Part shown: positions 1-61,432 of the stretch, one piece after another
How positions within the stretch are numbered: the stretch's first letter is position 1
Layout of the letters: the number at the start of each line of letters is the position of its first letter
Assembly: GCA_015231915.1 (NCBI GenBank)
Contig: JADGAR010000020.1
Coordinates: forward strand, 1-61,432
Direction of reading: 5' to 3'
DNA length: 61,432 bases
From: Magnetococcales bacterium
GTDB lineage: Bacteria > Pseudomonadota > Magnetococcia > Magnetococcales > Magnetaquicoccaceae
The notes under the pieces: model-generated
Told to the model about the DNA's origin: nothing
Database searches by the model: none
Seen by the model: only the letters and a program-made list of their open reading frames with translations
Program-made: the position numbers and the translations under genes

Positions 1-1
1 G

Positions 2-1447
2 CCACCGCCGCCGCCGCCCGCTGCGCCAGGTACCGTTCCTCCCCCAGGTGGCGGTGGAGAAAAATCCCTGAAACCGGAAAAAATCGCCGATGTGATGAAA
101 CCGGACAAGGAACTGGTAAAAGGAATCAAACTCGGCAACAAGCAACGCCGCTATCTGGCACAGTCCGTGGTCCTGGAGGAGTCGGGTCTCTCCAGCCTGA
201 TCCGCCTGACCCTGATCTCCATGGCCACGGTGGTGGTGGTGTTCGTGATCTGGGCCTCCTTTTCGGTCATGGAGGAGATGGCCTCGAGCGTGGGACAGGT
301 GATTCCCGCCGGCCCGGTGCAACTCATCCAGCACCTGGAGGGAGGCATCGTCAAGGAGATTCGGGTCAAGGAAGGGGATCTTGCGGAGGAGGGACAGCTC
401 TTGTTCCGGATGGCCCCGGAAAACGCCCTGGCGGAACTCAACCAGATGCGGGCGCGGGCCGCCGCCCTGGAGGCCCAGGTGGCCCGCAACCAGGCGTTCC
501 TGGAGGAGCGGGAGCCGGATTTCGCGAAGGTGCCTGTGGAGTTTTTCCATCTGACCCGTGACCAGACACTGTTGCTGGCCGCGCAACGTGCCTTCCGGGC
601 GAGTCGCCAGGAGGTGTTGAAAACCAAGATGGAGCAGCGTCGGACCCGGATTGCCGCCCTCACGTCGCAGAAGAGCGTGCTGGAACAACAGCTGGGTTAT
701 TTCGACGAAGAGGTCGCCATGCGCAAGGCAGGCGTGGCCAAGGGGGTGATGTCCCGGCTTTCCGCCCTTGCCAGTGTCCGGGATCGCAGCCGCGTGGAAG
801 GGGATTTGACCCGTACCCTCGGCGACCTGGATGGGGCCGGCAAGGATCTGGACGAGGCGCGCAAGCAACTGGTCTCCCTGGAAGACGAACTGCGCCAGGA
901 TGCCTTCAAGGAGCTTGGCGCCATTTCTGCCGAGCTGAATCAGGTAAAGGAGGGAATGCTGCGGCAGATCAACCGGGTAGAACGCCTGGAGGTGCGCGCC
1001 CCGGTGCGGGGGGTGGTCAAGAATCTCCAGATGGAGACCCTGCGGGGCGTGGTCCCTGCGGGCGGGCTGTTGACCGAGCTGGTCCCGGTGGAGGCCACGC
1101 GTCGCGTCGAGAACCGCATCTCCCCCAGGGACATCGGTCACGTCCGACCGGGCCAGCGGGTGACGGTCAAGGTGACCACTTACGACTTCGCCCGTTACGG
1201 CGGGATCGACGGGGTACTGGAATCGATTTCCGCCACCACGTTCAAGGATCAGGCCGATCCGAACAATCCCTATTACAAGGGCATCATCCGGCTGGAGCAC
1301 TCCTATGTGGGCAACGATCCCAAGTACAACGAGGTCTTGCCCGGCATGTCGGTGCAGGCCGACATCCACACCGGCTCCAAGACTCTCATGGAGTACATGC
1401 TGAAACCCATCTACTCGTCGGTGAACAAGGCCTTCCGGGAGCGGTGA
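2..1447 (+). CDS. HlyD-family type I secretion membrane fusion protein (5' truncated)
   Basis: Periplasmic adaptor that would link an inner-membrane ABC exporter to a TolC-type outer-membrane channel. The reading frame is open to the left window edge: the visible part starts with a Pro/Gly-rich stretch, so the true start probably lies outside the window, although a GTG at 92 and an ATG at 95 are possible internal starts. Counting from 92, a transmembrane segment lies near residues 36-57, followed by the lipoyl-like half-motif QLIQHLEGGIVKEIRVKEGD, a long coiled coil (about 110-300), the second lipoyl half (VRAPVRGVVKNL) and the C-terminal beta-barrel region with PGQRVTVKVTTYDF. This order is typical of type I secretion adaptors of about 440-480 residues. 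The ABC partner is presumably upstream, out of view. The cytoplasmic proline-rich N-terminal extension is unusual. Confidence 0.9.
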   Translation, partial: PPPPPPAAPGTVPPPGGGGEKSLKPEKIADVMKPDKELVKGIKLGNKQRRYLAQSVVLEESGLSSLIRLTLISMATVVVVFVIWASFSVMEEMASSVGQVIPAGPVQLIQHLEGGIVKEIRVKEGDLAEEGQLLFRMAPENALAELNQMRARAAALEAQVARNQAFLEEREPDFAKVPVEFFHLTRDQTLLLAAQRAFRASRQEVLKTKMEQRRTRIAALTSQKSVLEQQLGYFDEEVAMRKAGVAKGVMSRLSALASVRDRSRVEGDLTRTLGDLDGAGKDLDEARKQLVSLEDELRQDAFKELGAISAELNQVKEGMLRQINRVERLEVRAPVRGVVKNLQMETLRGVVPAGGLLTELVPVEATRRVENRISPRDIGHVRPGQRVTVKVTTYDFARYGGIDGVLESISATTFKDQADPNNPYYKGIIRLEHSYVGNDPKYNEVLPGMSVQADIHTGSKTLMEYMLKPIYSSVNKAFRER

Positions 1448-1472
1448 GCAAGGTTGCGGCAAAAAGGAGGCT

Positions 1473-1835
1473 TTACCGTTTTTCCTTGAGGAGATGCAGG
1501 TTGGTCAGGAGAGTTGGCAGATCGTCCTGAATGATGCTCTACAAGGTGTCGTTATCGATACCCAAATAACCGTGAATCAATCGATTGCGCGTGGCGATAA
1601 TCTGTCGCCACGGTATGGAGGGCACGGCATCACGCACTATGAGAGGAATATGGGTGGCGGCTTCCCCGATCCGTTCCAAATTGCGTACCGTGGCATCATA
1701 AGTCAGGCCATCCAGCTCAAACCCCTGGCGATCCATTCCTGCCGTGTAGGATAACACCTTCTCGGTAAACGCAATCATGTCGTCGAGAAAGAAGCTCCAG
1801 ATCCTGTTGGTGTCATTCGTTTCCGTTTCAGACAT
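1473..1835 (-). pseudogene. hepT: HepT-like HEPN toxin interrupted by an in-frame amber codon
   Basis: HepT (DUF86) toxins are HEPN ribonucleases that are AMPylated by a MntA partner. The catalytic signature RNRLIHGY (Rx4HxY; R83, H88, Y90) is intact. The frame then hits TAG at 1539-1541 after IDNDTL. Continuing in the same frame without any shift gives SIIQDDLPTLLTN and further residues to TAA at 1473-1475. As I recall the family, a Trp normally sits at this position (DNDTLW-I-DD-P-L), so a single TGG to TAG change explains the interruption. The truncated product is 98 aa; the read-through length of 120 would be normal. The start overlaps the 3' end of the mntA-like gene by 8 bp. Whether the 98-aa form is active, or the codon is suppressed, cannot be read from the sequence. 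Confidence 0.8.
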
Positions 1836-2118
1836 GAATGGCTTCTCGTTCGACGAATGGCCGCAACTCCGGCCTGAGTCCTTTTTCGGTCACCAGATCC
1901 ACCGGGCATCCCAGTAAATCTTCCAGATAGAACTGTACGCCGAAATAGCGAACCGACGTGGCTGGACCATCGAAGGTCACCAGCAGGTCCACGTCACTCT
2001 CTCCATTGGCGGTATCCCGGGCAGTGGAACCGAATAGCGCCAGGCTGGTCACGCCGAATTCCCGGCTCAGATGCTCCTTGTGTCGGGCCAGCAATCGCAT
2101 CACCTGGATATGGCGCAT
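1828..2118 (-). CDS. mntA: MntA-like minimal nucleotidyltransferase (antitoxin of the HepT pair)
   Basis: A 96-aa minimal nucleotidyltransferase with the full GSx10DxD signature: G30-S31 in LALFGSTARD and D42/D44 in SDVDLLVTF. In HepT/MntA systems this enzyme adds AMP to a tyrosine of HepT and silences it. It is the upstream gene of a two-gene unit and overlaps the interrupted hepT by 8 bp, the usual coupled arrangement. Because the antitoxin is intact while the toxin carries a stop codon, the pair may be decaying or may produce a shortened toxin. The role follows from family and neighbourhood; no direct evidence separates it from other MNT-HEPN antitoxins. Confidence 0.85.
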   Translation of the reverse strand: MRHIQVMRLLARHKEHLSREFGVTSLALFGSTARDTANGESDVDLLVTFDGPATSVRYFGVQFYLEDLLGCPVDLVTEKGLRPELRPFVEREAIHV

Positions 2119-2165
2119 GGTGTCAACCTTTTCGTAAGATCATCTCTCCGGCATGCATTGGCATT

Positions 2166-2585
2166 TCATGTCTGCTTCCACCAGTCCTTCGGAATCAGAT
2201 TGTGCTCGCTCAGCTTGACCAGGAGCTTGCCGCGGGTGATCGGCTTGTGGAGATAATCGCTGCAGCCCCCCTTTTCGAAGGCCTCGTTGACTTCGGACAG
2301 GGCATCCACCGCCGTGGCCATGATGATCACGGCCCGGTCCTCTTCCGGGACATTGTGCGTCTTTTCCAGTTCGCGGATTTTTTTCAGGGCCTCCTGGCCA
2401 TCCATGATCGGCATCATGATGTCCAGCAAGATCAGGTCGTAGGGGTTGCCGTCCAGGAGTTCCGCCTCGAAGATCTCCACAGCCTCCTGACCATTGGTCG
2501 CCACGTCGCAGTGGCCATAGGGTTGCAGGATGTTGGAGAGCAGAATGCGGTTCTCCTCGATGTCATCCACAAGCAAGGCGTTCAT
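2166..2585 (-). CDS. Stand-alone CheY-like response regulator
   Basis: A single-domain receiver protein of 139 residues. The acidic pocket (ALLVDDIEEN, D7/D8), the phospho-acceptor D55 in LILLDIMMP and the Lys of YLHKPIT are all present, and no output domain follows. I chose the ATG at 2585 because GGAG lies about 12 nt upstream; a GTG seven codons earlier is also open. It sits below the rnfE terminator and has no kinase beside it, so its partner is unknown. The sequence LLVDDIEENRILLSNIL resembles receivers that accept phosphate from hybrid kinases, and several such kinases lie elsewhere in the window. Confidence 0.85.
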   Translation of the reverse strand: MNALLVDDIEENRILLSNILQPYGHCDVATNGQEAVEIFEAELLDGNPYDLILLDIMMPIMDGQEALKKIRELEKTHNVPEEDRAVIIMATAVDALSEVNEAFEKGGCSDYLHKPITRGKLLVKLSEHNLIPKDWWKQT

Positions 2586-2664
2586 GATGTCGAAAGCTCC
2601 GGACACGGTGAGATGATTGGCAAAAACCTTTTATAGCATAGCCCGTTTTGTGCTGAATTGCAGC

Positions 2665-2703
2665 AAGAAAAAAACCGGGCAGGAAATGGTCCGTGCCCGG
2701 TTT
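2665..2703 (-). terminator. Intrinsic terminator closing the rnf operon
   Basis: A perfect 10-bp inverted repeat (AAACCGGGCA at 2672-2681 and TGCCCGGTTT at 2694-2703) with a 12-nt loop. Read on the minus strand, the GC-rich stem is followed directly by a run of seven T residues. It begins about 25 bp below the rnfE stop codon, exactly where an operon terminator is expected, and separates rnf from the response regulator. Confidence 0.9.
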
Positions 2704-2726
2704 CGTTTCCGTCGGTGTGCTCGTGG

Positions 2727-3341
2727 TTACGCCTTGGAGGATGCTCCCTTCTGGTCGAGCCATTTGTAGATCATCAGAATGAATCCCAGGGCAATGAAGG
2801 CGCCAGGGGGGAGAATGAACGCCAGTGCGGGGTGAAAATCGGCGCTGAAGAGTTCATGGCCCATCAGTTGACCGGCCCCCAGGATCTCCCGTGTTCCGCC
2901 CAGCACGACCAGGGCCAGGGTGAAGCCCAAACCGGTGAAGATGCCATCGATAATGGAATCCCATACCGAATTTTTGGATGCGAATGCCTCGGCCCGGCCC
3001 AGAATAACGCAGTTCACCACGATGAGCGGAATGAAGATGCCCAACACCTTGTGCAGGTCGTGCCAGAAGGCGTTCATGGAGAGGTCGATGATGGTCACGA
3101 AGGCGGCGATGACGATGATGAAGGCCGGGATGCGCACGTCATTGGGGATGAACTTGCGCAACATGGAGATCACGACGTTGGATCCCAGCAGCACCGCCGT
3201 GGTCGCCAGTCCCATGCCGATGCCGTTCTCAACCGAGGTGGAAACCCCCAGGGTGGGGCACATGCCCAATAACTGGACAAAGATATTGTTGTTCTTCCAC
3301 AGTCCGTTGACAATGATTTCTTTGGTGCTGGTCGCGCTCAT
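2727..3341 (-). CDS. rnfE: Rnf complex subunit E
   Basis: Integral inner-membrane subunit of the Rnf complex (ion-translocating ferredoxin:NAD oxidoreductase), 204 aa with about six membrane segments. The two conserved cysteine sites are seen as GMCPTLGVS near the N-terminus and VVNCVILGRAEAF in the middle; with the matching sites in RnfA they are known to hold a membrane-embedded [2Fe-2S] cluster. The start ATG at 3341 overlaps the rnfG stop in an ATGA arrangement, so I discard the longer upstream frame, whose extra residues are the antisense-like shadow of rnfG. It is the last gene of rnfABCDGE and is followed by an intrinsic terminator. Confidence 0.95.
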   Translation of the reverse strand: MSATSTKEIIVNGLWKNNNIFVQLLGMCPTLGVSTSVENGIGMGLATTAVLLGSNVVISMLRKFIPNDVRIPAFIIVIAAFVTIIDLSMNAFWHDLHKVLGIFIPLIVVNCVILGRAEAFASKNSVWDSIIDGIFTGLGFTLALVVLGGTREILGAGQLMGHELFSADFHPALAFILPPGAFIALGFILMIYKWLDQKGASSKA

Positions 3342-3949
3342 TTGGCACCCTCCGTTGCCGGGGTATTGAAGATCCGCTCCTGATTTTCCACGAAGAATTC
3401 CAGTCCCCGCTTGACCGCGCCCACCACGGCCCGCGGGGTGATGGTGGCGCCGGCGAACTGATCGAACTCGCCACCATCCTTCTTGACGCCCCACTTGGCG
3501 TTCTTCAGGGTTTTGCCGGCAAAGGCGTTGGGCCAGTCGGTCTTGACGATCTTGTCACCCAGACCTGGGGTCTCGGCGTGGTTGATCACCTTGATCCCGA
3601 TCACCGTGCCGTCGGTGGCGACCCCCATCAGAATTTCGATATTGCCGGAATAACCGTCCGGGGCGGTGACCACAAAGGCCGCTGCCAGCGGCGTGTTCCC
3701 CTTGCGGGCGCGGTAGAACGGTACCGGTTTGGCCGGACGGTTGATCCGTTTGTCCGCAATCTGGACGATGTCCGTTTCCGGGGAGTTGTCGAACCCCTTG
3801 GGCAGAACCTGTGCCAGCGAACTGAGCAGTTCCTGGCGTCTGGCGTCCGCGATGGGAGCGCGGGTGATATCCTCCACGCCGGCCAGGATGGCGGTGGCGA
3901 TCAGGCCGACTACCATCAGGACGACACCCATTTTTATGAAATGCGGCAT
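3338..3949 (-). CDS. rnfG: Rnf complex subunit G (covalent FMN subunit)
   Basis: Periplasm-facing flavoprotein of the Rnf complex, 203 aa. An N-terminal membrane anchor (residues about 7-25) is followed by an FMN-binding domain. The flavinylation site reads FAGATIT; the usual [S/T]GAT core carries Ala at its first position here, but the Thr that bonds FMN phosphate is kept. NHAETPGLGDKI, a typical RnfG/NqrC motif, is present. The AGGAGG ribosome site lies in the 10-bp gap after rnfD and the rnfD stop codon sits immediately next to it. The 3' end overlaps rnfE by 4 bp. Confidence 0.95.
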   Translation of the reverse strand: MPHFIKMGVVLMVVGLIATAILAGVEDITRAPIADARRQELLSSLAQVLPKGFDNSPETDIVQIADKRINRPAKPVPFYRARKGNTPLAAAFVVTAPDGYSGNIEILMGVATDGTVIGIKVINHAETPGLGDKIVKTDWPNAFAGKTLKNAKWGVKKDGGEFDQFAGATITPRAVVGAVKRGLEFFVENQERIFNTPATEGAK

Positions 3950-3959
3950 TGATGGCCTC

Positions 3960-5030
3960 CTATGCTTTCGATTTCTGCGCGCCGTAGACCACGGGACGCG
4001 AATATTGATCGATCAGCGGCACGGCCGCATTCATGATCACGATGGCGAACGACACCCCCTCCGGGTAGCCGCCCCATGTGCGGATGACATAAGTAAGCAA
4101 GCCACATCCCAGTCCGAACACGATCTGGCCGACGGGGGAAATCGGCGAGGTCACCATGTCGGTGGCCATGAAAAAGGCCCCCAGAATCAGGCCTCCGGTG
4201 ACCAGATGAAACAACGGATCCGGATATTTGGTCGGGTCCAGGTACCAGAAGATTGCGGCAGGCGCCAGGCAGCCCGCCAGCATGGCGCCGGGGATATGCC
4301 AGGTGATGATGCCCTTGCGCAACAGATAGAGACCTCCCAGGGTCAACAGAATCGCGGAGGTCTCGCCCAGCGAGCCTTTGAGCATGCCGGTGGCCGCCGA
4401 GAGGAGGTCGAAGGCGTAGGTCCCGCCCAGGGCCTCGGCGACCGTGTGGCCAAGGCCGAGTTCGGTGCGGTACTGCCCCAGGGGGGTGGCCGACGAGAGC
4501 GCATCCAGGAGTTCCGGTGCACCGGCGGGGCCGGACAGGATCAAGGCCAGCCCTTCGGCCAGGGAGTGGGCCTGGCCGCTCATCAGGGGAGAGGGGGAGG
4601 GCCAGGAGGTCAACTGCACCGGAAAGGAGATGAGCAGAAAGACGCGGGCGATCAGGGCCGGGTTGAACATGTTGTAGCCGAGTCCGCCATAAAGATGCTT
4701 GCCCAGCAGGATGGCGAAAAATCCTCCCGTGACACACACCCACCACGGGGAGTTGGGTGGCAGGCTCATGGCGAGCAGCAAACCGGTCAGGGCCGCAGAG
4801 TTGTCCGGCAGGGTGGATGGCCGGGAGCGTATGGCGTTGACCAGGCGTTCCGTGACCATGCAGGCCGCGACGGTGATCAGGATCACGAAGAGTGCCGACC
4901 AACCGAAAACCATGACCCCCATGGCCGCGCCCGGAAGCAATGCCCAGATCACGGCATTCATGATACCCGGTATTGAGTTCCCCCCGTGTACGTGCGGGGA
5001 GGAGGTGACCAGCAAAGGTAACTTACTCAT
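3960..5030 (-). CDS. rnfD: Rnf complex subunit D
   Basis: Polytopic inner-membrane subunit of the Rnf complex, 356 aa, which also carries a covalently bound FMN in characterised homologues. Visible family features are the N-terminal TSSPHVHGGNSI, the GLLLAMSLPPNSPWW loop and, in the C-terminal half, the probable flavinylation segment TDMVTSPISPVGQ. About nine to ten hydrophobic segments can be counted. The start ATG overlaps the rnfC stop by ATGA, giving translational coupling. The length is normal for the family and no key region is missing. Confidence 0.95.
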   Translation of the reverse strand: MSKLPLLVTSSPHVHGGNSIPGIMNAVIWALLPGAAMGVMVFGWSALFVILITVAACMVTERLVNAIRSRPSTLPDNSAALTGLLLAMSLPPNSPWWVCVTGGFFAILLGKHLYGGLGYNMFNPALIARVFLLISFPVQLTSWPSPSPLMSGQAHSLAEGLALILSGPAGAPELLDALSSATPLGQYRTELGLGHTVAEALGGTYAFDLLSAATGMLKGSLGETSAILLTLGGLYLLRKGIITWHIPGAMLAGCLAPAAIFWYLDPTKYPDPLFHLVTGGLILGAFFMATDMVTSPISPVGQIVFGLGCGLLTYVIRTWGGYPEGVSFAIVIMNAAVPLIDQYSRPVVYGAQKSKA

Positions 5031-6619
5031 GGCGTATTCTTCTCTCTGGCTACCCTGGGGGCGACGCTTCCGCCAGGTCTGGCGGCGGCGGGTGCGTGTT
5101 CCTCAGGGGGTGTGGTTGCCTGGTTTTCTCCCGCCGGGGCAGGGGCTGCTGCTGCGGCTTTCTTCTTGGCCTCCATGGCCAGACGCATCTCTTCTTTCTT
5201 GCGTTCCTTTTCCGCTTTTTCTGCGGCCACCCGCGCTTCTTTCGCCGCAGAGCGACTCTTGGTCAGGGCGGTCTTCTCCTTTTCCCGTTTCTGGGCTGCC
5301 AGGGCGAATTTGCCGTAACGGAAATAATGCACCAACGGAATATTGGAGGGACAAACATAGGCGCAGGTGCCGCACTCGCAGCAGTCCTGGAGATGGACAT
5401 CGCCCAACTGGTCGAGCAGGTCGTGCCTGGCGCGCCAGGCCATTTCGCACGGCGTGAGTTTCAGGGGGCAGACCCGCACGCAGTTGCCGCAGCGGATGCA
5501 AGGCCCTTCCGGTTTCTGGACGGTTTCGTTGGCCATCAGGGCCAGGATGCCGGAAGTCCCCTTGACCACCGGAACCTGCAGGTCATTGAGGGCCAGGCCC
5601 ATCATCGGTCCGCCCATGACCACCTTTTTGACCCCGGATTTGAGTCCTCCGCAACGGTCGATCAAGGTCTGGACCGGGGTGCCGATGGGGACCTCCAGGT
5701 TGGCGGGACGGGCGATGCCCTGGCCGGTGACCGTCACCACGCGATGGGTGAGAGGACGACCGAAACGGATCGCCTCGCGCACCGCCAGCGCGGTGCCCAC
5801 GTTGTGGACGATCACCCCGATGTCGCCCGGCAGTCCGCCGGAGGGGACCTGACGACCGGTGACCACCTCGATGAGCTGTTTTTCCGCGCCCTGGGGATAC
5901 ATCACCGGCAGGGCGAGCACCTGGATGTTGCGGGTCTCCTTGGCTGCCTTGGTCATCGCCTGGATCGCGCCCGGCTTGTTGTCCTCGATGCAGACCACGC
6001 ACTGGGTGGTTTGCAGGGCGTGGAGCATGTAGCGGATGCCGTCGGTGATCTCCGCGAAGCGTTCTTCCATGAGGCGGGCGTCGCAGGTGAGATAGGGTTC
6101 GCACTCCGCGCCGTTGATGAGCAACACCTCGACCGGCCTGGTCTTGGACGGGGTGAGCTTGACGTGGCTGGGAAAGGTGGCCCCGCCCAGGCCCACGATG
6201 CCGGCGTCCCGGATCTTGTCGCGGATCTCCTGGGGTTCGAGGTCCAGGGGATCCACCAGACCCTTGAGGTCGGGGTGCCACTGGTCGTTGCCGTCCGGGA
6301 CGAGCACGGCGCAGAGCATGGTCAAACCCGACGGATGGCCCGCCACATGTTCGACGATGGCCTCGATGGTGCCGGAGGTGGGGGCGTGGATCGGCGCAGA
6401 GACGTAGCCGCCTGCCCGTCCGATCATCTGCCCCTTGAGCACCTTCTCCCCCGGGGCGACGCAGGGATCGCACGGGGCGCCGATGTGCTGATGGAACGGG
6501 ACATACAGGCGCTCCGGGAGGGGAATCCCCTCGATGGCGCAATGGCGGGAGAGTTCCTTGTACTCCTTGGGATGGACCCCTCCGTGAAATCTTCTCAAAG
6601 CGGAAATCATGATACCCAT
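5027..6619 (-). CDS. rnfC: Rnf complex subunit C (NADH-side Fe-S/FMN subunit)
   Basis: Peripheral cytoplasmic subunit that exchanges electrons with NAD(H), 530 aa. From the N-terminus: an RnfC N-terminal domain (FHGGVHPKEYKELS), a flavin/NADH-binding core (GLGGATFPSHVKL and LLINGAECEPYLTCD), a SLBB-type region, then two 4Fe-4S sites, CIRCGNCVRVCPLKLTPC and CCECGTCAYVCPSNIPLVHY. The C-terminal ~80 residues are a charged Lys/Glu/Ala-rich tail as found in many proteobacterial RnfC proteins, here of moderate length. Start candidates are ATG 6619 (MGIM) and ATG 6610; both follow a GAGAGAAG stretch. Confidence 0.95.
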   Translation of the reverse strand: MGIMISALRRFHGGVHPKEYKELSRHCAIEGIPLPERLYVPFHQHIGAPCDPCVAPGEKVLKGQMIGRAGGYVSAPIHAPTSGTIEAIVEHVAGHPSGLTMLCAVLVPDGNDQWHPDLKGLVDPLDLEPQEIRDKIRDAGIVGLGGATFPSHVKLTPSKTRPVEVLLINGAECEPYLTCDARLMEERFAEITDGIRYMLHALQTTQCVVCIEDNKPGAIQAMTKAAKETRNIQVLALPVMYPQGAEKQLIEVVTGRQVPSGGLPGDIGVIVHNVGTALAVREAIRFGRPLTHRVVTVTGQGIARPANLEVPIGTPVQTLIDRCGGLKSGVKKVVMGGPMMGLALNDLQVPVVKGTSGILALMANETVQKPEGPCIRCGNCVRVCPLKLTPCEMAWRARHDLLDQLGDVHLQDCCECGTCAYVCPSNIPLVHYFRYGKFALAAQKREKEKTALTKSRSAAKEARVAAEKAEKERKKEEMRLAMEAKKKAAAAAPAPAGENQATTPPEEHAPAAARPGGSVAPRVAREKNTP

Positions 6620-6649
6620 GATGTTGTCTTCTCTCGTTGGGCGGAAGGG

Positions 6650-7186
6650 TTAATGGATCGTGCCGGATCCATCCGGCTTGTTCCATTGCCAGGTGTAGAT
6701 GCTCGTGGTCACCGGGACCATTTCGATGCAATCCACCGGGCAGGGTTCGACGCAGGCCGCGCAATCGGTGCACATCTCCGCGACCACGGTATGGGACTGC
6801 TTGTTGGCGCCGATGATGGCCTCCACCGGACATGCCTTGATGCAGGCCGTGCAGCCGATGCACTTCTCCTCGTGGATGAAGGCCACGCGTGGACCGTGGG
6901 CTTCCATGGCGACGGGTTCGACCCCCAGCAGGGAAGCGATCGACTCCATGGTCGGAACGCCACCGGGGGTGCACAGACCGATGGAGATTTTCTCCTCGCC
7001 GGCCAGGGCCTCGGCGTAAGCATGACAGCCGGGATAGCCGCAGTTGCCGCAGTTGGATGCCGGCAGTGCCGCCGTCAGGCTTTCGACCAGGGGGTTGCCC
7101 TCCACGTGAAATTTGATGGCGGCATAACCCAGTCCCAGTCCGGAAACCAGCGCCAAACCACCCATACTCAATATCGCTTCGATCAT
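6650..7186 (-). CDS. rnfB: Rnf complex subunit B (ferredoxin-side Fe-S subunit)
   Basis: Electron-entry subunit of the Rnf complex, 178 aa. An N-terminal membrane helix (about 5-23) is followed by the Fe-S domain CGNCGYPGCHAYAEAL and then two ferredoxin 4Fe-4S sites, CIGCTACIKACPVEAI and CTDCAACVEPCPVDCI. The AGGAA ribosome site sits in the 19-bp gap after rnfA. The protein ends soon after the second ferredoxin site, which is the shorter, proteobacterial form. Confidence 0.95.
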   Translation of the reverse strand: MIEAILSMGGLALVSGLGLGYAAIKFHVEGNPLVESLTAALPASNCGNCGYPGCHAYAEALAGEEKISIGLCTPGGVPTMESIASLLGVEPVAMEAHGPRVAFIHEEKCIGCTACIKACPVEAIIGANKQSHTVVAEMCTDCAACVEPCPVDCIEMVPVTTSIYTWQWNKPDGSGTIH

Positions 7187-7205
7187 GTCTGTTCCTCGAT
7201 ATCTT

Positions 7206-7784
7206 CTATTTGACCATGCTGGCGAAGCCCATGAAGGCCAGGGAGAGCAAGCCGGCGGTAATCAGCGAAATGGGCGCTCCCCGGAACAGGACCGGGACAT
7301 CGGAGAGGTCGATCCGCTCCCGCATGCCGGCGAACAGCACCAGAATCAGGCCAAAGCCGGCGGCAGCGCCGAAGCCGTTGACCGTGGCCTGCAGAAAGTT
7401 CATCTCTTTTTGGATATTGATGATCGTCACCCCGAGCACCACGCAGTTGGTGCTGATCAGCGGGAGAAAGATCCCCAGGGCGTCGTACAGGGATTGACTG
7501 GTCTTGTGGACGATCATCTCGGTCAACTGCACCAGCGCGGCGATGATGACGATGAAAGAGAGGGTTTGCAGGTATTCCACACCCAGCGGCGTGAGAATAT
7601 AGCGTTGTGTCAGCCAGGTGATGATCGACGACAGGGTGATGACGAAGACCACCGCGTAGGCCATGCCGATGGCGGTTTCCACCTTTTTGGAGACCCCCAG
7701 GAAGGGACAGATGCCCAGGAACTTCGACAGCACGTAATTGTTGACCAGAATGGTGCTGAGCAGAATCATGATATAATCCGTCAT
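7206..7784 (-). CDS. rnfA: Rnf complex subunit A
   Basis: Integral membrane subunit, 192 aa with about six membrane segments, and first gene of the rnf operon. The conserved cysteines are in [12 protein letters not shown] and [11 protein letters not shown]; RnfA and RnfE form a pseudo-symmetric pair around a [2Fe-2S] cluster. I start at ATG 7784 ([20 protein letters not shown]), preceded by AAGGA about 11 nt upstream; the frame is open for 25 more codons but those residues do not fit the family. The gene diverges from mrp, so the 150-bp space between them should hold both promoters. rnfH is absent. Confidence 0.95.
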
Positions 7785-7935
7785 GGCGAACTCAATCCTT
7801 GCAAAGTGGAGGAAAGTCAAAGCGGCTGAATAATTACACCTTATGCAAAAGCGCCACAATGAAAAAAAAATGGCTTGATGCCGTTTTTATGTTACCATGG
7901 CCTTTTTCAAACCCAACCAGTCACGGAGGATCGGA

Positions 7936-9018
7936 ATGTCACAGGTGGATACGGATGCGGTTCTGGGCGCGTTGCGGCGGGTCATGGATCCGGATTTGAA
8001 GCGGGATATCGTCTCATTGGGATTCGTCAAGGAGTTGCGCGTCGAGGGTGGCCAGGTGTCGTTCCAGGTGGAGTTGACCACCCCGGCCTGTCCGATGAAG
8101 GATTTATTGAAAAAGCAGGCCCATGACGTGGTCGCGGCCCTGCCTGGGGTGACCGGGGTGGAGGTGCGCATGACCGCTCAGGTGCGTCAGGCGCAAAAGA
8201 AGGCCACCGGGGATCTGCTGCCTGGGGTGAAAAACGTCATCGCGGTTGCTTCCGGCAAGGGTGGGGTGGGCAAATCCACCACGGCGGTCAATCTGGCGCT
8301 CGCCTTGTTGGCCAGCGGGGCGCGGGTGGGGATTCTGGATGCGGACATCTACGGTCCCAGCCTGCCGCGCATGCTGGATGTCCAGGAGAAGCCGGAGCCG
8401 GGCGAGGGGCGCAAGATGGCGCCGGTGATGGCGTATGGGTTGAAAACGATCTCCATGGGGTTCTTCATGGAGGAGTCCCAGCCCGTGGTGTGGCGCGGTC
8501 CCATGGTGGGGATGGCGGTGGAGCAGTTGTTGCGGGATGTGGACTGGGGCGATCTGGACTATCTGGTGGTGGACCTGCCGCCGGGGACCGGGGATGCCCA
8601 GTTGACGCTGTCCCAGAAGGTGCCGATCACCGGTGTGGTGATCGTCTCGACGCCCCAGGCCGTGGCTCTGGCCGATGTGCGGCGCGGGGTGAACATGTTT
8701 CTCAAGGTGGATGTCCCGGTGCTGGGAGTCATCGAGAACATGTCCTATTATCTCTGTCCACAGTGCGGTCACCGGGCGGACATCTTCGCGCATGGCGGCG
8801 CCCGTGCCGAGGCGGAGGCCATGGGCATGGAGTTTCTCGGCGACATTCCCCTGGACATCGGCATCCGCGAGGACATGGACGCGGGCAAGCCGATCATGGT
8901 GGCGCGTCCCGACTCCCCGCAGGCGGCCCGTTACCGGGAGATCGCCTCGCGCATCGCGGCCCGGGTGGCCACCATGGGCTTCGATGCCCCGAAATTTCCC
9001 AATATCGTCGTTGAGTGA
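7936..9018 (+). CDS. apbC: Mrp/ApbC iron-sulfur cluster carrier P-loop ATPase
   Basis: Cytoplasmic Fe-S carrier of the Mrp/Nbp35 family, 360 aa. It has an N-terminal MIP18-like (DUF59) domain (about 5-80; TTPACPMKDLL), a deviant Walker A SGKGGVGKSTT, the DADIYGPSLPRML segment, the VDLPPGTGDAQLTL switch and the CPQCGH motif whose two cysteines bridge the cluster in a dimer. The start at 7936 is chosen because GGAGG lies 9 nt upstream and the first residues then match the family; an ATG 13 codons earlier has no such site. Divergent from rnfA, which fits shared demand for Fe-S assembly (inference). Confidence 0.93.
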   Translation: MSQVDTDAVLGALRRVMDPDLKRDIVSLGFVKELRVEGGQVSFQVELTTPACPMKDLLKKQAHDVVAALPGVTGVEVRMTAQVRQAQKKATGDLLPGVKNVIAVASGKGGVGKSTTAVNLALALLASGARVGILDADIYGPSLPRMLDVQEKPEPGEGRKMAPVMAYGLKTISMGFFMEESQPVVWRGPMVGMAVEQLLRDVDWGDLDYLVVDLPPGTGDAQLTLSQKVPITGVVIVSTPQAVALADVRRGVNMFLKVDVPVLGVIENMSYYLCPQCGHRADIFAHGGARAEAEAMGMEFLGDIPLDIGIREDMDAGKPIMVARPDSPQAARYREIASRIAARVATMGFDAPKFPNIVVE

Positions 9019-9019
9019 C

Positions 9020-9367
9020 TCAGTGAATGGGGTGGAGGTCGGCGGTGTCGGCGACACCGGCCATCTCGCCCCATTTTTCCTGCATTTCCAGGGCGGTGGC
9101 AATGATCTCCTCCTCGGGCATGTCGAGGTAGGCGGCGATGAGGGAGGTGCGCCAGTAGGGGTCGCCGTCCTCGGCATAGCCCGTGGGCTGGGGGTGGGGA
9201 CCGAAGATCTCCTCCATGGCGGTGCGCATGGCCAGTCGAACGGCGGGTTCCTTGCTCATGGCCAGGTATTCCCACGCGTCGTCGAAGGCCGGGTGTCTGG
9301 GTCCCGCTTCCACGATGGAGAGGGCCTGGTTGATCCACGATGCGTTGTGTAAAAGGGATGTATTCAT
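9020..9367 (-). CDS. Conserved-looking hypothetical protein, 115 aa
   Basis: I do not recognise a family. The protein is acidic and mostly helical by eye, with no signal peptide, membrane segment or obvious catalytic motif. It has a compact core (WEYLAMSKEPAVRLAMRTAM, then a Pro/Gly loop, DPYWRTSLIAAYLDMPEEEI) that resembles small helical adaptor domains. Codon use and GC content match the neighbours, and the frame is closed by a stop 1 bp from the convergent apbC stop. The alternative strand gives only an untidy frame. It is probably a real but uncharacterised cytoplasmic protein. Confidence 0.55.
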   Translation of the reverse strand: MNTSLLHNASWINQALSIVEAGPRHPAFDDAWEYLAMSKEPAVRLAMRTAMEEIFGPHPQPTGYAEDGDPYWRTSLIAAYLDMPEEEIIATALEMQEKWGEMAGVADTADLHPIH

Positions 9368-9547
9368 GCTCGTTGGCTCCTGTTGGTCGTTGACGCAACC
9401 CAGTCAAGCATGATTGGTGCCAATTGGCGATAGCGCTCCAGACGCGGTTTTCGGACGGGGATACGGCAAATTTTGCCGAATGGGTGCGGACGAAATTGCC
9501 TCATGATCACCAATGGCCGGGATGATGAAACAGCAGGAGGAAAATGG

Positions 9548-9790
9548 ATGAGCATGGACATCGCCGAAAAAATTCAACACGAAGTGCGTCGTCTGCCGGC
9601 AATCCTGGCGCAGGAGGTGCTGGACTTCATCGGCTACCTCGAGTATCGCCAAGATCTGCAGGCAACCTCTGCCGGGCGGGATGAGGCCGGATTCGGGCAG
9701 GCGGTCGTCTCTTTTCGTGGCAGCGGCAAGGGGGGGGGAACGGAACGCATGTTGGCGGAACGTCGAACCGATTCGGCACGGGAAGCATGA
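9548..9790 (+). CDS. DUF2281-like small protein (orphan antitoxin-type)
   Basis: An 80-aa protein whose N-terminal half, DIAEKIQHEVRRLPAILAQE followed by VLDFIGYLEYR, closely fits the DUF2281 pattern, a family often encoded next to PIN-domain toxins. The start at 9548 is supported by AGGAGG a few bases upstream. No toxin gene follows: the next 130 bp hold only a GC-rich palindrome and then a convergent gene. It therefore looks like a lone antitoxin or a remnant of a pair. The C-terminal 35 residues are Gly/Arg-rich and uninformative. Confidence 0.6.
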   Translation: MSMDIAEKIQHEVRRLPAILAQEVLDFIGYLEYRQDLQATSAGRDEAGFGQAVVSFRGSGKGGGTERMLAERRTDSAREA

Positions 9791-9834
9791 ACGGCTTCCT
9801 GCTCATTACCTTATAAATCATGATTGGGAATTGT

Positions 9835-9853
9835 GGGGGGCGTGACGCCCCCC
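9835..9853. terminator. GC-rich palindrome between convergent genes
   Basis: GGGGGGCG (9835-9842) and CGCCCCCC (9846-9853) form a perfect 8-bp stem with a 3-nt loop. It lies between the DUF2281 gene (+) and the secreted-protein gene (-), which converge. No U-tract follows on either strand, so it may act as a weak bidirectional terminator or RNA 3'-end stabiliser. Confidence 0.45.
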
Positions 9854-9923
9854 CGAAATGGCCGCGCAGGTCGTGATCGTCCGTGCGCGGCCAGTGTGTT
9901 TCGCCGGCAACCAGCGAAACGAC

Positions 9924-10259
9924 TCATTTGGTGGCGGTTTCCTTCTTTTCCACCGGCGCGGGTGCGTTGCTCTTGGCATCGCTCTTGGCGGCGGTTGCGG
10001 CTTGCGGCTTGTCGCCCTTGTCCACGGCCTGCTTGCCGGCGGGGGCGGCGGCAGGCTTGGTGGCGAGGGTGGCCTTCTGCTCTTTGGCCGCCGGTTGCGT
10101 CCCCTTGTTCTCCTTGACCTCCCCGGTGGTGACTGCGGTCTCGTTTTTGACCGCGGGTTCCGCCTTGCCGGTGGCCTGGGCGTCGCTGCCGGCCATGGAG
10201 ATGCCGGAAACCATCAAAGCCGCCACAAAAGCCATCGCACTCATCGTCATTTTGTTCAT
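9924..10259 (-). CDS. Small secreted Ala/Lys-rich low-complexity protein
   Basis: A 111-aa protein with a clear Sec signal peptide (MNKMTMSAMAFVAALMVSG, cleavage plausible at SMA-GS near residue 24) followed by about 85 residues made almost only of Ala, Lys, Thr, Pro, Glu and Gly. There are no cysteines or recognisable domains after cleavage. It should be periplasmic or exported and intrinsically disordered. A histone-like or sigma-linked stress role is possible, but nothing in the sequence shows it. The divergent neighbour is a sigma-factor gene 240 bp away. Confidence 0.6.
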   Translation of the reverse strand: MNKMTMSAMAFVAALMVSGISMAGSDAQATGKAEPAVKNETAVTTGEVKENKGTQPAAKEQKATLATKPAAAPAGKQAVDKGDKPQAATAAKSDAKSNAPAPVEKKETATK

Positions 10260-10502
10260 TTTGGTCTTCCTTTGTATGTTATGTTGCCATTGGTTTTTTG
10301 GTTTCGGGGTTGTCTTTCAACCAACCTTCCGTGTGCCTCTTGCCAACATGGACGGCGCCCGTCGGCGGGTTTGTCGCGTCGGGGCAAAATTTTTTCGTTT
10401 TTGCTGCCGTGGTGGCTTTCGGTATGAAAAATCTTCCCTTTTTCATGGCAATCGGCTACCATGACGCACTTTTCCAAAAGCCACCATCGGCCCCAGGGTG
10501 AC

Positions 10503-11369
10503 ATGACCAGCAGCGGCAACGATTTCCGGGAACTGTTCCTGCAACAGTGGCAGAGGCTGGAAACCCTCGCCCGGCGGCGCTTCACGGACCCCAATCTGGC
10601 CGACGAGGCCATGCTCCATACCCAGCGGGCCATGGCCAGAAACGACTGGGAACCCCTGCGCGCCTACGAGGGACGCTCCCAGGCCTCTTTTGCCACCTAT
10701 TTCACCCATGTGGCGTGGCGGATGCTGGAGGACTTCGCCCGCACCCGCCTGGGTCGCGCGCGCGTACCGCGCTGGATCACGGAGCTTGGCCCCTTCATGG
10801 AGGAGGTGTATCGCCTGCTCTGTCTGGAAGGGATGCCCCCCGCCGGTGTGGTCTCGTTCCTGAGCGGCACGGCCCCGGGCGGGCGTCCGGAGCCGGTGGT
10901 CTGGGCCTCCATCGAGACCGTGCTGCGCAAGGCCACCGATTGCGGCAGGCAGGCCGTGATGGAAGTCGCCACGGAAGAGGAGATCCTCGAAGACCTGGCC
11001 GGAGCGGATGGCGCGCTCCATCACCTCTCCCCGGAAGATCACAAGATCCGGCAACAGCGCGAGACGGTGTTGGGCGCCTTCCATCGCTTTCTGACCCAGG
11101 ACCCCGAGACCCCGGAGGCGGCGGGCGGGCGGTTGCTGGAACGGATTCGCGAGGCCGTGGAACTGACCGCCGAGGAGCGGTTGCTGTTGAAACTGATCTA
11201 TCAGGATGGCCTGGAAGTGACGACGGTGGGTCGCATGCTGGGCTGGAACGTCAATCAGGTCCATGGACGCCATCGCCGTCTCCTGGAGCGCATCCGCAAG
11301 GCCATGGAACGGGCCGGATTGTCCGATACCCTGCGGGCGCTGCTGGCCGAAGAGGAAAAATCCCCGTGA
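10503..11369 (+). CDS. Sigma-70 family (ECF-like) RNA polymerase sigma factor
   Basis: A 288-aa protein beginning with a region-2-like segment (FRELFLQQWQRLETLARRRF, NLADEAMLH, FATYFTHVAWRMLEDFAR) and ending with a region-4-like helix-turn-helix (LTAEERLLLKLIYQDGLEV followed by TVGRMLGWNVNQVHGRHRRL). The roughly 150-residue linker between the two is far longer than in ordinary ECF factors. The start at 10503 is preferred because AGGGTG lies just upstream; ATG 10461 is also in frame. It is followed after 85 bp by an anti-sigma-like membrane protein and a membrane-associated M48 protease, so the unit reads as an envelope-stress regulatory module (inference). Confidence 0.8.
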   Translation: MTSSGNDFRELFLQQWQRLETLARRRFTDPNLADEAMLHTQRAMARNDWEPLRAYEGRSQASFATYFTHVAWRMLEDFARTRLGRARVPRWITELGPFMEEVYRLLCLEGMPPAGVVSFLSGTAPGGRPEPVVWASIETVLRKATDCGRQAVMEVATEEEILEDLAGADGALHHLSPEDHKIRQQRETVLGAFHRFLTQDPETPEAAGGRLLERIREAVELTAEERLLLKLIYQDGLEVTTVGRMLGWNVNQVHGRHRRLLERIRKAMERAGLSDTLRALLAEEEKSP

Positions 11370-11454
11370 GCGTGACGACGAATGAGGGCGGTCGTGACCG
11401 TCCAGATCATGCGGGGAGGGGAATTCATCGCACGGTCGGACAGGAGGGCGAACC

Positions 11455-12300
11455 ATGAACGAAAAATCGGGCGGAGAACTGGCGGTGCTGCTGACCCTGG
11501 CCGCCGGACAGGAAATGCCGGGGGAAGAAGGGGTTTGTCCCGCCCCGGAGCGCTTCGTCGCCTTGCAAGAGGGCAGGCTGTCGTCGGGAGATCGCCAGGC
11601 GCTGTTGCGGCATCTGGATCTTTGTTTCGACTGTTATCGACTGTGGCTGCGGGGCGCTGCAAACCAGGACGCCGCATCGCCTGCCGACAACGTGATCGAT
11701 TTCAAGCGTCGGCCCGCGCCACGCTACGTCGCCATCGCCACCCTGGCGCTGGCGGCCAGTCTTTTGCTGGTGATCGTGCGTTGGAATCCGTTCGTCCCGG
11801 ATCCGGCGGGCATGCTCTCCGTGGCCTACCGATCCGCCATTTCGCATGGGGTGCGGCCCTTCGCGGGGAGCGCCGCCCCTGCCGTGGCCTTGGGCTTTGC
11901 CCAGACTCCCGGCCCCGCGCCCCTGCGCCAGGCCTTTTTGGCAGGCGTGGAGGCGGGTCGCAATCTGTTGAGCGGTCAGGCCGAAACCGCGCCACCCGCC
12001 ATGGAGCGGGGGGCGGAACTCTATTACCAGTTGGGGCGCTGGACCATGCTGTTGCAAAGCGCCTGTCAGGACGCCCCGTCTCCGTCGTGGCTGCGGGACC
12101 ACACGGCCATCGGCAGTGCCCTTCTGGACCGGTTGCAGGACCGGGAGCAGGCCGGCCAGCCCGAGGCGCGGGTGCCGCGCCAGGAGATGGAGGCCATCGG
12201 TCGGGCGTTGGCTGCCCCCCTGACCGGAGAAACGGCCCCGCGTGTCTGCCGGGGCATCCGGAAAGCCTGTGCCACCATCGCGGACAGCCTGTTGTTATGA
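11455..12300 (+). CDS. Anti-sigma-like membrane protein with zinc-finger-type HxxxCxxC
   Basis: A 281-aa protein with a cytoplasmic N-terminal domain, one transmembrane helix at about 87-107 (ATLALAASLLLVIVRW) and a periplasmic C-terminal domain of about 170 residues. The N-terminal segment CPAPERFVALQEGRLS, then RHLDLCFDCYRLW, matches the pattern of zinc anti-sigma domains (C..HxxxCxxC). Position directly after a sigma-factor gene supports the role of a membrane-bound regulator. The periplasmic domain has Cys residues and helices but no family I recognise. The stop codon overlaps the start of the M48 gene by 4 bp (ATGA), so the two are translated together. Confidence 0.72.
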   Translation: MNEKSGGELAVLLTLAAGQEMPGEEGVCPAPERFVALQEGRLSSGDRQALLRHLDLCFDCYRLWLRGAANQDAASPADNVIDFKRRPAPRYVAIATLALAASLLLVIVRWNPFVPDPAGMLSVAYRSAISHGVRPFAGSAAPAVALGFAQTPGPAPLRQAFLAGVEAGRNLLSGQAETAPPAMERGAELYYQLGRWTMLLQSACQDAPSPSWLRDHTAIGSALLDRLQDREQAGQPEARVPRQEMEAIGRALAAPLTGETAPRVCRGIRKACATIADSLLL

Positions 12301-14111
12301 CCCTTTTGCATCTCCGGCGACTTGCGCAGTCGATCCTGCTCCTGTTGGCCGGTCTGGGCCTGGCAGGGGCAGAATCGGCCAATCTCGACGACGCGTTCGC
12401 CTTGTTGGAAAAAAAATACGGCTTCATGAAGCCGGAAGAGAATCCCCAGGTGGCCCGCGTGCTGCGTGTCTTCGACCGGGTGCGCGATGTCGCAGACAAA
12501 CGCGGCAACCGCATGCCGCGCCTTTTTGTGGTGAACCAGCCGGACGAGCCGTGGGCGTTCGCCCTGCCGGACGGCAATCTGCTGCTTTCCGCCGGCGCGG
12601 TGCAACTGGCCACCCGCAATCTCTCCCAGGAGGCCGGGGATGCCCGGATCGCCTTCATCCTGGGTCACGAACTGGCCCATCTGGCCAAGAACGATTTCTG
12701 GGACAGCGATGGCCATCCGTTGCCCGCCGGCTTGCGACCGCGCCGGAATGCGACCGCTGACGCCCAGGCCGGTCTGGCGGGCAGGGAGGCCGAGGCCGAT
12801 GATCTCGGGTTTCTGTACGCCGCCGTGGCCGGTTATCCGGTGCAGACCCTGTTTTCTTCCGGCCAGGGGGTGCGGGAGAATTTCTTTGCGCTCTGGAACG
12901 ACCGGTTGCGCGCCGCCTCCTCTGCCGCCTCCCACCCCACTCCCGAGGCACGCGAGACGGCGGCACGCGCCCGCATGGATCGCCTGGATGAGGGGATGCC
13001 CCTGTTTCGTTTCGCGGTTCGGCTGGCCCATTTCGGTTCGTGCGAGCTTGCCATTCGCTTGTTGCGGCAGTATTTGCGTATTTTTCCCTCCCGTGAGGTC
13101 TACAACAACCTGGGGGCCTGCTACCTGGAACTGGCCCGGGAGGAGATGGGGTCCCCCAGAGGCGAGGGGAAGAGTGCGTTTTGGCTGCCGGTGTGGTTCG
13201 ATGGCGCCAGCCGGGCGGAACCCCTGCTGGCCGGTTGGCGCTCCGACCGTTCCGGCGAGGGAAAACAGCCGTTGGCGCCCATGCTCTCCGATCCGCCGGG
13301 CCGCGAACTGGAACTGGCGGTGGAATCCCTGGAACAGGCCGCCGGGATGGACGAGGCCTATCTGCCCGCCCGTTTGAATCTGGCCACCGCCCATCATCTG
13401 CGCGGGGATCCCCTCAAGGCGCGCGCTGCCATGGAGGAGGCGGCCCGTCTCGTCCCGGACAACCGGGAGGTGGCCGGCTGGCTGGCGCTGTTCCGCCATC
13501 TGGACGGGCAGGGGGAAGGGGTGGGCAACACCCTGCTGGCGCCGTTGACCCGCCTGGCCGGACGTGCGGGCGCCCCGGCCTCGTTGCTCTTCAATCATGC
13601 CCTGGCGTTGCGCAAGGCGGGCAGGAACAGCCGTGCCGCCTGGACGCGTCTTGCCTCCGGCGCGGCGCTGCTGCCCGCCCCTTACGCGAAAACCGTCTGC
13701 GCACAGATCCGCAAGTCCTGCGCAAAACCTCCCTCCCGCAAGGGGGTCCTGCCGACGCCGCCCTGGCCGTTGCCAATCGCGCCCGGTGCGGATCTCGATG
13801 CCTTGCAACGGGATCGGATCCTGGACGGCTGGCGGGTCACCCATCTCGGCGGGACCCACGACCGGCAACAGGCTGTCATCCATCGCCAGGGGGCGAAGTC
13901 GGAAATCCTGGCCCTGGATGGCTACGTGACCATGGTGGCCCTGCGTGGCATCTCTTTGGGAAGCGCCGCCGCCCTGACCGGCAAGCTGGGCACCCCGCGC
14001 GATTCGCGCCGTGTCGCGGAGGGCGAGGTCTGGCATTTTTCCCCCCGCTGGGCCGTGCTGGTGCGCGATGGTCAGGTGCGGGAGGCCTGGGTGGTCCACG
14101 GTTTGCCGTGA
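12297..14111 (+). CDS. M48-family metalloprotease with TPR repeats (BepA-like)
   Basis: A 604-aa exported zinc protease. A signal peptide (LLHLRRLAQSILLLLAGLGL) leads to an M48 domain with HELAH (H124, E125, H128) and the downstream ligand region GREAEADDLG (E164/E166). Then comes a helical TPR-like region from about 240 to 460, with recognisable repeat units (ELAVESLEQAAGMDEAYLPA, LNLATAHHLRGDPLKARAAM), and a distinct C-terminal domain of about 100 residues. This resembles periplasmic BepA-type outer-membrane quality-control proteases but is longer. The frame is open far upstream; I start at ATG 12297 because it overlaps the anti-sigma stop and gives a clean signal peptide. Confidence 0.85.
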   Translation: MTLLHLRRLAQSILLLLAGLGLAGAESANLDDAFALLEKKYGFMKPEENPQVARVLRVFDRVRDVADKRGNRMPRLFVVNQPDEPWAFALPDGNLLLSAGAVQLATRNLSQEAGDARIAFILGHELAHLAKNDFWDSDGHPLPAGLRPRRNATADAQAGLAGREAEADDLGFLYAAVAGYPVQTLFSSGQGVRENFFALWNDRLRAASSAASHPTPEARETAARARMDRLDEGMPLFRFAVRLAHFGSCELAIRLLRQYLRIFPSREVYNNLGACYLELAREEMGSPRGEGKSAFWLPVWFDGASRAEPLLAGWRSDRSGEGKQPLAPMLSDPPGRELELAVESLEQAAGMDEAYLPARLNLATAHHLRGDPLKARAAMEEAARLVPDNREVAGWLALFRHLDGQGEGVGNTLLAPLTRLAGRAGAPASLLFNHALALRKAGRNSRAAWTRLASGAALLPAPYAKTVCAQIRKSCAKPPSRKGVLPTPPWPLPIAPGADLDALQRDRILDGWRVTHLGGTHDRQQAVIHRQGAKSEILALDGYVTMVALRGISLGSAAALTGKLGTPRDSRRVAEGEVWHFSPRWAVLVRDGQVREAWVVHGLP

Positions 14112-14128
14112 CGTTTGCAGGGAGAGGC

Positions 14129-14157
14129 TTGACGAAAGTGACCGCTTGTTGGACAAT
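14129..14157 (+). promoter_or_regulatory. Candidate sigma-70 promoter for the phosphatase gene
   Basis: TTGACG (14129-14134), a 17-bp spacer and GACAAT (14152-14157): five of six matches to the -35 consensus and four of six to the -10 consensus with ideal spacing. It sits 55 bp before the ATG at 14212, in the gap after the M48 gene, and would uncouple the phosphatase from the sigma-factor operon. Confidence 0.5.
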
Positions 14158-14211
14158 ACTCACGATTGTTTCGATAACAAACAGGTACGGCTCGCATGGG
14201 GTTGGGCAGGG

Positions 14212-15030
14212 ATGTTGCGTTTTTTGAAAAAATGGTTCGGCGGGGAGCAGGCGCTCGAGGAAGAGGCCGCACCTCTCCCCATGCCCACGGTGATGCTGGA
14301 GGACCCCTTCCCGCCCGCCGTCCCGGACGGCGTGAGGGTCTACGCGGTGGGCGACATCCATGGCCGTTCCGATCTGCTGCGCCGCATGCACGGCCTGATC
14401 GCCGAGGATCTGGCCAACGGATCCGCTCCCCGGCAGGCCTTTGTCGTCTATCTGGGGGATTACGTGGACCGCGGGGATGACAGCAAGGGGGTGATCGATC
14501 TCCTCCTGGACGAACCGGTCCCCGGTTGCGAGGCGGTCTACCTGAAAGGCAACCACGAAGCCGAAATGCAGGATTTTCTCTCCAATCCGGTCGCCGGGCA
14601 TGCCTGGACCCTGTTCGGCGGCATGTCCACCGCCCTGAGTTACCAGGTGCGCGTGCCAAACCGCATCGCGGCGGAAGAGCGGATGCGCGAACTGCGGGAC
14701 AAACTCGTGGAAACGATTCCCAAGCGTCATCAGGTTTTTTTTGCTTCGCTGCGGTTGCGTTTCGAATTGGGGGATTATTTTTTCACTCATGCCGGGGTGC
14801 GTCCCTCCACCCCACTCGATTTGCAGAAAATTCCCGATTTGCTGTGGATTCGCGAGCCGTTCCTGAATCATGCCGGGCGATTGGAGAAAATGATCGTGCA
14901 TGGCCACACCGTCAGTCAGGAGCCGGTCATCACCCGCAACCGCATCGGGATCGATACCGGCGCCTATTTTTCCGGTCACCTGACCTGTCTGGTGCTGACG
15001 GGCACGGAACGGCGTTTTCTCATGACTTGA
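14212..15030 (+). CDS. Calcineurin-like (PPP family) serine/threonine protein phosphatase
   Basis: A 272-aa metallophosphoesterase with the three PPP signatures in order: GDIHGRSDLL, GDYVDRGDD and KGNHE, plus the later metal histidines in THAGVRPS and VHGHT. This matches bacterial PrpA/PrpB- and lambda-type phosphatases, which dephosphorylate Ser/Thr or Tyr residues. The first 35 residues form a basic-then-acidic leader before the catalytic core. The start at 14212 follows GGGCAGG; an upstream frame extension has no family similarity. A candidate promoter lies immediately upstream. Confidence 0.9.
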   Translation: MLRFLKKWFGGEQALEEEAAPLPMPTVMLEDPFPPAVPDGVRVYAVGDIHGRSDLLRRMHGLIAEDLANGSAPRQAFVVYLGDYVDRGDDSKGVIDLLLDEPVPGCEAVYLKGNHEAEMQDFLSNPVAGHAWTLFGGMSTALSYQVRVPNRIAAEERMRELRDKLVETIPKRHQVFFASLRLRFELGDYFFTHAGVRPSTPLDLQKIPDLLWIREPFLNHAGRLEKMIVHGHTVSQEPVITRNRIGIDTGAYFSGHLTCLVLTGTERRFLMT

Positions 15031-15102
15031 AGCAAGAACCATGGCGAACGGGGCCGGAGTCGGCTAGAATTCCCATCGGGCAAGAATTCTTTTGGGTGCA
15101 GG

Positions 15103-16764
15103 ATGATCATCGTGGAAAAACGTCGGATTGCATTAGCCGTGTTGGCCGGCCTGGTCGCGTTGCGGGCCGGGGAGCTTCCGGCCTTCGAGGTTGGGGAGAT
15201 CGCGATTCTCAATGCGCCCACGCAACGGTTTCAAGCGGAGATCCCCCTGCGTCTGGGCGAAAGCGAGGAGATCAAGTCCGTCAAGGTGGGCAAGGCGGTG
15301 GATTACAAGGTGCTGGGCCTGAACCGCGCCCCGCTGCTCGACGCCATCGAGGCGAGCGTTCAGGTCACCGACAAGGGACCACGCATTCTTCTCACCTCCA
15401 GGGAGCCTTTGCCGCAGAAGACCTTCGATCTGCTGTTGCAGGTCTCCTCCAGCAAACATACCAATTTTCCGGTTTTTCGCATCAAGCCGGAACCCTCGCT
15501 GGTCTCTCCGAAGCAGGAGGAGGCCGCAGCCCCTGTCATCAAACCGGCTGCCAATGCGGGACTCTCCCCGGACAAGGTTGCCCTGCCGGGCGGCCCGGAT
15601 GTTCAGCCCGAAGAGACCCGGAAGGAGAAAGCGTCGAAGTCCGCGAAGAAGCCTGCGGAGCGACAGGAAAAGACCCCGCCGACGGAAGAAAAGAAGCCGG
15701 AAGAGAAGAAGCAGGAAGAGAAAAAAACGGCCACGGCCACGGTCAAGGAACCGCCGCCGGCCAGTGCCGAGGAAGCCCCGGTGCGCTCCGGGGAGCGGGC
15801 GCGTCTCGGGCCGAAGCCCCTGCGCTACGGACCCGTCCGGGAAGGGGAGAACCTGACCTCCATCGCCAATGCCCTGCGTCAGAAGGGGGTATCGACTTTC
15901 CAGATCATGGTCGCCATCTTCGAGCGCAACTCGGACCATTTTCTGGCCAGCAACATGAACAACCTCATCTCCGGTGGGGTGCTGAACGTGCCGACCCTGG
16001 AGGAGATCAGAAGCATCAAGGATCGGGAGGCGCGGATCCAGACCATGGCGCACCTCAAGATCTGGAAGCAGACCCTGGCCGGGCAAAGCGTGGCCCCCCC
16101 TCCCGCGACATCGTTCCTGCCCCCCATCGGCCAGCAGACGGCCCCGGAAGTCAGCGCCCCCGCATCGTCGGTCGCCGCTCCCGGCGAGCCTGCCGTGCGT
16201 CCCGTTCCGTCGCCGGGCCTGGAGAACATCCTCATGCAGTTGCAGGCCCAGTTGGGGGAACTCACCCAGGTCTTGCGCAACAATCAGGCGCAGCAGGCCA
16301 AAATGGATGCCCGGCTGACGGCCCTGGAGAACAACACCTCCGGCGGCGAACAGTTGGCGAACCGGATTGCGGTCCTGGAGCAGGCGTTGCGGGAGCGGGG
16401 CGCCGTGGTGGAAGGGAGTGGCGAAGCGGTTGCGCCGGAGGGCGCTGGCCGCTCGGCCACGGTTGCCATGATTCTCGGCGGTGTGGTGTTCGTGTTCGGC
16501 CTGTTGTGGCTGGGACGGCGCTGGAATCGGCAGGCCCAGTGGAGCAATTTGCAGCAGTTCCTGAATCGGGCCGCCCAGGAACACCCCAACATGGTGGAAG
16601 AGGCCCTGCGCAAGACCGAACCCCATATCGATGGTGATTACATGCCGAACATTCGCAAGGGCGAGGTGCTGGGGGCATCGCCGCAAGGGGACAAAAAGGT
16701 GGTGACGGGCGATGTGCGGCAGAACGCCGAACGGTTGAGCGCCCTGGAAACGCAACGGAGCTAG
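15103..16764 (+). CDS. FimV/HubP-like membrane protein with LysM-like domain
   Basis: A 553-aa protein. After a signal/anchor segment comes the FimV N-terminal domain (about 27-125; EVGEIAILNAPTQRFQAEIP), a Pro/Lys/Glu-rich linker with KKPEEKKQEEKK repeats (150-240), a LysM-like module (YGPVREGENLTSIANALRQK, about 245-300), a coiled coil near 370-430 and a transmembrane helix near 450-468 (AMILGGVVFVFGLLWLGRR), then a cytoplasmic tail of about 85 residues. FimV/HubP proteins organise the cell pole for type IV pili, flagella and chemosensory arrays. The characteristic long acidic cytoplasmic repeat domain is missing, so this is a short form. It heads a run with a two-TM protein and an actin-like ATPase. 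Confidence 0.8.
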   Translation: MIIVEKRRIALAVLAGLVALRAGELPAFEVGEIAILNAPTQRFQAEIPLRLGESEEIKSVKVGKAVDYKVLGLNRAPLLDAIEASVQVTDKGPRILLTSREPLPQKTFDLLLQVSSSKHTNFPVFRIKPEPSLVSPKQEEAAAPVIKPAANAGLSPDKVALPGGPDVQPEETRKEKASKSAKKPAERQEKTPPTEEKKPEEKKQEEKKTATATVKEPPPASAEEAPVRSGERARLGPKPLRYGPVREGENLTSIANALRQKGVSTFQIMVAIFERNSDHFLASNMNNLISGGVLNVPTLEEIRSIKDREARIQTMAHLKIWKQTLAGQSVAPPPATSFLPPIGQQTAPEVSAPASSVAAPGEPAVRPVPSPGLENILMQLQAQLGELTQVLRNNQAQQAKMDARLTALENNTSGGEQLANRIAVLEQALRERGAVVEGSGEAVAPEGAGRSATVAMILGGVVFVFGLLWLGRRWNRQAQWSNLQQFLNRAAQEHPNMVEEALRKTEPHIDGDYMPNIRKGEVLGASPQGDKKVVTGDVRQNAERLSALETQRS

Positions 16765-16771
16765 AGCGGCG

Positions 16772-17191
16772 ATGATCAACCTCGCGCGCGGAATCGTGGT
16801 GGGAGTGATGCTGGGGTTTGCCCTGTTCCACCCCCACAGCTGGTCGAGGGAGGTCTATCTGGCCGCACTGGCGCTGGTGGTGGTGGTGGGGATCCTGATC
16901 CCCCTGGAGGCCCAGGACCGCCGCCTGGACGGCATCGCCGAGGATGTGCGGGCGATCCTGGCGCGGCTGGAACGGATGGAGTCCCTGCCGGTCGAATCCG
17001 TGGCCGAGGAGATGGAGCAGCCGGCGCCTTTCCAGCCCGGCAGGTCCCCCGGTGCGGAGGAGCCGTTCATCCCCGCCATCCAGTCGGGTGGCGGCGAGGG
17101 TCGCACCGTGATGGCCCACGGCCATCGCACCGTGGAACGCAGCGTCGAGGATGTGGCCAGAAAACTGGCCTCCATGCAACGCGGTTCGTGA
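16772..17191 (+). CDS. Small protein with two transmembrane helices, unknown function
   Basis: A 139-aa protein starting 7 bp after the FimV-like gene. Two hydrophobic helices lie at about 6-22 and 28-46, followed by an amphipathic coiled-coil segment (LDGIAEDVRAILARLERMES) and a disordered tail. The tail ends with a short helix, ERSVEDVARKLASMQ, that could dock a partner. No family is recognised. Its position between FimV-like and actin-like genes suggests a membrane adaptor linking the two, which is inference only. Confidence 0.65.
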   Translation: MINLARGIVVGVMLGFALFHPHSWSREVYLAALALVVVVGILIPLEAQDRRLDGIAEDVRAILARLERMESLPVESVAEEMEQPAPFQPGRSPGAEEPFIPAIQSGGGEGRTVMAHGHRTVERSVEDVARKLASMQRGS

Positions 17192-17240
17192 ATTTTCGCG
17201 GTTTTTCCTTTCAGTCCATACATCGGGAGTCAGTCGTCTC

Positions 17241-18269
17241 ATGAACGATTCGCCAACGGAAACCCCCATCGGCAAGGTCAATCTGGGCCTGGACGTGGGC
17301 ACCATGAACCTGGTCTGCGCACGGGTCAACAAGGCCAGCAAGATCGAAATCGCCTCGCTGCGGAATGTCTTTCTCACCGTGGACGACGTGAACATCGAAG
17401 GGATGGATCTTTCGCGGATCAGCCACGCCCGCATCGACGAAGGGGTGTTTATTCTCTCCAACGATGCCTATAATTTTGCTAATATTTTTGGTCATCGCCT
17501 CAACCGCACCATGCAGAAGGGGATGATCAGCCCGGAGGACATCAACTCCACGGACATCCTGGCGGTCATGATCCGCGAGTTGCTCCAGTTGCCGCCAGGC
17601 GCCAAGGCGGGGAAATGCGTCTATTCGGTGCCGGGGGATCCGGTCCATTCGAAGTCGAATGTTCTTTATCATCGCAACATTCTCAGCCGGATCATCGGCG
17701 AGATCGGCTTCGATGCGGAGCCGCTCAACGAGGCGACCGCCATCATCTACGCGGAGTGCGCGGATTCCGATTTTTCCGGCATCAGCATCTCCTTTGGCGC
17801 CGGCTTGACCAACGTGGCGGTGGTCTACAAGTCGATCCCGGTGCTGGAGTTCGCCCTGAACCGGGGCGGGGACTGGATCGACGACAACGTGGCCACCGCC
17901 GTGGGGACCATCCCCAACCGGGTGGTGGCCATCAAGGAAAAGGAGTTCCACCTCGACCGCTACGACAGCGGACGCAAGAAGGAGCGCAAGGTGCGCGAGG
18001 CCCTGGGGTACTATTACAAGAACCTCATCCAGTTCGTGGTCAAGAGCGCCGTGCAGGAACTGGAACGCCGGGATCTGGATCTGGGGTTTCCGGACAGAAT
18101 TCCGATGATCATTTCCGGGGGGACCTCCCTGGCCGGGGGGTTCCTGGATACCATCCGCACCCAGGTGGAGGAGATCGAATGGCCCCTGGATCTCTCCGAG
18201 GTGCGCTACGCCGGTGATCCTTTGAGTTGTGTCGCCCAGGGGTGTTTGATCCGGGCGCTCAAGCAGTGA
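17241..18269 (+). CDS. Divergent actin-like ATPase (ASKHA superfamily)
   Basis: A 342-aa protein with the actin/MreB/ParM nucleotide-binding pattern: a phosphate-1 loop VNLGLDVGTMNLVCARV, a phosphate-2 loop SISFGAGLTNVAVVYK and an adenosine loop PMIISGGTSLAGGF. The phosphate-2 loop has Ser where actins have Asp and Asn in place of the later Thr-Asp, which may change hydrolysis. It does not read as MreB, FtsA, PilM or MamK; motifs such as RGGDWIDDNVATAVG are its own. The start at 17241 is the first Met giving the core with a short leader. Its stop overlaps the start of the peptidase gene (GTGA). Filament formation is inferred from fold and length, not shown. Confidence 0.75.
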   Translation: MNDSPTETPIGKVNLGLDVGTMNLVCARVNKASKIEIASLRNVFLTVDDVNIEGMDLSRISHARIDEGVFILSNDAYNFANIFGHRLNRTMQKGMISPEDINSTDILAVMIRELLQLPPGAKAGKCVYSVPGDPVHSKSNVLYHRNILSRIIGEIGFDAEPLNEATAIIYAECADSDFSGISISFGAGLTNVAVVYKSIPVLEFALNRGGDWIDDNVATAVGTIPNRVVAIKEKEFHLDRYDSGRKKERKVREALGYYYKNLIQFVVKSAVQELERRDLDLGFPDRIPMIISGGTSLAGGFLDTIRTQVEEIEWPLDLSEVRYAGDPLSCVAQGCLIRALKQ

Positions 18270-19003
18270 AGTCGGCAGGCCGGGATTGGTTGCAGATTGG
18301 GCAGCCTTTCATCGGCTTGAGTCACGAGGAACGGAGTCGTCTGCGGCAACTGGCTGCGGCCTTTCTGCTGAAAAAACATCTCGATCCGGTGGGAGGGCTG
18401 CGGCTCGATCCCGCCCAGCGTGAGCTGCTGGCGTTGCAGGCCTGCCTGCCGATCCTCAATCTGGGGCTGGAGTACTACGACAACTGGTTGACCCTGATCG
18501 TCTACCCCCGGACCTTCATCCCGGCAGACTCGGAAATCGATCTGGCCGGTGTGGTCCATCCCCCGGAACCGCGCATCGGCGAGTCCTGGCCCAACGGCCC
18601 GGTTCTGGTCTCCTGGAAGGATGTGCTGCGGGACATGCGCGGGGATTGGGATTACGCCATGAATGTGGTTATCCATGAACTGGCCCATCAACTGGATGTG
18701 CGCAACGGGGCCTTCGACGGCATGCCCGAACTGCCGCGCGACATGGACACGGGCAGCTGGATCCGGGATTTCACGGCGGCCTACGGGGCGTTGCACCGGG
18801 CCATCGACCGGGAGGAGGAGTCCTGGATGGACCCTTATGCCGCCGAGAGTCCGGCGGAATTCTTCGCCGTGGCGTGCGAGACCTTTTTTGTCGCCCCGGA
18901 CGATCTGATGGCAGGGTATCCAAAAATCTATCGACAACTGCAGGGCTATTTCCGGCAGGACCCGCTGACCCGGATGGCCCCTGGGGAGGGCGAGAAGCGA
19001 TGA
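18266..19003 (+). CDS. MtfA-like (M90 family) zinc peptidase
   Basis: A 245-aa soluble zinc-dependent peptidase. The HExxH motif is VIHELAHQLD (H137, E138, H141), and the downstream conserved block ESPAEFFAVACETFF supplies the third ligand (E198 likely). The segment RDWLQIGQPFIGLSHEERSR is the family's usual N-terminus. The start is GTG 18266, whose codon overlaps the TGA of the actin-like gene by 4 bp; this gives the family-like N-terminus without the unrelated upstream residues. E. coli MtfA acts on the regulator Mlc, but no Mlc-like gene is nearby, so the substrate here is open. The stop overlaps cysM. Confidence 0.88.
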   Translation: MKSAGRDWLQIGQPFIGLSHEERSRLRQLAAAFLLKKHLDPVGGLRLDPAQRELLALQACLPILNLGLEYYDNWLTLIVYPRTFIPADSEIDLAGVVHPPEPRIGESWPNGPVLVSWKDVLRDMRGDWDYAMNVVIHELAHQLDVRNGAFDGMPELPRDMDTGSWIRDFTAAYGALHRAIDREEESWMDPYAAESPAEFFAVACETFFVAPDDLMAGYPKIYRQLQGYFRQDPLTRMAPGEGEKR

Positions 19004-19890
19004 TGACACTGGAAGCGTGCGTGGGCAATACCCCGCTGGTGGAACTGACCCGTCTGGCCCGGCATCTGCCGGGCATTCGGCTGCTGGTCAAACTGGAGGG
19101 GAACAATCCCGCCGGGTCGGTGAAGGATCGTGCTGCCTTGAGTCTCTTCGAGGGGGCCGAAGCGCGGGGCATTTTGCGGCCCGGGATGCGCATCATCGAG
19201 CCGACCAGCGGCAATACCGGCATCGCCCTGGCCATGATCGCCGCGCGCAAGGGTTACGCTATTACTCTTGTCATGCCGGAGAACATGACCCTGGAGCGGC
19301 GTTCGACCATGACCGCCTACGGGGCGACCCTGGAACTCACCTCGGAGGCCGGGAGCATGGAGGGGGCCATCGACCGGGCGCGGGAGATGGTGGCTGCCGG
19401 GGAGGGGCTTTTGTTCGATCAATTCTCCAATCCGGACAACTGGCGCGCCCATTACCGCACCACCGGGCCGGAGTTGTGGGCGCAGACTGCGGGCACGATC
19501 ACCCATTTTGTCAGTTCCATGGGGACCACCGGGACCATCATGGGGGTTTCGCGTGCCCTGAAGGAGCGCAATGCGGCGATCCGGATCATCGGTGTGCAGC
19601 CGGACGCCGAATCCCGGATTCCCGGCATCCGGCGCTGGCCCAAGGCGTATCTGCCGAAGATCTTCGAGCCGGAACGGGTGGATCGGATCATCGATGTCAA
19701 CGAGGGGGAGGCCAGGGAGATCACCCTGCGGTTGGCGCGGGAGGAGGGGATCTTTTCCGGTCATTCCGCCGGTGGCGCGGTGGCCGCCGCCTTGCGTCTG
19801 GCGGGAGAACTCACCACGCCCGCCGTGATCGTGGCGATTTTGCCGGATCGCGGGGACCGGTATCTTTCCAGTACGCTGTTTCATGCATGA
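19000..19890 (+). CDS. cysM: Cysteine synthase B (O-acetylserine sulfhydrylase, CysM type)
   Basis: A 296-aa PLP enzyme making cysteine (or S-sulfocysteine) from O-acetylserine. GNTPLVEL, the PLP-lysine motif NPAGSVKDRAAL, the substrate loop TSGNTGIALAM and the PLP-phosphate loop SSMGTTGTIMG are all present. The length and the RIPGIRRWP segment fit CysM better than CysK. ATG 19000 overlaps the peptidase stop, so it is co-translated; the next codon is also ATG. It ends 16 bp from a convergent rhodanese-like gene, a second sulfur-related protein, although the two are on opposite strands. Confidence 0.93.
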   Translation: MMTLEACVGNTPLVELTRLARHLPGIRLLVKLEGNNPAGSVKDRAALSLFEGAEARGILRPGMRIIEPTSGNTGIALAMIAARKGYAITLVMPENMTLERRSTMTAYGATLELTSEAGSMEGAIDRAREMVAAGEGLLFDQFSNPDNWRAHYRTTGPELWAQTAGTITHFVSSMGTTGTIMGVSRALKERNAAIRIIGVQPDAESRIPGIRRWPKAYLPKIFEPERVDRIIDVNEGEAREITLRLAREEGIFSGHSAGGAVAAALRLAGELTTPAVIVAILPDRGDRYLSSTLFHA

Positions 19891-19906
19891 GGGGGGGGAT
19901 GGTTTT

Positions 19907-20380
19907 TCAGGAAAAGAGTCTCCGGAACCAGGACGCCTCCTTGCGCAGCAGACCGTTGGTAATGTGCTGAAACCGTTCCCTTGAGGTGCGGATGTCGGTC
20001 AGTTCGTCCAGAAGTTGTTCCTGTTTGACCATCTTTTTGGTCAGCTGTTTTGCCAGTTCCAGATAGTCCATCCAGCCGCCGTCCAGGCTGTAGAGGGAGA
20101 AACGGCTTTTCGGGTTCTGGTCCTTGAACAGCTTGATGGCCTCCCGGCTCTTGCCGCCCGTTTCACAGACCAGCACGATGTCCATCTCCGTGCTGAAGGC
20201 CACGCCCAGTTTGTCCTGGGTCCAGCCCTCCTCCTCGAAGAAGATGTCGTAATCGAACTGCACGGGAATCGCGCCCGGAATCGTGCGCCAATAGTCACCA
20301 CGAAAATCGATGACTCGGAAGAGTGTGCCTTTTGCGGTTTCTTTGAGAAATTTTCTTGGCGTAATAAAACTCTTTTTCAT
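19907..20380 (-). CDS. Rhodanese-like domain protein
   Basis: A 157-aa protein with a rhodanese fold: VIDFRGDYWRTIPGAIPVQF is the first strand and substrate loop, and VLVCETGGKSREAIKLF is the active-site strand with the cysteine loop CETGGKS, followed by LDGGWMDYLEL. The catalytic Cys is present, so sulfurtransferase or redox-sensing activity is possible. A charged helical tail (about 105-157) follows the domain. The start ATG shares one base with the TAA stop of the upstream hybrid kinase, so the two are co-translated and the rhodanese may serve the sensor. Confidence 0.8.
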   Translation of the reverse strand: MKKSFITPRKFLKETAKGTLFRVIDFRGDYWRTIPGAIPVQFDYDIFFEEEGWTQDKLGVAFSTEMDIVLVCETGGKSREAIKLFKDQNPKSRFSLYSLDGGWMDYLELAKQLTKKMVKQEQLLDELTDIRTSRERFQHITNGLLRKEASWFRRLFS

Positions 20381-23300
20381 TATGATGGTCCAGTTTGCAT
20401 AGCAATCCGTTGCAGGGCCTCCAGCAAGGCCTTCTTGCCGATCGGCTTGGACAAATAGAAATCGCAACCGGCCTCCCGGCTGCGCTCCTGCTCCCCCTCC
20501 ATGGCATGGGCCGACAGGGCGATGATCGGCATGGGCGTGCAGCCCGTTTCCCGTTCCCGCTCCCGGATGCGGCGGGTGGCGGTGTAGCCGTCCATTCTGG
20601 GCATCTGCACGTCCATGAAAACCACGTCGAACGCCTCGCGCGCAGTGCGCTCCACGGCCTCCACGCCGTCCTCCACCATGACCAGTTGGTGCGGTGTCTT
20701 CATCAGATAGGCCTCGATCAGCAGGCGGTTCTCCTCCACATCCTCTGCCAGCAGGATGCGCATTCCCCGCATCGCGGCGGCGGGATCCGTTTCCGTCAAC
20801 CGGTCGGCCTGGTCTGCGGGCAGGGCGACGGCGGTTGCCGGCAGCAGGAAAGAAAAAACACTGCCCTCTTCCGGCTGGCTGCGCAACCGGATGGTTCCCC
20901 CCATCAGCCCGACCAGCCGGTGGGAGATGGCCAGCCCCAGGCCGGTCCCCCCGTAGCGCCTGGAAATCCCGCTGTCCGCCTGGATGAATTGCTTGAAGAT
21001 GTGCCCCTGCTGCTCCAGGGGGATGCCGATGCCGGTATCGGCCACCTCGAAGGCCAACCAATCCCTCTGCAACGGCTCCCGGGCCAGACGCACCGTGATG
21101 CGACCGCGTTGGGTGAACTTGACCGCGTTGCCCAGCAGATTGATCAGGACCTGCCGCACGCGGTTCTCGTCGCCGGTGATGGCCTCCGGAATCTCCGTGT
21201 CGATGACCACATCCAGGGCCAGTCCCTTCTGTTCGGCGGCGATGCGCATCAGTCGGGCGGTCTCCTCCACCACCTGGCGCGGCGAGTAGGTCTCGTCCAC
21301 CAACTCGATGCGTCCCGCCTCGATGCGGGAGAAATCCAGGATGTCGTTGATCACCCCCAGCAGGGTCTTGCCCGACTGGTGCATGGTCTGGGCAAAATGA
21401 CGCTGATGCGCCGTGAGATCGGTCTCCAGCAACATTTCCGCCATGCCCAGCACCACGTTCATCGGCGTGCGGATCTCGTGGCTCATGGCGGCCAGAAAAT
21501 CCCCCTTGGCCCGGTTGGCGGACTCGGCCTGGGCGTGGGCCAGCTTGATCGTCTCCTGGTCACGCCAGCGCGACAGGATCAGTTGCACCTCGTTGGCCGC
21601 CAGTTCCAACTGGGCGGCGTCGTTGGCATCGTAGGCCAGATCCTTGTTGCCCACGCCGATGATCATGTGGACCTTCTCTTCCCGCATCACCGGCGTGCTC
21701 ATGTGGCGCCCCACGCGGAAATGGCCTGCCGGCATCCCCTTGCGCCCAGGGTCGTTGGCAACGTCGTTGTGGATCACGGTGCACCGCTGACGGATCGCGT
21801 CGGCCCAGATGCCCGCCTGCGCAAGAGGATAGTGGGCGAGGCAGTCGGTTTTGCATAACTGCTGGGCATGCCGATTCCAGGTGATGTGGCGCAGGCTCTC
21901 CTGATCCTCGTTGACGATGTGCAGATAGCCGACATCGCTGTTGGTCACCGCCACGGCGATCTCCAGCGCCCGGAGGCACACCTCGGCCTCGTTCATCCTC
22001 GTCAGATCCCGGTCGAGTTCCAGAAACATCCGCAAACGCTGTTCGTTCTTCTGACGGAACTGCTCGGCCTTCTTGCGTTCGGTGATGTCCTGGTGGATGG
22101 TCTGCCAGACGGTTCCGTACTGTCGATGCTCGAATTGGGTGACCACCGCCTGACACCAGAGCGTGGAGCCGTCCATGCGGCGGTTGAGGACCTCCCCGCG
22201 CCAGAATCGGTCGCGATTCAGGGCAGCGATGATCTCCTGGGCGGTCTCCTCCGGGGAGCGATCCGTGGCGGCATTGAGAACGACGATGTTTTGTCCGATC
22301 AGGCCCTGGGCGGGATAACCGAACATGGCCTCGAATTCGGGATTGGCATAGACGATGATCCCGTCGCTGGCGCGAATCAGGGCCACCCCTTCGGTCATGT
22401 TGTTGAGGATTTCCTCCCGCAGTCGCAGTCCCTCTTCCGCCTCCTTGCGGAGGGAGATGTCCCGGAACACCCCCTGCAAAACCGGTTTGCCCGCGTTGAC
22501 ATGCACGGTTCCGGTGATCTCCACGGGCAGCACCCGACCGTCCTTGCGCAGGAGCGTCGCCTCGGCAACACCGGGTGTCGTGTTGGTGACATCACCGGCA
22601 TGCTCCTTGAACGATTCCCAGATCGTCTCCCGGGATTCGAGGGGATGCAATTGGGAAAAATGGAGGCCCTGGATCTCTTCCAGGGAGTATCCCGTCATCC
22701 GGCAGGCGGCGGCGTTGGCATCCAGCAGCAACCCGTTGTCCGGATCGGCGAGGAAGATGGCATCCGGGGCCGATTCGAACAGGGATCGATACCGTTCCTC
22801 GCTCTCCCGCAGTTCCCTTTCGGCCCGTTTGGCATTGGTGATGTCGTGGAGGAAGGCGATCTTGCCGATCCGACCGTCCGTGGCACGCAAGGGGGCCTCG
22901 TAGTGCTCGAATGTCCGGCCCGTATTGTCGGAGTGCCATTCCCAGGCGATGGATTCGCCGGCAAACACCCTGTCGGACTTGCACCAGGGGCAGGGGGCAT
23001 CGATTTGGTACAGATAGGCATGGCATTTCGCACCGGTCAGGGGACCATGCGTTTTTTCCAACGCCGGGTTGATGTACACCACGTTGAATGCCTGATCCAC
23101 GATGTAGACCCGGTCACCCATCGCCTCCAGGATGCCATAGAGCTTGTCGCGCTCGAACATCAATTCCTTTTGCAGCCGGATGCGCTTGGCGGCCTCGCCG
23201 GTCAGGCGGGTATTGGTTTCCACGAGATGTGCGGTCTGCTCCCGGACGCGCTGTTCCAGGTTCGCGCGGGCCATGCCGAGTTGTTCCACGACCATTTTTT

Positions 23301-24996
23301 GCAGGGTGATATCCTCCACCACCGAGATGTGATGTTCCGGGGGGTCGCCGGGCTTCCACAGGGGTGAGACGGTGATGCGGACCCACACCACCGATCCGTT
23401 GCGGTGGATGTAGCGTTTTTCCATGGTGAAATCGCGCAATTTGCCGGCGATCAGGCGCTGCAGGTTGGCCAGGTCCGCCGGCAGGTCGTCGGGATGGGTG
23501 ATCTCCTGGAATCCCTTGAGGATCATCTCCTCCACGGAGTACCCCACCATCTCCGCGTAACGTCGGTTGATCCTTTCGAAGCGTCCGGTGGGGGTATGGA
23601 GCAAGGCGACGCCCACACCGGCCTGCTCGAAGATGGTGCGGAACAGTTTTTCGTTTTCTTGCAGTTTGCGCGCGGCCAGGGTGGACTCCGTGACATCCTG
23701 GGCCGTGCCGAACAGACGGATGACCCGGCCATCGGCATTCCGATCCACCTGCACCAGGGCCTGGAGATGACGAATCGTGCCGTCGGGGAGTGTAATCCGG
23801 TAACAAAAGGGTTCGGCATTCCCCAAGGTCAGCCAGCGGGAGCAGACCTGGTCGAAATGTTCCCGGTCATCGGGGTGGACTTTGTTTAAAACCGTGGCAT
23901 AGTTGATCGGTTCCGAGGGATCGATTTGGTAGATGCGGTGAATCTCATCCGACCAGTAGACCCGATCCTCGTCCACCTGCCATTCCCAGTTGCCCAGACG
24001 GGCGATGGCCTGGGATTCCGCAAGTCTGCGCTGGCTTTCCGCGAGGTGGCGATGGAGGGCGTGGTGTTCGGTCACATCGCGGCCCGCTGCATACAGAAGG
24101 CGGCCATCGCTGGTGGCGGACCATTCGGTCACCCTGATTTCCCCGGCGCGGTTGATCAATCGCACCGTGAATTCACGGGTCGAAGCGCCCTGGAAGCAGC
24201 GCTGGATTTCCATCAGGGCGGATGGGAAATCCTCGGGGTGGATGAAGTGTCGGTAGGGCAGGGCGAGCAGTTCCGGCACGGCATGGCCCAGGGCCATGGC
24301 CAGGGCCTGGTTGGCCCGGTGGATGTCGCCGTCCGGTCCCAGGATGCAGAACAGATCCGGGGTCAGTTCGAAGAAGCGCTCCTGTTCCATTTCCACCAAC
24401 AGGCGGCGCTCCATTTCCGTGCGCAGGAGGGCGTTCATTTGTTCCATGCCGGCGGCCTGTTCCTTCAGGCGCATGGCGGTCATGCCCATGGTGGAGAGCA
24501 GTCCGATCAACTCCCGGTTGTAGGCCAGGACGGCCTGGATTTTTTCCCGGGAAAAGACCGGCACGCGCCGCAGGGCATCCAGGTAGCGCTCCTGGTCGAA
24601 CCCGTATCGCGCGGCTTGCCCCCGGAAGAACGCATCATTCGGCTCTTCGCCCGCATAGTGGAATTGTCCCAGGAAGCAGGTGGCCAGATGGCGTCCGTCC
24701 ACCAGGATGGGGATGGCGATGTCCCACAGGCCATTGGCGCATTTGTATTCGACGCATTCCGTGGTGGGGTTTTCCCGCAGGCGATTGGCGATGTGGGCGT
24801 CGCTGATGTGGCAGAGGCCGGCGGTTTCGGGATGAACGCGGTGGAAGCAGGTACAGATCTCCTGCCAACCGGTGGCTGCCAGGATGTTGTTGTCCAGGTC
24901 GATGATGCCGATGGGGATGCCGGCGGCCTGATAAAGCGCATCCGCCAGGGACTGGACCTTGGCGATGTCGATCAGATCGGTGAGGGAATACGGCAT
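20380..24996 (-). CDS. PocR-multi-PAS-GAF hybrid histidine kinase with receiver
   Basis: A very large soluble sensor of 1538 aa. From the N-terminus: a PocR ligand-binding domain (1-165, Cys-rich: EICTCFHR, GLCHISD, CVEYKCANGLWDIAIPI), PAS modules at about 205-310, 335-435, 445-560, 615-710, 725-840 and 850-960, a GAF domain (970-1125), HisKA with H-box [16 protein letters not shown], HATPase (DTGIGIPLEQQG, GGTGLGLAIS) and a C-terminal receiver (ILLAEDVEENR, VVFMDVQMPRMDGY). No transmembrane segment is seen, so it senses cytoplasmic signals. The start at 24996 is chosen because AGGAAGGA lies upstream; the frame is open for 70 more codons. It is coupled to a rhodanese-like gene. Confidence 0.93.
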   Translation of the reverse strand: MPYSLTDLIDIAKVQSLADALYQAAGIPIGIIDLDNNILAATGWQEICTCFHRVHPETAGLCHISDAHIANRLRENPTTECVEYKCANGLWDIAIPILVDGRHLATCFLGQFHYAGEEPNDAFFRGQAARYGFDQERYLDALRRVPVFSREKIQAVLAYNRELIGLLSTMGMTAMRLKEQAAGMEQMNALLRTEMERRLLVEMEQERFFELTPDLFCILGPDGDIHRANQALAMALGHAVPELLALPYRHFIHPEDFPSALMEIQRCFQGASTREFTVRLINRAGEIRVTEWSATSDGRLLYAAGRDVTEHHALHRHLAESQRRLAESQAIARLGNWEWQVDEDRVYWSDEIHRIYQIDPSEPINYATVLNKVHPDDREHFDQVCSRWLTLGNAEPFCYRITLPDGTIRHLQALVQVDRNADGRVIRLFGTAQDVTESTLAARKLQENEKLFRTIFEQAGVGVALLHTPTGRFERINRRYAEMVGYSVEEMILKGFQEITHPDDLPADLANLQRLIAGKLRDFTMEKRYIHRNGSVVWVRITVSPLWKPGDPPEHHISVVEDITLQKMVVEQLGMARANLEQRVREQTAHLVETNTRLTGEAAKRIRLQKELMFERDKLYGILEAMGDRVYIVDQAFNVVYINPALEKTHGPLTGAKCHAYLYQIDAPCPWCKSDRVFAGESIAWEWHSDNTGRTFEHYEAPLRATDGRIGKIAFLHDITNAKRAERELRESEERYRSLFESAPDAIFLADPDNGLLLDANAAACRMTGYSLEEIQGLHFSQLHPLESRETIWESFKEHAGDVTNTTPGVAEATLLRKDGRVLPVEITGTVHVNAGKPVLQGVFRDISLRKEAEEGLRLREEILNNMTEGVALIRASDGIIVYANPEFEAMFGYPAQGLIGQNIVVLNAATDRSPEETAQEIIAALNRDRFWRGEVLNRRMDGSTLWCQAVVTQFEHRQYGTVWQTIHQDITERKKAEQFRQKNEQRLRMFLELDRDLTRMNEAEVCLRALEIAVAVTNSDVGYLHIVNEDQESLRHITWNRHAQQLCKTDCLAHYPLAQAGIWADAIRQRCTVIHNDVANDPGRKGMPAGHFRVGRHMSTPVMREEKVHMIIGVGNKDLAYDANDAAQLELAANEVQLILSRWRDQETIKLAHAQAESANRAKGDFLAAMSHEIRTPMNVVLGMAEMLLETDLTAHQRHFAQTMHQSGKTLLGVINDILDFSRIEAGRIELVDETYSPRQVVEETARLMRIAAEQKGLALDVVIDTEIPEAITGDENRVRQVLINLLGNAVKFTQRGRITVRLAREPLQRDWLAFEVADTGIGIPLEQQGHIFKQFIQADSGISRRYGGTGLGLAISHRLVGLMGGTIRLRSQPEEGSVFSFLLPATAVALPADQADRLTETDPAAAMRGMRILLAEDVEENRLLIEAYLMKTPHQLVMVEDGVEAVERTAREAFDVVFMDVQMPRMDGYTATRRIRERERETGCTPMPIIALSAHAMEGEQERSREAGCDFYLSKPIGKKALLEALQRIAMQTGPS

Positions 24997-25194
24997 ACCT
25001 GAAGGGTCCTTCCTCGATGCGACCATGCGTCCCGAATTGGTGACCGGTTGGAAGGATAGCATGATTGCCTTTTGCTGCAAAGCCGCGCGCTGCGCGTTCA
25101 TGCGCTTTTCGCGCACGGGAGCGTGGCAGGTGTTTCGATGTCGTAATGAATCTGTCGGGAATGGCGCGTGATGATTGGTGATGCATTTTTTTGC

Positions 25195-25223
25195 TTGCCA
25201 TGTCAAGCGGATTTTGGTATGTC
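25195..25223 (+). promoter_or_regulatory. Possible promoter in the 299-bp divergent gap
   Basis: TTGCCA (25195-25200), a 17-bp spacer and TATGTC (25218-25223) face the small secreted-protein gene. The -35 box matches five of six consensus bases but the -10 box only three. The rest of the gap (24997-25295) is AT-rich towards its right end and shows no other structure I can name. Confidence 0.28.
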
Positions 25224-25295
25224 TTTATAGAATCATTTTTTTCTGTAAACGAATGATTTGGCTTGAAACTCCACCCCTGGGAAAGGACGAACTCG

Positions 25296-25763
25296 ATGAG
25301 AATGATTGTATTGGCATTAATGTTTTTTGTTTTTCTGGTGGCGACACCCCGAATTGCTGCGGCAGAACCATTCCTGAAAACGCCCGTCAATACCGTCATC
25401 GATTGCGCCTCGGGCCTGGAATGGCTGCCCTACAAGGACGGAGACACCTTCTGGCCGGAGGGGGAGCAATGGGCCAAAAAACTCGGCCAGGGTTGGCGGA
25501 TGCCCACGAGTCGGGAAGTGGCGACCCTCTATACCCGCGGGTCGGTTAAAAACTACTGGGGGGCGATGCATGTGGATCGTGTTTTTTATTTCATCGGGCG
25601 CAATATTTGGAGTGGTGACGAGGCGAATGCGAACAGCCGATATTGTTTGGATATGCTAAGCAATACCAAACATGCTCGCAGCAGGGGGGATGCCTTCCTC
25701 AATCGCACCTTTGCCGTCCGCAAGGCGACCGACATGCGCCTTTGCACGCCCCCGCGTAATTGA
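25296..25763 (+). CDS. Secreted DUF1566/Lcl-like protein
   Basis: A 155-aa exported protein. The signal peptide (MIVLALMFFVFLVATPRIA) is cleaved after AAA. The mature part has the pattern TVIDCASGLEWLPYKDG, EQWAKKLGQGWRMPTSREV and NRTFAVRKA that marks DUF1566 (Lcl C-terminal) domains, found in surface and lectin-like proteins. I start at ATG 25296, with AAAGGA about 10 nt upstream. It is a single minimal domain with no anchor. It lies between a sensor kinase and a methyltransferase with no evident link to either. Confidence 0.72.
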   Translation: MRMIVLALMFFVFLVATPRIAAAEPFLKTPVNTVIDCASGLEWLPYKDGDTFWPEGEQWAKKLGQGWRMPTSREVATLYTRGSVKNYWGAMHVDRVFYFIGRNIWSGDEANANSRYCLDMLSNTKHARSRGDAFLNRTFAVRKATDMRLCTPPRN

Positions 25764-25780
25764 ATCTCCACGGTATGGCA

Positions 25781-25799
25781 CCGGGCTTGAGCCGCCCGG
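25781..25799. terminator. Short hairpin between convergent genes
   Basis: CCGGGC (25781-25786) pairs with GCCCGG (25794-25799) around a 7-nt loop, in the 39-bp gap between the convergent DUF1566-like and methyltransferase genes. There is no T-run, so it is at best a weak bidirectional terminator. Confidence 0.3.
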
Positions 25800-25802
25800 C
25801 GA

Positions 25803-26444
25803 TCACCCCTTCTGGCACAACAGGAAAAAACGATCCGGACGTTCCCCCTTCTTCAATTCCAGACGGACCACGAAGCCGGTGCGGGCGAGCATCCGGCGGA
25901 AGCGATCCGGATGGATTTCGATCAGGGGTTTCCGGCGCAGCCAGGCCTTGCATCGCTTCCAGCAATGGCTGGCGGTTCGGGGCGGGGCGGTCAGGGAAAA
26001 AAGACCGAAACCGCCAGGTTTGAGCAGGGCATGGACTTTTTGCAGGGCCTCCTCGGTATGGGGGAGGTAACTGCCGTGGACCCCGGCGGTTTGCACGATG
26101 TCGTACTGGCGGTCGGGGGAAAAGCTGGCGAAATCCGCCAGCGTGGCCTCGACGTTGTTCATCGCGAATCGCTCGATCAGGGTGTTGCAGGCCTCGATCA
26201 TCTTGGGCGAGTAGTCGATGCCATGCACCAGTTTGGCGCGGGGATGCAGTCGCAGGAATCCCCCCGTCCCGCACCCCACATACAGCAGGGTGTACTCCTC
26301 GAACAGTGCGTCCACCAGGAGATTTTCCGCATAATCGAACCGGTACGATTGCGACATCGTATCTTCATGGCTGCGCAGATAATTGGTGACATAACTGTCC
26401 GAGCAATCCCCCCCGAACATGGGTGCCCTGCCTTTCTTGTCCAT
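25803..26444 (-). CDS. Class I SAM-dependent methyltransferase
   Basis: A 213-aa methyltransferase of the Rossmann type. Motif I is LLYVGCGTGGFLRL, the acidic post-I residue lies in VHGIDYSPKM, and ALLKPGGFGLFSLTAP is the post-motif III strand. The substrate cannot be told. It starts at ATG 26444, preceded by AGAGGAG; the longer frame upstream has no family similarity. The gene diverges from the chemoreceptor gene across a 157-bp gap. It could modify a small molecule; no conserved partner is adjacent. Confidence 0.8.
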   Translation of the reverse strand: MDKKGRAPMFGGDCSDSYVTNYLRSHEDTMSQSYRFDYAENLLVDALFEEYTLLYVGCGTGGFLRLHPRAKLVHGIDYSPKMIEACNTLIERFAMNNVEATLADFASFSPDRQYDIVQTAGVHGSYLPHTEEALQKVHALLKPGGFGLFSLTAPPRTASHCWKRCKAWLRRKPLIEIHPDRFRRMLARTGFVVRLELKKGERPDRFFLLCQKG

Positions 26445-26601
26445 GTCTGCACTCCTCTCGTCAATATGGATTGCCAACCGGATCACCGTAGAGGATTCAG
26501 GTGCGCGGGTCAACGATCCATCCTCCTGGTGCCGCGTTGGTTTTTCGGATATGCTGCAACTTGGCTCTCTTTGTCGGAATTTTGTTGGAAAAATGTGAAA
26601 A

Positions 26602-29600
26602 ATGATTGCTATTAAAATAAAAAATTTTCGCAGCAGCCTGAAGACGAAAGTCCTGGCAACCATCCTGATCTCGTTGCTCGGCGTCGGATCGCTGCTGTCG
26701 GTGCAGGCCTATCTGCGCTCCCACGAACTGCTCATCGAGCGCACCGATGCCACGGTGGCGATGTTTCAAAAGATCCTCGCCGACCAGATCGTCGTGAAAG
26801 GGCGGGATCTCTCCATGGCCATGGAGACGCTGTTGCGCGACGATGCGGTGCGGGACGCCTTCGTCCGTCGCGATCGGGAGACGCTCTCCAGGCGGCTGGT
26901 GGACCATTTCCAGAAACAGTTGAAACCCCTCTATGGCATCGAACAGTTTCAATTCCATCTCCCCCCTGCCATCTGTTTTTTCCGGGTGCACAGCCCCGGC
27001 AAATTCGGTGATGACCTCTCCGAGTTCCGCAAGACCGTGGTGACCGTGAACAGCGAACGCAAGCCGGTGGTTGGCATCGAGGTGGGCAGCGCCGGTCCCG
27101 GCTTGCGGGTCGTCTATCCGATCTTCGACCAGGAGGGGCGCCATGTGGGCAGCGTCGAATACGGCAGCAGCCTGCAAAGCCTCTTTGCCAGCGTGGCCGA
27201 GATCACCGGCACCGATTTTGCCATCGGCATCAACCGCAAGGTGTTCGAAGAGGCCAAACGCTTTACGGATAAAAGCAACGATGTAGTCTGGAACGATACC
27301 CTTTTTTATGAGTTCTCATCGAAAGATGCTAAAAGTGTACTCTCTGTCCCGGAACGCGACAGCCTCCAGCAGGTGATCAAACTGGACAAGCGGCGCATCT
27401 TCAGTCGCGCCTTTCCGCTGGTCGATTACAGCAACCGGGAGATCGGACAGGTCGTCGTCTTCCAGGATATCACCGCCATGGTCGACAAGGCCCGCATCCA
27501 CCTTTTCGTGCAGATCGGCCTCATCGTGCTGGTCAGCATCCTGATTTCGTTGCTGATCTTTTGGATCCTCAACCGTTCCCTGCTTGCGCCGCTGGATCGC
27601 ATGGTCCAGGTGATGGGGGAGGTGGTCAAGGGGGATCTGACCATCCGTCTGCCCGTCTCTGCGGCTGGCAACGAACTCGACGTATTGGCCAGGAGCGCCA
27701 ACGCCATGCTGGGCGGCATGTCCACCAACGTCCGTCGCATCATGATGCAGTCCGATTCGGTGGCCGCCTGCACCAACGAACTGCTGCACATCAAAACCAC
27801 CCTGGGCGACGATGCCGGTCGGACCATCGAAGCCATGGAAGGCGCGGGGGATCGCTTCAAGCAGCTCGAAGGCGCCGTTGCCAAGATTCGTGACGACGTG
27901 GGCGGGGCCAGCGGTCATCTGGGAGAGGTCTCCACTGCCACCGAGCAGCTTTCCGTCGATATCGGCACCATCGCCGCCGCCGCCGAGGAGGCGAGCCAGA
28001 ATGTCACCACCATGGCCTCCGCCGCCGAGGAGATGACCGCGAACCTGAGTTCCGTCAACAACAGTTTGCAGGATGTCAACAACTCCGCAAGCAGTGTCGC
28101 ATCGGCGGTGGAGGAGATGACCGCCACCCTGGACGAGGTGCGCAAGCGTTGCCTTTCCGCCAGTCAGGAGTCGGATCGGGCGACCCGGCAAATCCAGGAT
28201 ACCCTCGAGGTCATGGACAAACTTTCCCTGTCCGCCGAGGAGATCGGACGGTTCATCGAACTCATCAACCAGATCGCCGACCAGACCAACATGCTGGCGC
28301 TCAATGCCTCCATCGAGGCGGCGGGCGCCGGGGAGGCCGGCAAGGGGTTTGCCGTGGTCGCCAACGAGGTGAAGGAGCTGGCCAGACAGACCGCCGATGC
28401 GACCCATCTGATCGCCGAACAGGTCAGGCAGATCCAGGACAACACCCGGGAGGTCGATTCCGCCACCAGGGAGGTCGCCCAGATCGTCGGCAACATCAAT
28501 CATTCCAACCAGGAGATCACCACGGCGGTGGATGAGCAGAGCCTTGCCATTCAGGAGATCGCCAAGGCCCTGTCCGCCGTGACCTTGGCCTCCGAGGATG
28601 TCACTCGCAACGCCATGGAACTCCAGCAGGCGGCTGACGAGGTCTCCCGCGCCGCGTCGGAGGCGGCGGCGGGGGCCAATGAAATCGCCCGCTCCTCATC
28701 CAATGCGGCGGTTTCCGCCCAGAGCGTTCTGGAACGCAACCGGGAAGCCAGCGAGCTGGTGCAATCCATTTTCGGTGAGACCCACGTCGCTTCGGCCACC
28801 GCCGAGGAGGTCTTGCAGCATGTGGAGACCGCCAACAGAATGGCCGGATACATGTCGGTTTCGGTCCATACGTTCACCATTCTCATCGACGTGGTGCAAG
28901 GGGCCATGGAGGCGTTGCGGGCCTCTCAGATCAGCTATGTCACTGCGGCCAAAACCTTCGATACCCGCATGGTGAAGGAGGGGCATCTGGCCTGGTTGCG
29001 TCGTCTGGAGGAGGCGAGCAGTGGCCGGGTCGCGGTGCGGATCGAAGATGCCGGGGATTTTCGGGGCTGCGCCTTCGGGAAATGGTATTTCGGCGAGGGA
29101 CAACAGGCGTTTGGCCAGGATCCGTTGTTCGTGGAGACCGGGGCCGTTCACGAGCAGGTCCACAAGACCGCCGTCGAAGTGTTGACAAAAGTCGCTGCCG
29201 GGGAGAGGGAGGAGGGCAAGTCTGCCCTGGATCGGTTCCGCGATCTGCGCGGTCGTTTGTTTGTGTTGTTGGATCGGCTGTACATGCTCAACACGCCGGA
29301 TGAGCAGCCGTTGATCCAGTGGGATGACTCCCTGGATGTGGGCGTGAGACAGTTCAATGAGGATCATCAACGCCTGATCGACTTTATCAACGCACTGCAC
29401 GCCGCCATGCGGGACGGTGAGGGCAAGGCCAGGATGGGCGCCATTCTGCAGGGGCTTGCCGACTTCACCAGGACCCATTTCGCCCGCGAGGAGGCGGCGA
29501 TGCAGCAGCACGGCTACGAGCGCTATCCGCAACAAAAGGAGCAGCACGTCAAACTCGTCGCCCAACTCGTGGAGCAACAGGCGGCCTTCGAGGCCGGTTC

Positions 29601-29709
29601 CACCACGGTGGCGCTGGATATGTTGAGCTTTCTCCACGATTGGCTCATCAAGCACATCAAGGGGGAGGATATGCGCTATCGACCGTTCTTCGCCGCCAGG
29701 GGGGAGTGA
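26602..29709 (+). CDS. Chemoreceptor (MCP) with Cache-type sensor, CZB and hemerythrin domains
   Basis: A 1035-aa transmembrane chemoreceptor. TM1 lies near 16-35, a periplasmic Cache-like sensor at about 36-296, TM2 near 297-322 and HAMP to about 375, followed by a long signalling coiled coil with the conserved tip [20 protein letters not shown]. After the signalling domain come a CZB zinc-binding module ([27 protein letters not shown]) and a C-terminal bacteriohemerythrin ([38 protein letters not shown]) with all expected iron ligands. Zinc/oxidant and O2 sensing would thus converge on one receptor. No CheR-docking pentapeptide is visible at the end. It is the only MCP in the window. Confidence 0.95.
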
Positions 29710-29718
29710 TAGGGGGGG

Positions 29719-30177
29719 TCAGAAAATCCTGTCGCCTCGTTTTATTTTGACCCCATGTTCGGAGAGTTTTCGGTACTCCTTGGAGCGACTGTTGAATGCT
29801 ACCGATCCGGTTGCAACCCATACCCGTTGCTGCTCGTAGGCGCCTCCTTTATTGAAGGGAGTCTTTTTTGTCCATTGATCCAGCCATTGCGATTTTTTCA
29901 AGACCTCATCGATGTTTCCTGTGCTTGAAGCGGGGTGAATTTCGATCCAGATCAATGCTTCCTTGCCTGTCCCCTGTCTGACGCCCACAAGGTAATCCCA
30001 GCGGGCCGCATTGGGTTGGGTCGCAAGCAGCGCCGAGTCGATATTGACGCTCCCTGACAGGCTTGCGGGGTTGGTGGCGGTGATGTGTTGGCGATCCTGT
30101 TTCAGGAGTGCCTGCAATCCTCTTGCATAGTGGCCGTTGAGTTCGGGGATTTGCTGGACATCCTGTTGAAACGGCAT
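29719..30177 (-). CDS. Small protein coupled to the AAA ATPase, possible nuclease-like partner
   Basis: A 152-aa soluble protein encoded directly after the ATPase gene; a TTG at 30198 even overlaps the ATPase stop, but ATG 30177 has AAGGA at good distance and is preferred. I do not recognise a named family. Residues 58-100 read AARWDYLVGVR, then ALIWIEIHPASS, then IDEVLKKSQWL: an Asp, two strands and E-x-H followed by a helix with lysines. This resembles the core of PD-(D/E)xK-type folds, with His at the usual Lys position (D61, E79, H81, K94/K95). That reading is a weak inference. It converges with the chemoreceptor gene 9 bp away. Confidence 0.6.
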   Translation of the reverse strand: MPFQQDVQQIPELNGHYARGLQALLKQDRQHITATNPASLSGSVNIDSALLATQPNAARWDYLVGVRQGTGKEALIWIEIHPASSTGNIDEVLKKSQWLDQWTKKTPFNKGGAYEQQRVWVATGSVAFNSRSKEYRKLSEHGVKIKRGDRIF

Positions 30178-30194
30178 GGAGGCATTCCTTGTGG

Positions 30195-31343
30195 TCAAGA
30201 GTTGGCCATGACATCCGCCACGACCTCATTGGCCAGATCGCTGAAGTGCAACAATCCTCCCCAGGAACTCTCCATGGCAGAGGATGCGTCGCTGTTCAAA
30301 TGGGTGATCTCCCGGGTGACGAATCCTGCTTCGGTTTTTTGATAATAATAAACACATGATTTTTTTGTTGTGATTTGATGCATCATATTTTGCATATTTT
30401 GGGAAGGGGTCGGCATTGCAAAAAGTTTGAACAAAGCCTGAATATCTCCGCGATGCTTGCGAATCGTTTCCATGGCCCAGATCAATTCCAGGATTTGCGG
30501 GGAATGGGTGGAGATGATCACCTTGTAACCACGAGACAGCAGTTCCAGGATCATCAACAGTACGGAGGTGATTGCGCGCGGATGCAGGCCCATTTCCGGT
30601 TCCTCGATGATGACCCATTCCAATGCATCACGTCGCGTTGTGCCTCCAGTGGGCAGCAACCAGCTCAGGGTCAACAACAGAGGGACCAACTCGCGTTGAC
30701 CGGCGGACCATACCATATAGGGGAGTTGTGTGTTCTGGCCTTCCAGGACAAGGCGTTTCTGGCTGCGGACCTTGTCGATTTTCAGCGTGAACTCGCCAAA
30801 TACGGTTGCCTGCAATTGCTCGCGATGTTCCTGGCGCAGCCGATCCGGGTTGGGAAATAGATGGTTTTCTTTTGTTGATTCCTTTTTTCCTTCAAAACGT
30901 TGTCTCAGTTCTTCACTGAAGGCGCGAACCATGTAAGGGTCGCCCGATGAGTAATTCAAAAAATTTCTTGGCCATCCATCGCTTAGTGTAATTACTCTTT
31001 GCGCGGGAACGATGATGACAGATTTGTAGTTTTGTTTTCTGTCTTTGAGGGTCGCCGGGTTGGGAATGGGACGATTGTCAAGCAATACGCTGCTTGCTGG
31101 TGTCCAGGAGGTATGCATCCCTTCGCCGAAATAAAGATCCAGAAATTCGTTCAAGTCATCCCCGGTTTCAAATCCATGCTCCATCCATTGGGTGCGAATT
31201 TGTCGTGCATCCAACAGCCATTTGATCCATTGCAAGGTTATACTCTTGCCGCATGCTTGCGGCCCTACGAGCACAGTCAGGTCCGCGAATTTGATATTCG
31301 CCTCCTTGACGGGTCCAATGTTGTAAATTTTTATATTTTTCAA
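30195..31343 (-). CDS. AAA ATPase of the OLD/SMC-like ABC class (AAA_15/AAA_21)
   Basis: A 382-aa ATPase with an SMC/Rad50-type head split by an insert. Walker A is GPQACGKS (27-34), the ABC signature is WSAGQRE, Walker B is WVIIEEPEMGLHP and the switch His is in ISTHSP. No TOPRIM domain or membrane segment is present. Such ATPases are common regulators in two-gene defence systems and pair with small effectors. I choose a TTG start at 31343 because AAGGAT sits 5-7 nt upstream and the next residues, KNIKIYNIGPVKEANIKF, match the family's first strand. The gene is visibly less GC-rich than its neighbours, which fits acquisition. It is coupled to the small protein downstream. Confidence 0.85.
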   Translation of the reverse strand: MKNIKIYNIGPVKEANIKFADLTVLVGPQACGKSITLQWIKWLLDARQIRTQWMEHGFETGDDLNEFLDLYFGEGMHTSWTPASSVLLDNRPIPNPATLKDRKQNYKSVIIVPAQRVITLSDGWPRNFLNYSSGDPYMVRAFSEELRQRFEGKKESTKENHLFPNPDRLRQEHREQLQATVFGEFTLKIDKVRSQKRLVLEGQNTQLPYMVWSAGQRELVPLLLTLSWLLPTGGTTRRDALEWVIIEEPEMGLHPRAITSVLLMILELLSRGYKVIISTHSPQILELIWAMETIRKHRGDIQALFKLFAMPTPSQNMQNMMHQITTKKSCVYYYQKTEAGFVTREITHLNSDASSAMESSWGGLLHFSDLANEVVADVMANS

Positions 31344-31353
31344 ATTGGTATCC

Positions 31354-32883
31354 TTATTGATTCGTGGCGAATCGCACCGACTGGCCATCCTCCACCACGA
31401 AACGGGCCAGTGTGGTGATGCCGGAATCCTCCTGGCGCGGGTCATCCAGCACCCGCAAGGCCACCTCGGCCCGCTCGGGGGTCAGATCCACCACCCCGTA
31501 GCCCCGTTTTTCGGTATTGACCAGCAGCGTGTGGGGATTCTGGGCGGCATGCCGCTCCGCCTCCTTCTGGGAGCGCCCCATGTGGGAGGTGATGCTGGTG
31601 CCGACGAACTCGCTGGCCACCACTGGCGAACGGATATCGTAGGGGTCCCGATGCAGACGCGCCACCCAGTTCTGATGGATGTCGCCGCCGATGATCAGGG
31701 TATTGCGCGGCCTGTGGCGCACCAGCGACCCGATCAGCCGCTCCCGTGATTGGTGAAATCCGTCCCAACGGTCCACAGAGGCATTCTTGCCCGCGCCGGA
31801 CGGATAATTGGCCGGCGTGATGCGATTCTGTTGCACGATGAGGTTCCAATGCACCCCCTGCCGGGTGCACTCTCCGATCCCCTCGTCCAGCCACTGCTCC
31901 TGGGGGAAACCGAGCATGCTGCGACTTTTGTCCACCGCCACGTTCCGGTATTGACGGCAATCCAGCAGGTGAAAGGTGGCCAGGCGGCCAAATGCGACGC
32001 GATCGTAAATGCGCAATTCCTGGCCGCGCAGCAATCCTTCCACGCCGGCCAGCATGGTCGAGGGGCGCAGGGGCATGTGCTCGTAGTAGGCCTGATAGGC
32101 TGCGGCCCGCATTTTGGCAAAATGCTCCGTGGCGTAAAGGGAATGCAGACCGGCGTAATCGTTTTCCACCTCGTGATCGTCCCAGATCACCAGCCAGGGG
32201 CAGTGGGCATGCATGGCCTGCAACCATGGATCGCTCTTGTAGATGGCGTAGCGGGCGCGATAGTCATCCAGGGTGCGCGCAGCGGGGAGTTGGTGATGGC
32301 GCACGGCAAAGGCCGAGGTGCTGGATGCGTATTCGTAGATGTAATCCCCGACAAAGAGCACCAGTTCCGGCTGCTCTGCGAGCATGTGGCGATACCCGGC
32401 GTAAAAACCGTGTTCCCAGTGCTGGCAGGAGGCGTAGGCGAAGCGTATGCGCGCCGGGGTCCCGGCCTGGGGCAGGGTGCGGGCTTTGCCGATGGTGCTC
32501 ACCCACTCGCCCAGACGAAACCGGTAGCCGTACCAGCGATCTGCCGCCAATCCCGCCACTTCGGCATGCACCGAATGGGCAAGCTGCGCCAAGGCCGCTG
32601 TCGCGCCCTTGGCGAGGATGCGGGTCGGATCGTCCGGTTCGAACACCTCCCAATCCACCAGGACGTCCTGGTCCGTCGGCAGATTCTCGCCCATCAGCCG
32701 GGTCCACAGGACAAAACCGTCATGGGTGGGAGAGCCGCTGGCCACCCCCAGACCAAAGGGCGAACCCTCCGGTCGCCACGCCACGGTTGCGCCGGTCCCG
32801 TTGCGCGACAGGACCAGATGCGTGGCGAAGGCGGTCAGGCCCAGCAAAAACGCACGGCGTCCGCAGGTCGTGGCGCGTATCAT
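31354..32883 (-). CDS. phoD: PhoD-like Tat-exported phosphodiesterase/alkaline phosphatase
   Basis: A 509-aa secreted metallo-phosphoesterase. The N-terminus has a twin-arginine signal (CGRRAFLLGLTAF), then a PhoD N-terminal domain (FGLGVASGSPTHDGFVLWTR) and the catalytic core with ASCQ, VGDYIYEY, WDDHEVENDYAG and IIGGDIHQNW. PhoD enzymes release phosphate from phosphodiesters or teichoic-type polymers using Fe and Ca. The start ATG overlaps the stop of the PilB/GspE-like gene by ATGA, an unusual pairing. The gene ends 10 bp before the start of the ATPase of the candidate defence pair. Confidence 0.93.
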   Translation of the reverse strand: MIRATTCGRRAFLLGLTAFATHLVLSRNGTGATVAWRPEGSPFGLGVASGSPTHDGFVLWTRLMGENLPTDQDVLVDWEVFEPDDPTRILAKGATAALAQLAHSVHAEVAGLAADRWYGYRFRLGEWVSTIGKARTLPQAGTPARIRFAYASCQHWEHGFYAGYRHMLAEQPELVLFVGDYIYEYASSTSAFAVRHHQLPAARTLDDYRARYAIYKSDPWLQAMHAHCPWLVIWDDHEVENDYAGLHSLYATEHFAKMRAAAYQAYYEHMPLRPSTMLAGVEGLLRGQELRIYDRVAFGRLATFHLLDCRQYRNVAVDKSRSMLGFPQEQWLDEGIGECTRQGVHWNLIVQQNRITPANYPSGAGKNASVDRWDGFHQSRERLIGSLVRHRPRNTLIIGGDIHQNWVARLHRDPYDIRSPVVASEFVGTSITSHMGRSQKEAERHAAQNPHTLLVNTEKRGYGVVDLTPERAEVALRVLDDPRQEDSGITTLARFVVEDGQSVRFATNQ

Positions 32884-35171
32884 TCCGTCGCCACCCGGAA
32901 GAGTTGCGAAAGATCGATGATTCCCTTGAGCACCTTGGCCACCCCGTCCTGAATCAGGGTGCGCATCCCCTCCTTGACCGCCAGGTTGCGCATCTCTTCG
33001 GCCTTGCCGCTGCTCACGATCAGATGTTTCATGGTCTTGGTGGCCACCAGCAGTTCGTGTACCCCGACCCGGCCTTTGTAGCCGGTCTTGCCGCACTTGC
33101 CGCAACCGCCGGGACGAAACAGCACCGTATTGGCCTGCGTGACCCCCAATTCGGGAAAATACGCCTCCCCGTACAGGCGGATCAGCCGTTTCCACTCCTC
33201 GTCGTCCGGCTTGTAGTGCTGCTTGCACTCCCCGCACAGGGTTCGCACCAGGCGCTGGGCCAGAATTCCCAGCAAGGCGTCGGCGAAGTTCAGCGGGTCC
33301 AGCCCCAGATCCAGCAGACGCACGATGGTCTCCGCCGCCGAGTTGGTGTGCAGGGTGGAGAAGACCAGATGTCCGGTCAGCGAGGCTTCGATGCCGCTGT
33401 GCGCCGTCTCCTTGTCGCGCATTTCGCCGATCAGGATCACATCCGGATCGGCGCGCAAAAAGGAGCGCAACGCCATCGCAAAGGTGAAACCGATCTTGTG
33501 GTCGATCTGCACTTGTTGCAATCCCGTCTGGGTGATCTCCACCGGGTCCTCGGCGGTCCAGATTTTTCGTTCCGGGGTGTTGATCCGTCCGATCACGGCG
33601 TGCAGGGTGGTGGTCTTGCCCGAACCGGTGGGACCCACCACCAGCAGAATCCCCTGCGGAATGTTGATCAGGCGGTCCAATTCATGATAATTGCGTTCGG
33701 AGAGCTGCAATTTATCGAAAGGCAGGCCCCCGCCCGAGGCCAGCACCCGCAACACCGCGCCTTCGCCGAAGACCGTGGGAATGGTGGCCACCCGCAGTTC
33801 CAGGGGCTGGCCCTTGACCCGCACCACGATCTTGCCGTCCTGGGGTTTGCGTCGTTCGGAGATATCCAGCCGCGCCATGATCTTGATGCGCGACAACACC
33901 GCCCGCATGTGGGTGGAGGGGATATCCAGGGCTTCCCGGCACAGGCCGTCGATGCGCAGGCGCACTTTCGAGGGCAACCGTCCCGGTCCCGGTTCCACGT
34001 GGATGTCCGAGGCCCCGGCGCGTTGCGCGTCGATGATCAAACGGTTGACGAGCTGGATCACCGTATTTTCGTTTTCGTTGATCTCCCCGGCCTCCATGCC
34101 CTCCTCGATGGAGCTGCCGGTATCTTCCACGGTCTCGTCTTCCAGTTTGCTCGCCAGGCCGTGCAGGTAGGAGGAGACCCCGCCACCGCCCAGATATTGC
34201 AAAACGTCCTCGGCAAAGCCGATGCGGAAGATGTATTTCCTGGCCGGCAAGGCGCGCTGGATTTCCATCTGGCGGGCCATGTCCGTGGGGTCGTCGATCA
34301 GGATCAGGATCTCCTCGTTGATCTCTCCGGCCAGCGGCACCCAAAGCTGGCGACGCAGATAGGACATGTTCAGCTTGCTGAGCAGTTTTTTCGGCGGCGT
34401 GATGTTGGGGTCGTAGCGCATGAACGGCAGCAGGTAATAGCTCTCCAGGGAGGCCGCCACCAGTTCCGGGGCGATTTTCATCTCCGAAACCAGCAGATAG
34501 AGCATCGTCACCCCTTCCCGTTTGGTGCGCTTGGCGAACTCTTCCAGCTTTTCCGGGGTCAGCAGGCCACGTTTGACCAGATATTCGTATGGACCGGAGG
34601 TCCCTTCGAACTCCTGATGAAATTTTTTGCCCAACAAGAGTGCAAGGTGTTTGGCATAGACCAGATCGGTATCGGTGAAGGCGTCGCCCCCCACTTTGTT
34701 GATCACCTGCAACACCCCGAGCAATGGCGGGCCGATGCGGATCGGTATGGCCATCATGGAGCGGGTGCGGAAACCGGAGCGTTTGTCGAAACTGGAGTCG
34801 AACTTCAGGGATTTGTGGATTTCGCTCAACGCCTGGGCGTTGTAGACATCCGGGATGTTCACGGCGTTGCCGCTCACCGCCGCATACCCGGCCACCGAAT
34901 TGGCCGTCAGGGGCACCCGGATCTCCAGGAGTTCCAGGCCGCTTTTGAATTTGGCGATGATCTCCTGGCCGTCGCGGGCGTTTTGATAGATGGTCAGGCG
35001 TTGGGCTTGCAGAAACTTGAGGATGATCTCTTCCAGTTCCGGCAGGATTTCGGAAAAGGTTTTGGCGGCTTCGATGCGGGTCTGGAGTTCGTTGAAGAGT
35101 TGCTGTTTCGGCCCAGGGAGCGGGGGCAGGTCGGGTTTGGTGGCGAAATCGTCCGCGGGTTGCGGTGACAT
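32880..35171 (-). CDS. PilB/GspE-type secretion ATPase with N-terminal GAF domain
   Basis: A 763-aa cytoplasmic ATPase of the type II secretion/type IV pilus family. Residues about 25-200 form a GAF domain (IPIRIGPPLLGVLQVINKVG), which ordinary PilB or GspE lack. An MshEN-type middle domain (about 205-370) leads to the motor domain with Walker A VVGPTGSGKTTTLHAV, the Asp box EDPVEITQTGLQQVQI, Walker B DVILIGEMRD and the His box STLHTNSAAETI. The tetracysteine zinc motif is CGECK followed by CGKCGKTGYKGR. Motor output may thus be gated by a GAF ligand (inference). It lies between acpS and phoD; no pilin genes are near. Confidence 0.92.
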   Translation of the reverse strand: MSPQPADDFATKPDLPPLPGPKQQLFNELQTRIEAAKTFSEILPELEEIILKFLQAQRLTIYQNARDGQEIIAKFKSGLELLEIRVPLTANSVAGYAAVSGNAVNIPDVYNAQALSEIHKSLKFDSSFDKRSGFRTRSMMAIPIRIGPPLLGVLQVINKVGGDAFTDTDLVYAKHLALLLGKKFHQEFEGTSGPYEYLVKRGLLTPEKLEEFAKRTKREGVTMLYLLVSEMKIAPELVAASLESYYLLPFMRYDPNITPPKKLLSKLNMSYLRRQLWVPLAGEINEEILILIDDPTDMARQMEIQRALPARKYIFRIGFAEDVLQYLGGGGVSSYLHGLASKLEDETVEDTGSSIEEGMEAGEINENENTVIQLVNRLIIDAQRAGASDIHVEPGPGRLPSKVRLRIDGLCREALDIPSTHMRAVLSRIKIMARLDISERRKPQDGKIVVRVKGQPLELRVATIPTVFGEGAVLRVLASGGGLPFDKLQLSERNYHELDRLINIPQGILLVVGPTGSGKTTTLHAVIGRINTPERKIWTAEDPVEITQTGLQQVQIDHKIGFTFAMALRSFLRADPDVILIGEMRDKETAHSGIEASLTGHLVFSTLHTNSAAETIVRLLDLGLDPLNFADALLGILAQRLVRTLCGECKQHYKPDDEEWKRLIRLYGEAYFPELGVTQANTVLFRPGGCGKCGKTGYKGRVGVHELLVATKTMKHLIVSSGKAEEMRNLAVKEGMRTLIQDGVAKVLKGIIDLSQLFRVATE

Positions 35172-35180
35172 GGTATTTCC

Positions 35181-35579
35181 TTACCTTCCTTCCAGGATCA
35201 AATGGGCCAGTGCGAATCCTCCTTCGTCCGCCAGGGAGAGGTGGATGACGGCGCGGGAGAGTTGTTCCCGGCGAAGGAGTTCTTGCAAAAATTGTGCCGA
35301 TTTTCCGGAAAGGGTCATCACCGGCTTGCCCAAACCATCGTTGAGCACCTCCACGTCCGTGAACCACACCCCGTCCCGCATCCCCACCCCCAGGGCCTTG
35401 ACCAGGGCCTCCTTGGCGGCGAACCGTTTGGCGTAACAGGCGAAACGCATCCCGCCTCCCTCGCACAGCCGCTGCTCCGCAGGGGTGAAGACCCGTTGCG
35501 TGAACCGTTCCGGAAAGCGACCGATGGCCCGCTCCAGTCGCTCGATCCTCACCAGGTCCGTACCCACGCCCAGGATCAT
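35181..35579 (-). CDS. acpS: Holo-[acyl-carrier-protein] synthase
   Basis: A 132-aa phosphopantetheinyl transferase that loads 4'-phosphopantetheine onto ACP. The signatures [13 protein letters not shown] (D8) and [16 protein letters not shown] (E about 57) are present. The length is normal. Its start overlaps the stop of pdxJ by 4 bp, the standard pdxJ-acpS arrangement in proteobacteria. The frame is followed after 9 bp by the PilB/GspE-like gene on the same strand. Confidence 0.96.
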
Positions 35580-36301
35580 CCGGACGCCTCGCGCATCAGC
35601 CGTTTCATCTCCCGCACCGCCCCCTCGATGCCGTCGAAGACCGCCCGGGCGATGATGGCATGGCCGATATTGAGTTCCGTCAGGCCGGGAATGCGGGCGA
35701 TGGCGTCAACGTTGTGATAATGCAGCCCATGACCGGCGTTGACCATCAGACCCAGGGAAAGCCCCAACTCCACCCCGCGCCGGATCTTGTCCAGTTCCCG
35801 GCGGGCGACCGCCTCGTCGCCGGCCTCGGCGTAGCGACCGGTATGCAGTTCCACCACCGGTGCGCCCATTTGCGCTGCCGCCCGGATCGTCTCCGGTTCC
35901 GCGTCGATGAACAAAGAGACCCGCACCCCGGCCCCCAGCAGTCGTTCGATGGCCCGGCTCGTCGCCTCCCGGTTGCCGAGGATGTCCAAGCCTCCCTCGG
36001 TGGTCAGTTCCTGGCGTTTTTCCGGCACCAGGCAGCAATCCGTTGGCTGCCATGCGCATGCCAGGCCAAGCATCTCCTCGGTGATGGCCATTTCCAGATT
36101 GATTTTGGTCTGCGTCATCTCCAGCAGCAGGCGCACGTCCCTTTCCTGGATGTGGCGGCGATCCTCCCGCAAGTGCAGGGTGATGCCGTCCGCCCCGGCC
36201 CGCTCCGCCAGCAGCGCCGCCTCCACCGGATCGGGGTAGCGGGTCCCGCGTGCCTGCCGCAACGTGGCGATATGATCGATATTGACTCCCAGTTTCAGCA
36301 T
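35576..36301 (-). CDS. pdxJ: Pyridoxine 5'-phosphate synthase
   Basis: A 241-aa TIM-barrel enzyme that joins 3-amino-2-oxopropyl phosphate with deoxyxylulose 5-phosphate in vitamin B6 synthesis. Typical sequences are [39 protein letters not shown] and GHGLHYHNV. The ATG lies in a 35-bp block duplicated about 0.8 kb upstream, and the gene is preceded by a small frame whose stop overlaps its start. It probably ran directly on from cheD before the nucleotidyltransferase/HEPN cassette arrived. Confidence 0.96.
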
Positions 36302-36314
36302 TTCCCGTACTCCA
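36280..36314. repeat. 35-bp direct duplication, pdxJ-side copy
   Basis: This copy matches 37089-37123 in 33 of 35 positions (differences at 36285 and 36291). It contains the pdxJ ribosome site, start codon and first codons, and the stop codon of the small frame. The two copies flank the nucleotidyltransferase/HEPN cassette. Confidence 0.85.
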
Positions 36315-36384
36315 CCTTGATGATGTACTCCTTGACCAACAGAACCTCTCCGGCGGGAGGCGTGCAGAATTGCTCCCGAGTCAT
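36295..36384 (-). CDS. 29-codon frame at the cassette/pdxJ junction
   Basis: An ATG overlapping the HEPN stop (ATGA) opens a 29-codon frame ending with VEYGKC and a TGA that overlaps the pdxJ start. The last six residues are copied from the end of CheD by the flanking duplication. It is either a real tiny protein or, more likely, a leader that keeps ribosomes moving into pdxJ. No function can be assigned. Confidence 0.35.
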
Positions 36385-36779
36385 GATCCCAACACCTGTT
36401 CTGCCCAGGCCACCACGATTTCAGCCTTGTGGATGGCCTCCCAGTATTCGTCTAAAGAGACGGGTTGCCCCAAACCGGGATAGCGGGTTTCCCATGCGAA
36501 CAAGGTGAGGAATACGCTCTCCCGAACCTCCAGTGGAATTTCCATGCCTTGTTGGAGCAGTCCGGTGAGCAGCGCATCCAGATCATGGGTGTAACGGAAA
36601 ACCATCTTCTGGTGGAGATGGACCGCCTTGATCGCCTTTTCCGCTGCTTGTTGGGCGTGGAAACAGAGGTCCTCGTAATAGCCCCCTTCAGGCAGGGAGG
36701 TTCGGGCAAGGGCCAGGTCGCCTTTGGCTCTTGCCAACCAATCCGCAGGCGTTCCATGAACCCGTTTATCCGAGGGCAT
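36381..36779 (-). CDS. HEPN-domain protein (partner of the minimal nucleotidyltransferase)
   Basis: A 132-aa helical HEPN protein. The family core is [20 protein letters not shown], then [20 protein letters not shown], then [11 protein letters not shown]. The RNase motif Rx4-6H of toxic HEPN proteins is not evident, so this is the minimal, possibly non-catalytic or substrate-binding form. It starts inside the 3' end of the nucleotidyltransferase gene (14-bp overlap) after a strong GGAAAGGAG site. HEPN/MNT pairs act as toxin-antitoxin or stress modules; the specific role here is unknown. Confidence 0.85.
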
Positions 36780-37110
36780 GGTAAAGCTCCTTTCCTTCGG
36801 CCAGGGCGGGCGCGATGATCAGCGAAGGATTTTGTCCATAGTTCCGGATATCCCCTTCCGTGACAACGATAATGTCCTTTGGCATGGATAACCCACACAA
36901 GGCCATGTACACGGTTCTGGCCACTTGCCGATGATGGATGCCGTCGGGCATCACTACCAGCAGGTCCAGGTCGCTATCCGGTCCCATTTCGCCCCGGGCG
37001 GCGGATCCGAACAGGATAATGCGCAGGGGGTGCGCCACCTCAACAATGCGTCTGACCAACTCATGCAGAACGTCGGGGTGGGGGTCCGTATTGGCTCCCG
37101 GTTTCAGCAT
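36766..37110 (-). CDS. Minimal nucleotidyltransferase paired with HEPN protein
   Basis: A 114-aa MNT-type nucleotidyltransferase with an intact GSx10DxD site (G35-S36 in LFGSAARGEM, D47/D49 in SDLDLLVV). The first eight or nine residues (MLKPGANTD) copy the start of PdxJ (MLKLGVNID) because the start codon lies within the 35-bp duplication; the native N-terminus has thus been replaced or extended. The start overlaps the cheD stop by 7 bp, so translation is coupled to the chemosensory operon. The downstream HEPN gene overlaps its 3' end. Confidence 0.85.
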   Translation of the reverse strand: MLKPGANTDPHPDVLHELVRRIVEVAHPLRIILFGSAARGEMGPDSDLDLLVVMPDGIHHRQVARTVYMALCGLSMPKDIIVVTEGDIRNYGQNPSLIIAPALAEGKELYHALG

Positions 37111-37123
37111 TTCCCGTACTCCA
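37089..37123. repeat. 35-bp direct duplication, cheD-side copy
   Basis: Near-identical (33/35) to 36280-36314. It holds the last codons and stop of cheD and the start codon of the nucleotidyltransferase. Outside these 35 bp the two flanks diverge at once, as expected for a duplication produced at an insertion point. Confidence 0.85.
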
Positions 37124-37628
37124 GGGTCAGCAATTCCTGCATCGATTGACGGATCCGTTTCAATCGGATCTCGCCGGTATCGGTTTGAAAGATGAGTTGA
37201 CGCGCCCAGGGACCTCCCACATCCGACGCGGTCAGATGCAGGCGCTGGGAGCGGATCAGCGCCATGGCGGTATCCACGTTGCGCTTGCCCATGTTCAAGG
37301 AGGGCGCCACTTCGCTCTGGGGGATGGTGTTGAACATCATCGATCCACCGAAAAGCTTGACCTCCAGTTCCTGCCGGGGAAGCCCCCGCTGGTCGAAGTA
37401 GGCCAGCATGAAGTGCAGGGAACAGGAGACATAATCGCCCAGGTCGTGGCAGACCTTCAGGCCGCCCTTGTCGTGGTAACACTCCCGGTCGGGCTTGCGG
37501 GCATGACAGATGGCCCCCAGCCGCAGCCGGGCATGATGGATCGTCAACGATACGCAAGACCCCAACACCGTATGCACTTCCGCAGGCGTGGAACCGATGA
37601 ACAACTCTCCCGGGTCGAGTCTGACCAT
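37104..37628 (-). CDS. cheD: Chemoreceptor glutamine deamidase CheD
   Basis: A 174-aa CheD, which deamidates receptor glutamines and in some species binds CheC. The catalytic set fits the family: T20 and C25 in HTVLGSCVSLTI and H42 in LGAICHARKP. The start at 37628 (MVRLDPGELFIGS) is preferred to the longer frame, whose 27 extra residues are shadow sequence of the CheC-like gene. It follows the degenerate CheC-like gene by 16 bp, the common cheC-cheD pairing. The 3' end lies inside the duplicated 35-bp block. Confidence 0.92.
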   Translation of the reverse strand: MVRLDPGELFIGSTPAEVHTVLGSCVSLTIHHARLRLGAICHARKPDRECYHDKGGLKVCHDLGDYVSCSLHFMLAYFDQRGLPRQELEVKLFGGSMMFNTIPQSEVAPSLNMGKRNVDTAMALIRSQRLHLTASDVGGPWARQLIFQTDTGEIRLKRIRQSMQELLTLEYGKC

Positions 37629-37644
37629 GACCGAACGTCCTTTT

Positions 37645-38292
37645 TCAACCCAGGCAGCGGGTGATGTAGCGGGCGATTTCCACCCGCAGCGAAGGCAGAT
37701 GCCCGCCATCCAGCCAGGTCAGCAGCGAACCGGCCACCCCTTTTCCAAGCAGCTTGAAATCGATCCGCAACAACAACAGATCTTCCTGCCCGTCTCCGAC
37801 CAGGGGATGAGACGATAAATTTTCGGGACTGCCCTTGAAGTAGATGGGGTTTTCGCTGGCGATCTCCGAGGAGAAAAAGGCGCTCAGGGAGCTGACACAG
37901 GTATATAACAGGATATCCGCCGCGCTGCGGAACGCCTCCTCCTCCACCTGCATGGCCATCTCCTCCGGGATGGGGGTGCCGTACAACGCCTCCAGGAAAT
38001 GGGTCACTTCGGCGGCGCGAATCAACAGGACTGCCGTGCCGGGCACCTCCTCCCCCCCATCGAACACGAAACGATGGGGCAGATACACCATGCGAATCGA
38101 GGTGCCATACAGATCGCGCAGGAGTTGCGTGACATCCGCCTGGGGCAGCAGGGCAAAGCAGGGAAGCGAAAGGGAGACTTCCGCATCCACCATTTCGCTC
38201 AGGGTGGCCGCCGCCTTGCCAAAACTCAGGTTGAAAAGTTCCAGAAAGGCATCTTCCTCGGCATCGTTCAGGGGGAGGGCGGCGTGTTGCAT
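37645..38292 (-). CDS. CheC-like protein with one degenerate phosphatase centre
   Basis: A 215-aa CheC/CheX-superfamily protein. The first Ex2N centre is intact in LELFNLSFGKAAATLSEMV (E18, N21). In the second centre, EEEAFRSAADILLYTC, the acidic/Asn pair is replaced by Ser and Asp, so only one CheY-P phosphatase site should remain. It sits next to cheD, which CheC binds in Bacillus/Thermotoga, and may mainly act as a CheD regulator. I start at ATG 38292; ATG 38310 is in frame but lacks a ribosome site. The 5' end overlaps the stop region of the fusion gene. Confidence 0.8.
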   Translation of the reverse strand: MQHAALPLNDAEEDAFLELFNLSFGKAAATLSEMVDAEVSLSLPCFALLPQADVTQLLRDLYGTSIRMVYLPHRFVFDGGEEVPGTAVLLIRAAEVTHFLEALYGTPIPEEMAMQVEEEAFRSAADILLYTCVSSLSAFFSSEIASENPIYFKGSPENLSSHPLVGDGQEDLLLLRIDFKLLGKGVAGSLLTWLDGGHLPSLRVEIARYITRCLG

Positions 38293-38296
38293 CGGC

Positions 38297-40960
38297 CTAT
38301 CGCATGGCATGCATCAGACGCGTCCGCCGTTGGGCGACTTCCAGCATCTTCCAGTGGATGATGGGGGCATTCAGGAGTCCTTCCGCCTGGATGCACAACA
38401 GTTCACAATCCTCGGCGGCCCGGAAGCTCCAGAAATTCCGGGTGTCGTGCAGGTAGCCCTGTTCCCCGAAGAAGTCGCCGGGTTCGATCATGGACACCTC
38501 CTTGCCGTAGGCCGTGAGCATCGCCACCCGGCCCTGTGCGAGAATCCACAATGCGGGTTGTTCCCCGGTCGGGTGAATCGACTCGCCTGCCGTCACACGC
38601 ATCACTTCCATCTTTTGGGCGATCCTGGTCAGGAATACGAACGAGGTTTGTTCGCCAAACAGCCAGGTGTGCCGCAACCGCCGGACCTTTTCCAGCAAAG
38701 GCACCATCCAGTCGTACAGACCACTGTTCTCCAGGAAGATCCGGAACATGACCGACGGAATCCGCAAGACCGCGCTGTGGGAGAGGGCGCGATAGCTCCC
38801 CTCGTCGGCGACCACCTGGGGAAAGATGGTCTGCAACCCCATGAAGGAGCCGAAGCCCATGTGGTAACGGATGCCGAAATCGGCATCCAGATAGACGATG
38901 TCCCCGGAAATGGTCATCTCCACGAAGCCGTTCTCCTCGTTCTCCTTGCGGATGGAGGCCCCGGCGTTGTGGTTGACGATCGGCCCGTTGATCAGCATGC
39001 GGATGGTGTCGTCGCAGATCTCCGGAAAGAGTTGGCGCAGGTAGCAAAAGCAGCGCTGACGCCGGTAGTCCTGTTCGCCGGGGATCAGGATCTCCAGGGC
39101 GCCGAAGGTGGCCTCGGAGCCGATTTCCATCTCCTCGGTGGTCATTTCCCGCGCCTGGTGGGCCAGGATCTTCCTCCTGGAGCGATCCTGCCGGAAATCC
39201 TGGGCCTGACCATGGATCATGCCGCCGCCCACGTCGAGTTTTTTCAGGTCGGCGTGGATGAGGTAGTTGTGCTTGATTTGTTCGATGAACGCCTCCGGGA
39301 CCGCGAAGGGGCCGGGTTTGGTCATTTTGTCCAGCACGGCGAAGGAGGAGAGATCGGTCCAATGGGCATAGGTGCGATAGCCGTCGCCGTCCAGGGCGCG
39401 GAAAAGCAGCAGGTTGGTCTCCACCGGATGGGGGGAGTAGATCGGTCGTACCTCCAGGCCGCCAACGGCATTCCAGGTGTCGAATTCCAGATCGTGGATT
39501 TCGAAGAATTGTTGGAACTGCTCCTCGGTGATCGACATCAGGGCAGCGAACTTCTTGGCCACCGAGGCGCGCACCAGAGGGGTGGAGTAGTATTTCAGAC
39601 GGCGATCCGTCTGGATCAGGGCCGGCAGACCGGCGAAGTGGTCGTCATGGGCGTGGGTGTGGAAGATGCCGTCCACCTCGCTGATGTCGATGCCCAGGGC
39701 GGTCAGGACGTTCAGCACGCCGGGGATGGCGTCGATGAGATAGATGCGGCCCTGGAACATCACCACGCTGCTCATGCTGGGGCGTTCCGGGTCCCACCCG
39801 TCCCCTTCGCCGGTGTGCAGCACCGCGAAGTAATGACGCTGCACCCGGTGGAAGCCCAAAGGATAGGGGGATTTGTAGACCGCGTCCTTGGGGAGGTTGA
39901 GGTCCACCTCCGCGCTCTGGTCGCGGAAGGCGAAGCGGAAACGGTTGAAGCCGATGCGCTGAATGGTTGCGCCGTTGCGGATCTCCTGGGGATCGTCGTC
40001 CACGATCAGGGTGTCGAGAAATTCGGACGGTTCGCGCACCTTGCCGAAGGCGAATTGCAGCTTGATGCGCATCATGGTGTCGGCAGTATCCTCGTCGATG
40101 CCGGTGGCGATGATCTCGTCACGGGAGAGGCCGTAGTTGCCGCGATGAATGTAGGCCATCTGGGCCAGAACCTGATCCGTGGTGCCCATCAGCATGGGTT
40201 TGACCCCGGTGTTGTTGGGATGGCCAGGGAGGATCATCCCCTGGCGGTAGAGCATCTGCAGCACCGGGAATTCCGCCATGTTGGCAAAGCCGCCGTTTTG
40301 CACCAGCAGGTCGGAGAGCAGGATGACGTTGGGGCCGGTCTCGAAGCTCACCCCGTTCTTGATGGCCGGGGCGTTGAGGCCCTTGAGCATCAGGAGTTTC
40401 ACCACCTCGCCGGGACAGCCGCACAGGACATGCAGGCCGGCTTCCGGAATCTGCAGCCAGAACACCCCTGGCCCCACCTGAATGGTCAGCAGGTTGCCCA
40501 TGGCGGCGCGCAGTTCCTCGTGCGCCTGTTCCAACTCGCGGGTGCGTTCCTCCACCTGGCGTTCCAGTTGGCGGTTCTGATCCGCGAGGGCCAGATGGGT
40601 ACGCACCCTCGCCAGCAGCAGGTCGGGAATGATCGGCTTGTTCACGAAATCGACTGCGCCCGCCGCGAAGCCCCTGGCCTCCTCGCCGTAGGGACCGACC
40701 CCGGTGACGAAGATCACCGGGATGTTCCGGGTGGCCGGATCCTGCTTCAGGCGGCGGCACACCTCGATGCCGTCGATGTCGGGCATCATCACGTCCAGCA
40801 GGATCAGATCCGGCGGCGGCTCTGCGCTGGCACGGGCCAATGCCTGTTCGCCATTCTTGGCCACCACGATCTTGTATTGATCACGCAACAGGCTGATCAG
40901 GATGTCGATGTTGGTCTTTTCGTCATCGACGATCAGGATACGGCTGGCGTTGGCTTGCAT
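38297..40960 (-). CDS. Receiver / metallo-beta-lactamase / tandem cyclic-nucleotide-binding fusion
   Basis: An 887-aa soluble protein with a rare order. A receiver occupies 6-120 ([10 protein letters not shown], phospho-acceptor D56 in LILLDVMMPD, KP near 107), followed by a coiled coil (122-155). A poorly known domain (about 160-395) opens with VFWLQIPEAGLHVLCGCPGE. The metallo-beta-lactamase core (395-590) has HxHxDH at 436-441 (THAHDDHFAG), H511, D536 and H583, a complete two-metal set. Two cNMP-binding-like domains follow (about 625-735 and 760-870; the second has IEPGDFFGEQGYLHDTR). Phosphorylation and a cyclic nucleotide could thus control a hydrolase or diiron centre. It sits between a REC kinase and the CheC-like gene. 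Confidence 0.85.
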   Translation of the reverse strand: MQANASRILIVDDEKTNIDILISLLRDQYKIVVAKNGEQALARASAEPPPDLILLDVMMPDIDGIEVCRRLKQDPATRNIPVIFVTGVGPYGEEARGFAAGAVDFVNKPIIPDLLLARVRTHLALADQNRQLERQVEERTRELEQAHEELRAAMGNLLTIQVGPGVFWLQIPEAGLHVLCGCPGEVVKLLMLKGLNAPAIKNGVSFETGPNVILLSDLLVQNGGFANMAEFPVLQMLYRQGMILPGHPNNTGVKPMLMGTTDQVLAQMAYIHRGNYGLSRDEIIATGIDEDTADTMMRIKLQFAFGKVREPSEFLDTLIVDDDPQEIRNGATIQRIGFNRFRFAFRDQSAEVDLNLPKDAVYKSPYPLGFHRVQRHYFAVLHTGEGDGWDPERPSMSSVVMFQGRIYLIDAIPGVLNVLTALGIDISEVDGIFHTHAHDDHFAGLPALIQTDRRLKYYSTPLVRASVAKKFAALMSITEEQFQQFFEIHDLEFDTWNAVGGLEVRPIYSPHPVETNLLLFRALDGDGYRTYAHWTDLSSFAVLDKMTKPGPFAVPEAFIEQIKHNYLIHADLKKLDVGGGMIHGQAQDFRQDRSRRKILAHQAREMTTEEMEIGSEATFGALEILIPGEQDYRRQRCFCYLRQLFPEICDDTIRMLINGPIVNHNAGASIRKENEENGFVEMTISGDIVYLDADFGIRYHMGFGSFMGLQTIFPQVVADEGSYRALSHSAVLRIPSVMFRIFLENSGLYDWMVPLLEKVRRLRHTWLFGEQTSFVFLTRIAQKMEVMRVTAGESIHPTGEQPALWILAQGRVAMLTAYGKEVSMIEPGDFFGEQGYLHDTRNFWSFRAAEDCELLCIQAEGLLNAPIIHWKMLEVAQRRTRLMHAMR

Positions 40961-40973
40961 GGCTCGATGGCCC

Positions 40974-42053
40974 TCAACATGTTAATTTCATTTGAAAACA
41001 TGCTCCACGATCCGGGTTGTTGAATACCCCGATCTCCCCCCCGTGGGCGTCCACGATCTTTTTGACGATGCAAAGTCCCAGGCCCGTGCTCTTCTCGTTG
41101 CCGGTGGGACGCACGCTCAGTTTTTGAAAGGCGCCGAACAGGCGGTGCCGTTCCTCATCGGGGATGCCGGGTCCCTGATCGCTTACCCGCAACACGACGC
41201 ATCCGTCGCAAGGGTCGGTCATGACATGGATATCGGTTTGCGGAGGGGTGAACTTGATGGCATTGCTCAAAAGATTGTCCACCACCTGTGCCAGTCTGTC
41301 CGGATCGAACGATACCATGGGGGTGACGCGCAGATCGGTGAGGATGCGCACCTGTTTTCTTTCCGCCATGAACCGCATCAACTCCACCCGTTGCCCCACC
41401 AGGCGGGTCAGATCGCCCCGTTCGCGATTCAGGACAAAGCGACCGCTTTCGATGACGCTCACATCCAGCAGGTCGTTGATCATCCCGAGCATCTGCCCGG
41501 CGACGACGTTAATGGTGCGGATGAAACGCTTGCGCTCCTCGTCGTCCACCGACATGTTGAGCAGGATGTCGCTGTAGCCGCAAATCGAGTTGAGGGGATT
41601 GCGCAGATCGTGGGCGGCCATGCCGAGAAACCGGTTCTTCAACTCGTTGAGTTCCATCAGATGGCGCTTCTGAAAACTCAGCGTCAGGTGGGTCCGGATG
41701 CGTGCCAGGACCACCGCCGGACTGAAGGGCTTGCGAATGAAATCCACGCCCCCCGCCTCCAGGGCCATGGTCTCATCGCTGACTGCGTCCTTGCCGGTGA
41801 TGAAAATGATCGGGATGTCGGCGGTATCCTTTGCTGCGCGCAATCGTTTGCATACCTCATAACCATCCAGATCCGGCATCATGATGTCCAGCAGGATCAG
41901 ATCCGGGCGGGGTTCGGTATTGGCGCGTCTGAGGGCCATTTCCCCGTTTTTGGCGACCATGGTCTTGAATTCGTCCTGCAACAGTCCCACCAGGACATCG
42001 ATATTGGTCTTTTCATCATCGACGATCAGAATTCTGCCGTTTTTGTCACTCAT
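40974..42053 (-). CDS. Receiver-histidine kinase (REC-HisKA-HATPase)
   Basis: A 359-aa soluble kinase starting with a receiver ([26 protein letters not shown]) rather than a sensor, then HisKA with H-box [20 protein letters not shown] and HATPase ([34 protein letters not shown]). Its receiver is clearly a close paralogue of the receiver in the neighbouring fusion protein, pointing to a local duplication. Its start ATG at 42053 overlaps the stop of the upstream hybrid kinase by 8 bp. Phosphorylation of its own receiver likely gates kinase activity. Confidence 0.92.
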
Positions 42054-44757
42054 GTTCTTCCCCATCCGGATTCGTGCGCAATCCGGCCAGAATCGGTTGC
42101 AGGATCCGTTTCGCCTCTTCGAATTCGTAGTCATCGACGCATTCGGTCAGCGCCTGCATTTCGTTGGCCATCATTTCATGCCCCATCAATTGTCTGGCCT
42201 GATCGATCCACTCCCTGGCATCCGAATCGCCATCGGCAATCAGGGCATCCAGTTCCAGGAGGATCGCCAGCAGTCGTTCCTGGTCCACGGGGCCGGTTCG
42301 GGGAGGTGTGGCTGGACTCTCCTGTGGCGTGGGGGCGAGACCGGAGAGGGCGGTCATGACCCGTGTCACTTCCGGTTCCAGCCGCTCCAGCCGTTCGGGG
42401 ACGAGATCCCGACGGTTTTCCTTGAGCGCCTCCTCCAGCAGGGCTGCGAGTCGGTGCAGTTCCCTGGCGCCGATGGTCCCGGCCACCCCCTTGAAAGTAT
42501 GACTCAAGCGCAGGGCCACGTCCATGGTCCCGGTTTGCAGTTCGTCGCGCAGGCGGGAAACGACATCCGCGAAGCGGTCATGCACGTCCTTGAGGACCTT
42601 CCGGTAGAGCTTCCGGTTGCCGTTGACGTTGCGCAGGCCGGTGGTGATGTCGATGCCGTCCAGGGCAACGGGCAACTCGTCTGCGGGCCGGGCGGGTTCC
42701 GGTTCCAGGGTCGGGTCCGGGGCCAGGGCGCGGAGTTCGAGATGGCGGGCCATGGTGGCGAACATGACGGGGGGGTCGATGGGTTTGCTGATGTGATCGT
42801 TCATGCCATAGGAAATGCATTTTTCCCGGTCCCCGGCCATGGCGTTGGCGGTCATGGCGATGATGGGCAGATCGTGAAGTGCGGGCATGGCCCGCATGGC
42901 GCGCGTGGCGGCGTAGCCATCCATGACCGGCATCTGGACATCCATCAACACCAGGTCGAAGGGGTTTGCGCTGACCGCGTCCACCGCCTCCTGGCCATTG
43001 TCGGCAATGGATACCGCAATCCCTTCCTCCTCCAGGAGTTCCCGTGCCACCTGCTGATTGATCTCGTTGTCCTCCACCAGCAGGACCCGCACCCCGCGCC
43101 AGTCCATGCGGGGACCCGCGCGTCCGCCCTGTTCCGGGCCGCCGCGTACCTGGGATTGGGAGGCATCCTGATGCAGAATCGACAACACCGTCTCGAAGAG
43201 CACCGACAGGTTGATCGGTTTGGTGAGATAGGCATCGACCCCCGCGCCTTCTGCGGCCAGTTTGATGTCTTCCCTGGCATAGGCCGAGACCATCACGATC
43301 CGGGGGATCTTGCATCCCGGAAAGCGGCGCGCGATCTCCCTGGCGGTATGGAGGCCATCCAGTTCCTGCATTTTCCAATCCAGGAAGACCATTTTGTAGG
43401 GGTTCTTCTGGGCATGGGCACGCTCCAGTTCGAAGAGGGCCTCCTCGCCCGACGCCACGCAGGTGACATGAAAGGAGAAGGATTCGAAGGATTTCTGCAA
43501 GATCTCCCTGGCCACGGGGTTGTCGTCGGCCACCAGGACCCGCGTGCCCACCAGGTCGCGGGACGGCAGGCGGAAACGGCGGCGGTCCTTGTTTTTGATG
43601 GCGAAGACCGCCGTGAAGTGAAACGTGCTGCCCGCGTTGGCGGTGCTTTCCACCCAGATGCGGCCCTGCATCATCTCCACCAGACGCTTGCAGATGGTCA
43701 GCCCCAAACCGGTCCCGCCGAACTTGCGGGTGGTGGAGGAGTCGGCCTGGGTGAACGCCGTGAAGAGCCGTGCCATTTGTTCGGGGGTCATGCCGATGCC
43801 GCTGTCTTGCACCTCGAAATGGAGCGTCACCCGGTACTCCTCCAGTTTTTCGATGCCGACCCGGACGATGATGTTGCCTTCCCTGGTGAACTTGACCGCG
43901 TTGTTGGTGAGGTTGATCAGGATCTGCCCCAGCCGCAGGGGGTCGCCGAGCAGATTGAGGGGTACGTCCAGGGCCACGCTGAAGTTGACCTCCAGGCCTT
44001 GTTCTTCGGCCTTCAGGGCGATCAGGTTGCCCACGTTGTTGAGGACATCCTCCAGGTAGAACGGGACGCTTTCCATGGTCAGCTTGCCCGCCTCGATCTT
44101 GGAGAAGTCCAGGATGTCGTTGATGATCCCCAACAGGGACTGGGCGGAGGTGTGGACCTTGGTGATGTAGTCCCGCTGTCTCGGGGTCAGTTCGGTCTTG
44201 AGGGCCAGATGGGACATGCCGATGATGGCGTTCATCGGGGTGCGGATTTCGTGGCTCATGTTGGCCAGGAAGTCGCTCTTGGCCTTGTTGGCGTCCTGGG
44301 CGCTCTCCTTGGCGATCTTGAGTTCGTTGGCCTGGTTTCTCAGGATGTTTTCCCGGGAGACCGTGTTGGTGATGTCCTGAATCTGGATCAGGCAGAAGCG
44401 GGCGTCCCGGGCGTCGCGGATCGCCTTGATCAGCACCATCTGGCTCATTCTGGCGTCCGCATGGGTCTTTTCCGAAGCGGTATACAGGGGAAACGGGGTG
44501 GGGGTGAGCCGGTGGGAGAGCATGGTGGGGAGGCCGGAGTGCAGGGCGGTCTCCACCGCCTTGACGATGCGGGTGGCCTGCAATTCCGGAAACACCTCCA
44601 GCAGGGAGTGGCCCACGACCGTGGACGCGAGCAGGCGCGATCCCTTTTCCATCCAGTCGTTCCAGAAGTGGATCTTGAGGTCGGAATCGAGGATGATGAC
44701 CCCCACGGCACTGACAGACAGTGCCCTGGCCAGCAGCTGCGGATCCAGGTTATCCAT
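42046..44757 (-). CDS. Hybrid histidine kinase PAS-HisKA-HATPase-REC-REC-Hpt
   Basis: A 903-aa phosphorelay kinase. A PAS-like sensor (about 5-130; [17 protein letters not shown]) leads to HisKA with H-box [20 protein letters not shown], HATPase ([16 protein letters not shown]), two receivers (first [12 protein letters not shown] with [11 protein letters not shown]; second [12 protein letters not shown] with [14 protein letters not shown]) and a C-terminal Hpt ([20 protein letters not shown]). No membrane segment is seen. The Hpt could pass phosphate to the free receivers in this array: the REC-kinase, the REC-MBL fusion or the CheY-like protein. Its 3' end overlaps the REC-kinase gene. Confidence 0.94.
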
Positions 44758-44769
44758 GGTGCATCATGG

Positions 44770-45432
44770 TCAGAACGCCCCGAGTATGGTTTTCAGTTCG
44801 CGTTTGAGGATTTCCATGGAAGGTTGTGAAAACAGCAGTACCACGAAACCGCTCAAGGTGTGTTGCGCATCCTCTTCGTCGTGGGTCTTGAAATCCATCA
44901 TCAGGACAAAGGCGCGTTCGTTCTCCTCGTTTGCCTCCTCCTGCATGGCAAGACGCTGGGCGGCCAGATGCGAGGCGATGTCGAGCAGAAACGCGCCGCT
45001 GCCCTTCAGGAATTCGGCGGCATCGAATTCGAACTGGATCGACATCATCTGGGTGAAGCTCTCCAGAAAGGCGTTCAGTACCACGTTGCCCACGTCCAGG
45101 AGGGTCTCCTGTTCCAGTTCCATGAGGACTTCCAGGGGCATCTGTTCGTTAAGCAGGGTGCGGACCAGTTCCAGGCTTTCGGCCCCCGGAAAGATCAACA
45201 GGGCGGTGCCGGTCAACTCGCCAGTGAAATTCTGGCGAATGGCCACCAGTTGTTCCTCTTCTTTGGCCACCAGCATGCGCGTGGCCTCGTCGTAGGGCAC
45301 CACCTTGAGCTGCGGCAGTGACAGGAGCACTTCGTTGTTGACCATTTGACTCAAGGATGCGGCGGCCATACCCAACCCCATGTTGAAGAATTCCTTCAAC
45401 GCATCCTCTTCCATTTCGGTCAGAAAGAACAT
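44770..45432 (-). CDS. cheC: CheC-like CheY-P phosphatase with two intact centres
   Basis: A 220-aa CheC-family protein. Both phosphatase centres are readable: E14/N17 in LKEFFNMGLGMAAASLSQMV and D113/N116 in LLDVGNVVLNAFL. It should therefore dephosphorylate a receiver, most simply the CheY-like product of the adjacent gene, 27 bp upstream. I choose ATG 45432 because AAGGAG lies 9 nt upstream; ATG 45453 is also in frame. A second, degenerate CheC-like protein is encoded 7 kb further on beside cheD, suggesting division of labour. Confidence 0.85.
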   Translation of the reverse strand: MFFLTEMEEDALKEFFNMGLGMAAASLSQMVNNEVLLSLPQLKVVPYDEATRMLVAKEEEQLVAIRQNFTGELTGTALLIFPGAESLELVRTLLNEQMPLEVLMELEQETLLDVGNVVLNAFLESFTQMMSIQFEFDAAEFLKGSGAFLLDIASHLAAQRLAMQEEANEENERAFVLMMDFKTHDEEDAQHTLSGFVVLLFSQPSMEILKRELKTILGAF

Positions 45433-45459
45433 TTCTTTCTCCTTGGTCCGCATAATTGA

Positions 45460-45819
45460 TTACTTAAACTTATCAAGAATGTCCGCGATCTTGGGTTCAT
45501 CGATGGGTTTCTTGATGAAACCGATGCCCATGCTCTCCGCCCGTTGGTGCATCCGCTCCTGAATGTTGGCCGTCACCAGGAAGACCGCCAGGGAGGGGAA
45601 GCGGGTCAGCAGTTTTTCGGACAGCTCCAGACCGTTCATTCCCGGCATGTTGAAGTCGATCAAAGCCACGTCGAGGGCAGGCGGGGCCAGAGCCAGGGCC
45701 TCGTCGCCATCCTTTGCTTCCACCAGGCCCCAATCCGGGAAACGGGTGGTGAAGATTTTGCGTGCCATCATGCGCGCCAGACTGCTGTCATCGACGATCA
45801 TCGCCGTTTTGTTCGCCAT
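45460..45819 (-). CDS. CheY-like response regulator
   Basis: A 119-aa single receiver: acidic pocket AMIVDDSSLAR, phospho-acceptor in VALIDFNMPGMNGLEL and Lys in GFIKKPIDE. It starts at ATG 45819 after GGAGAGAAG, 33 bp below the CheA-like gene and just before cheC. It is the natural target of that CheA and substrate of that CheC, though whether it acts on flagella, pili or another output is not visible. Confidence 0.9.
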   Translation of the reverse strand: MANKTAMIVDDSSLARMMARKIFTTRFPDWGLVEAKDGDEALALAPPALDVALIDFNMPGMNGLELSEKLLTRFPSLAVFLVTANIQERMHQRAESMGIGFIKKPIDEPKIADILDKFK

Positions 45820-45852
45820 TGCTTCTCTCCAGACTCACGATAAATGCTGTTG

Positions 45853-47535
45853 CTATTGTTTAATCAGTTCCGCCACGTTCAAAAGGAAGGAAACCGAACC
45901 GTCCGGCATCACCGCGCTTCCCGCCAGGATCGGGATATTGGCGAAGATCCGGTTCAAGGGTTTGATGACCAGGCTGGCCGGCTCCTTGATGCCATCCACG
46001 GCCAGACCGAAGCAGCTCTCCTCGGACTGCAACACCACGATGTGCAACGCCGGCATGGCCAGGACCTCCGGCATGCCGATGGTCGCCGACTCCCCGTCCG
46101 TCCGCAGGGTGAGCTGGTCCGAAAGGAAAATCAGCGGGAAGAGTCGCTCCCGCACCCGCACCATCGGGGCTTGCATTTTGCCCTCGACCTGTGTCGCCAC
46201 CTCCTGGCCGTAATAGGAGATCAACTCGACGATGTTGACCTGGGGCACGGCATAGGTCTCGTCCCCGTCGGTGACCAGCAGCACCGGCACGATGGCCATG
46301 GTCTGGGGGATCCGCAGCCGGAAGCGGGACCCCTGTCCGGCCTGACTGGTGATGGTGATGGTCCCGCCCAGTTTGTCGATGGCGGCTTGCACCACATCCA
46401 TGCCGGTTCCCCGCCCGGAGATCTTGCTGATCTGCTCGGCGGTGGAAAAACCGGGGGCCATGATGAGACGCATGATCTCTCCTTCCGACATCTCCCGCGC
46501 CTGCTCCGGGGTGATCAGGTTGCGTTCCAGGGCCTTGCTGCGCACCCGGTCCACGTCGATCCCCCGGCCATCGTCGGTGATCTCCAGATAGATCTGCCCC
46601 TGTTTCTGCGCGGCTGTGAGGGTGATATGTCCGATGGGGGGTTTCCCCAGGGCCACCCGTTCCTCCGGAGACTCGATGCCATGATCCACCGCGTTGCGGA
46701 TGAGATGTCCCAGGACCTCCTTGATGGAAATCAGGACATTGCGGTCCACCTCGGTCTCTTCGCCCACCAGATCGAGGAGCACCTTTTTGCGGGTTTCCAC
46801 CGCCAGATCCCGCACCAGCCGGTGGTAGGTCTCCATGGTGCGGCCAATGGGCTGCAACCGGTACTGGAGCACCTCTTCCTGCAGCGTATAAATCTGTTGT
46901 CCCAGGTTCTCCAGGGCCTGATCCAGCAGGTTGCGCCTGGAGGTGAGCGCGTATTTCAGTTGGTTGAAGCTCGCCCCCAGTTCCCCGACATAACTCATCA
47001 GGGCATCCAGCCGTTCCACCGAGAGACGGATCGACTCCTGCCGGGCAGCGGTCGGCGGCTCGGCATCGTTCCGGAACGGGGGTGCGGCTTCCGTCGGCGG
47101 TTCGGCGGGAGTCGGTTCGCTGTGGCTCCGGTTGAGTTCCGCCTCTCCCTGGAACTCCTCCAACTGGAAAATCAGCGCGGCGAAATCGTCCTCGCCCTCG
47201 GCCCCGTTTCCCTCGATGACCACCAGGGAACCCCGCACCGCGTCCAGCACCCCCAGCAACTGGTTGCCGATCATCTGGTCCAACACCAGTCTGCCTTCCC
47301 GCAGCAGGTCCAACAGGGATTCGGCGGCATGGGTCAGCCCCTCCAGCCGCTCGAAGCCCATCATCCGGCAGTTCCCCTTGACGGTATGCATGTCCCGGAA
47401 CACCGAATTGAGGATCTCGCGATTTTCCGGCGTGGTCTCCAGTTGCAGGAGTCCCCGCTCGATACGGTCCAGGGCTTCCCGGTTTTCCGAGAAGAACTCC
47501 TGCATGAGGGCTGCCTGTGTGGCTTCGTCGAGCAT
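45853..47535 (-). CDS. CheA-family sensor kinase
   Basis: A 560-aa CheA-like kinase: Hpt (H50 in RDMHTVKGNCRMMGFERL), a short Pro-rich linker, dimerisation domain, HATPase (LGHLIRNAVDHGIESPEER, DDGRGIDVDRVRS, GFSTAEQISKISGRGTGMDV) and a C-terminal CheW domain. It lacks an obvious P2 (CheY/CheB-docking) domain, making it shorter than chemotaxis CheA of about 650-700 aa. It is encoded 5 bp after the YhdP-like gene and leads the CheY-CheC-kinase array. With no CheR, CheB or MCP beside it, it may serve an alternative cellular function pathway. Confidence 0.93.
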   Translation of the reverse strand: MLDEATQAALMQEFFSENREALDRIERGLLQLETTPENREILNSVFRDMHTVKGNCRMMGFERLEGLTHAAESLLDLLREGRLVLDQMIGNQLLGVLDAVRGSLVVIEGNGAEGEDDFAALIFQLEEFQGEAELNRSHSEPTPAEPPTEAAPPFRNDAEPPTAARQESIRLSVERLDALMSYVGELGASFNQLKYALTSRRNLLDQALENLGQQIYTLQEEVLQYRLQPIGRTMETYHRLVRDLAVETRKKVLLDLVGEETEVDRNVLISIKEVLGHLIRNAVDHGIESPEERVALGKPPIGHITLTAAQKQGQIYLEITDDGRGIDVDRVRSKALERNLITPEQAREMSEGEIMRLIMAPGFSTAEQISKISGRGTGMDVVQAAIDKLGGTITITSQAGQGSRFRLRIPQTMAIVPVLLVTDGDETYAVPQVNIVELISYYGQEVATQVEGKMQAPMVRVRERLFPLIFLSDQLTLRTDGESATIGMPEVLAMPALHIVVLQSEESCFGLAVDGIKEPASLVIKPLNRIFANIPILAGSAVMPDGSVSFLLNVAELIKQ

Positions 47536-47540
47536 CTGCC

Positions 47541-50500
47541 TTATTCGCCTCCCTGGACGGAACCCGCTTTTTCTTTGATGCGATTAAAAATTTTCATGGG
47601 TACGGCGAGTATGTCACGCAGCAGGCCAGGGGCGAGACTCGTCACCGGACGAATGCGCGCCTGGGGATCCTGGGTGGAACCGCTGACATCGAACTGGGTC
47701 TCCAGCACGGTCTGACGGTCCCCGGTCACCAGCTTGCCCAATAATGGCACGCCGGTCACCAGGGCATCCAAAGTTTGCAGGGGACGCATGCCCACCAGAA
47801 GATCCACCTGATCCTTGGGAAAGTCCACCTTGCCGGTAAAGACGATGTTCATGGAGGGGCTTTTGAGCCACATCCGGTCGATGTTCCAGACATTGTCGGA
47901 AATGGACAGAGTACCCTGAAATTCCTTGTAATGCAAGCCCGTTCCATCCAGATCCGGACGGTCGCCCACCACCAGGTGGGGCAGTTCCTTGAGGGAGAAG
48001 AGGCCCAACAGCCGGGAGAGGAAACCCAACCGCCGGATCTTGCCCTCCTGGAACCGGAAACGGGCCGTTCCGGAGAGGGTGTCGGTCAGCCGCTGCTCCG
48101 GCCCGAGAAAACCGTCCAGGGTCACATCCAGTTCGCCGCCCCCCTTGTCCAGCCCGGCATAAAGATCCAGCCCGTGGAACAGGGCGCCGAAATCCTTGGC
48201 GGTCACCTCCAGATGACCGGCGTAGCCTCCGGCATCGATGTGGCGGGACCACAGGAACTCCCCGTTTCCTTCGACTTCCCCCTCTCCCTGGGTGAAACGC
48301 AGGGATGGAAAGCGCAGGGAACGCACCTCCATCTCCATGCGGGCATCGAGCCGACTGGCCTCTTCCCGGTTGGCCAGCAGCAGGTGTCCCGCCTTCACGG
48401 CCAGGCTGACCCGGGGCCAGCGTTGTTTCGGGGGGTCTGCGGTGGGGGGAGGGGTCTCGTTCTGCCGGTTTTCCAGCAGAGGGCGCAGGTCGAGGGTGGC
48501 CAGATCGGCTTCGGCGTTCCACGCCTCCTGACCGTCCGGGCGCCGGCTGGACGCCAGGACGAGACGACCGGAGGTCTTGTCCAGATGACCCTCGCGAATC
48601 GTGATTTTGCCCAGGTTGCGGTCCAGGTTCCAGTCGGTCTGGCCGACGAGTTTCAGATTGCCCAACGCGATGTGGAACGGATCGACGAACAGGCGACCTT
48701 GCCGGTCGAGCCACCCCTCGCCCTTGACCACCCCAGGATCGCCGGTGTTTCTTTGCCACCCCATTTTGCCGCGCAGGGTCACGCCCACCGGATTGGCCTC
48801 CCCCTTGACCAGAAACCGGGCCTCTCCCGGGGGGCGTTGGAACTCGATCCAGAACGGCATGGCCCCTTGCCAGGTTCCGCCGGCTCCCAGCCAGGGGGCG
48901 AGATGGTCGGCCAGCCGTTTGCCCTCCAGCAGGCTCTCCAGGCGGGCGTTGAGCGCCGCCTTGCCCGGAGTCCGGTATTGGCGCACCGTCAGTTGGCCGG
49001 TGATGGGCATCTCCCCCATGCGGGCCGTCAGGCGGGAGATTTCCAGACGCTCCGGGTCGAGGGTCAACAGACCGGAGGCTTCGGTGATGGGGGTATCGAG
49101 AAACGGTGGACGGAAGGCGTTCTTCTTCAATTCCAGCCGACCGGAATAGGTCATTTTTTCCGGATGGTCGAGGGGCAGGGAGAGTTTCATCGCAGCCGCC
49201 CCTTGCCCTTGCAGGGTGGCCTGTTCCATGCCCACCGCCCTGTCCCAGCGCAGCGCAGGATGGGCGACGATCCCCTTCCAGATGTCGGGCAGGTCGAGGG
49301 CAGGGGATTCGGCGACCACCTCGACCGTGGGATTGCGTTGCATGTTCGCGATGCGCACCTCTCCCGTCACCTTGCGGGTCTCCCCCAGGACAGCCGAGGC
49401 GACTTGCGCCGTCATGCCGTGCCGGTCGAAGATCAGGTGGGTGGAGATGTTGGTCAAAGGCATCAGGGGGGGATGATAGTGGAGCGTCACCCCGGTCACG
49501 TCCCCCTCGATGTGGAATATCTCTCCGGGGGGGTCGCCCGGTCCCGCCGGAATGTTGTGGAGCGGCCCCTTGATGTGGGCGGTGGCATGGGTGACCTGCC
49601 CCTCTTTCAGGTTGTTGTCCAGCCAGCGGACCAGTTCGGGGTGCATGATGCGGGTGGGAAAATAATATTTCGCCTGTTCGGTCCTGGTCCCGGAGGCCTC
49701 GGCGGTCAAATCCAGCCGGGGCTTATCGGTCCCGCCTGGGCTGTCGATGGTCATGCGTCCCCCGGCCCTGCCGTGGGGGCCGGTCAGGTCGAACCGATCG
49801 ACCCGCAGTTGCCATGCCTGGCCTTTGAGTTCCAGCACCCCGTCGGCGTTGAGGGTGGTCATGGGGATCGGCCAGCGGAACACCTCCGGCCAGGCCAGGC
49901 TCCCGGCGCCGATGGCGGCCTGCCATTGCGCTTGCAAACCGCTTTGCGGGTGGTGATGGACGATGGCCTCCAGGTCGAACGGCGCGGTCAGTCCGTCCAG
50001 TGGGGTCAGGTCCACCAGATAGGGGGCGAAGGGGAGCAGGGAGATCCGTTCGAGTCGTGCGCGCAAGGACCAGAGATCGCCGGGCGCCCGTTCCCCCTTG
50101 GCGGACCAGCGCGCTTGCGGGTGGATGTCCGGCAGTCCGGCACTGGCGTCGAAGTGGGCCGAACCGTCCCGCTCCAGAAAGGCAGTGGCTTCCAGGCCGG
50201 TCATGCGGGTGCGCATGGGGGCATGGGGGTCCACCCAGTGCAAGGTGGCGTTTTGCACGCTGAACATGGTGATCGGCAATCCCTCGTCCTGTCCGCCGTC
50301 AGAGGGGAACGTATCGAGGGGACGCCCGGCGACCAGCAGTCGTCCCTCCTCGTCCCGGCTTGCGCTTGCCTCCACCTCTTCCAGGGTGAGACTGGCCGAA
50401 AGCCACCCCTGCTGCCAGGAGAGGGGAGAAATCCGCAGCAGGAGCCGCTTGACCGTGAACAGCGGTTTGCCGTTGACCGGACAGAGGACCTCCACGCCGT

Positions 50501-50786
50501 CCCCCACCAGGGCCAGGGACAGCCCGGTGTGCAGATGCACCCCTGCGACCCGGATGTCCAGACCGGTGCGCTCGGCAAGAAACCGGGAAATCCGTTCGGC
50601 GTAGGGGTTGAGATCCGGGGGATGCCAGGCCAGACCGGCCAGGGCGACCATCGACAGGACGATCACCAGTACAAGGGTCTTGAACAGCCACCCCAACGCA
50701 CGGCGCAGGATCCCGGGACGTTTTTCCGTCGGGGGGGCGGCGTCCTGAGGCGGGGTCGGTTCGGTGGCGGATTCGGTGGCGGGCAT
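47541..50786 (-). CDS. YhdP/AsmA-like envelope protein
   Basis: A 1081-aa giant with one N-terminal transmembrane helix (about 32-52, LFKTLVLVIVLSMVALAGLA) and a long periplasmic beta-rich body of AsmA/DUF3971 type. Such proteins bridge inner and outer membranes and carry phospholipids. The C-terminal YhdP-type AsmA block is clear (WLKSPSMNIVFTGKVDFPKD, GVPLLGKLVTG). I start at ATG 50786; the frame is open for 83 more codons without family resemblance. The gene is 5 bp upstream of cheA on the same strand, an odd pairing that may be only operon sharing. E. coli YhdP is about 1270 aa, so this one is somewhat shorter. Confidence 0.85.
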   Translation of the reverse strand: MPATESATEPTPPQDAAPPTEKRPGILRRALGWLFKTLVLVIVLSMVALAGLAWHPPDLNPYAERISRFLAERTGLDIRVAGVHLHTGLSLALVGDGVEVLCPVNGKPLFTVKRLLLRISPLSWQQGWLSASLTLEEVEASASRDEEGRLLVAGRPLDTFPSDGGQDEGLPITMFSVQNATLHWVDPHAPMRTRMTGLEATAFLERDGSAHFDASAGLPDIHPQARWSAKGERAPGDLWSLRARLERISLLPFAPYLVDLTPLDGLTAPFDLEAIVHHHPQSGLQAQWQAAIGAGSLAWPEVFRWPIPMTTLNADGVLELKGQAWQLRVDRFDLTGPHGRAGGRMTIDSPGGTDKPRLDLTAEASGTRTEQAKYYFPTRIMHPELVRWLDNNLKEGQVTHATAHIKGPLHNIPAGPGDPPGEIFHIEGDVTGVTLHYHPPLMPLTNISTHLIFDRHGMTAQVASAVLGETRKVTGEVRIANMQRNPTVEVVAESPALDLPDIWKGIVAHPALRWDRAVGMEQATLQGQGAAAMKLSLPLDHPEKMTYSGRLELKKNAFRPPFLDTPITEASGLLTLDPERLEISRLTARMGEMPITGQLTVRQYRTPGKAALNARLESLLEGKRLADHLAPWLGAGGTWQGAMPFWIEFQRPPGEARFLVKGEANPVGVTLRGKMGWQRNTGDPGVVKGEGWLDRQGRLFVDPFHIALGNLKLVGQTDWNLDRNLGKITIREGHLDKTSGRLVLASSRRPDGQEAWNAEADLATLDLRPLLENRQNETPPPTADPPKQRWPRVSLAVKAGHLLLANREEASRLDARMEMEVRSLRFPSLRFTQGEGEVEGNGEFLWSRHIDAGGYAGHLEVTAKDFGALFHGLDLYAGLDKGGGELDVTLDGFLGPEQRLTDTLSGTARFRFQEGKIRRLGFLSRLLGLFSLKELPHLVVGDRPDLDGTGLHYKEFQGTLSISDNVWNIDRMWLKSPSMNIVFTGKVDFPKDQVDLLVGMRPLQTLDALVTGVPLLGKLVTGDRQTVLETQFDVSGSTQDPQARIRPVTSLAPGLLRDILAVPMKIFNRIKEKAGSVQGGE

Positions 50787-51073
50787 GATGATTACGGTGA
50801 GCGGTGGCAAATGGGACGATTCTATGCGAAAATGATGCGCAAGGACAGAGCCGATCATGTGCATGGGACAACGGAGGCAACCGATTGGGCGATCCCGGAG
50901 GAACGAAAACCTGTTGGCACTGTCTGATCGGTGCGACGTTGCAAGCGCTGCTGGAGTGCTTCGCGTCGCGTGCCGGAGAACGCGCAAAAGCGTTTGCATC
51001 CGTGGATCAGGCGGGACCGATTCGTATCTCGACACCCTTCAACCACATTATGACTGGCCTCAGGAGTACGATC

Positions 51074-51430
51074 ATGCGGCATACACTGCACCATCTGGAC
51101 AATGCGGGGATCACGCCCGATGCCGTCATGCAGGTCGGCAAAAGGATGTTGGAGGCCACGTTGGATCTGATGCCTGAAGAAGAACTGGCCGCGATTCCGA
51201 AGCTGGAGCATCTCCTGGGGCGCAAGCTCCAGGATGGCCGTCAGGAAGGCCGCCTGGAAGGCCGCCAGGAAGAAGCCGCTGCCATGTTGCTCAAACTGTT
51301 GTACCGCAAATTTGGCCAGACACCGGACTGGGTGATCGGCAAGGTCGGCTCGGCGCGCCTGGAATGGCTCGAGGCATGGGGTGAGAACCTCCTGTTCGCC
51401 AACACCTTGGATGAGGTGTTCGCATCGTGA
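51074..51430 (+). pseudogene. C-terminal part of an Rpn/DUF4351-type protein
   Basis: The 118 codons match the C-terminal half of Rpn-family (PD-(D/E)xK transposase-like) or DUF4351 proteins: a charged spacer KLQDGRQEGRLEGRQEEAAA, then AMLLKLLYRKFGQTPDWVIG and the closing block WGENLLFANTLDEVF. The nuclease domain that should come first is absent; the 270 bp upstream are open in frame but do not look like it. AGGAGT before ATG 51074 could still allow expression of a short protein. It may be a remnant, or a stand-alone oligomerisation module. Confidence 0.6.
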
Positions 51431-51467
51431 GTGGATTGTATTGGATCGGTCGAGAGGAGAGACACGC

Positions 51468-54400
51468 TTGACGATTCCTCCTGATCTCCCCGTCTCGCCA
51501 GCCGCAGCGGAGGCCATCGAACACCTGGCCGCCGCGACCGCCGACCCGCAGGGGGCGCTCGGGCGGTTGGCCGATTTCGTCACCACCCATGCCGAGGATC
51601 GCCCGGAGGCCGTGGAACGGCTGGTCGAACGCCTGGAAGACCCGAAGTGGCGTTTGCGTCTGGTGACCGCCCTGGGCAACTCTCCCTATCTGGCCCACGT
51701 CCTGACCCGCTGGCCGGAGTTCCTGGACGAGGAGTATACCGGCGAGGACCCGGCAGGCTGGAACCGCGGATTGACCGACGCGGTGCTGGAGTGCGCGACC
51801 CACGCCGAAGCGGCGCGCCTGCTGCGCTGGCACAAGCACCGCACCTTTCTGGGGATCGGCCTGCGCGACTTGACAGGCGAGGCTGACCTGCCGGAGACCA
51901 CCTGGGGGTTGTCCGTCCTGGCGGACGCCTCGCTGGAGGCGGGCTATCGCTGGCTGCGCCGTTCGCTGAGCCAAAAACACGGCCCGCCCATGACCGAAAC
52001 CGAGGAGGGGCGGCATCCGGCCCGTTTCGTGATTCTGGGGATGGGCAAGCTGGGGGCCGGGGAGCTGAATTTCTCCTCGGACGTGGATCTGATTTATCTT
52101 TACGATGAGGATCGCGGCGGGTGCGACGGCCAGCGGCCCATCTCCATCAAGGCGTTTTTCAACCGGCTGGGACAGGAGTTGATCCGCCTGTTGAGCGAGA
52201 TCACCGCCGAGGGGATGGTGTTTCGCATCGACCTGCGGCTGCGACCGGAGGGGGCGAGCGGCGATTTGACCCTCTCGCGGCGTTCCGCCGAGGTCTATTA
52301 CGAATCATGGGGTCGCACCTGGGAGCGTTCCGCCATGATCAAGGCGCGTCCGGTGGCCGGCGATCCGGGCCTGGGCGAGGAACTGTTGCGCAATCTGACC
52401 CCGTTCATCTACCGGCGCTATCTGGATTTCGCCGCCCTGGAGGCGATCCGGGAGATGAAGCGCCAGATCGACCACAAGTGCCAGGCGCGCCAGGATTATC
52501 GCCGCAACGTCAAGCTGGGTTACGGCGGCATCCGCGAGATCGAATTCTTTGCCCAGTGTCACCAACTGATCCATGGCGGCAAGAATCCCAGCCTGCGCCC
52601 GCGCGCAACCGAGGCGGTTCTGCTCGCTCTGGTTGCCGCGAACCTCCTCCCCGCCGCAACCGCCGATCTCCTGATCACCCATTACCGCTTTCTGCGCACC
52701 GTGGAGCATCGTTTGCAAATCGAGCGGGAACGTCAGGTCCACTCCCTGCCGGAGGAACCGGCGGCGTTTTTGGGCCTGGCCAAACGGATGCATTTTCCCG
52801 ACGCCGAGTCCTTCCAGGTCCGGCTGGAGGGGGTGCGCGCGGAAGTCCACGCCATTTATGGTCAGCTTTTTTTCGATGGCAGCCGGGAGCGGGAGAAGCA
52901 AAACGCCCACCCCCTGGTGGAGGCCCTGCTGAACTGCGACGAGGAGACGGAGAGCTGTGAGGAGGTGATCCGGCGTGCCGGATTCGAGCATCCCCAGCAG
53001 GCCGTCGGGCTTTTGGAGCTGTTGCGCCAGGGACCCTCCCTGAACCACCTGACCGAGGCGACGCGGGGGTGGTATGGTCGGGTGGCCGTGCCGCTGCTCG
53101 CCGAGATCCTCGCCGCTCCCGACCAGGACATGGCTTTGCGCCACGCCGAGGCATTTCTGCGCAAGCTGGGCTATCGGGTCAATTATCTGGCATTGTTGCT
53201 GGAATATCCCCCGGTATTGAAACTACTGATCAAACTGTTTGGCAGTTCTGCGCTGTTGTCGCATTATCTGATTCACCATCCGGAGTTGATGGATGGTCTG
53301 GTGACGACCGATTTCATGGAGCGCTATCGCAACCGGACGGAATTGACCCGGGATCTGGAGCAGGCCATGAGCCGCGCCACCCATCACGAGGAGGCGATGG
53401 AGATCCTGCGGGAGTTCAAGCACGGGGAGAGCCTGCGTTTGGGCATTCGGGATCTCTCCGGGGTGGCCGAACCTGCGGAAGTCACTTCCGGGCTGGCGGT
53501 GTTGGCCGAGGTGATCCTGGCGCGGGTGGTGGCGGACGCCCGGGAGGAGTTGGTCGCCCGTTACGGTGCGCCCCGTTGGACCGACGCCCAAGGGGTGCGC
53601 CGGGAGGCGCCGTTCGCGGTGGTGGCCATGGGCAAGCTGGGGGGCAGGGAGCTGAGTTTTTCGTCGGATCTGGATCTGATTTTCATTCACGGCAGCCAGG
53701 GGGAGGAGCAGTACACCGATCATCCGCGGCTGTCGATGGCCAACGGGCAGTTTTTTACCCGGTTGGGCCAGAAGATCATCACGGCCATCACCAGCATGAC
53801 CCGCTCCGGCAAGCTGTACGAGTTGGACATGCGTTTGCGGCCTTCCGGGAGTTCCGGGCCGGTGGTGACCTCCCTGGAGGCCTTTGTCGCCTATCACGCC
53901 GACACCTCCTGGTTGTGGGAACAGCAGGCCCTGACCCGTGCCCGTCCGATCATCGGGGACGAGGCGTTCATGCGGGAGTTGACCGGGGTGATCCGTGGGG
54001 TGTTGACCCGGCCCCGCGACCGCGAGGCATTGAGGCAGGAAGTGGTGGCGATGCGGGAGCGGATTCTGGCGGAGAAGTCGCCGCCGGAGGGGTGGATCGA
54101 CATCAAGCAGACCCGGGGCGGGGTGGTGGATGTGGAGTTTCTGGTGCAGTATCTGCAATTGGCCCATGCCGCCGACCATCCGGAGATCCTCACCCCCAAC
54201 CTGCCGAATGCCCTGGTGGCGTTGGCCAGGTTCGGGGTGGCGGGCCGGGAGGAGGCCAGGATCCTGGAGGATGCCTATGGTTTGTACCGCTATGTGGAGA
54301 GCCATCTGCGACTGCTGCACGGCAGCGCGGAAAATCGCATCGCCCCGGACGAACGGGAGCGGACCCGGCTGCGGCGTTTGTGTCACGCCCTGGAGGGGCC

Positions 54401-54476
54401 GGAGGTGATTGCTGCGCTGGAGGAGGCCTTTGCGCGGGTCAACGTCATTTATCGTCGGATTCTCGGTGGGGCATGA
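51468..54476 (+). CDS. glnE: Bifunctional glutamine synthetase adenylyltransferase/adenylyl-removing enzyme
   Basis: A 1002-aa GlnE that adds or removes AMP on glutamine synthetase in response to PII and glutamine. Both nucleotidyltransferase halves are intact: MGKLGAGELNFSSDVDLIYL (deadenylylase side) and MGKLGGRELSFSSDLDLIFI (adenylylase side), each followed by a helical domain. The start is a TTG at 51468 with GAGAGGAG 8-10 nt upstream and an N-terminus that suits the family; no ATG fits between. It overlaps the HNH gene by 4 bp. No glnA or glnB is in view. Confidence 0.95.
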   Translation: MTIPPDLPVSPAAAEAIEHLAAATADPQGALGRLADFVTTHAEDRPEAVERLVERLEDPKWRLRLVTALGNSPYLAHVLTRWPEFLDEEYTGEDPAGWNRGLTDAVLECATHAEAARLLRWHKHRTFLGIGLRDLTGEADLPETTWGLSVLADASLEAGYRWLRRSLSQKHGPPMTETEEGRHPARFVILGMGKLGAGELNFSSDVDLIYLYDEDRGGCDGQRPISIKAFFNRLGQELIRLLSEITAEGMVFRIDLRLRPEGASGDLTLSRRSAEVYYESWGRTWERSAMIKARPVAGDPGLGEELLRNLTPFIYRRYLDFAALEAIREMKRQIDHKCQARQDYRRNVKLGYGGIREIEFFAQCHQLIHGGKNPSLRPRATEAVLLALVAANLLPAATADLLITHYRFLRTVEHRLQIERERQVHSLPEEPAAFLGLAKRMHFPDAESFQVRLEGVRAEVHAIYGQLFFDGSREREKQNAHPLVEALLNCDEETESCEEVIRRAGFEHPQQAVGLLELLRQGPSLNHLTEATRGWYGRVAVPLLAEILAAPDQDMALRHAEAFLRKLGYRVNYLALLLEYPPVLKLLIKLFGSSALLSHYLIHHPELMDGLVTTDFMERYRNRTELTRDLEQAMSRATHHEEAMEILREFKHGESLRLGIRDLSGVAEPAEVTSGLAVLAEVILARVVADAREELVARYGAPRWTDAQGVRREAPFAVVAMGKLGGRELSFSSDLDLIFIHGSQGEEQYTDHPRLSMANGQFFTRLGQKIITAITSMTRSGKLYELDMRLRPSGSSGPVVTSLEAFVAYHADTSWLWEQQALTRARPIIGDEAFMRELTGVIRGVLTRPRDREALRQEVVAMRERILAEKSPPEGWIDIKQTRGGVVDVEFLVQYLQLAHAADHPEILTPNLPNALVALARFGVAGREEARILEDAYGLYRYVESHLRLLHGSAENRIAPDERERTRLRRLCHALEGPEVIAALEEAFARVNVIYRRILGGA

Positions 54477-54787
54477 TGGACGATCTGTTCATTCCTGCCG
54501 ACCCCGATGTCGTGCAGCGGGAGCGGTTGAAGGCCAAGGAGCTGAAGCGGAGCGCCTGGTGGAAGGGTCAGGTGGGTCGGGGGGTGTGTCATTATTGTGG
54601 GCTGCGCGTCCCTTCCGCCGAGTTGACCCTGGATCATGTCGTTCCCCTGATCCGGGGGGGGCGCACCACGCGGGGCAATTGTGTGCCCGCCTGCATGGCG
54701 TGCAACCAGGAAAAGCGGCATCTTTCCAGCACCCAGTGGCAGAGTTACGTGGAGGAAAAAAAAAGAGTGGCCGGGGTGCCGGTTTGA
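54473..54787 (+). CDS. HNH endonuclease-family protein
   Basis: A 104-aa protein with a compact HNH domain: zinc pair CHYCG, the LTLDHVVPLIRGG core, GNCVPACMACNQEK with second zinc pair. It starts at ATG 54473 overlapping the glnE stop (ATGA); the next codon but one is also usable. Stand-alone HNH proteins of this size include McrA-like and phage nucleases, but many have unknown targets. Translational coupling to glnE is odd for a nuclease and is probably positional. The long upstream frame is an antisense-like shadow of glnE and is ignored. Confidence 0.88.
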   Translation: MMDDLFIPADPDVVQRERLKAKELKRSAWWKGQVGRGVCHYCGLRVPSAELTLDHVVPLIRGGRTTRGNCVPACMACNQEKRHLSSTQWQSYVEEKKRVAGVPV

Positions 54788-54886
54788 TGTGAATTTAACC
54801 TGTTCTTTATCCATTTTTAACAATGGGCTGTCACGCTGGCTTCCAGCAGCCGATCACTCCCGTTTCGTGCACAAGGACGCCAGCGC

Positions 54887-55558
54887 ATGCATATCGATTC
54901 CTCCACCCTTTCGGTTCAAGTCACCTGCCAATCCGGCTTTTACACCCACATCATGGAACAGTGTGAACTTTCCAAGGAGATGGCCACCCATCTGGAGCGT
55001 TTCATGCGCACCGGGGAGGGGGAGGCGGTGGAGAGTTTGCGGCAGTTGGAGAGCGCGGGCATGGGGTTGCGGGAGCGCAACATGGAGGCGTTGCGCCTGG
55101 CACCGGTCTCCCCTGCCGACCGCGAGGAGAATCACCGTGCCTGTTTGACCATCGAAACCATCCAGAACCAGTTGCGTGCCATTGCCGAGGAGATGGAGGT
55201 GCTGGAGATGCGCGCCGACTGGCACATGCTGGAGATGGTGGTGCGTCTGCGTCACGCCCTGGAGTTGCTCTCCAGCGGTTTTCACAAGCTTCTGGCCACC
55301 CCGGTGGCGGCGATCGACGAGGCCGAGGCGATCTTCGCCTGGCGCCGCGCTGTCGAAAAGAGTTACCGTTCCTCCATGGTGCATCTGCTGCAAGCGGATG
55401 CCCACACCCCGGCCCCGGACCTGCAGACCCCTTCCGGCATGCGTCAGGTCTTCCACCTCTTCAAGCGTCAGGAGATCTATCAACACTTCCGTGCCATCGG
55501 TCTGGAGATCGGCAAGGCCGGTCGTTATTTGCACGGGATTGCGTTGCAGTTCACCTGA
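54887..55558 (+). CDS. Helical protein, PhoU/DUF47-like by appearance
   Basis: A 223-aa soluble, almost entirely helical protein. I cannot assign it firmly. Its pattern of long helices with spaced acidic residues (MATHLERFMRTGEGEAVESL, WRRAVEKSYRSSMVHLLQAD, EIYQHFRAIGLEIGKAGRYL) resembles the three-helix repeats of PhoU/DUF47 proteins that sit beside phosphate transporters. No Pit or Pst transporter gene is adjacent in the window. A plausible ribosome site and normal codon use support it as a real gene. Confidence 0.6.
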   Translation: MHIDSSTLSVQVTCQSGFYTHIMEQCELSKEMATHLERFMRTGEGEAVESLRQLESAGMGLRERNMEALRLAPVSPADREENHRACLTIETIQNQLRAIAEEMEVLEMRADWHMLEMVVRLRHALELLSSGFHKLLATPVAAIDEAEAIFAWRRAVEKSYRSSMVHLLQADAHTPAPDLQTPSGMRQVFHLFKRQEIYQHFRAIGLEIGKAGRYLHGIALQFT

Positions 55559-55635
55559 GGGGATTGATCGGAGAAAATTCTGGTGGATTTTCAGGACGAA
55601 CGCCATTATTATGATGACATGGAGGTCATGCATGC

Positions 55636-55875
55636 ATGATGGCGCACGCGCAGCAAAAGATTGAGATTCCCCTGGACGATGAAGATGCTCTGATCACTGC
55701 CGCCGCCTTGAGTGATCCAGACAATCCGCTCTTGACGGATCATGAATTGGCCCAGTTTTCAGGTCGTGCGCGGGAGCGGATCGGTGCATCGCATGGTCGC
55801 GGAGTCGTGATCACATTCAATGAATCAATGTCCATGGGGCCACCTAGTAGGTCTATGGCGGCGATGATTTCATGA
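55636..55875 (+). pseudogene. BrnA-like antitoxin fragment cut short by the ccdAB module
   Basis: The first 50 residues (KIEIPLDDEDALITAAALSD and PLLTDHELAQFSGRARERIG) look like the N-terminus of BrnA-type antitoxins, which normally continue with a ribbon-helix-helix DNA-binding domain. Here the frame instead runs antisense through the end of ccdB and stops. So the C-terminal domain is lost. No BrnT toxin gene is recognisable upstream. It converges with and overlaps ccdB by more than 130 bp. Confidence 0.5.
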
Positions 55876-56138
55876 CGCATGGTATGTAATGAACCCACCA
55901 CCTGTTTCAGTTCGGAATGCCGGACAGCGGCCATTTCCGCTGTGGAAAGGAAATAGACTCCATCGCTCAGTGCAACGGTTGGGTTGAGGATTCGGATCAG
56001 TGGTGTGTCCGGGCAGACCGGATAAAGTGGAATAACTATTCTTGTCCTCAAAGTCTGCAGCAGATCACTCTGTATCTCTACCAGAAAAGCCACTTGGCTG
56101 CCTGCTCTGCGGTATTCGTACAGGTCGAACTGAGCCAT
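55740..56138 (-). CDS. ccdB: CcdB-type gyrase-inhibitor toxin with extended C-terminus
   Basis: A CcdB toxin, which poisons DNA gyrase. The family-typical start MAQFDLYEYRRAG, core VEIQSDLLQTLRTRIVIPLY and ALSDGVYFLSTAEMAAV are all present. Normal CcdB is 101-105 aa and ends in the gyrase-contacting Trp-Gly-Ile or similar tail; this one is 132 aa, and after HEIIAAIDLLGG it continues with about 30 unrelated residues that read antisense through the BrnA-like fragment. Loss of the native terminal residues may reduce toxicity. It shares one base with the ccdA stop. Confidence 0.88.
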   Translation of the reverse strand: MAQFDLYEYRRAGSQVAFLVEIQSDLLQTLRTRIVIPLYPVCPDTPLIRILNPTVALSDGVYFLSTAEMAAVRHSELKQVVGSLHTMRHEIIAAIDLLGGPMDIDSLNVITTPRPCDAPIRSRARPENWANS

Positions 56139-56386
56139 CAGAAAAGCCGCTTGCCATCATTGAACAGGCCATCCCGTTCGATGCGTTGGTTGTAGGCCTC
56201 CATGGCGGGTCGGTTTTCCTCCTGCCAGGCTTGTCGTTTGCGCTCGGCAATCACCTGGGCAAGATGGCTTTCCAACTCCTGGGAGATGTGGATCTTCAGT
56301 GCCTTGGCCTGGGTCGCCAGTGCGCTGTTGATGCGCACGTGAAGGGGACGCTTCGGGGCAAGCGGATCGATCATCGGCGTTTCCAT
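56138..56386 (-). CDS. ccdA: CcdA-type antitoxin
   Basis: An 82-aa CcdA antitoxin: a ribbon-helix-helix N-terminus (RPLHVRINSALATQAKALKI), then a flexible toxin-wrapping C-terminus with the family pattern RQAWQEENRPAMEAYNQRIE and GLF at the end. It begins at ATG 56386 with GGAG 9 nt upstream and ends in TGATG with ccdB. Intact and full length. CcdA with CcdB represses the shared promoter, which should lie in the 56387-56458 gap. Confidence 0.92.
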   Translation of the reverse strand: METPMIDPLAPKRPLHVRINSALATQAKALKIHISQELESHLAQVIAERKRQAWQEENRPAMEAYNQRIERDGLFNDGKRLF

Positions 56387-56458
56387 GGCGGCCAACTCCA
56401 AGAGGTTGCAATGGTATGCGCATGCATGATATGCACAACCTTCCTGTATTTTCAACAG

Positions 56459-56812
56459 TTACTGCCACTCCGTCGATTGGGCGCGCTCACCCCCATCCAC
56501 CAGCAGGATTGCCTGCCTGGTCTTATCCCCCGGCAACGCCAGGGCGCGGGCGCCGGGGATGCGCATGCGGGCAGCCAATAGCGGGGGAAGGGGATGAATC
56601 ACCTCGACGGGCAGATGGACCAGCTCCACAGGACCGAAAACCCGTATTTCCCGCTCCGGGTGCCTCAGGCGTAATAAAAAGCGAGGACGATCCATGGTGG
56701 AAAAAACCGGCTCCGGGTCGGGACGGGCAGCAAGCACCTGGGTCGCCTCCATACCCACGCGCCCGTCCTGGGTCCAAAACAATACCACGGGCAATTCCAT
56801 GGCGTCGCTCAT
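56459..56812 (-). CDS. Small companion protein of the CheW gene, unknown
   Basis: A 117-aa protein whose ATG at 56812 overlaps the cheW stop by ATGA, so it is co-translated. It is beta-rich (MELPVVLFWTQDGRVGMEAT, FLLRLRHPEREIRVFGPVE, ALALPGDKTRQAILLVDGGE), with strand spacing suggestive of a partial CheW/SH3-like fold, but the resemblance is faint. It is the last gene of the second chemosensory cluster. A stop is followed at once by the ccdAB intergenic region. Confidence 0.6.
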   Translation of the reverse strand: MSDAMELPVVLFWTQDGRVGMEATQVLAARPDPEPVFSTMDRPRFLLRLRHPEREIRVFGPVELVHLPVEVIHPLPPLLAARMRIPGARALALPGDKTRQAILLVDGGERAQSTEWQ

Positions 56813-57324
56813 CCCTGGCCCAGGGCATATTCGGCCAGCAGCCGGTCGAAATCCAGCAGGGTCACGGTTTTCTCTCGCCAATGCAACATGCCGAGAACCA
56901 GCATGGCCAACCGGGGAGGCAAATCGATCGGCGGGGGGTGAATGCTCTCACGGGTCACGTCGGTCACATCCACCACCCGATCCACCCGCAACCCGCTCCC
57001 CGCGACCCCGCTGCCGCGCCCCAATAGAATGGCGGCATGGGGGCCGGGCGGCTCCTCCGGGAGGAGCAACAGGCCATGGGGACGAATGACCGCCTCGATG
57101 TCTCCGCGCACGTTCACCACCCCCTCCAGAGAGGGAGGACAACCGGGCACGAAACAGACCTCGGCCTGCGCGAGAATCTCCCGAATGCGCTCCCCGTGAA
57201 AGGCGAACCAGCTATCGCCCAACTGGCAGATCACCAGTTTCCGCAAGGGCTGCTCCACATCCACGATCTCCCTGCCGGCGGTCGCGCGGGAGGCCAGCAC
57301 CTCTTCCAGGGTCGGTGCGGTCAT
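56809..57324 (-). CDS. cheW: CheW-like coupling protein
   Basis: A 171-aa CheW-domain protein linking receptors to CheA. The domain covers about 27-165: LVICQLGDSWFAFHGERIRE, LEGVVNVRGDIEAVIRPHGL, GLRVDRVVDV and LLDFDRLL. The 25 residues ahead of the domain are extra. Its start overlaps the stop of the upstream hybrid kinase by ATGA and its stop overlaps the next small gene. It belongs to the cluster CheA-REC, CheY-like, Hpt-hybrid kinase, CheW. Confidence 0.88.
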   Translation of the reverse strand: MTAPTLEEVLASRATAGREIVDVEQPLRKLVICQLGDSWFAFHGERIREILAQAEVCFVPGCPPSLEGVVNVRGDIEAVIRPHGLLLLPEEPPGPHAAILLGRGSGVAGSGLRVDRVVDVTDVTRESIHPPPIDLPPRLAMLVLGMLHWREKTVTLLDFDRLLAEYALGQG

Positions 57325-59255
57325 TGGATCTCCTTGCTGGGGGGGTGATCGACAATGGGAAAAGTCACCCAGAACCGGCTCCCCTTCTCCGGTTCCGAAT
57401 TGAAGCCGATATGGCCCCCCATCGCCTCCACCAGGGTCTTGGTGATGTTCAAGCCGATGCCGCTCCCCTCGATGCCGATCTTTTCCGCCCCCAACCGGTG
57501 GAACGGCTTGAACACCTGATCCCATCGATCCTTGGGAATGCCAAGCCCGGTGTCCGCAATGCTGATCTCCAGCAACCCCTCGCGGGTCGCACGGTGGGTT
57601 ACCGTGATGTACCCGCCCTTGCGGTTGTATTTCACCGCATTGGACAACAGGTTGATCAGAATCTGCTTCAAACGCAAAGGATCGGCGTAGATGCAGGGAA
57701 ACGGGGTCTCCTGGCTGATGAACGTCACCGAAACAAACCGTTTCCGGGCCAGAGGGGTGGTCATGCTCAGGCAATGTTGCATGATGGAGGCGGGATTCAA
57801 CACCTCCATCTCCGGAATGACCTTGCCCGCCTCGATGCGCGCCATGTCCAGCAGGCCGTTGATCAACTCCAGCAAGTGATCGCCGCTGGCCATGATCTGC
57901 GCCACGGACTCCTTCTGCGAGGGAGTGAGGGGTTCCACCGGATCGAGTTCCAGCAGTTGACAGAAACCGATCACCCCGTTCAAAGGCGAGCGCAACTCAT
58001 GACTCATGAAGGAGAGAAAGTCGGTCTTGGCCTTGTTGGCACGCTCGGCCTCCTCCTTGGCGCGCATCAGCGAGCGCAAGGTGCGCATGCGCTCCGCGCG
58101 GATCGCCACCGCCACGATGAGATCCTCGTGGCTCACCGGCTTGGTCAAAAACCCCTCGGCGCCGACGCGCATGGCAGAAATCTGCTTTTTGTGATCGGTC
58201 TCGCCCGACAGGAACACGATCGGCAGCCCGGCGAACTCCGGCACCTGCCGGATCAGGCGCGCCAGTTCACCGCCATTGCACAACGGCATGTACATGTCCA
58301 TCAAAATCATGTCGCAAGGGAATTCGTGCAGCGTCTCCAGAACGCGTGCCGGGTCGCCCAGTTGCCGGGTCAGCATGCCGGCCTCCTCGAGAATGATGCC
58401 ATGATAGGCGGCAACCTCCGGCTCGTCGTCGATGATCAGGATGCGAAACGGCTCCGGTTCCTGCGGGGGAGGCAGCTTGTCCAGGATGGCCACCAGCTCC
58501 ATGACATCCACATCCGCACGGCAAAAGGCCAGACTGCCGTGCCGTACCGCCAGCAGACGGGTGTCGAAGTCGTCCTGGCCGGAAAGCAGGATCAGCGGCG
58601 GACTGCGGCCAAGCTCGGTTTCGATTGCGGTCAGCATCGCAAGGCCCGCACGGGTGCCATGGGGAAAGGCGATCTCCATGACCAGCGCCTCCGGCCAGCG
58701 CGCATCGACCGCTTCCCGCAACAGGCCGGGATCGGTGAACACCCGTACCGAGTAGCCGCAACACTCCATCTGTTTGGCCTGGTGTTCCAGCAGCGCACGG
58801 TCATCATGGCACAGATACACCAAACGCTCCCCGGTCGCTGCGGGACTCTGCTCCCGCCGGGCCGCGATGGCCGGTTCGCCGCTCGACCTCGAACCCGACA
58901 GGTTGAGCAATTCCTCGACCTGCTGGGCGATCAACTTCAGGTAGTCTCCCAGTATGGCCAGCAGATCGGGGGGTGGTACAGCAGCCTGGTTTTCCAGATG
59001 GGCGGTCAGCCACACCTCGCCCTGCGCCGCCGTGGCGCCCAACTGCACGAAACCGAATGACCTGCCGCTTCCCTTGAGGGAATGGAACAATCGGTGCAAC
59101 GCCACCGCTGCCTCCCTGGCGGCGGCGGGTTCCTCCTGCGACAATCTTGCGAGCAGATCTTGCGCCTGCTCCAGACGGGCGGGCAACTGGTCCAGGAAGG
59201 TCCTGCGCAGTTGAGCGATTCTGGCTTGGGCAGAAGGCGGGTGGGTGGTCGTCAT
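57321..59255 (-). CDS. Hpt-REC-REC-histidine kinase hybrid
   Basis: A 644-aa soluble hybrid kinase with its domains in inverted order. An Hpt comes first (LHRLFHSLKGSGRSFGFVQL), then a degenerate receiver (about 140-260; Asp replaced, ALVMEIAF), then a functional receiver (FRILIIDDEPEVA, MILMDMYMPL), then HisKA with H-box LSFMSHELRSPLNGVIGFCQ and HATPase (INLLSNAVKYNRKG, GSGIGLNITKTLVEAMGG). Phosphate could travel from kinase to its receiver to the Hpt and out to the neighbouring CheY-like protein. It overlaps cheW by 4 bp. Confidence 0.93.
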   Translation of the reverse strand: MTTTHPPSAQARIAQLRRTFLDQLPARLEQAQDLLARLSQEEPAAAREAAVALHRLFHSLKGSGRSFGFVQLGATAAQGEVWLTAHLENQAAVPPPDLLAILGDYLKLIAQQVEELLNLSGSRSSGEPAIAARREQSPAATGERLVYLCHDDRALLEHQAKQMECCGYSVRVFTDPGLLREAVDARWPEALVMEIAFPHGTRAGLAMLTAIETELGRSPPLILLSGQDDFDTRLLAVRHGSLAFCRADVDVMELVAILDKLPPPQEPEPFRILIIDDEPEVAAYHGIILEEAGMLTRQLGDPARVLETLHEFPCDMILMDMYMPLCNGGELARLIRQVPEFAGLPIVFLSGETDHKKQISAMRVGAEGFLTKPVSHEDLIVAVAIRAERMRTLRSLMRAKEEAERANKAKTDFLSFMSHELRSPLNGVIGFCQLLELDPVEPLTPSQKESVAQIMASGDHLLELINGLLDMARIEAGKVIPEMEVLNPASIMQHCLSMTTPLARKRFVSVTFISQETPFPCIYADPLRLKQILINLLSNAVKYNRKGGYITVTHRATREGLLEISIADTGLGIPKDRWDQVFKPFHRLGAEKIGIEGSGIGLNITKTLVEAMGGHIGFNSEPEKGSRFWVTFPIVDHPPSKEIQ

Positions 59256-59273
59256 GGCAGCGGCTCCGGTTGG

Positions 59274-59639
59274 TCAGGATGGGTGGCGTTTCAGCACTTC
59301 TCCGATTACTCTAGGCAATTCCGTGGCAAGATTGAAGTCCTTGATCAGGCAGGCGTCGAGGCGTGGTTCCCTGGCAAGCAGTGTGGCGGGATCATCGCCG
59401 GTCAGCAGGAGAAACGGCAGGCCCTGGCGTTGTTCCCGTACCTCGTGGAACAGGTCGATGCCGCTGATCAGGGGCATGTGCATGTCGCTTACGATCATGC
59501 CGATCCCCTCGTCGTCGTTGAATTGGTGCACGGCATCCATCCCATCCTCGGCCAGGAGGGTTTCGTGTCCCATCTCTTCGAGGATCGCGGCGGTCATCGC
59601 GCCGGCCAGAGGGTCGTCATCCACCACCAGTATGCGCAT
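59274..59639 (-). CDS. CheY-like response regulator of the second cluster
   Basis: A 121-aa single receiver: MRILVVDDDPLAGAMTAAIL, phospho-acceptor Asp in IGMIVSDMHMPLISGIDLFH and a Lys in CLIKDFN. It lies between the CheA-REC gene and the Hpt-REC-REC kinase, so either could phosphorylate it. The Lys context (IKDF rather than KPF) is unusual and appears also in the CheA receiver tail (VKGDF), hinting at common ancestry. Confidence 0.88.
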   Translation of the reverse strand: MRILVVDDDPLAGAMTAAILEEMGHETLLAEDGMDAVHQFNDDEGIGMIVSDMHMPLISGIDLFHEVREQRQGLPFLLLTGDDPATLLAREPRLDACLIKDFNLATELPRVIGEVLKRHPS

Positions 59640-59666
59640 CGTTCGTCTTTCCTTGCATGTTGCGCG

Positions 59667-61432
59667 TCAACCCAACAGGTTGCGCAGGGTTTGCACCAGA
59701 TTGTCCTGATTGAAATCGCCCTTCACCAGATAGGCGTCGGCACCTGCCTGCATGCCGCGCCGTTTGTCCTCCTCCTTGCCCCGCGAGCTGAGGATGACGA
59801 TGGGAGTGGTGCGGTAATTCTCCTCCCGTCTCAGCCGCGCGGTGAGGGTGAAGCCGTCCATGCCCGGCATCTCCACATCGGTGAGCACGGCGGCGTAACG
59901 CCCCGCCAGGGCCATGCGCAATCCCTCCTCGCCATCCTCGGCCAGCGCCACCCGATAGCCATGCGCCTCCAGCACCTCCTTTTCGATCTCGCGGGTATTG
60001 AGCGAATCGTCCACCACCAGAATCCGTTCCCTGGCCTCCGGAGGATCAAAACGGGCCTCCCGGTGGCGCTCCCCCCTTCGCGCCTGGTCGAACAGCGCCG
60101 GGGGGTGCAGGAGGCCGATCAGGCGGTTCTCGCCGTCGATCACCAGACCCGACACCAACGGGAATTGACTTATGGCCACCGGCACCGGGTGAATCACCAT
60201 GTTGCATTCGTCCAGCAGACGGTCGATGCGCAAGGCCATTTTGCGCTCCCGCGCCCGCAGCACCATCAGCAGCATCCCCCTCCCGGCGTCTGTCCGGGTC
60301 GCCGGACGTTTCCGCCGTTCCGGAATGCGCAGCAACTCCGCAAGGGTCGTCACCGCCATCAGTTCGTTGCGGATCGCCACGGCATGACCGTCGGCCACGG
60401 TCTCGCAGGCCGCCTCCGGCAGCCGGATGAGTTCCACGATGTAGCCGGCCCCGATGGCAAAGGGGAGTCCGTCGGCCTCGACCAGCACCACGCGCATCAT
60501 GGCCAATGACAAAGGCATGCGCAAGGTAAAGGTGGTGCCGGCGCCTGGGCGGGTCTCCACGCCGATGGTGCCCTGCAATTCGTCCAAAACGGTCTGCCGG
60601 ACCACATCCAGTCCCACGCCCCGTCCCGACAGCTCGGAAATTTGGCCACGGGTGGAAAAACCGGGCAGAAACAGCAGATCGATGGTCTCCCGTTCGTTGA
60701 GAATGGCGGTTTTGTCCGCGCCGATCAATCCCTTGCGTGCGGCCTGGGCGCGTACCTCCTCCAGGACGATGCCCCTGCCGTCGTCCGCGATTTCGATCAC
60801 CACCCAGCGGCCATCCTGCCGCGCCGACAAAACCAGCTGCCCCTGGGCGGACTTGCCGGCGGCCAGACGCGCTTCCGGCAGTTCCAGACCGTGGTCGATG
60901 GCGTTGCGGACGAGATGCACGATGGGATCGGCCAGCTTGTCGATCATCTGGCGGTCCAGTTCGATCCCGGCCCCCTGGATGCGGCATTCGACCTGCTTGC
61001 CCACGGAGCGGGCCAGCTCCCGGACCTGCCGCGCCGCCGGCTCGAAGACGATGGACAACGGCAGCATGCGCATCTGCAGGGTCCGGTCATGCAACTCGTC
61101 CATCAATACGGCCTGGGCCGCCACATCCTCGCGCAATTGCCGGAAAAACTGGTGCAGGGGCTGGGCGACCGTCACGGGGGCGGTGCTCGTGTTCATGCTC
61201 AGGTCCATGGCATGGAGTTCCGTCAGGCGATGGCGCAGACGGGCATGGCTCGACATCAGTTCGCCTGTGGTTTTGATGAGTTCGTCCAGCAGGGCCAGCC
61301 GCACGCGCACGGTTTCCGCTACCGGCGGTGGCCGGGGGGATTCCGTCCGGGCGGGAGGAGGAGAAGGCTCCGGGGGTTGTGGGGCAGGGGAGGCGTTGGG
61401 CTGGCAGGCCTGCGTCAGGGCGTCGCACAGGG
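59667..61432 (-). CDS. CheA-like kinase with C-terminal receiver (5' truncated)
   Basis: A CheA-family kinase running off the right edge; 587 codons are visible and the frame is open to the edge, so Hpt domain(s) lie outside. From the left of the protein: a Pro-rich linker, dimerisation helices (LALLDELIKTTGELMSSHAR), HATPase (VHLVRNAIDHGLELPEARLA, DDGRGIVLEEV, GFSTRGQISELSGRGVGLDV), a CheW domain and a receiver (ILVVDDSLNTREIEKEVLEA, AVLTDVEMPGMDGFTL). The fused CheA-REC layout is typical of Wsp-, Pil/Chp- and Frz-like alternative pathways rather than of basic flagellar CheA. It is first in the second cluster. Confidence 0.93.
   Translation of the reverse strand, partial: LCDALTQACQPNASPAPQPPEPSPPPARTESPRPPPVAETVRVRLALLDELIKTTGELMSSHARLRHRLTELHAMDLSMNTSTAPVTVAQPLHQFFRQLREDVAAQAVLMDELHDRTLQMRMLPLSIVFEPAARQVRELARSVGKQVECRIQGAGIELDRQMIDKLADPIVHLVRNAIDHGLELPEARLAAGKSAQGQLVLSARQDGRWVVIEIADDGRGIVLEEVRAQAARKGLIGADKTAILNERETIDLLFLPGFSTRGQISELSGRGVGLDVVRQTVLDELQGTIGVETRPGAGTTFTLRMPLSLAMMRVVLVEADGLPFAIGAGYIVELIRLPEAACETVADGHAVAIRNELMAVTTLAELLRIPERRKRPATRTDAGRGMLLMVLRARERKMALRIDRLLDECNMVIHPVPVAISQFPLVSGLVIDGENRLIGLLHPPALFDQARRGERHREARFDPPEARERILVVDDSLNTREIEKEVLEAHGYRVALAEDGEEGLRMALAGRYAAVLTDVEMPGMDGFTLTARLRREENYRTTPIVILSSRGKEEDKRRGMQAGADAYLVKGDFNQDNLVQTLRNLLG

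What the first reader, a model, noticed from the sequence alone, without database searches (positions are those of the whole stretch)
1473..1835. hepT interrupted by a single in-frame amber codon with intact catalytic motif and intact downstream frame
The RNase motif Rx4HxY is intact and the 21 codons after TAG at 1539-1541 still encode the normal HepT C-terminus with no frameshift. This is a recent Trp-to-stop change, a truncated but perhaps active form, or a suppressed codon (amber decoding). The antitoxin mntA is intact.
Basis: partly seen in the sequence, partly recalled or inferred. Interest (0 to 1): 0.6.

Follow-up and report, generated by a model that had tools for sequence, protein, structure and literature searches.

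The report
Broken HepT toxin, antitoxin kept
A magnetotactic-type bacterium carries a toxin-antitoxin gene pair whose toxin gene has been cut short by an ordinary stop mutation while its antitoxin gene stays intact, as also seen in many related bacteria.

Summary
A hepT gene on the minus strand (1835 to 1473) has an in-frame TAG at 1541-1539, at a tryptophan codon; the RX4HXY motif, the 21 codons after it and the upstream mntA are intact. The window is a contig of a Magnetococcales genome. All 155 undamaged relatives surveyed have tryptophan there; two other genomes carry the same stop, a fourth another stop. A survey of 180 distinct hepT genes makes this ordinary: 24 are damaged by stops, frameshifts or truncation, 19 of those 24 keep an intact mntA, and no undamaged hepT has a damaged mntA. 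Eight of the stops fall on the gene's three Trp codons (five TAG, three TGA), so recurrence at codon 99 needs no special cause. The stop removes almost the whole last helix of the predicted HEPN bundle; published single changes beyond the motif already abolish HepT toxicity. No amber-decoding tRNA was found (incomplete census) and TAG behaves as a normal stop. Best reading: a recent loss-of-function mutation of a type VII toxin, antitoxin retained. An assembly error cannot be excluded without reads. Low interest.

The parts
1473..1835 (-). hepT-like toxin gene (PF01934) interrupted by an in-frame stop; 98 codons, TAG, 21 codons, TAA
1539..1541 (-). in-frame TAG at codon 99, a position that is Trp in all undamaged relatives surveyed
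1566..1589 (-). RX4HXY motif (RNRLIHGY, residues 83-90), before the stop
   Evidence: motif as defined in PMC7641770
1476..1538 (-). 21 codons after the stop, still HepT C-terminal helix sequence
1828..2118 (-). mntA-like antitoxin gene (PF01909), intact, GSX10DXD present, overlaps the hepT start by 8 bases

Best explanation
This is a type VII (HepT/MntA) toxin-antitoxin locus whose toxin has recently been inactivated by a single nonsense mutation at a Trp codon, with the antitoxin retained. Shown: the stop, the intact frame and motif, the intact mntA, the Trp in relatives, and the same asymmetry (toxin broken, antitoxin kept) across the family. Inferred: the ribosome ends at TAG; the 98-residue product lacks the last helix of the HEPN bundle and is non-toxic or unstable; MntA is left without a working partner and is expected to decay later. 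Toxin-null alleles are tolerated because a cell without the toxin is unharmed, whereas losing the antitoxin first is not tolerated. Trp codons are hit most because two of their single-base transitions give a stop.
For: Frame and stop. Nearest relative G001 has Trp. Tail of G000 against G001: 6.0 synonymous and 3.0 nonsynonymous differences, dN 0.077, dS 0.70, so the tail was translated for most of the time since the split. Survey: of 180 distinct hepT genes, 24 are damaged, 155 undamaged and 1 runs off its contig. mntA is intact in 19 of the 24, damaged or missing in 4, off the contig in 1; of the 155 undamaged, 153 have an intact mntA and 2 run off the contig. 19 against 0 gives 2 x 0.5^19, about 4e-6 (my arithmetic; related genes are counted as independent). 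Stops at Trp13 (3), Trp76 (1), Trp99 (4): five TAG, three TGA. AlphaFold2 model of the read-through frame: pLDDT 90.6, last helix 95-119, nearest folds 5yep and 6m6u HepT. Single changes at 107 and 118 of S. oneidensis HepT, beyond its motif, abolish toxicity; deleting the antitoxin alone failed while deleting the toxin or the pair worked (PMC4621449).
Against: The rest of the gene is nearly undecayed, so an active short form or rare read-through cannot be ruled out by sequence. The only unusual residue, Arg at position 55 (Leu or Ile in all 156 relatives), aligns with Arg in the working S. oneidensis HepT, so it is not proof of a second lesion. One departure at a conserved column is common (39 of 156 have one or more); a radical one is rarer (9 of 156). 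No reads or expression data.
Confidence: 0.85

Rival explanations
1. Consensus or assembly error: the real chromosome has a sense codon here.
For: Draft contig, gene 1.5 kb from its end, a single base at issue, no reads held.
Against: Two more genomes carry the same stop and a fourth another stop at the same codon; several damaged copies lie on contigs of at least 1.9 Mb (G363:C1, G236:C1, G232:C1, G289:C1, G945:C1), so lesions of this kind are real in the family. This does not prove this one.
Confidence: 0.07
2. The 98-residue product is functional: a C-terminally shortened, attenuated or antitoxin-titrating HepT selected more than once.
For: Motif intact in all three single-stop Trp99 genes; the stop recurs in G000, G039 and G158.
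Against: It lacks the last helix; the recurrence is not significant when any codon may be the one hit (three of nine events, P 0.10-0.45 over transition biases 1-8, computed before two more Trp13 stops were found); stops at Trp13 and Trp76, whose products lack the motif, also occur with mntA kept (L205, L219); the family's damage includes frameshifts.
Confidence: 0.05
3. Amber suppression or programmed read-through gives some 120-residue HepT.
For: Tail conserved; the same TAG in two families of the order.
Against: No CUA tRNA among 35 found (census lacks Tyr, His, Cys and Ile-GAT, so incomplete); TAG ends 27 of 223 long frames and 4 of 17 post-TAG extensions look coding-like, against 25 of 103 for TGA and 13 of 36 for TAA; other stops and frameshifts occur in the same gene elsewhere.
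Confidence: 0.02
4. One shared event: G000 and G039 inherited one TAG allele by descent or transfer, and G001 reverted.
For: The protein tree puts G039 beside G000 plus G001 (support 96/0); one gain plus one reversion needs two changes, as do two gains.
Against: G000 with G001 is supported 99/90; G000-G039 synonymous sites are saturated, so an untranslated tail would have decayed but has not. G158, in another order, needs a separate event in any case.
Confidence: 0.01

Closest known systems
HepT/MntA type VII toxin-antitoxin pair (SO_3166/SO_3165, Shewanella oneidensis; PDB 5yep, 6m6u)
   Same: HEPN fold, RX4HXY in the toxin, GSX10DXD in the antitoxin beside it; 5yep is the best fold match of the read-through model and 6m6u/5yep the best sequence profile matches
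   Different: About 17% identical in the fold alignment; the S. oneidensis toxin is full length and toxic; here it is cut short after the motif; Trp99 aligns with Val there
Decaying chromosomal toxin-antitoxin loci such as ccdO157 of E. coli
   Same: Loss by deletion or nonsense mutation and inactive toxin mutants are described in the review PMC7167474 (passages)
   Different: Another toxin family; the original ccdO157 paper was not read
PADLOC candidate PDC-S09
   Same: MntA here matches several PDC-S09 models, best 2.9e-27
   Different: A candidate by database label only; the toxin has no PADLOC match

Membership tests
HepT/MntA class I pair (as defined in PMC7641770, passages) | PF01934 toxin gene next to a PF01909 antitoxin gene | tested here: met
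   70.9 bits (98 aa) and 64.9 bits, both over the cut-offs; genes overlap
HepT/MntA class I pair (as defined in PMC7641770, passages) | RX4HXY in the toxin and GSX10DXD in the antitoxin | tested here: met
   read
HepT/MntA class I pair (as defined in PMC7641770, passages) | complete toxin reading frame (my criterion for a working pair) | tested here: not met
   in-frame stop at codon 99: it is a broken member, not a working one
NCBIfam NF047751 HepT_toxin / NF047752 MntA_antitoxin equivalogs | score over the curated cut-off of 60 bits | tested here: not met
   26.1 bits (98 aa), 37.6 bits (read-through), 43.4 bits (MntA)
HepT/MntA class I pair (as defined in PMC7641770, passages) | RNase toxicity, neutralised by AMPylation of the motif tyrosine | not testable with these tools
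   needs expression
Amber-recoded gene | a tRNA that reads UAG in the genome | tested here: inconclusive
   none among 35 tRNAs, but several standard tRNAs are missing from the same census
Amber-recoded gene | coding-like sequence after TAG stops elsewhere in the genome | tested here: not met
   341 kb sampled of 4.02 Mb

The most novel reading that the evidence does not exclude
The stop at Trp99 is a recurrent, selected truncation: a HEPN toxin without its last helix that keeps its motif, stays bound or AMPylated by MntA, and works as an attenuated or regulatory form, made independently in at least three lineages.
Probability: 0.04. Interest if true: 0.5.

Novelty: new member of a known kind. 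Interest (0 to 1): 0.15.

Why it matters
The single locus matters little. The survey behind it gives a clear count for this subfamily: about one toxin gene in eight is broken (24 of 180), mostly with the antitoxin intact, and never the reverse among 155 undamaged toxin genes. That is what an active toxin-antitoxin pair should leave behind, and indirect evidence that these HepT proteins are really toxic to their hosts and that MntA is the antitoxin.

Tried and rejected
Viral contigs held no relative and plasmids only distant ones, all under 60% identical. A wider tRNA search gave the same 35. A single-sequence search of solved structures found nothing; the profile found HepT. Read-through at a conserved amber was considered once G039 and then G158 showed the same stop; it was dropped when TGA at the same codon, stops at the other two Trp codons, and frameshifts turned up. 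Position 55 Arg as a second lesion was considered and weakened. One row was corrected: L283, first called intact with mntA missing, has a stop at Trp13, and L219 has a Trp13 stop besides its truncation. L060 and one other undamaged hepT have mntA cut by the contig end; L010 and L281 were flagged 'fs?' only for duplicate alignments. The survey is not exhaustive: one search kept 80 of 197 candidates, and matches without a locus were fetched for only, not; rows under 85 bits or with identical DNA were left out. Papers: PMC4621449 (section 10 and passages), PMC7641770, PMC11586414 and PMC7167474 (passages); others only as search listings. No claim is made that this is unpublished.

Full report
Observation. 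On the minus strand, 1835..1473 reads 98 sense codons from ATG, TAG at 1541..1539, 21 sense codons and TAA. The RX4HXY motif (residues 83-90) precedes the stop. mntA lies just upstream (2118..1828), open and with GSX10DXD. Both match their Pfam families. Neither reaches the NCBIfam equivalog cut-offs.

Where it is. The window is contig C46 of a 4.02-Mb, 133-contig genome. That placement is an inference from those lengths. The genome has other HEPN genes, including an uninterrupted PF01934 gene on C40.

The position. Tryptophan stands at codon 99 in 108 of the 113 loci aligned first; four rows read TAG and one did not reach the position. Three of those four rows are this gene and the fourth is G039, in another family of the order. 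In the order, 14 of 48 genomes have the gene (E up to 1e-20) and 2 of the 14 carry this TAG. A third genome, G158, from the order of a Methylovulum genome, carries it too, and G139 carries TGA there together with a second stop and a changed motif histidine.

One event or several? In the protein tree this gene pairs with G001, which has Trp (99/90), and the two TAG genes of the order need two changes. Between G000 and G001 the tail shows 6.0 synonymous and 3.0 nonsynonymous differences; between G000 and G039 synonymous sites are saturated. An old, untranslated tail would not look like this. Recent independent mutations fit best.

Survey. Loci and stretches gave 180 distinct hepT genes of at least 85 bits. 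With two corrections, 24 are damaged (12 by stops alone, L283 included; 12 with frameshift or truncation, some also with stops), 155 are undamaged and 1 runs off its contig. Among the 24, mntA is intact in 19, damaged or missing in 4 (L222, L223, L283, L292), off the contig in 1 (L221). Among the 155, mntA is intact in 153 and off the contig in 2. The search was by hepT, so it would miss lost toxins rather than lost antitoxins; the asymmetry is if anything understated. Some genes share a lesion by descent (L194 with L221; L235 with L236), so events are fewer than genes. Several damaged genes lie on contigs of at least 1.9 Mb, so draft assembly is not the general cause.

Why codon 99? The gene has three invariant or nearly invariant Trp codons. 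Stops fall on Trp13 three times, Trp76 once and Trp99 four times: five TAG and three TGA. In a model of single-base changes on the undamaged genes these three codons are the likeliest or among the likeliest to become stops. Three of nine single-stop events at some one codon has P 0.10 to 0.45, and at codon 99 named beforehand 0.014 to 0.15; four of twelve has P 0.03 to 0.30 at some one codon, and 0.005 to 0.10 at codon 99, for transition biases 1 to 8 (run before the two extra Trp13 stops were found). The lower ends of these ranges are suggestive, but no special cause is needed.

What the stop does. The model of the read-through frame (mean pLDDT 90.6) ends in a helix from 95 to 119; its best fold matches are HepT of S. 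oneidensis (5yep, TM-score 0.69 by the query, E 0.014). The stop leaves four residues of that helix. In S. oneidensis HepT, error-prone PCR found single changes at 15, 56, 70, 94, 107 and 118 that abolish toxicity (PMC4621449, section 10); 107 and 118 lie beyond the motif, and by the alignment residue 113 there answers to codon 99 here. In that strain the toxin gene or the pair could be deleted but not the antitoxin alone, the asymmetry seen in the survey.

Suppression. ARAGORN read all 35 tRNA loci found and none has a CUA anticodon. The set lacks Tyr, His, Cys and Ile-GAT, so it is incomplete. In a 341-kb sample TAG ends 27 of 223 long frames, and coding-like extensions after TAG (4 of 17) are no commoner than after TGA (25 of 103) or TAA (13 of 36). 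These are mechanical frames, so this is weak but negative.

Verdict. An ordinary, recent loss-of-function allele of a chromosomal type VII toxin with its antitoxin kept. Loss of toxin-antitoxin loci by nonsense mutation, and inactive toxin mutants, are described for other families (PMC7167474, passages). The one open doubt is the absence of reads.

Noticed in passing
window 55740-56455 (-): A complete CcdA/CcdB toxin-antitoxin pair (Pfam), so the same contig holds a second, apparently intact pair.
   Followed up: no
window 17151-18269 (+): A 372-aa frame matches Volactin (PF25216, 2.1e-72), a family whose name I recall from archaeal actin-like proteins.
   Followed up: no
window 30195-31445 (-) and 29719-30198 (-): An AAA_21/AAA_15 ATPase frame followed by an overlapping 159-aa frame; the arrangement could be a defence pair. 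The smaller frame was not searched.
   Followed up: no
L205 (also L103), Gallionella MAG, hepT codon 13; L283 and L219, codon 13: Stops at Trp13 of hepT in three other genomes (TAG, TGA, TGA).
   Followed up: yes
L194 and L221, hepT codon 30: Two related genomes share a TAG at the same Tyr codon, so a broken hepT seems to have persisted through a split between two species; each gene also departs at one otherwise conserved column.
   Followed up: partly

Follow-up and report, generated by a model that had tools for sequence, protein, structure and literature searches.

Two cytosolic phosphodiesterases of Dictyostelium, GbpA and GbpB, consist of a metallo-beta-lactamase (MBL) catalytic domain followed by two cyclic-nucleotide-binding (cNB) domains; they belong to class IIb and are activated by cyclic nucleotides (cGMP/cAMP) (PMC11988041). 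In Dictyostelium RegA, a receiver lies upstream of a cyclic-nucleotide phosphodiesterase (PDE) and a phosphorelay activates the enzyme (PMC11988041). Apyc1, YhfI and similar MBL enzymes hydrolyze cyclic mononucleotides, and the HxHxDH site of Apyc1 holds two zinc ions (PMC9117128).

We analyzed a stretch of 61,432 nucleotides from a Magnetococcales bacterium (contig JADGAR010000020.1; the window) and found features of these systems joined in one gene product (Table 1). As judged from the described layout, the protein resembles GbpA and GbpB in carrying two cNB domains behind an MBL domain; however, no receiver is described in GbpA and GbpB, and these are activated by cyclic nucleotides, whereas the cNB domains of the window protein are without the phosphate-binding Arg. 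With RegA it shares a receiver placed ahead of a phosphodiesterase, which in the window protein is predicted, but the class I catalytic domain of RegA is unrelated to the MBL and RegA is without cNB domains. Apyc1 and YhfI provided the closest solved fold to the window MBL in the searches made, and the HxHxDH-type site is common to both sides, although those enzymes are homodimers of a single domain and lack the receiver, the N domain and the cNB domains.

Two further groups bear on the comparison. Long-form tRNase Z combines a degenerate and an active MBL in one chain, a tandem that a weak model suggests for the window protein as well; RNase Z is the best-scoring family for its MBL, but the protein lies far under the family cut-off and carries signaling fusions. 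ODP and the flavodiiron proteins have the diiron motif HxExDH. ODP resembles the window protein in placing an MBL fold in a chemotaxis setting, but the window motif is HxHxDH, and ODP is not known to carry cNB domains. Among open-licence papers, no account of a receiver-MBL-cNB arrangement was found. The initial annotation had pointed to no characterized protein with this domain order, which holds for the receiver fusion and the N domain but not for the MBL-cNB-cNB part, characterized in GbpA and GbpB (PMC11988041). What is new is the fusion of receivers and other inputs to a conserved, unnamed core, together with the N domain, possibly a pseudo-MBL.

Table 1. Features of the fusion gene and of the adjacent che-like genes in the window
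Feature	Position	Strand	Basis
REC-linker-N domain-MBL-cNB1-cNB2 protein, 887 aa, ATG start	38297..40960	minus	ORF and homologues
Receiver, residues 8-120 (D12, D13, D56, T86, K108)	40601..40939	minus	Pfam 2.5e-25
Linker, residues 125-155, charged, helical, coiled-coil-like	40496..40588	minus	sequence reading only
N domain, residues 156-374, without sequence family	39839..40495	minus	low-confidence model
Putative catalytic MBL domain, residues 375-626	39083..39838	minus	Pfam, NCBIfam, structural alignment
HxHxDH metal motif, H436-H441	39638..39655	minus	invariant in 49 homologues
Metal ligand H511	39428..39430	minus	invariant in 49 homologues
Metal ligand D536, bridging role by superfamily analogy	39353..39355	minus	invariant in 49 homologues
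Metal ligand H583	39212..39214	minus	invariant in 49 homologues
cNB-like domain 1 (cNB1), residues 640-750, degenerate	38711..39043	minus	profile-profile match to cNB2
cNB-like domain 2 (cNB2), residues 755-885, phosphate-binding Arg replaced (N842)	38306..38698	minus	Pfam, model
CheA-like kinase (Hpt, dimer, HATPase, CheW)	45853..47535	minus	Pfam
CheY-like single receiver	45460..45819	minus	Pfam
CheC/X-like protein with phosphatase signature	44770..45453	minus	weak Pfam CheC 0.0016 and signature
Hybrid kinase PAS-HisKA-HATPase-REC-REC-Hpt	42046..44757	minus	Pfam
Receiver-histidine kinase, 53% receiver identity to fusion	40974..42134	minus	Pfam and genome comparison
Second CheC-like protein	37645..38310	minus	30% identity to first, E 1e-19; signature
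CheD	37104..37709	minus	Pfam 1.9e-18

An indivisible core behind the receiver

The fusion of a receiver, the N domain, an MBL and two cNB-like domains in a single protein is real. This confirmed the initial annotation, which had left the strand (minus) unstated, and the residues named there (D56; HxHxDH at 436-441, H511, D536 and H583) proved correct on a letter-by-letter check. Pfam matches cover the receiver (8-120), Lactamase_B_2 (407-538) and cNMP_binding (788-864). The minus-strand frame was taken as the gene because homologues match it at 44-93% identity over the core, and an overlapping plus-strand ORF of 1059 aa was ruled out on the same grounds. Homologues likewise excluded a spurious ORF of a GC-rich genome; stops are absent and the ligands intact, ruling out a pseudogene.

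We define the core as everything after the receiver and linker (residues ~155 to 887). It is one indivisible unit, unnamed in the family libraries searched and extremely conserved. An AlphaFold2 model of the core (737 aa, 6-row alignment) reached a mean pLDDT of 46.9, with cNB2 alone confident and the MBL intermediate, and we therefore make no claims on inter-domain packing from it.

The N domain gave no relevant sequence match in Pfam, NCBIfam or the PDB (profile against PDB, members against Pfam). It is nevertheless as conserved as the MBL domain: among 49 homologues, residues 225-249 average 90% identity and H247-P248-N249-N250-T251-G252 are nearly invariant. The surrounding PxHPNNTG motif (residues 245-252, ~40205-40228, minus strand) is conserved above what is expected of a dead domain and might mark an additional functional site. 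Even ahead of the fold search, the succession of predicted strands and helices hinted at an MBL fold. With the AlphaFold2 model of the domain (mean pLDDT 51, pTM 0.50), Foldseek alone returned no significant match, while rows 1-39 of the VIA-align results were all MBL folds, the best with Z 6.0 over 116 residues at 4.1 A; a Z below 8 was not taken as proof of fold. Comparison of the N-domain profile with the protein's own MBL profile in hhalign was negative, at a low alignment diversity (Neff ~2.4). We put at about even odds the reading, drawn from the model, that the N domain is a degenerate MBL that no longer has the HxHxDH ligands and probably packs against the active MBL.

Used alone as a query with an E limit of 0.01, the N domain recovered the same 55 + 5 genomes as the core, at ~1e-98 or better, and the matches sit in core-length frames, apart from two fragmentary ones and a small number of shorter frames. 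Since matches are all-or-none with the core, the domain has no detectable existence outside it in ~790 genomes. Profile searches of the two stretches singled out in the initial annotation differed in outcome: the N domain, within 160-395, found no family, and within 600-887 cNB2 has a Pfam match while cNB1 was recognized only by profile-profile comparison.

Metal site and cNB-like domains

The MBL part matches Pfam Lactamase_B_2 above the family cut-off (E 8e-10 to 7.7e-11). It has the HxHxDH motif and the later H, D and H of MBL superfamily hydrolases, and all seven ligands (H436, H438, D440, H441, H511, D536 and H583) are invariant in 49 homologues; the HxExDH motif of ODP and flavodiiron proteins is absent, HxHxDH being present in all 49. 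Among NCBIfam models, those of RNase Z were best (4e-11) and a cyclic-nucleotide-degrading PDE model weaker (0.013), with scores far under the cut-offs of all curated MBL subfamilies: the RNase Z model TIGR02651 gave 42.4 bits against 292.95, and the Apyc1 model Pfam PF23023 gave 19.5 bits against 50. Solved-structure relatives found by sequence include Apyc1 and ELAC1, and the modeled MBL part aligns with Apyc1 (7u2r) with Z 12.4 over 122 residues at 2.2 A. Sequence and model together favor an active MBL of the RNase Z/Apyc1/phosphodiesterase-like type. Of the two options first proposed, a metallo-hydrolase or a redox center, the hydrolase is favored because of this MBL type, and the redox center less so.

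Class III cyclase domains are found in 31/31 relatives and give 8 matches in the window genome, so cyclic nucleotides are probably present. With 27 cNMP-binding domain matches besides, this 4.0-Mb genome appears heavy in cyclic-nucleotide signaling.

Of the two cNB-like domains, cNB2 matches Pfam cNMP_binding at residues 788-864 (E 3e-14 to 9e-14), and its model, with pLDDT mostly 72-85, aligns to the M. loti CNBD, a channel domain, with Z 12.9. The initial annotation had made its reading depend on these regions modeling as cNB folds, which was borne out for cNB2. cNB1 (~640-750) has no Pfam match; its family profile is related to that of cNB2 with 97% probability in hhalign (E 7e-11 for a single comparison). 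The PKA-like phosphate-binding cassette reads G-E...P-R-A-A-T. Neither window domain has the Arg at position E+9 of this canonical cassette, and among the 49 homologues it occurs in 1/49 cNB1 and 4/49 cNB2 domains, there outside its usual context; the position is mostly S, C, N, P or G (N842 in the window cNB2). Alignment with Plasmodium PKG gives the same column for the Arg, and it is retained by typical cNB domains elsewhere in the genome, e.g. GEMAMFADFPRVATV and GEIALLQDTVRTANI. The conserved cassette Glu is kept by cNB2 in 47/49 homologues; in cNB1 of the receiver clade it is also lost. With the phosphate-binding Arg missing from both domains, cyclic-nucleotide sensing or control by them appears doubtful; they may bind another ligand or act as a scaffold.

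Receiver, gene neighborhood and distribution

The window protein has the receiver fold, D12, D13, D56, a T or S at position 86 and K108, as expected of a response regulator. D12, D13, D56 and K108 are identical in 22/22 aligned receiver rows (window + 21 loci), and T86 varies among T, S and A. On its residues, the phosphorylation site is complete and predicted to be competent.

Along the minus strand, the gene order is CheA-like kinase, CheY, CheC-like protein, hybrid kinase, receiver-kinase, fusion, CheC-like protein and CheD; the last 14 bases of the fusion gene are shared with the beginning of the second CheC-like gene. The phosphatase signature [DS]x3Ex2Nx22P is present in each of the two CheC-like proteins, although Pfam missed the second. 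The closest non-core receiver of the genome to that of the fusion is in the adjacent receiver-kinase (53% identity), so the fusion does stand between a receiver-kinase with a closely paralogous receiver and a CheC-like protein, as first described. The suggested recurrence beside CheC and hybrid kinases held within the genus, where the cluster is retained, as far as the stretches reach, at five other loci (L009, L011, G034, G041 and G177), but failed outside it: in the loci examined there, the receiver-core genes adjoin unrelated genes. A CheC neighborhood conserved across genomes was accordingly rejected, and the che connection is genus-level only.

Elsewhere in the window, a HEPN protein (36381-36779, minus; Pfam 2.4e-24) adjoins a nucleotidyltransferase-type ORF (36766-37557, minus; Pfam 1.9e-09), and this HEPN/MNT-like pair sits between pdxJ and cheD. 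A chemoreceptor-type MCP of 1035 aa (26602-29709, plus) combines dCache_3, HAMP, MCP signal, zinc-binding CZB and C-terminal hemerythrin domains in one chain.

The core is present in 31/31 sampled Magnetococcales relatives, with 1-6 copies each, and contigs labeled Magnetococcales in the database hold copies 77-93% identical. It was found in 55/398 genomes of the phylum sample and in 5/395 of the sample from the phylum of L013, a locus of a deltaproteobacterial MAG at which the core is joined to hemerythrin (bacteriohemerythrin 2.4e-32). The window genome has three copies: one behind the receiver, one at L002 and one at L003 with a C-terminal hemerythrin domain. At L002 (571-3864), the core is preceded by SBP_bac_3, a solute-binding domain of extracellular type, and by a likely membrane helix recognized by reading the sequence, which gives a periplasmic-sensor form. 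A 1041-aa ORF at L035 (N domain 2239-2910, minus) is a receiver-core-hemerythrin fusion, and in the 878-aa ORF at L051 the extension before the core reads like a degenerate receiver.

In a midpoint-rooted tree of 46 sequences, a hemerythrin clade spanning phyla was separated from a receiver/solute-binding clade, with 100/100 support for each; the latter has so far been found only in the Magnetococcales sample. The receiver cores need one change on the tree, and L035 sits within the hemerythrin clade (100/98). Fusion of a receiver to the core thus took place two or more times, which rules out a single lineage-specific accident. No relatives turned up in collections of plasmids, phages and viral contigs, so nothing in those collections points to carriage by mobile elements or viruses.

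Proposed mechanism and alternatives

We propose, giving it an even chance, that the protein is a response regulator with a binuclear-metal phosphodiesterase output, phospho-control by the che cluster, a pseudo-dimer core and non-classical cNB domains. One of the cluster's histidine kinases (CheA, the hybrid kinase or the receiver-kinase next to the fusion) would phosphorylate D56, the CheC-like proteins would remove the phosphate, and the helical linker would pass the change in the receiver to the core. There, the degenerate, MBL-like N domain would pack on the active MBL, supplying one half of a pseudo-dimer from within the chain, and the degenerate cNB pair would be allosteric or scaffold parts, not classical cAMP/cGMP sensors. 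The output would be of the RNase Z/Apyc1/class II PDE type, with a 3',5'-cyclic mononucleotide as the most likely substrate. Catalysis, substrate, direction of regulation, the acting kinase and the way the N domain folds and packs are what we infer here; phospho-control of a metallo-hydrolase is likely. A phosphodiesterase is favored, rather than shown, by the RNase Z and Apyc1 matches, the cyclic-mononucleotide chemistry of Apyc1 and the cyclases of the genome. The proposal is strengthened by precedent, since an MBL with two cNB domains is a proven cyclic-nucleotide PDE layout (GbpA/GbpB) and a receiver with a PDE is proven in RegA. The invariant metal ligands, the receiver phosphosite kept in the homologues checked, the che-like order at five other loci of the genus and the two flanking CheC signatures also speak for it. 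Against it, MBL folds span many chemistries, the scores lie far under all curated MBL subfamily cut-offs, the neighbors outside the genus are unrelated, and the N-domain fold comes from a model with a mean pLDDT of 51 and a negative hhalign comparison.

The cNB domains might instead accommodate a cyclic nucleotide in an altered pocket. The protein would then be a dual-input enzyme, responding to phosphate and cNMP, and, its additional receiver aside, a bacterial counterpart of GbpA/GbpB. The shared MBL-cNB-cNB order, the cNB fold modeled for cNB2 and its Glu, kept in 47/49, agree with this, but the cassette motifs speak against activation by ligand in the GbpA/GbpB manner: an E+9 Arg in just 1/49 cNB1 and 4/49 cNB2 domains, set against its retention in the genome's typical cNB domains, and loss of the Glu in receiver-clade cNB1 leave this reading unlikely. 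The initial annotation had a phosphorelay and a cyclic nucleotide both acting on the metal center; a predicted competent receiver on a hydrolase-like core fits the former, but the missing Arg context weakens the latter.

Two other readings concern the chemistry, and we consider both improbable. RNA or other phosphodiesters might be cleaved under signaling control in the manner of long-form tRNase Z. In favor are the top rank of RNase Z among the family models (4e-11), the possible tandem of degenerate and active MBL, which recalls the long form, and the Integrator and RNase J/Z chains that VIA-align matched to the N-domain model. However, the RNase Z model scores 42 bits where its cut-off is 293, and the fused domains are all signaling or sensor domains, none RNA-binding. 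Alternatively, the MBL site could be an ODP-like diiron oxygen or redox sensor, read or set by the receiver and kinases, as the C-terminal hemerythrin of the sister clade, the chemotaxis-like cluster and the microaerophilic life of magnetotactic-type bacteria might suggest; the ligands, however, are HxHxDH and not HxExDH, the best matches of the MBL part are hydrolases, and hemerythrin is missing from the receiver clade.

A broader reading, possible although we lean against it, is a new family of signaling enzymes in which a dead and an active MBL form a pseudo-dimer, the cNB-like domains detect a signal that is not a cyclic nucleotide, and the core is combined, depending on lineage, with receivers, with solute sensors of the periplasm or with hemerythrin. 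If that is true, the chemotaxis-like array of the genus would directly control a nucleotide second messenger.

The core occurs in all sampled relatives, and 220 of its residues form a domain outside any known family, so that annotating it would cover a whole set of genes. If the proposed response-regulator mechanism is correct, the window protein would be a phosphorelay-controlled bacterial MBL phosphodiesterase uniting features that in Dictyostelium are split between RegA and GbpA/B, and in magnetotactic-type bacteria it would connect the turnover of cyclic nucleotides with chemotaxis-type arrays.
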